Below the pieces are notes generated by a model. The model saw only the letters and a program-made list of their open reading frames with translations. It ran no database searches and had not been told where the DNA came from. Source: Planctomycetaceae bacterium TMED10 (GTDB taxonomy: Bacteria > Planctomycetota > Planctomycetia > Pirellulales > UBA7805). Taken from it: DNA of 10,913 nucleotides. This document shows, one piece after another, positions 1 to 10,913 of this stretch. The DNA is taken from NCBI GenBank assembly GCA_002168195.1, contig NHBP01000001.1, forward strand, positions 1 to 10,913, read 5' to 3'. The position numbers and the translations under genes are program-made. Numbering within the stretch: position 1 is the first letter of the stretch; the number at the start of each line of letters is the position of its first letter.

Positions 1-1
1 G

Positions 2-307
2 CTATGGGAACAAAAATCTCCCGAAGGCTACTTAGCTATATGTGGTATATTACAAAAATATATAGACCAAGGAATCTCTGTTAATACTTCTTATAATCCC
101 GAACACTATGAGGATAATAAGATACCAATGTCAGCAATGATACAAGATACTGTCACTGCATACAAATATGGTTTAAAACAATTGTACTATTTCAATACGT
201 TTGATGGAGCTGGAGAAATGACAGACGGAGAAACATATCACGCGTATGACGGAGAATCAGAAACTTATAATGTAGATGATGAGGACTGTGATTCGTGCAA
301 GATTTAA
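2..307 (+). CDS. nrdA: Ribonucleotide reductase class Ia large subunit, C-terminal end (partial)
   Basis: This is the last 101 codons of the alpha subunit, which reduces ribonucleoside diphosphates to deoxyribonucleotides; the 5' part lies outside the window. Visible family marks are the stretch PMSAMIQDTVTAYKYGLKQ, the LYYFNTFDGA segment (compare LYYxNTRDGA in E. coli NrdA), and an acidic flexible tail ending DCDSCKI. The two tail cysteines (CxxC spacing) are the pair that shuttles electrons from glutaredoxin or thioredoxin to the active site. NrdB follows after one small gene and glutaredoxin lies further down the same operon, so the full pathway is clustered. The next gene starts inside the tail at 295. 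Identification is firm; only the 5' truncation limits it. Confidence 0.95.
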   Translation, partial: LWEQKSPEGYLAICGILQKYIDQGISVNTSYNPEHYEDNKIPMSAMIQDTVTAYKYGLKQLYYFNTFDGAGEMTDGETYHAYDGESETYNVDDEDCDSCKI

Positions 308-528
308 AAAGTAAGATAAATAAAAGAATGGATATTCTTCAGACTTGGATGGAAGAAGATTATCACATGAAAAGACCACAAGTAGTTTATGACCATACAC
401 TTACAATAAGTAAATTTTGGTCAGTACTTTCAGAAGAAGACAGAGAATATATACAATGCGCTCAAGATGCAATAACAGAAAAATCAACAATATCATGGAA
501 ACATAATGCCAATACTACAGAAAAATAA
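295..528 (+). CDS. Small hypothetical protein between nrdA and nrdB
   Basis: A 77-residue protein of unrecognised function. It starts at a GTG inside the last codons of nrdA (13-base overlap), with GAGG at 281-284 as a ribosome binding site 10 bases upstream, and ends 23 bases inside nrdB. It is mostly charged and helical, with two Trp (TWMEEDY, KFWSVLSEEDREY), and has no signal peptide, membrane segment or cysteine pair. A shorter form could start at the ATG at 328. Overlap with genes on both sides suggests translational coupling inside the reductase operon, so a role linked to ribonucleotide reductase is possible, but this rests only on position. Confidence 0.6.
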   Translation: MQDLKSKINKRMDILQTWMEEDYHMKRPQVVYDHTLTISKFWSVLSEEDREYIQCAQDAITEKSTISWKHNANTTEK

Positions 529-1579
529 AAAATCCCATTTAGAAAAAAACATGTTTTTAGACGAGCCAGTTGACGTTGCTCGTTATGACCAACTTAAATA
601 TCCACAAATAGATAAAATCACTGAAAAACAACTAGGATTCTTTTGGAGACCAGAAGAAGTAGATGTATCAAAAGACAAAAAAGACTTTGGAGAATTAACT
701 GACCATGAACAACATATATTCACGTCTAATCTCAAAAGGCAAATACTTCTGGACTCTGTACAAGGTAGGGCCCCGAACCTTGCTTTCCTTCCTATTGCTT
801 CGTTACCCGAAATTGAGAACTGGGTCGAAACCTGGTCCTTTTTTGAAACTATCCATAGTCGTTCTTATACTCATATTATTAGGAACGTTTATGCAAACCC
901 TTCAATAGTATTTGATTCTATGCTTGATGTAAAAGAAATTATGGATTGTGGTTCTGATATCGCAAGATATTATGACGATTTAATAACAGATAATAATTCA
1001 GCTACTAATAAAATACAACATAAAACATCATTATATATGGCAATGCTTTCGGCGAATGCTCTAGAAGGAATACGTTTTTATGTATCCTTCGCCTGCAGTT
1101 GGGCATTCGCTGAGCTTAAGAAGATGGAAGGCAACGCTAAAATTATTAAGTTTATTGCAAGAGATGAAAATACTCATCTTGCAGCAACTACAGTTATGAT
1201 TAAAAACTTAATAAAAGAAGATAAAGATTTCGAAAAGATAGCGAAAAAGAATGAAGAACAAGCTATTAAATTATTTGTAGATGTTATTGAACAAGAAAAA
1301 GCATGGGCAAGATACTTATTTAAAGATGGCTCAATGATTGGTTTAAATGAAACAATATTAGAAAATTACGTAGAATGGATAGGATGTAAAAGAATGAGAG
1401 CAATAGGTTTACCTTGTCCATACACAGTTCCTCAGATGAATCCACTGCCTTGGACGGAAAAGTGGATATCTGGAGGAAACGTACAAGTCGCTCCACAAGA
1501 AACAGAAATAACTTCGTATATAACTGGTGGAGTTAAACAAGACGTTGATGATTCAACATTAAAAGGATTAAGCTTATGA
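506..1579 (+). CDS. nrdB: Ribonucleotide reductase class Ia small subunit
   Basis: A 357-residue beta subunit that holds the diiron-tyrosyl radical cofactor and passes the radical to NrdA. The N-terminal block PVDVARYDQLKYPQIDK and KQLGFFWRPEEVDVSKD match E. coli and T4 NrdB closely. Predicted metal ligands are Asp83 (LLDS), Glu114 and His117 (ETIH), Glu187 (ALEGIRF), Glu221 and His224 (RDENTH). The radical Tyr is Tyr121 in HSRSYTHIIRN. The C-terminal tail (TSYITGGVKQ to LKGLSL) is the NrdA-docking end. The start at 506 gives the same length ahead of MFLDEP as in T4 and E. coli; a weak GGAA lies upstream. It ends in an ATGA overlap with the cytochrome gene. Parts of the gene (about 740-900 and 1081-1140) are clearly richer in GC than the rest. 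Confidence 0.97.
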   Translation: MPILQKNKKSHLEKNMFLDEPVDVARYDQLKYPQIDKITEKQLGFFWRPEEVDVSKDKKDFGELTDHEQHIFTSNLKRQILLDSVQGRAPNLAFLPIASLPEIENWVETWSFFETIHSRSYTHIIRNVYANPSIVFDSMLDVKEIMDCGSDIARYYDDLITDNNSATNKIQHKTSLYMAMLSANALEGIRFYVSFACSWAFAELKKMEGNAKIIKFIARDENTHLAATTVMIKNLIKEDKDFEKIAKKNEEQAIKLFVDVIEQEKAWARYLFKDGSMIGLNETILENYVEWIGCKRMRAIGLPCPYTVPQMNPLPWTEKWISGGNVQVAPQETEITSYITGGVKQDVDDSTLKGLSL

Positions 1580-2013
1580 AAGAATTAGGAATGACATTAT
1601 TAGGATGTTTTGCAATAGGATTATTTTTTGCAATGAAAGTATATCCAAATCTAGAATACTCCGGAGTTGGTGGAGGACATTCTTGTACAGGAGAATGTTA
1701 TGAGGAATATGTAAGAGTAAATGGAACATCAGTTGATATATTAAAAGCAAAACAAGCTCTTGCTGCAATGGATGAATTTAGTGCAATCAAACCTTTATGG
1801 GCAGGTTGTGCAGCATGTCATGGTCAACAAGGCGAAGGTATGGCAGTATTTCCAAAACTAGCAGGTCAATCAGCTGATTATATAGTTGACAGACTTAATA
1901 CATATAAGAATAGAGGAGAAGTTGGTCCTATGAGTTCTACTATGTGGGGTCAAGCAGGTATGTTATCAAGTGCAGACATGGAAATGTTAGGTAAATATAT
2001 TGAGACATTATAA
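1576..2013 (+). CDS. Membrane-anchored class I c-type cytochrome
   Basis: A 145-residue monohaem cytochrome c. Residues about 5-20 form a hydrophobic segment without a clear cleavage site, so it is probably anchored in the inner membrane with the haem domain in the periplasm. The haem attachment site is CAACH at 78-82 (His82 proximal ligand). Met123, seven residues before LSSAD, has the spacing expected of the distal ligand in c553/c4-like domains; Met119 is an alternative. PKLAGQSADYIVDRL and the ending DMEMLGKYIETL are typical of the fold. Two extra cysteines, Cys37 and Cys41, lie between anchor and haem domain. AAGGA at 1563-1567 is a good ribosome binding site and the ATGA overlap with nrdB indicates coupling. 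It probably carries electrons to or from a respiratory complex; partner unknown. Host origin is likely. Confidence 0.9.
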   Translation: MKELGMTLLGCFAIGLFFAMKVYPNLEYSGVGGGHSCTGECYEEYVRVNGTSVDILKAKQALAAMDEFSAIKPLWAGCAACHGQQGEGMAVFPKLAGQSADYIVDRLNTYKNRGEVGPMSSTMWGQAGMLSSADMEMLGKYIETL

Positions 2014-2219
2014 TGTTTATACCTTGGTTCACAAAACCCGAAACGGAAAAGAAAATATTACAAGCAGCTAATCTTGCACCAAGCGAAGATATGCTGGAAA
2101 AAATTGTAGAAGTACACCCTATGAAACAAATAGCAATTATGTCAGTAGTTCAAGTATTAGTATTTGGATTTATGTTGCTTAGTTTCTGGATAATAAATTT
2201 ATATATAGAAGGATTATAA
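2013..2219 (+). CDS. Small single-helix membrane protein beside cytochrome c
   Basis: A 68-residue protein of unrecognised family. The first 35 residues are polar (MFIPWFTKPETEKK, then a helical acidic and basic stretch) and residues about 37-60 (IAIMSVVQVLVFGFMLLSFWII) form one transmembrane helix near the C-terminus. There are no cysteines or haem motifs. The start codon shares one base with the stop of the cytochrome gene (TAATG), so the two are very likely made together. The polar N-terminus carries more charges than the short C-terminal tail, and which side it faces is unclear. It may be a membrane partner or assembly factor for the cytochrome, or a small subunit that docks on an oxidase. 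That role is inferred from gene order only. Confidence 0.75.
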   Translation: MFIPWFTKPETEKKILQAANLAPSEDMLEKIVEVHPMKQIAIMSVVQVLVFGFMLLSFWIINLYIEGL

Positions 2220-2220
2220 T

Positions 2221-2484
2221 ATGATAATAGAAATTTACGGTAAAGATAATTGCCCGTACTGCGATATGGCAGTAAATATATCACAACAATTCATACAAGA
2301 AAGCGAACACAAGTATGAATACTTTAAATTAGACAGAGATTTTACAAGAGAACAGCTCTTTGAAAAATTTCCAGGAGCAAGAACTTTTCCACAAGTCACT
2401 ATAGATGGTCATGCAATCGGTGGTTATACTGAATTGAAAGAACATATTGAAGGAACACGGTCTGTGGAGTTCTTAACAGAATGA
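2221..2484 (+). CDS. Glutaredoxin
   Basis: An 87-residue dithiol glutaredoxin. The CPYC active site is at residues 11-14, the cis-proline is in TFPQV (around residues 56-60) and the glutathione-binding loop is GGYTEL (67-72). The length equals that of bacterial Grx1/Grx3 and T4 NrdC-type proteins. It would re-reduce the C-terminal cysteine pair of NrdA, using host glutathione and glutathione reductase. GAAGGA at 2208-2213 is a good ribosome binding site. The gene lies in the same run as nrdA and nrdB, which supports this role, and ends in an ATGA overlap with the zinc-ribbon gene. It could also serve the cytochrome, but nothing in the sequence shows this. Confidence 0.95.
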   Translation: MIIEIYGKDNCPYCDMAVNISQQFIQESEHKYEYFKLDRDFTREQLFEKFPGARTFPQVTIDGHAIGGYTELKEHIEGTRSVEFLTE

Positions 2485-2609
2485 TTCTAGAATGCGAATA
2501 TTGTTATTCACGTATAGTCATTAAACCAGATGAACCTATTAAAATAAATTTTTGTCCTCATTGTGGTGAACCCACAGATGATTCAGACGAATTAGACTTT
2601 AATGAATAA
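2481..2609 (+). CDS. 42-aa zinc-ribbon protein
   Basis: A short gene that starts in an ATGA overlap with glutaredoxin, has GGAG at 2466-2469 upstream, and ends 8 bases inside the GIY-YIG gene. The product has two CxxC knuckles, CEYC at residues 5-8 and CPHCG at 25-29, separated by 16 residues, and then an acidic tail. This is the pattern of a single zinc ribbon. Such mini-proteins in phages may bind nucleic acid or host proteins such as RNA polymerase, but the sequence does not indicate which. Its size is below the cut-off of many gene callers. The paired cysteines and tight overlaps on both sides argue that it is real. Confidence 0.72.
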   Translation: MILECEYCYSRIVIKPDEPIKINFCPHCGEPTDDSDELDFNE

Positions 2610-3039
2610 TTGGATATATCAAGGACTAAAGTTTGAGCCTGATGAACCTTTTACATTCGAAAGATATGGAAAGGATTGGTATGGATTCGTATATTGTATA
2701 ACTAATCGAGCTACAAACAAAAAATATATAGGCAAGAAATTCTTTTGGAAGCCTAAAACATTACCTATAACTAAGAAAAGAAAAAGACGTCAAAGACTTA
2801 AAGTCGAATCTGATTGGCGTACATATTATGGTTCCAATAAACACTTACAAGAAGATGTACTAGAGATGGGAGAAGATTTTTTTTATAGAGAAATAATCTA
2901 CCTATGTAAAACTAAAGGTGAGTGCGCGTATTATGAAGCAAAAGAACAATTTGACAAAGAAGTTTTATTAAGTGAAAATTACTATAATGGTATAATCAAT
3001 TGCAGAATTGGTGGAAATGCAGTAAAAAACTTAAAATAA
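2602..3039 (+). CDS. GIY-YIG family nuclease (Seg-like or phage-specific)
   Basis: A 145-residue protein with a GIY-YIG nuclease core. Residues 29-31 (FVY, in GFVYCITN) stand for GIY and 42-44 are YIG in KKYIGKKFFW. A very basic stretch follows (KKRKRRQRLK, 58-67), then the conserved-looking DWRTYYGSNKHLQ, with Arg73 in the catalytic Arg position. The catalytic Glu is probably Glu112 in AYYEAKEQF, and ENYYNG (125-130) holds the late Asn. The family cuts DNA with one metal ion; in T4-like phages it includes free-standing homing enzymes and resident nucleases. No DNA-binding repeat is attached, and it is shorter than T4 Seg enzymes, so a resident repair or host-DNA nuclease is as likely as a homing enzyme. 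No strong Shine-Dalgarno; it is probably coupled to the gene before it. Confidence 0.75.
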   Translation: MNNWIYQGLKFEPDEPFTFERYGKDWYGFVYCITNRATNKKYIGKKFFWKPKTLPITKKRKRRQRLKVESDWRTYYGSNKHLQEDVLEMGEDFFYREIIYLCKTKGECAYYEAKEQFDKEVLLSENYYNGIINCRIGGNAVKNLK

Positions 3040-3042
3040 ACG

Positions 3043-3071
3043 TTTACATTTGCTCAAAAGTATGGTATAAT
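3043..3071 (+). promoter_or_regulatory. Sigma70-type promoter, copy 1, predicted near-leaderless
   Basis: TTTACA at 3043-3048, a 17-base spacer, and TATAAT at 3066-3071 preceded by TGG (extended -10). The predicted start is near 3078, two bases before the ATG at 3080, so the mRNA should have almost no leader. It lies in the short gap after the GIY-YIG gene and shares TTTACATTT-like and TGGTATAATATA blocks with the copies at 4807 and 7478. It should be read by unmodified host RNA polymerase early in infection. Confidence 0.85.
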
Positions 3072-3079
3072 ATAGGTAT

Positions 3080-3541
3080 ATGACTAAAAAATATAAAGAT
3101 AATGTTATTCAATTTCCAACGAAAAAAGAATTAACGCAAAAAGAAGAATCAGAAATCCTAGACGAATTAAGTAATGAATGTGTAGAATCATCTCATATAC
3201 TTATGGAAGTCATGGAAGAGTTTATTAATACTGGTCAAGTAACTGAAGGGTTAATGGATTTAAATTTCAGAGATGAAACAGTCCAAGAATCTAGAGATAT
3301 GTTTGTTATAGTAAATTTATTAAATGCAATGTTTAATCGTTATTATGGTATACCTCATGGTCTACATCAAACACTTGATAATGCTTATATAAAAGTAAAA
3401 GAAATGATTCTTATTAATGAAGAAGCAAATCATGATTTGGCTGATTTTGTATTCACACCAGAAGGTAGTGACCAAGAAATTCTCTTTACTCCTGATTTTG
3501 ATTTAGACCCACCGGAAGAGGACCCAGATGATACTAATTGA
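3080..3541 (+). CDS. Acidic hypothetical phage protein upstream of RNase H
   Basis: A 153-residue protein I do not recognise. It begins with a short basic segment and VIQFPTKKE, has a predicted helical core (DELSNECVESSHILMEVMEE, and RDMFVIVNLLNAMFNRYYG at about 91-109) and ends in a strongly acidic tail (DFDLDPPEEDPDDTN). No membrane segment or catalytic motif is visible. The start at 3080 is fixed by the promoter directly before it, and there is no good Shine-Dalgarno. It overlaps the RNase H gene by 14 bases. The acidic tail could mimic DNA or contact a basic protein. In T4 the corresponding area holds transcription and replication accessory genes, but I see no match to gp33, gp59 or DsbA. 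Confidence 0.75.
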   Translation: MTKKYKDNVIQFPTKKELTQKEESEILDELSNECVESSHILMEVMEEFINTGQVTEGLMDLNFRDETVQESRDMFVIVNLLNAMFNRYYGIPHGLHQTLDNAYIKVKEMILINEEANHDLADFVFTPEGSDQEILFTPDFDLDPPEEDPDDTN

Positions 3542-4382
3542 TTATTCACAAATCGCGCTATCTAATATAATAGTGCAAAAACTAAATGATGAAAGCATGA
3601 TAAGGCATATGATACTTAACAGTATTCGAATGTATAACAAAAGATATAGAGAAGAATATGGACAACTTGTTATATGTGCTGATGGTATGAATACATGGAG
3701 AAAAGAATTCTTTCCTGAATACAAAGCATCTCGTAAAAAGAACAGAGATAGTTCAGGACAAGATTGGTCAGAAATCTTTAGGATTCTACATACAGTAAGA
3801 GATGAAATAAATGAATATATGCCATACAAAGTTGTACACTTAGAAGGCGTAGAAGCTGATGATGTTATTGGTACACTTACAATGCAAACACAAGAGTTTG
3901 GCCAAGCAGAACCAGTAATGATTATATCATCAGACAAAGACTTTATACAACTACAAAAGTTTAATAATGTAAAACAATTTAGTCCTATACAAAAGAAATT
4001 TGTCACTGATAAAAATCCAAGAACTTATTTGTTTAATCATGTAATGAGAGGAGATAGTGGAGATGGTATACCAAATGTTCTTTCAGCTGATGATACATTT
4101 ATATCAGAAAAAAGCCAAACTCCTTTAAGACAAACAAAGATAGATAATTGGTTAGAAAATGCTGATAATCTAAGAGAACACATGGATGATGAGATATATC
4201 GTAACTATCAACGTAATAAAAAGCTTATTGATTTAACTGATATACCAGAAGACATACAAGAAAGTATTATAAATACTTTTAATGGGCAAACAAAAACACC
4301 TAACATGAGAGTGTTAAACTATTTAATTAAAAAAAGATGCAATCATTTGATTGAGGTCGTGGAGGAATTTTACAATGGCTAG
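3528..4382 (+). CDS. rnh: T4 RNase H-type 5'-3' exonuclease (FEN-1 family)
   Basis: A 284-residue flap-endonuclease family protein that would remove RNA primers from lagging-strand fragments. T4 RNase H (305 residues) aligns along the whole length. Asp5 is in LIDYSQIALS; Asp52 is in the ICADGMNTWRKEF segment; EGVEADDVIG (106-115) carries Glu109, Asp111 and Asp112; SSDKDFIQL (134-142) carries Asp136 and Asp138; RGDSGDGIPN (174-183) is the helix-hairpin-helix region with Asp176 and Asp179. All expected acidic metal ligands are present. It lacks the roughly 14-residue N-terminal extension of the T4 protein. AGAGGA just before the ATG (GAGGA at 3518-3522) is a good ribosome binding site. It probably shares the transcript from the 3043 promoter. 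Confidence 0.95.
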   Translation: MILIDYSQIALSNIIVQKLNDESMIRHMILNSIRMYNKRYREEYGQLVICADGMNTWRKEFFPEYKASRKKNRDSSGQDWSEIFRILHTVRDEINEYMPYKVVHLEGVEADDVIGTLTMQTQEFGQAEPVMIISSDKDFIQLQKFNNVKQFSPIQKKFVTDKNPRTYLFNHVMRGDSGDGIPNVLSADDTFISEKSQTPLRQTKIDNWLENADNLREHMDDEIYRNYQRNKKLIDLTDIPEDIQESIINTFNGQTKTPNMRVLNYLIKKRCNHLIEVVEEFYNG

Positions 4383-4803
4383 AAAATTAATATCAGAAGT
4401 CCTAGCAGAAGCAGGCAAAATCGTACAGCGTGAAGAACGTATAAAGTTCTTACGACTAAATAAATCACCAGGTCTTACAGACATACTTAGAATTAACTAT
4501 GACGATAGTATAGTATCAGTATTACCATTAGGAGCTCCGTCTTATAAACAAGATGACGCACCTAAAGGCTATGAGTATACAATATTAAATAAAGCATATA
4601 CACAATTTAAGTATTTCTTTAAAGGACCTGTAGCAAATGATATGAAACCTCTTAAAAGAGAAGGTTTATTTTTAAATCTATTAGAGTCACTTAATCCAGA
4701 AGAAGCTGAATTGCTTATATCTGCAAAAGATAAAAAAATGAAAGCTAAGGGTATAACTAAAAGATTAGTTAATGATGCCTTTCCTGGATTATTAGTAAAA
4801 TAA
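4375..4803 (+). CDS. DUF6433-like conserved T4-like phage protein
   Basis: A 142-residue protein of a family that, to my recollection, is common in marine T4-like phages (DUF6433) and has no known function. Recognisable blocks are KLISEVLAEAGK at the N-terminus, the DILRINYDDSIVSVLPLG segment, DAPKGYEYTILNKAY, and the C-terminal LLESLNPEEAELLISAKDKK followed by KGITKRLVNDAFPGLL. GGAGGA at 4361-4366, 8 bases before the ATG at 4375, is one of the best ribosome binding sites in the window and settles this start over an upstream TTG at 4351. It overlaps the end of RNase H by 8 bases. The context is DNA replication; a recombination or replication accessory role is possible but not shown. Confidence 0.85.
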   Translation: MARKLISEVLAEAGKIVQREERIKFLRLNKSPGLTDILRINYDDSIVSVLPLGAPSYKQDDAPKGYEYTILNKAYTQFKYFFKGPVANDMKPLKREGLFLNLLESLNPEEAELLISAKDKKMKAKGITKRLVNDAFPGLLVK

Positions 4804-4806
4804 TCC

Positions 4807-4835
4807 TTTACATTTACCACGCATTGTGGTATAAT
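4807..4835 (+). promoter_or_regulatory. Sigma70-type promoter, copy 2, predicted leaderless
   Basis: TTTACA at 4807-4812, a 17-base spacer, and TATAAT at 4830-4835 with TGG before it. The predicted start, about 4842, is one base from the ATG at 4843. The spacer holds a 6-base inverted repeat (TACCAC 4815-4820, GTGGTA 4826-4831), absent from the other two copies, which could be an operator. The promoter starts a new transcription group after the DUF6433-like gene. Confidence 0.87.
4815..4831. repeat. Inverted repeat inside promoter copy 2
   Basis: TACCAC (4815-4820), loop GCATT, GTGGTA (4826-4831). The perfect 6-base arms run from three bases after the -35 box into the first bases of the -10 box. 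A bound dimeric regulator would block this promoter. As RNA it would be a short hairpin without a T-tract, so a terminator is unlikely. It may be a chance pairing. Confidence 0.4.
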
Positions 4836-4842
4836 ATATATT

Positions 4843-5391
4843 ATGAACATTTTTATACTCAACAATGACCCAGTGCTAGCAGCACAAGAGCAATGTGACA
4901 AACATGTTGTTAAAATGATTGTTGAATCAGCTCAAATGCTATCAACTGTTCATCGTATGCTTGATGGTACTATGGAACGTAGACCATCTAAGTCAGGTGC
5001 AATGCTTCAGTATTGGAAACTTCATGACGACCGTGAAGATATAGTATACAAAGCATGTCATTTCAATCATCCATCAACTGTATGGACAAGAGAATCAAAA
5101 GCTAACTATGATTGGCACTACAAACATTTTATAGGTCTATGTGACGAATATACTTATCGTTATGGTAAAGTACATTCAACAGATACAAAGCTAAGAAACC
5201 ATCTAGTATATTCACCAAATAATATTCCAATGAAAGGAATGACTCCATTCAAACTTGCAATGGGTTCTAATCCTGAATGTATGTTTGAAGATGCTGTTAA
5301 ATCTTATCGTGCATTCTATCATACTAAACAAGCAAAGTTTAATATGGCATGGACAAAACGTCCACAGCCAAAATGGTTCAATGCTGTATAA
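4843..5391 (+). CDS. Conserved marine T4-like phage protein of unknown function
   Basis: A 182-residue protein. I recall similar sequences in marine T4-like phages but know no function. It starts MNIFILNNDPVLAAQEQCDK, followed by HVVKMIVESAQMLSTVHRML; then a His-rich middle with HFNHPSTVWTRES and NYDWHYKH, CDEYTYRYGKVHSTDTKL, and a C-terminal WTKRPQPKWF. Many His, Asp, Glu and Trp residues sit in strongly patterned motifs, which suggests a soluble enzyme, possibly metal-dependent, rather than a structural protein. There is no signal peptide or membrane segment. The ATG lies one base after the predicted transcription start, with no Shine-Dalgarno. It leads a group containing a glycosyltransferase and a nuclease. 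It overlaps the next gene by 11 bases. Confidence 0.8.
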   Translation: MNIFILNNDPVLAAQEQCDKHVVKMIVESAQMLSTVHRMLDGTMERRPSKSGAMLQYWKLHDDREDIVYKACHFNHPSTVWTRESKANYDWHYKHFIGLCDEYTYRYGKVHSTDTKLRNHLVYSPNNIPMKGMTPFKLAMGSNPECMFEDAVKSYRAFYHTKQAKFNMAWTKRPQPKWFNAV

Positions 5392-6256
5392 ATTTCACGA
5401 TTATAAATTTGAAAAAATCGCTAATAAGTATTACGATACAATTCGTAGTGCTATGAATAATTTAGGTCATGAAGAATCTAATGAAACAGTTGATATAAAT
5501 TTTTATAATCATATAGTTAATTCTTCCGCGTGTAACCGGCCGGTGATTATAGTTAAACCCACAGCTCCCACGAGTCGTCACTTTGCCCTAGATACTATGG
5601 GATACGCGAATTCGAGTGCACTCTCGTACACAAGGCCAGATATAAACGATGATATAGAACAGATGGATTGGGAAAGTATATTGCAATTAAAAAATACTAA
5701 GCCAAACAAATGGGATGATTCAGTATTACTTAAATGGAGAGATGCTAAAGATATAAAAGATGACCATATACTAATTATAGGTCAAATGCCAGATGACGAA
5801 ACAGTAAATGGATTTGGCTTTGGTGACCATATTAAAAGAATGGATATGATTATAAATAAATTAGAGAATGAAAACCTAGTTATTAAATTACATCCAAGAT
5901 ATAAAAATAAAACACTTGTAAAAAAATGGAAAGATGCTGGTCATCATGTTATAACAGGCTTTGATTGTATACATAGTATATTACCAAAAACAAGAGTAGC
6001 AATTGTAGACAACTCAACAGCTGGTATAGAATGTCTTATGCATGAAGTACCAATTATATCTCATGGCTGGCCAGAATATCATTGGGCTACTCAAAAGTTG
6101 CAAACATTGCCACAACTAGAAAACTTGGTAAATGATTTGTCATGGTATAGACCAGTATATGCAAAACAATTTATTGAATGGTATATAAATCATTACTTAT
6201 GTCATGATATAAAAACAACTGAAAGAAGATTAAAGGAGATATTAAATGCCAACTGA
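5381..6256 (+). CDS. KpsS/KpsC-like capsule polysaccharide glycosyltransferase
   Basis: A 291-residue protein with marks of the capsule polysaccharide synthesis family (PF05159, beta-Kdo transferase type). ILIIGQMPDDETVNG (130-144) resembles the family's GQxxDD block, VIKLHPRYKNK (167-177) the KpHP block, and VDNSTAGIECLMHEVPIISHG (about 209-229) the S-S/T-aGxEAL-xxxPV-xxG donor-site loop. PEYHWA follows where bacterial enzymes have Y-xxWG. The N-terminal 120 residues are less typical. The ATG at 5381 overlaps the end of the previous gene by 11 bases and replaces a longer open frame from 5255 that would lie wholly over that gene. Residues about 47-87 are coded by a GC-rich patch (62 of 120 bases). 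The acceptor is unknown: host surface glycan, virion protein or modified DNA are all possible. Confidence 0.7.
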   Translation: MLYKFHDYKFEKIANKYYDTIRSAMNNLGHEESNETVDINFYNHIVNSSACNRPVIIVKPTAPTSRHFALDTMGYANSSALSYTRPDINDDIEQMDWESILQLKNTKPNKWDDSVLLKWRDAKDIKDDHILIIGQMPDDETVNGFGFGDHIKRMDMIINKLENENLVIKLHPRYKNKTLVKKWKDAGHHVITGFDCIHSILPKTRVAIVDNSTAGIECLMHEVPIISHGWPEYHWATQKLQTLPQLENLVNDLSWYRPVYAKQFIEWYINHYLCHDIKTTERRLKEILNAN

Positions 6257-6341
6257 AAAACAATTTAAAAGAGCAGAAAGATTACTATTAGGACTATATG
6301 TTTTTATTCCATTAGTGTTTATACTTGAAAGGATATTATAA
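6246..6341 (+). CDS. 31-aa single-helix membrane peptide
   Basis: A micro-gene with a strong ribosome binding site (AAAGGAGA, 6232-6239, about 7 bases from the ATG). The product has a basic N-terminus (MPTEKQFKRAER) and one transmembrane helix (LLLGLYVFIPLVFILERIL). It starts 11 bases before the end of the glycosyltransferase gene and its stop shares one base with the next ATG (TAATG). No family is recognised. Phage micro-membrane proteins of this kind may alter the host envelope or a membrane complex, but nothing here shows the target. Confidence 0.7.
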   Translation: MPTEKQFKRAERLLLGLYVFIPLVFILERIL

Positions 6342-6589
6342 TGCCAACATATGATTTTCAAAATAAAGAAACTGGTGAAGTTGAAGAACGCATCTTAAAG
6401 ATATCAGAGTATGATGATTTTTTAAAAGACAATCCTCAATTAAAACGAGTATATTTAACAGCACCTCATATAGACCATGATGGTGGTCAATCAGTACTTT
6501 CAAGAGCAGGTAGTGGATGGAAAGAAGTACAAGATAGAATTAAATCCGGTATGCCACCAAAAGATAGGAGTAATATCAAAACAAAATGA
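6341..6589 (+). CDS. Small conserved phage protein, FmdB-like N-terminus without zinc ribbon
   Basis: An 82-residue protein beginning MPTYDFQNKETGEVEERILK, the pattern of FmdB-type zinc-ribbon regulators, but it lacks the cysteine pairs that bind zinc. ISEYDDFLKDNPQLKRVYLTAP and the C-terminal SGWKEVQDRIKSGMPPKDRSN are, to my recollection, similar to small proteins in marine T4-like phages. AAAGGA at 6328-6333 is a good ribosome binding site. It is coupled to the membrane peptide before it (TAATG) and to the nuclease after it (ATGA). Function is unknown; loss of the metal site suggests it is not a zinc-dependent regulator. Confidence 0.8.
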   Translation: MPTYDFQNKETGEVEERILKISEYDDFLKDNPQLKRVYLTAPHIDHDGGQSVLSRAGSGWKEVQDRIKSGMPPKDRSNIKTK

Positions 6590-7260
6590 AGTTTAAACAT
6601 GAAGCAGTTGACCTAGGTTATAACGACCTTGAAGCAGTCACAGGAGATAAAGGGAGATTTTATACCGACCCAGAAGGAAATAAGTACGCATCAGTTACGA
6701 CAGTATTATCAATACTTTCAGAAGAAGCGATACAAGCGTGGCGTGCGCGCGTAGGTGAAGAGGAAGCAAATAGAGTATCGCGTATTGCAAGTAGTCGTGG
6801 AACAACAGTTCATAACATCATAGAAAAATACGTAGCAAATGACCCTGACTATCTTAAAGGAGAAATGCCACATAATGTACAAACATTTAAAGATATACAA
6901 CCCGTCTTAGACGAAAGTGTAACTAAAGTTTATCAACAAGAAGCTCCTCTTTATTCTAAACACTTAGGTTTAGCTGGCAGAGTAGATTTAGTTGGTCAAT
7001 GGAAAGGTGTTGATTCAATCATTGATTGGAAAACATCGCGTAAGTTGAAAAAGAAAGAATGGATTAGTTCATACTTTATGCAATGTTCAGCTTATGCTAT
7101 TATGTGGGAAGAAAGAACTGGTGTACCTATAAAACAATTAGTTGTTTGTATTGCTGGTGATGAAGGACCACAGGTCTTTATAGAAGACAGAGATAGATGG
7201 ACGAAAAAGTTATTGGAAACAATAGCTGAATATAAACGTAGAAAATTATTTGGGAGATAA
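6586..7260 (+). CDS. PD-(D/E)XK exonuclease, MGME1-like
   Basis: A 224-residue nuclease of the PD-(D/E)XK superfamily, nearest to MGME1/Ddk1-like single-strand exonucleases and the RecB-like nuclease domain found in T4-like phages. The motifs appear in order: SRGTTVHNIIEKY with His76, QQEAPLYS with Glu120, LAGRVDLVG with Asp134, IIDWKTSRK with Asp147 and Lys149, and MQCSAYAIMW with Gln166. The catalytic set is complete, so it should be active. A likely role is trimming DNA ends or flaps in replication and recombination, alongside RNase H. It starts in an ATGA overlap; AGGAG at 6566-6570 is rather far (15 bases). A short stretch around 6735-6800 (AWRARVGEEEANRVSRI) is richer in GC than the rest. 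Confidence 0.9.
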   Translation: MKFKHEAVDLGYNDLEAVTGDKGRFYTDPEGNKYASVTTVLSILSEEAIQAWRARVGEEEANRVSRIASSRGTTVHNIIEKYVANDPDYLKGEMPHNVQTFKDIQPVLDESVTKVYQQEAPLYSKHLGLAGRVDLVGQWKGVDSIIDWKTSRKLKKKEWISSYFMQCSAYAIMWEERTGVPIKQLVVCIAGDEGPQVFIEDRDRWTKKLLETIAEYKRRKLFGR

Positions 7261-7261
7261 A

Positions 7262-7459
7262 ATGAATTTTTTATTTAAAGCATTAATAGCTAAATTAGAA
7301 GGCGAAATAGAAGTATCAAAAGCTAATATCAAAGTATATGAAAGACAACCAGTTGGTATTGGAGAGCATATCGACATTGTAGAAACTATTGAAAAAGAAG
7401 TTGAAAAGATAGCTCATGCACATGATAAAATTGAGGCAATAAACACTTATTGCAAGTAA
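7262..7459 (+). CDS. Small conserved phage protein, helical
   Basis: A 65-residue protein, almost wholly helical. The start MNFLFKALIAKLEGEIEVSK, the central PVGIGEHIDIVETIE, and a KEVEKIAHAHDKIEAI helix make up a type I recall from marine T4-like phages. Function unknown; two helices around the PVGIGEH turn suggest a helical hairpin that may dimerise. GGGAG at 7252-7256, 5 bases before the ATG at 7262, fixes this start; an upstream in-frame TTG at 7250 would overlap that ribosome binding site. It is the last gene before the next promoter. Confidence 0.82.
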   Translation: MNFLFKALIAKLEGEIEVSKANIKVYERQPVGIGEHIDIVETIEKEVEKIAHAHDKIEAINTYCK

Positions 7460-7465
7460 AAAACT

Positions 7466-7473
7466 TATAAATA
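7466..7473 (+). promoter_or_regulatory. Candidate T4-type late promoter
   Basis: TATAAATA preceded by CT and followed by G, the form of T4 late promoters recognised by the gp55/gp33-modified polymerase. It lies in the 53-base gap before the HAD gene, just upstream of a sigma70-type promoter. In DNA this rich in A+T the 8-mer also occurs inside genes (4268-4275, 5851-5858), so position is the main support. Confidence 0.5.
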
Positions 7474-7477
7474 GATA

Positions 7478-7506
7478 TTTACATTTAATAAAAAGTGTGG
7501 TATAAT
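7478..7506 (+). promoter_or_regulatory. Sigma70-type promoter, copy 3, predicted leaderless
   Basis: TTTACA at 7478-7483, 17-base spacer, TATAAT at 7501-7506 with TGG before it. Seven bases after the -10 box is the A of the ATG at 7513, so transcription is predicted to begin on the start codon itself. It shares TTTACATTTA with copy 2 at 4807 and TGTGGTATAATATAT with it as well. An in-frame GTG at 7495 lies inside this promoter and is therefore not the start of the gene. Confidence 0.87.
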
Positions 7507-7512
7507 ATATCT

Positions 7513-8118
7513 ATGAAAAAGTTTAACGAGTTTTTAACAGAAAAAGCAGGTAAAGGATTGACTATATTTGATATAGATGACACTTTGTTTGTGTCAAAAG
7601 CTCGTGTAATCGTAGTAAATACAAATACTGGAAAAACAAAAGCTTTGACTCCTATGGAGTTTAATAGTTATAAACTAAGAAAGCATGAAGAGTATGACTA
7701 TGGAGAGTTTAAATCAGCAAAGCTGTTTTATCAAACTGCTACTCCTATAGGTCGAATGGTAGAAAAAGCAAAAGCAATTATAAAGAACGCTACTAGAAAA
7801 GGTTCAAAGGTTATTATTGTCACAGCAAGAGCTAACATGGATGATAAAAAGCTTTTTGTTAAGACATTCGAATCTCATGGTATACCAATGAAAGATGTAT
7901 ACATCGAAAGAGCTGGGAATATGAGCGGCTCAAGTGCTGAAAATAAAAAAGTTATATTTAGAAAGTATTTAAAAACGGGAGAGTATAGTAGAATAAGACT
8001 CTTTGATGACCACAAAGAAAATTTAAAAGCTTTACTTGATTTGAAAAATGAGTTTCCTTCAGTAGATATGTTTGCGTATCTTGCTAACTTAAAAGGAAGC
8101 GTTAAAAGAATAAAATAG
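7513..8118 (+). CDS. HAD-superfamily phosphatase with capsid-targeting-like N-terminus
   Basis: A 201-residue HAD hydrolase. Motif I is FDIDDTLF with the nucleophile Asp20 and acid/base Asp22. Motif II is IIVTARA with Thr104. The motif III lysine is probably Lys145 or Lys146 (SAENKKVIF). Motif IV is LFDDHKEN with Asp165 and Asp166. The layout recalls the 3'-phosphatase half of T4 polynucleotide kinase, but no kinase domain or P-loop is present. The substrate may be a nucleotide or a DNA/RNA 3'-phosphate. The first ten residues, MKKFNEFLTE, resemble the MKTYQEFIAE leader of T4 internal head proteins. The ATG at 7513 coincides with the predicted transcription start. A late promoter candidate also precedes it. 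Confidence 0.88.
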   Translation: MKKFNEFLTEKAGKGLTIFDIDDTLFVSKARVIVVNTNTGKTKALTPMEFNSYKLRKHEEYDYGEFKSAKLFYQTATPIGRMVEKAKAIIKNATRKGSKVIIVTARANMDDKKLFVKTFESHGIPMKDVYIERAGNMSGSSAENKKVIFRKYLKTGEYSRIRLFDDHKENLKALLDLKNEFPSVDMFAYLANLKGSVKRIK

Positions 8119-8127
8119 GAGAATATT

Positions 8128-8322
8128 ATGCCAACAAAATTAGGAAAATCGCATACAACAATAGACAGAGTTACTAAAAAAGCTACAACTGTTCATCCAT
8201 ATATAAAAGGATTTGCAAAAACAGAACTTATAGAAAAATATAATGATGATAAAACACGCCCAAAAGATAAACAAAAGATTAAAAACGAGTTAGTCAGAAG
8301 AGGTGGAGTTATATTTAACTAA
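8128..8322 (+). CDS. Small basic hypothetical phage protein
   Basis: A 64-residue, lysine-rich protein: MPTKLGKSHTTIDRVTKK, then VHPYIKGFAKTELIEKYNDD and KDKQKIKNELVRRGGVIF. It has no membrane segment or cysteines. The second half looks like a helix-turn-helix-sized pair of helices, and its net positive charge would allow DNA or RNA binding, but no known family is recognised. AGGAG at 8117-8121, 6 bases before the ATG, is a good ribosome binding site. It follows the HAD gene by 9 bases and its stop overlaps the next start by one base. Confidence 0.78.
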   Translation: MPTKLGKSHTTIDRVTKKATTVHPYIKGFAKTELIEKYNDDKTRPKDKQKIKNELVRRGGVIFN

Positions 8323-8474
8323 TGAGCAATCTCGATAGAATTAAAGAAGTTCTTAATTTAGAAATTTACTATAAGAAACAGAAAACTTTATTTCGTAAGA
8401 GAATAATTAGTAGTGTAATAGCGATTTTATTAATTGGTGCAGTAATATATATGTGGTACAATGGATACGTCTAA
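8322..8474 (+). CDS. 50-aa single-helix membrane protein
   Basis: A small gene starting on the last base of the previous stop (TAATG) and ending 14 bases inside the next gene. The product has a charged N-terminal helix (MSNLDRIKEVLNLEIYYKKQ, then KTLFRKR) and one membrane helix (IISSVIAILLIGAVIYMWY) with a four-residue tail (NGYV). The basic residues just before the helix predict the N-terminus in the cytoplasm. No family is recognised. GGTGGAG at 8302-8308 is a possible ribosome binding site. The gene-like overlaps and sensible topology support it. Confidence 0.68.
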   Translation: MSNLDRIKEVLNLEIYYKKQKTLFRKRIISSVIAILLIGAVIYMWYNGYV

Positions 8475-8679
8475 ACAATGGCATGGTGGAAAGGGTTCTA
8501 AAAGAAGGAACTCAAACGAGGACGCATACGCTGATGGATGGGAGCTTGCCTTTGGTAAAAAGAAACCAGAAGTGAAGGCTCGTAAAGCTCAGCCTTCGCA
8601 TTCTATTACACAAATTCATAAAGATAAGTCAAAAGTTATACCTAGGAAGTATAAATATAATAACGAGGAAGAAATATGA
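8461..8679 (+). CDS. Small basic phage protein with WHGGKGS motif
   Basis: A 72-residue basic protein. The N-terminal block QWHGGKGSKRRNSNEDAYAD followed by GWELAFGKKK is a pattern I recall in small phage proteins (WHGGKGS...RP...Y...W..IFGK); function unknown. The rest is lysine-rich and probably disordered, ending NNEEEI. The first ATG (8461) gives a start close to that motif, as expected, but lacks a clear Shine-Dalgarno and is probably read by coupling with the overlapping 50-aa gene. It ends in an ATGA overlap with the next gene. Nucleic-acid binding is possible from its charge. Confidence 0.75.
   Translation: MDTSKQWHGGKGSKRRNSNEDAYADGWELAFGKKKPEVKARKAQPSHSITQIHKDKSKVIPRKYKYNNEEEI
8650..8657 (+). 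promoter_or_regulatory. Candidate T4-type late promoter
   Basis: TATAAATA inside the last codons of the WHGGKGS-protein gene, 18 bases before the ATG at 8676. It stands where the sequence passes from small accessory genes to probable virion genes, which fits late expression. The 8-mer is common in this AT-rich sequence, so this is tentative. Confidence 0.35.
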
Positions 8680-8942
8680 GCATAGATATAGACCAGTTTG
8701 ATTTTGGATTTACTGCTGTAGATGAAGATGAACTAGAAGTAGTACAAAAACAAACACAAAAATTAGAATCAACAGCTGGTAAAGCTGAAGAAGTTGAAGA
8801 AAAATTAAATAGTTTATATAATGCAATCTTACCTTTACTCTCAAATTTAAAAGCAAACCCAGAAAAGGATTATATCTACTGGCCAAAGAGAACAGAAAAA
8901 GTAGAAGCCTTTGAGGATTTAATTGCAGGGATAATTAAATAA
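8676..8942 (+). CDS. Conserved phage protein, coiled-coil, probably virion-associated
   Basis: An 88-residue acidic protein. It starts MSIDIDQFDFGFTAVDEDEL, continues with a heptad-rich coiled coil (about 22-55, VVQKQTQKLESTAGKAEEVEEKL) and ends with LPLLSNLKANPEKDYIYWP and a short helix. I recall similar proteins among marine T4-like phages, where they sit near structural genes. There is no catalytic motif. GAGGAAG at 8665-8671 is a good ribosome binding site. ATGA overlap with the gene before and TAATG with the virion protein after it suggest the two are made together, perhaps as a chaperone or connector for it. The virion link is inferred from position. Confidence 0.75.
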   Translation: MSIDIDQFDFGFTAVDEDELEVVQKQTQKLESTAGKAEEVEEKLNSLYNAILPLLSNLKANPEKDYIYWPKRTEKVEAFEDLIAGIIK

Positions 8943-9562
8943 TGGCAATACAAAGCTCAGGCCAAATATCAATGGGAGATACTGCTGGTACAAATAGAAG
9001 AATATTCCAAGAAAAAACAGGATTAACTCAGTCAACAGTACAAGCACAAAATATAAGTTTACGAGGTTTATCAGTTGATGGAATCGCTGATTATCAAGAT
9101 GAAGATGGAGATGATGTTGATGTAACTGGTACACCAGATGGAAGTACTCCTTATAAGATGTCAGAATTTCATGGATATAGTCAATCTTTCAGTACTAATT
9201 TTACTGGTTATACTACTAATAGTGGCGGTAAAGCTAATATAACAAGATATAGAACAAATCTTACTAGCAGTACTGCTGTTATGAGTGATGGTACATTTAC
9301 TATAACAGTTGAATCTGCAAGAGGTACAAATGCTGGTTTACGAATTATTTGGGGTAGCAGTTCTGTATCAACTGGATGGACCTCAGTGACGATTACACAC
9401 AGTGCTGGAGCTCCAAATCAAGGTTCGAGCTATACTGTAAATCGTTCAGCAATGTCGACAAGTGTTATCTCTGGACAATACTCGCACCAATTATTAAATA
9501 ACCATACTGATTTTTATTTAAGTGGAGATAATTCAGCGGGAAATATAACTTTTAATGATTAG
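8942..9562 (+). CDS. Virion structural or fibre/decoration-like protein
   Basis: A 206-residue protein rich in Ser, Thr, Gly and Asn. The opening MAIQSSGQISMGD and the later ISLRGLSVDG and PYKMSEFHGYS (about 150-180 bases downstream) follow a pattern I recall at the N-termini of structural and fibre-like proteins of marine T4-like phages. From residue about 82 on the sequence is beta-rich with alternating hydrophobics (FTITVESARGTNAGLRIIWG, TSVTITHSAG), like a small jelly-roll or Ig-type domain that could bind glycans or decorate the particle. There are no cysteines and no signal peptide. AGGGA at 8927-8931 serves as ribosome binding site. It is shorter than full tail fibres; a decoration, whisker or adhesin-tip protein is more likely. 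Confidence 0.68.
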   Translation: MAIQSSGQISMGDTAGTNRRIFQEKTGLTQSTVQAQNISLRGLSVDGIADYQDEDGDDVDVTGTPDGSTPYKMSEFHGYSQSFSTNFTGYTTNSGGKANITRYRTNLTSSTAVMSDGTFTITVESARGTNAGLRIIWGSSSVSTGWTSVTITHSAGAPNQGSSYTVNRSAMSTSVISGQYSHQLLNNHTDFYLSGDNSAGNITFND

Positions 9563-9570
9563 GAAATAAC

Positions 9571-10182
9571 ATGGCAAAATTTTTAGAAGAAACAAGCAAT
9601 ATACTTAGCAACCCTGACTTAGTACGTCAAATAGCTCTTGAACAAGAATACTATACAAAAGGCAATCACCCAGAAATTATAGGTGAAATGGTATGTCATA
9701 TTAGTAAAGACGTATCAAAAGAGTTTGGAATTTTAGCTGATGCTACTCAAGAAGTAATTAGTAATTTTCAATCATTAACTAATATAGGCGTTACAGATTA
9801 TAAAACATATTTACAATATAATACATCATCTACTGATGCTCCTTATGTTCATACCGACCAATATTTAACTTTAGATGAAGAAGATATGCAAGTACATTAT
9901 ATAGGAAACGTTTATATTACTCCACCAGATATCGCAAAAGAAAGTACAAGATTTGAATTCTTTACAGCTAATGACCTAGATGATTCAGCTGAGATGAAAG
10001 ATTATTTAAAACTTGCTGATGATAAAATTACAGCTCTTGCAACAAAAGCTTTTGAATACAATAAAGCTATCACGTTTGATTCAAGCATTCCACATAGAAA
10101 TGCTCCAATATGCGATAATTATTGGGGAACAACACAAGCTGACAGCCCATTATGCTTTACTGTTTTTATGACTACATCATAA
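9571..10182 (+). CDS. 2-oxoglutarate/Fe(II) dioxygenase-like protein
   Basis: A 203-residue protein that looks like the 2OG-Fe(II) oxygenases common in marine T4-like phages (DUF6445/prolyl-hydroxylase type). The likely iron triad is His94 and Asp96 (YVHTDQYLTL) and His175 (SSIPHRNAP), about 80 residues apart, as in the family. Between them lie VHYIGNVYITPP and TRFEFFTAND, matching the strand usually ending in GT-F. The Arg that binds 2-oxoglutarate, normally about ten residues after the last His, is not clear: CFTVFMTTS stands at that strand, and the only nearby Arg is Arg176. It may use another residue or be divergent. AGGAA at 9561-9565 is a good ribosome binding site. It sits between a virion protein and an ATP-grasp gene; the substrate is unknown. 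Confidence 0.6.
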   Translation: MAKFLEETSNILSNPDLVRQIALEQEYYTKGNHPEIIGEMVCHISKDVSKEFGILADATQEVISNFQSLTNIGVTDYKTYLQYNTSSTDAPYVHTDQYLTLDEEDMQVHYIGNVYITPPDIAKESTRFEFFTANDLDDSAEMKDYLKLADDKITALATKAFEYNKAITFDSSIPHRNAPICDNYWGTTQADSPLCFTVFMTTS

Positions 10183-10197
10183 CACAAACCTTTTATT

Positions 10198-10913
10198 ATG
10201 AACATACTGAACATTCAATTACCTAAAAATCATTTCCATACTCTACTTCATTTAGCTCAAAATAAAGAGCATAATGTTTATAGTAATTGGCATGGGACTA
10301 CAAGTTATGAAAATGCTTGTGGTATACACACATTATCTAAAGAAGATAATACTATATTAAACTTTCCTTTGGATGATTGGAAACCAAAAGTAATCAAATT
10401 TGTTGAGCAGTTTATTGACCATTATAACATTGACGTATTACAAGTTGCTGACCCTCGTAAAGCATATTTACATACCCATTTTCAAGACAAGGTTCAATAT
10501 ATTGGACCATCAGAAATAGCGGCACAACTAGAAACAGATAAATTATTTTCTAAAAGAATGGCAGATACTGTTGGTGTAAAAACACCTGGTATAATAAAAC
10601 AAGGAAAATATTCTGATGCAGATTATGGTACTAATCTTACCTTTCCTGTTATAGAAAAACCTGCACATGTTTGGTCACCAGCTGTAAATTTATTTAATGA
10701 ATCAGATGTTAAAAGAGCAATTGAAAAAATGCACTTAGGAGATTATCCTCAAAGTGGCGACACTAATGAAGAGTATTTTATAGAAGAATATATTGACGAT
10801 ATGATAGAAACAAATGTATTCTTTGTAATCGTAAATGGCGAATATAGGATTACACATACACAAGAAATTATAGGTGAAAATTTAAATAAAACAATAGACC
10901 AAAATGTTTGGTA
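10198..10913 (+). CDS. PurD-like ATP-grasp ligase, N-terminal part (runs off window)
   Basis: 238 codons are visible and the frame is open to the window end. Residues 102-115 (IGPSEIAAQLETDK) match the GPt-aAaLEgSK segment of glycinamide ribonucleotide synthetase (PurD), followed by FSKRMADTVGVKTPG as in its FakdFmxrxxIPTA. FPVIEKP (149-155) takes the place of P-iVIKaDG, and YFIEEYIDD (193-201), NVFFVIVNGEYRI and TQEIIG align with the IEEfLdGeE to QDHK region. The Gly/Lys-rich loop GLAAGKGV that follows the strand in PurD is replaced by AHVWSPAVNLF, and the first 100 residues are divergent. It is therefore an ATP-grasp enzyme that joins a carboxylate to an amine, but perhaps not for purine synthesis. 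No clear Shine-Dalgarno; it starts 15 bases after, and in the same frame as, the oxygenase stop. Confidence 0.75.
   Translation, partial: MNILNIQLPKNHFHTLLHLAQNKEHNVYSNWHGTTSYENACGIHTLSKEDNTILNFPLDDWKPKVIKFVEQFIDHYNIDVLQVADPRKAYLHTHFQDKVQYIGPSEIAAQLETDKLFSKRMADTVGVKTPGIIKQGKYSDADYGTNLTFPVIEKPAHVWSPAVNLFNESDVKRAIEKMHLGDYPQSGDTNEEYFIEEYIDDMIETNVFFVIVNGEYRITHTQEIIGENLNKTIDQNVW

Follow-up and report, generated by a model that had tools for sequence, protein, structure and literature searches.

Why a phage ribonucleotide reductase (RNR) operon should carry genes for a cytochrome c and a one-helix membrane protein is the question raised by the locus described here. In the window, by which we mean the entire 10,913-nucleotide stretch of DNA that was analysed, these two genes (cytc and p68) lie between nrdB and the glutaredoxin gene grx (Table 1). 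ORF and Pfam analysis bore out exactly the gene order given in the first-pass annotation, together with its overlaps of 4 bases (nrdB/cytc) and 1 base (cytc/p68); p68 and grx are separated by a gap of 1 base, and the Ribonuc_red_sm and Glutaredoxin matches of the window ORFs score over the Pfam cut-off. Electron carriers encoded by viruses have been described chiefly in phages of photosynthetic hosts. We propose, with a probability of roughly 0.55, that the cytochrome would be a periplasmic class I protein delivering electrons to a terminal oxidase of the host, and that the p68-family protein would put it in place.

Table 1. Genes at the start of the window, with positions in the window.
Feature	Position	Strand	Basis or remark
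nrdA C-terminal end, open at window start	2..307	+	ORF call, Pfam
77-aa ORF, between nrdA and nrdB	295..528	+	kept in some close relatives
nrdB, class I ribonucleotide reductase small subunit	506..1579	+	ORF call, Pfam
cytc, exported monohaem cytochrome c, 145 aa	1576..2013	+	ORF, Pfam, alignment
p68, 68-aa protein with one membrane helix	2013..2219	+	ORF, alignment, hydrophobicity
grx, glutaredoxin	2221..2484	+	ORF call, Pfam
small zinc-ribbon-like protein	2481..2609	+	sub-threshold matches only
SegE-type GIY-YIG endonuclease	2602..3039	+	family match

The GC content of the window is 32%, as against 53-55% in two 15-kb stretches of the metagenome-assembled genome (MAG) to which it was assigned, and the contig, that of a T4-like phage, was probably wrongly binned there. 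Outside the window's contig, this MAG contains 20 further Cytochrom_C matches. In the cultured set, the best matches to the RNase H of the window, at 44-45% identity, are the enzymes of HTVC008M, Melnitz and some cyanophages; for its NrdB, the nearest (60%) come from large phages infecting Erwinia, Xanthomonas and Pectobacterium. The T4 gp23 capsid family was found on four of the seven long related records tested, two of these four also carrying cytc. When the capsids of three of the four were compared with cultured phages, Melnitz ranked first and HTVC008M second each time, at 62-69%. These capsid relatives, namely Melnitz (an OM43 phage) and HTVC008M and Mosig (SAR11 phages), indicate the phage type only and not the host.

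The earlier description of a monohaem cytochrome with an N-terminal anchor agrees with the layout of the window protein: its 145 residues comprise a hydrophobic N-terminus (about residues 5-21), a CxxxC pair (37-41), a single CAACH haem motif (78-82) and a likely axial Met (Met123), and it scores 34.6 bits with Pfam Cytochrom_C (PF00034), whose cut-off is 21.3. Further comparison used 85 distinct full-length cytochromes, obtained from 217 ORFs after identical copies were merged and partial ones left out. All 85 have CxxCH, a hydrophobic N-terminal segment with no second such segment in any, and the likely axial Met123, which aligns with a Met of the c554 chain 2zzs; the pattern with Met119 fails in three of the 85, where Gln is present. 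A conserved axial Met is usual in electron carriers. The N-termini are of at least three kinds, mostly M[KR]ELG followed by the anchor, others being MNDIAG- or MSDIAG-like, and a few cytochromes, such as that of L329, resemble by eye proteins with cleavable signal peptides. Since these differing N-termini precede the same domain, they suggest one exported domain behind various export signals. The dN/dS ratio has a median of 0.26 and a maximum of 0.58 (433 non-independent pairs with dS of 0.05-1 and at least four synonymous changes), and this purifying selection, together with the viral hallmark gp23 on two cytc records, supports the earlier suggestion that cytc would be an auxiliary metabolic gene. 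The AF2 model of the window protein is poor (mean pLDDT 62.8). As judged from its sequence, cytc encodes a phage-borne, exported monohaem cytochrome with a class I haem domain.

Among solved structures, the cytc profile matches cytochromes c552, c554 and c4 at E values of 4.5e-19, 1.2e-17 and 1.9e-17, the matched stretches beginning at cytc residues 68-77. Like these proteins (PDB 1h1o, 2zzs, 1etp and 6q2u), cytc has a haem domain, starting at about residue 75, and has in common with them CxxCH, the pattern FPxLxGQ..YI...L..YKN, the axial Met and an LSDxDI tail. The sequence of 6q2u, a c4, is also present in two further PDB entries, 8smr and 8snh, alongside cbb3 oxidase subunits. However, 1h1o and c4 each show two matched stretches, whereas the phage cytochrome has one haem motif and does not have the two haem domains of cytochrome c4 proper. 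Unlike the c4/c552/c554 proteins, moreover, it mostly has a non-cleaved anchor, has about 50 residues with a CxxxC pair ahead of the haem domain, and is phage-borne and accompanied by a small partner. CcoP, subunit III of the cbb3 oxidase, resembles cytc in being a membrane-anchored c-type haem domain, with a weak profile match, but the scores for cytc (15.7 bits against 179.95 for TIGR00782, and 20.2 against 27 for PF13442), its single haem motif and the absence of COX1 from 13 phage records all set the two apart.

The family is large. In the protein database, 2172 matches to cytc were obtained at E <=1e-3 and 2082 matches to p68 (the best 120 being listed in each case). In IMG/VR, stretches encoding cytc relatives numbered 148 in a single-sequence scan and 489 in a profile scan, and two p68 scans gave at least 453 and at least 457 confirmed stretches; the best 80 stretches of each scan were kept. 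The recurrence between nrdB and grx that the first-pass annotation had proposed looking for was found in the IMG/VR contig L001, which has the gene order of the window and cytc, p68 and grx 100% identical to it. Its fear that the pair might be present in one contig only proved groundless because the database entry identical to the window cytochrome (P0001) represents 60 contigs, and an assembly join at the window junctions appears very unlikely. Among nine further loci with cytochromes 94-95% identical to that of the window (L002-L010), the 4-base nrdB-cytc overlap is kept in eight, and the spacing differs in L009.

Outside uncultured phages, no convincing member of the cytc family was found in PHROGs, cultured phages or the cellular genomes searched. 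The window cytc and p68 have no PHROG match, and 20 members of the p68 family gave PHROG matches no better than E 0.035 for one and 0.048 for another, to different families. No member was detected in cultured phages (50,697 records for the window pair) by tblastn of the window proteins, another cytochrome and one p94, which gave short matches only, at E 0.05 (42%, to cytc) and 0.3. Mosig, Melnitz-3 and P-HM2 have the same uvsW-gp55 backbone as cytc phages, and cytc profiles detected nothing at that site or in 22 kb of HTVC008M; p68/p94 profiles gave nothing better than E 0.35 in the same regions. When 84,980 species genomes were scanned by pattern, three relatives of cytc came up (L082-L084), each near nrdA, nrdB and grx as in the phage loci, and we therefore take them as misbinned phage contigs. 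A cellular origin of cytc was set aside on the grounds that only these phage-like loci were found in the scan, which divergent relatives could escape. Among 20 genomes around the MAG, only G013 matched besides the MAG itself (weakly, at 2.8e-8 and 1.1e-4, to the haem region in a 415-aa frame), which we take for a common cytochrome domain. The genome-by-genome search, confined to these genomes and the phylum of the MAG and likewise open to missing divergent relatives, gave no cytc at E 1e-10 in 293 other genomes of that phylum. No description of the family was found in the open-access literature searched, including passages of PMC3474794, PMC11480375, PMC4053976, PMC8190135 and PMC8115048. We regard these phage cytochromes as a large family that has not been catalogued and whose membrane partner recurs, phage electron-carrier genes as such being already known.

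In the partner, p68, one strong hydrophobic helix (about residues 40-60) with an invariant Gln and Met follows a conserved HPMKQ motif, and the orientation of the protein by positive-inside count is N-in in all 20 members of alignment A2. The related families p87 and p94 (about 63-95 aa) have this helix in common with it, and their profiles match that of p68 (hhalign 96.7%, E 3e-10). None of these families has a significant match in Pfam, NCBIfam or PDB profiles; relationships with ATP-synthase g, PufX or desaturases were considered and dropped, the matches being sub-threshold. Among 97 distinct p68/p87 loci with enough flank (24 more had too little), cytc lies within 2.5 kb in 46, in both gene orders (28 and 18), with an overlap of exactly 4 bases in 20 and of 1 base in 11, the two genes often being translationally coupled. 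Counted from cytc, p68/p87 occurs within 2.5 kb in 42 of the 72 loci with at least 1.2 kb of flank and is absent in 30. All seven cytc records longer than 100 kb in our set contain a member of the p68 superfamily: G028, G029, G332, G333, G334, G341 (153 kb) and the contig of L083 (121 kb) in the MAG G343. The weakest of these matches, at E 2.6e-5, comes from G333, where a 64-aa ORF containing one such helix lies between uvsW and gp55. When 16 long cytc records were searched together, a superfamily match was found in eight, and the eight without one are all fragments shorter than 80 kb. The MAG of L083 contains a second p68-superfamily match on a 142-kb contig (G343:C58:51391-51522, E 2.7e-14).

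The partner is not confined to the company of the cytochrome, and the strongest competing explanation starts from this fact: p68 might be an independent phage membrane protein, acting for example in superinfection exclusion or as a modulator of a host membrane complex, which cytc adjoins partly through a shared preference for sites and with no joint work between them. No cytc is found within 2.5 kb of 51 of the 97 p68/p87 loci, and p68 but not cytc was found in the 120-kb record G033, so that p68 also has a function apart from the cytochrome. In addition, the uvsW-gp55 site houses several other small ORFs that look membrane-like by eye, and in several cytc phages the partner is located at another site than the cytochrome. 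However, genes that overlap by 4 or 1 bases whichever comes first, and do so at several sites, speak against mere adjacency, as does a superfamily member in all seven cytc records above 100 kb, and p68 has no match to known defence proteins, in a library of defence systems rather than phage exclusion proteins. We regard this explanation as rather improbable. The dependence seems one-sided, in that cytc comes with the partner and the partner needs no cytc; the pair inferred in the first-pass annotation does recur, often with overlapping genes, but is less exclusive than was implied there.

A second alternative concerns the region ahead of the haem domain. The CxxxCY motif is present in 85 of 85 cytochromes, and none of the solved cytochromes that were matched has anything corresponding to the region before about residue 68, which includes this cysteine pair; an electron shuttle of the plain kind does not explain the invariant pair, which counts against our proposal. 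The cytochrome might thus serve in non-respiratory periplasmic redox chemistry, the cysteine pair and haem acting on thiols, peroxide or copper. The pair may, however, be a mere structural disulfide, no catalytic family was matched, and the axial Met is invariant, so we consider such a function unlikely. A CuA- or Sco-type copper site was rejected, there being no conserved His closely after the pair in the alignment.

The genomic settings bear on whether the pair serves RNR directly, by supplying electrons from respiration for the NrdB radical or for glutaredoxin. When settings were defined by a marker gene within 2.5 kb, with RNR given precedence, 55 of the 85 cytochromes lay near RNR genes, which, with the gene overlaps in the window, speaks for such a role; the others were at uvsW-gp55 (16), beside a NifU_N/IscU-type gene (4), beside an i-spanin-like gene (2) or elsewhere (8). 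RNR-adjacent copies occur in phages of two RNR types, with NrdB either 76-98% or 48-51% identical to that of the window. A tree of the 85 cytochromes, built from 147 columns and with many forks unresolved, requires a minimum of 6 context changes when the "other" class is omitted and of 11 when it is included, the mean after shuffling being 28.3 in the latter case. The non-RNR settings and repeated context changes argue against an RNR-specific task and for a general benefit, and on these grounds we ruled out the former as the main reading; the position of cytc in the RNR operon is probably a matter of co-expression with further genes of metabolism. Moreover, the haem is predicted to face the periplasm, whereas NrdB and Grx are cytoplasmic. 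Direct service to RNR is accordingly very improbable, and the idea that the respiratory chain is linked to what the operon requires in redox terms does not fit. Of the earlier view of a cytochrome and membrane protein within an RNR operon, the recurrence with a one-helix protein, often in that operon, has held, and a purpose tied to RNR is not supported, given the 30 copies elsewhere; its other option, electron flow to a terminal oxidase, fits the predicted periplasmic side of the haem. A bacterial contaminant, a join made in assembly or a passenger gene in decay, suggested by the binning of the window in a MAG of different GC, is already refuted in practice by the hundreds of viral contigs, the T4-like capsid gene on two cytc records, the purifying selection and the junctions kept on independent contigs.

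Our preferred reading, electron delivery to a host oxidase, draws on the motifs, the export segment, purifying selection, recurrence, overlap with the partner and the several settings; for haem loading, the partners, the direction of electron flow and the role of p68, we infer the following. The protein would be a phage-specific class I cytochrome c, similar in kind to c4, c552 and c554 and located in the periplasm, membrane-anchored in most phages and probably cleaved and soluble in a few, to which the host cytochrome c maturation machinery would presumably attach haem. It would take electrons from complex III of the host, or from a different donor, and pass them to a terminal oxidase, which would be that of the host since COX1 had no match in any of 13 phage records; a phage-coded oxidase was discarded for the same reason. 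In this way, proton-motive force and ATP might be upheld while phage takeover curtails the synthesis of host respiratory proteins. The p68 and p87/p94 proteins would form a family of small inner-membrane proteins with a cytoplasmic N-terminus, most likely binding the cytochrome anchor or a host respiratory complex and positioning the cytochrome there. Against an adaptor role stand the failure to match any oxidase or respiratory subunit family and the 30 of 72 cytochromes with no p68/p87 nearby.

We also entertain, tentatively, a more far-reaching possibility: that cytc and a dedicated small membrane adaptor make up a mobile respiratory module, spread over several sites in uncultured T4-like phages and rewiring the host oxidase during infection, in which one of the host's respiratory complexes would receive phage-made accessory subunits from the p68 family, and cytc, with its CxxxC domain, would be an optional donor. 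If so, the module would be the counterpart, outside photosynthesis, of the photosynthesis genes of cyanophages. T4-like cyanophages reportedly carry electron-transport genes such as those for plastocyanin and PTOX. Those genes belong to photosynthesis and to cultured phages, whereas the phage cytochrome is c-type and belongs to uncultured phages whose hosts are probably heterotrophic. According to PMC5082946, marine phages carry photosynthetic electron transport proteins that are presumed to sustain electron flow in infection. Sequences of cbb3 oxidase subunit I have been counted in marine viral fractions, as stated in PMC3474794; as presented there, that case is one of an oxidase subunit among viral-fraction sequences and differs from that of the phage cytochrome. 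Many uncultured T4-like phages have their own exported cytochrome c, which probably sustains respiration of the infected cell. Provided that the proteins are functional, it would become directly testable whether phages control the respiration of uncultured bacteria in aquatic habitats, and the p68 family would offer a new lead on how phages contact host membrane complexes.

Several minor observations accompany these results. In the NifU_N/IscU-type setting, cytc lies 3' of the scaffold gene, with a 4-base overlap in three of four cases; this phage Fe-S scaffold gene is found at L044:4915-5331 (Pfam E 3.2e-40) and in the relatives L026, L028 and L040. In another phage group (L017:6441-7320 and L077:6381-6978), cytc is followed by genes for a coiled-coil membrane protein and a lipoprotein-like protein, a pair that resembles i-spanin/o-spanin by eye, the first having no significant Pfam match. 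Small membrane-like ORFs flank the cytc-p68 pair on either side at the uvsW-gp55 site of L014 (5719-5898 and 6590-6745), and relatives of both recur among the loci. At L329:1686-2078 (record G340), a 130-aa protein, membrane-like by eye and with no Pfam match, lies between a p94-like protein and cytc and may be a third component at that locus. In the window itself, patches of nrdB (700-850, 1050-1150 and 1400-1500) have a GC content of 43-48% within the 32% GC contig, and are possibly recombined stretches or sites tied to the neighbouring GIY-YIG endonuclease. A Capsule_synth-like protein (PF05159, E 2.9e-6) is encoded at 5402-6253 in the phage gene run. Finally, a strong promoter-like site at 3043-3071 (11/12, with TG ahead of the second hexamer) lies just 5' of a 153-aa ORF at 3080, near which a new transcription unit may start.
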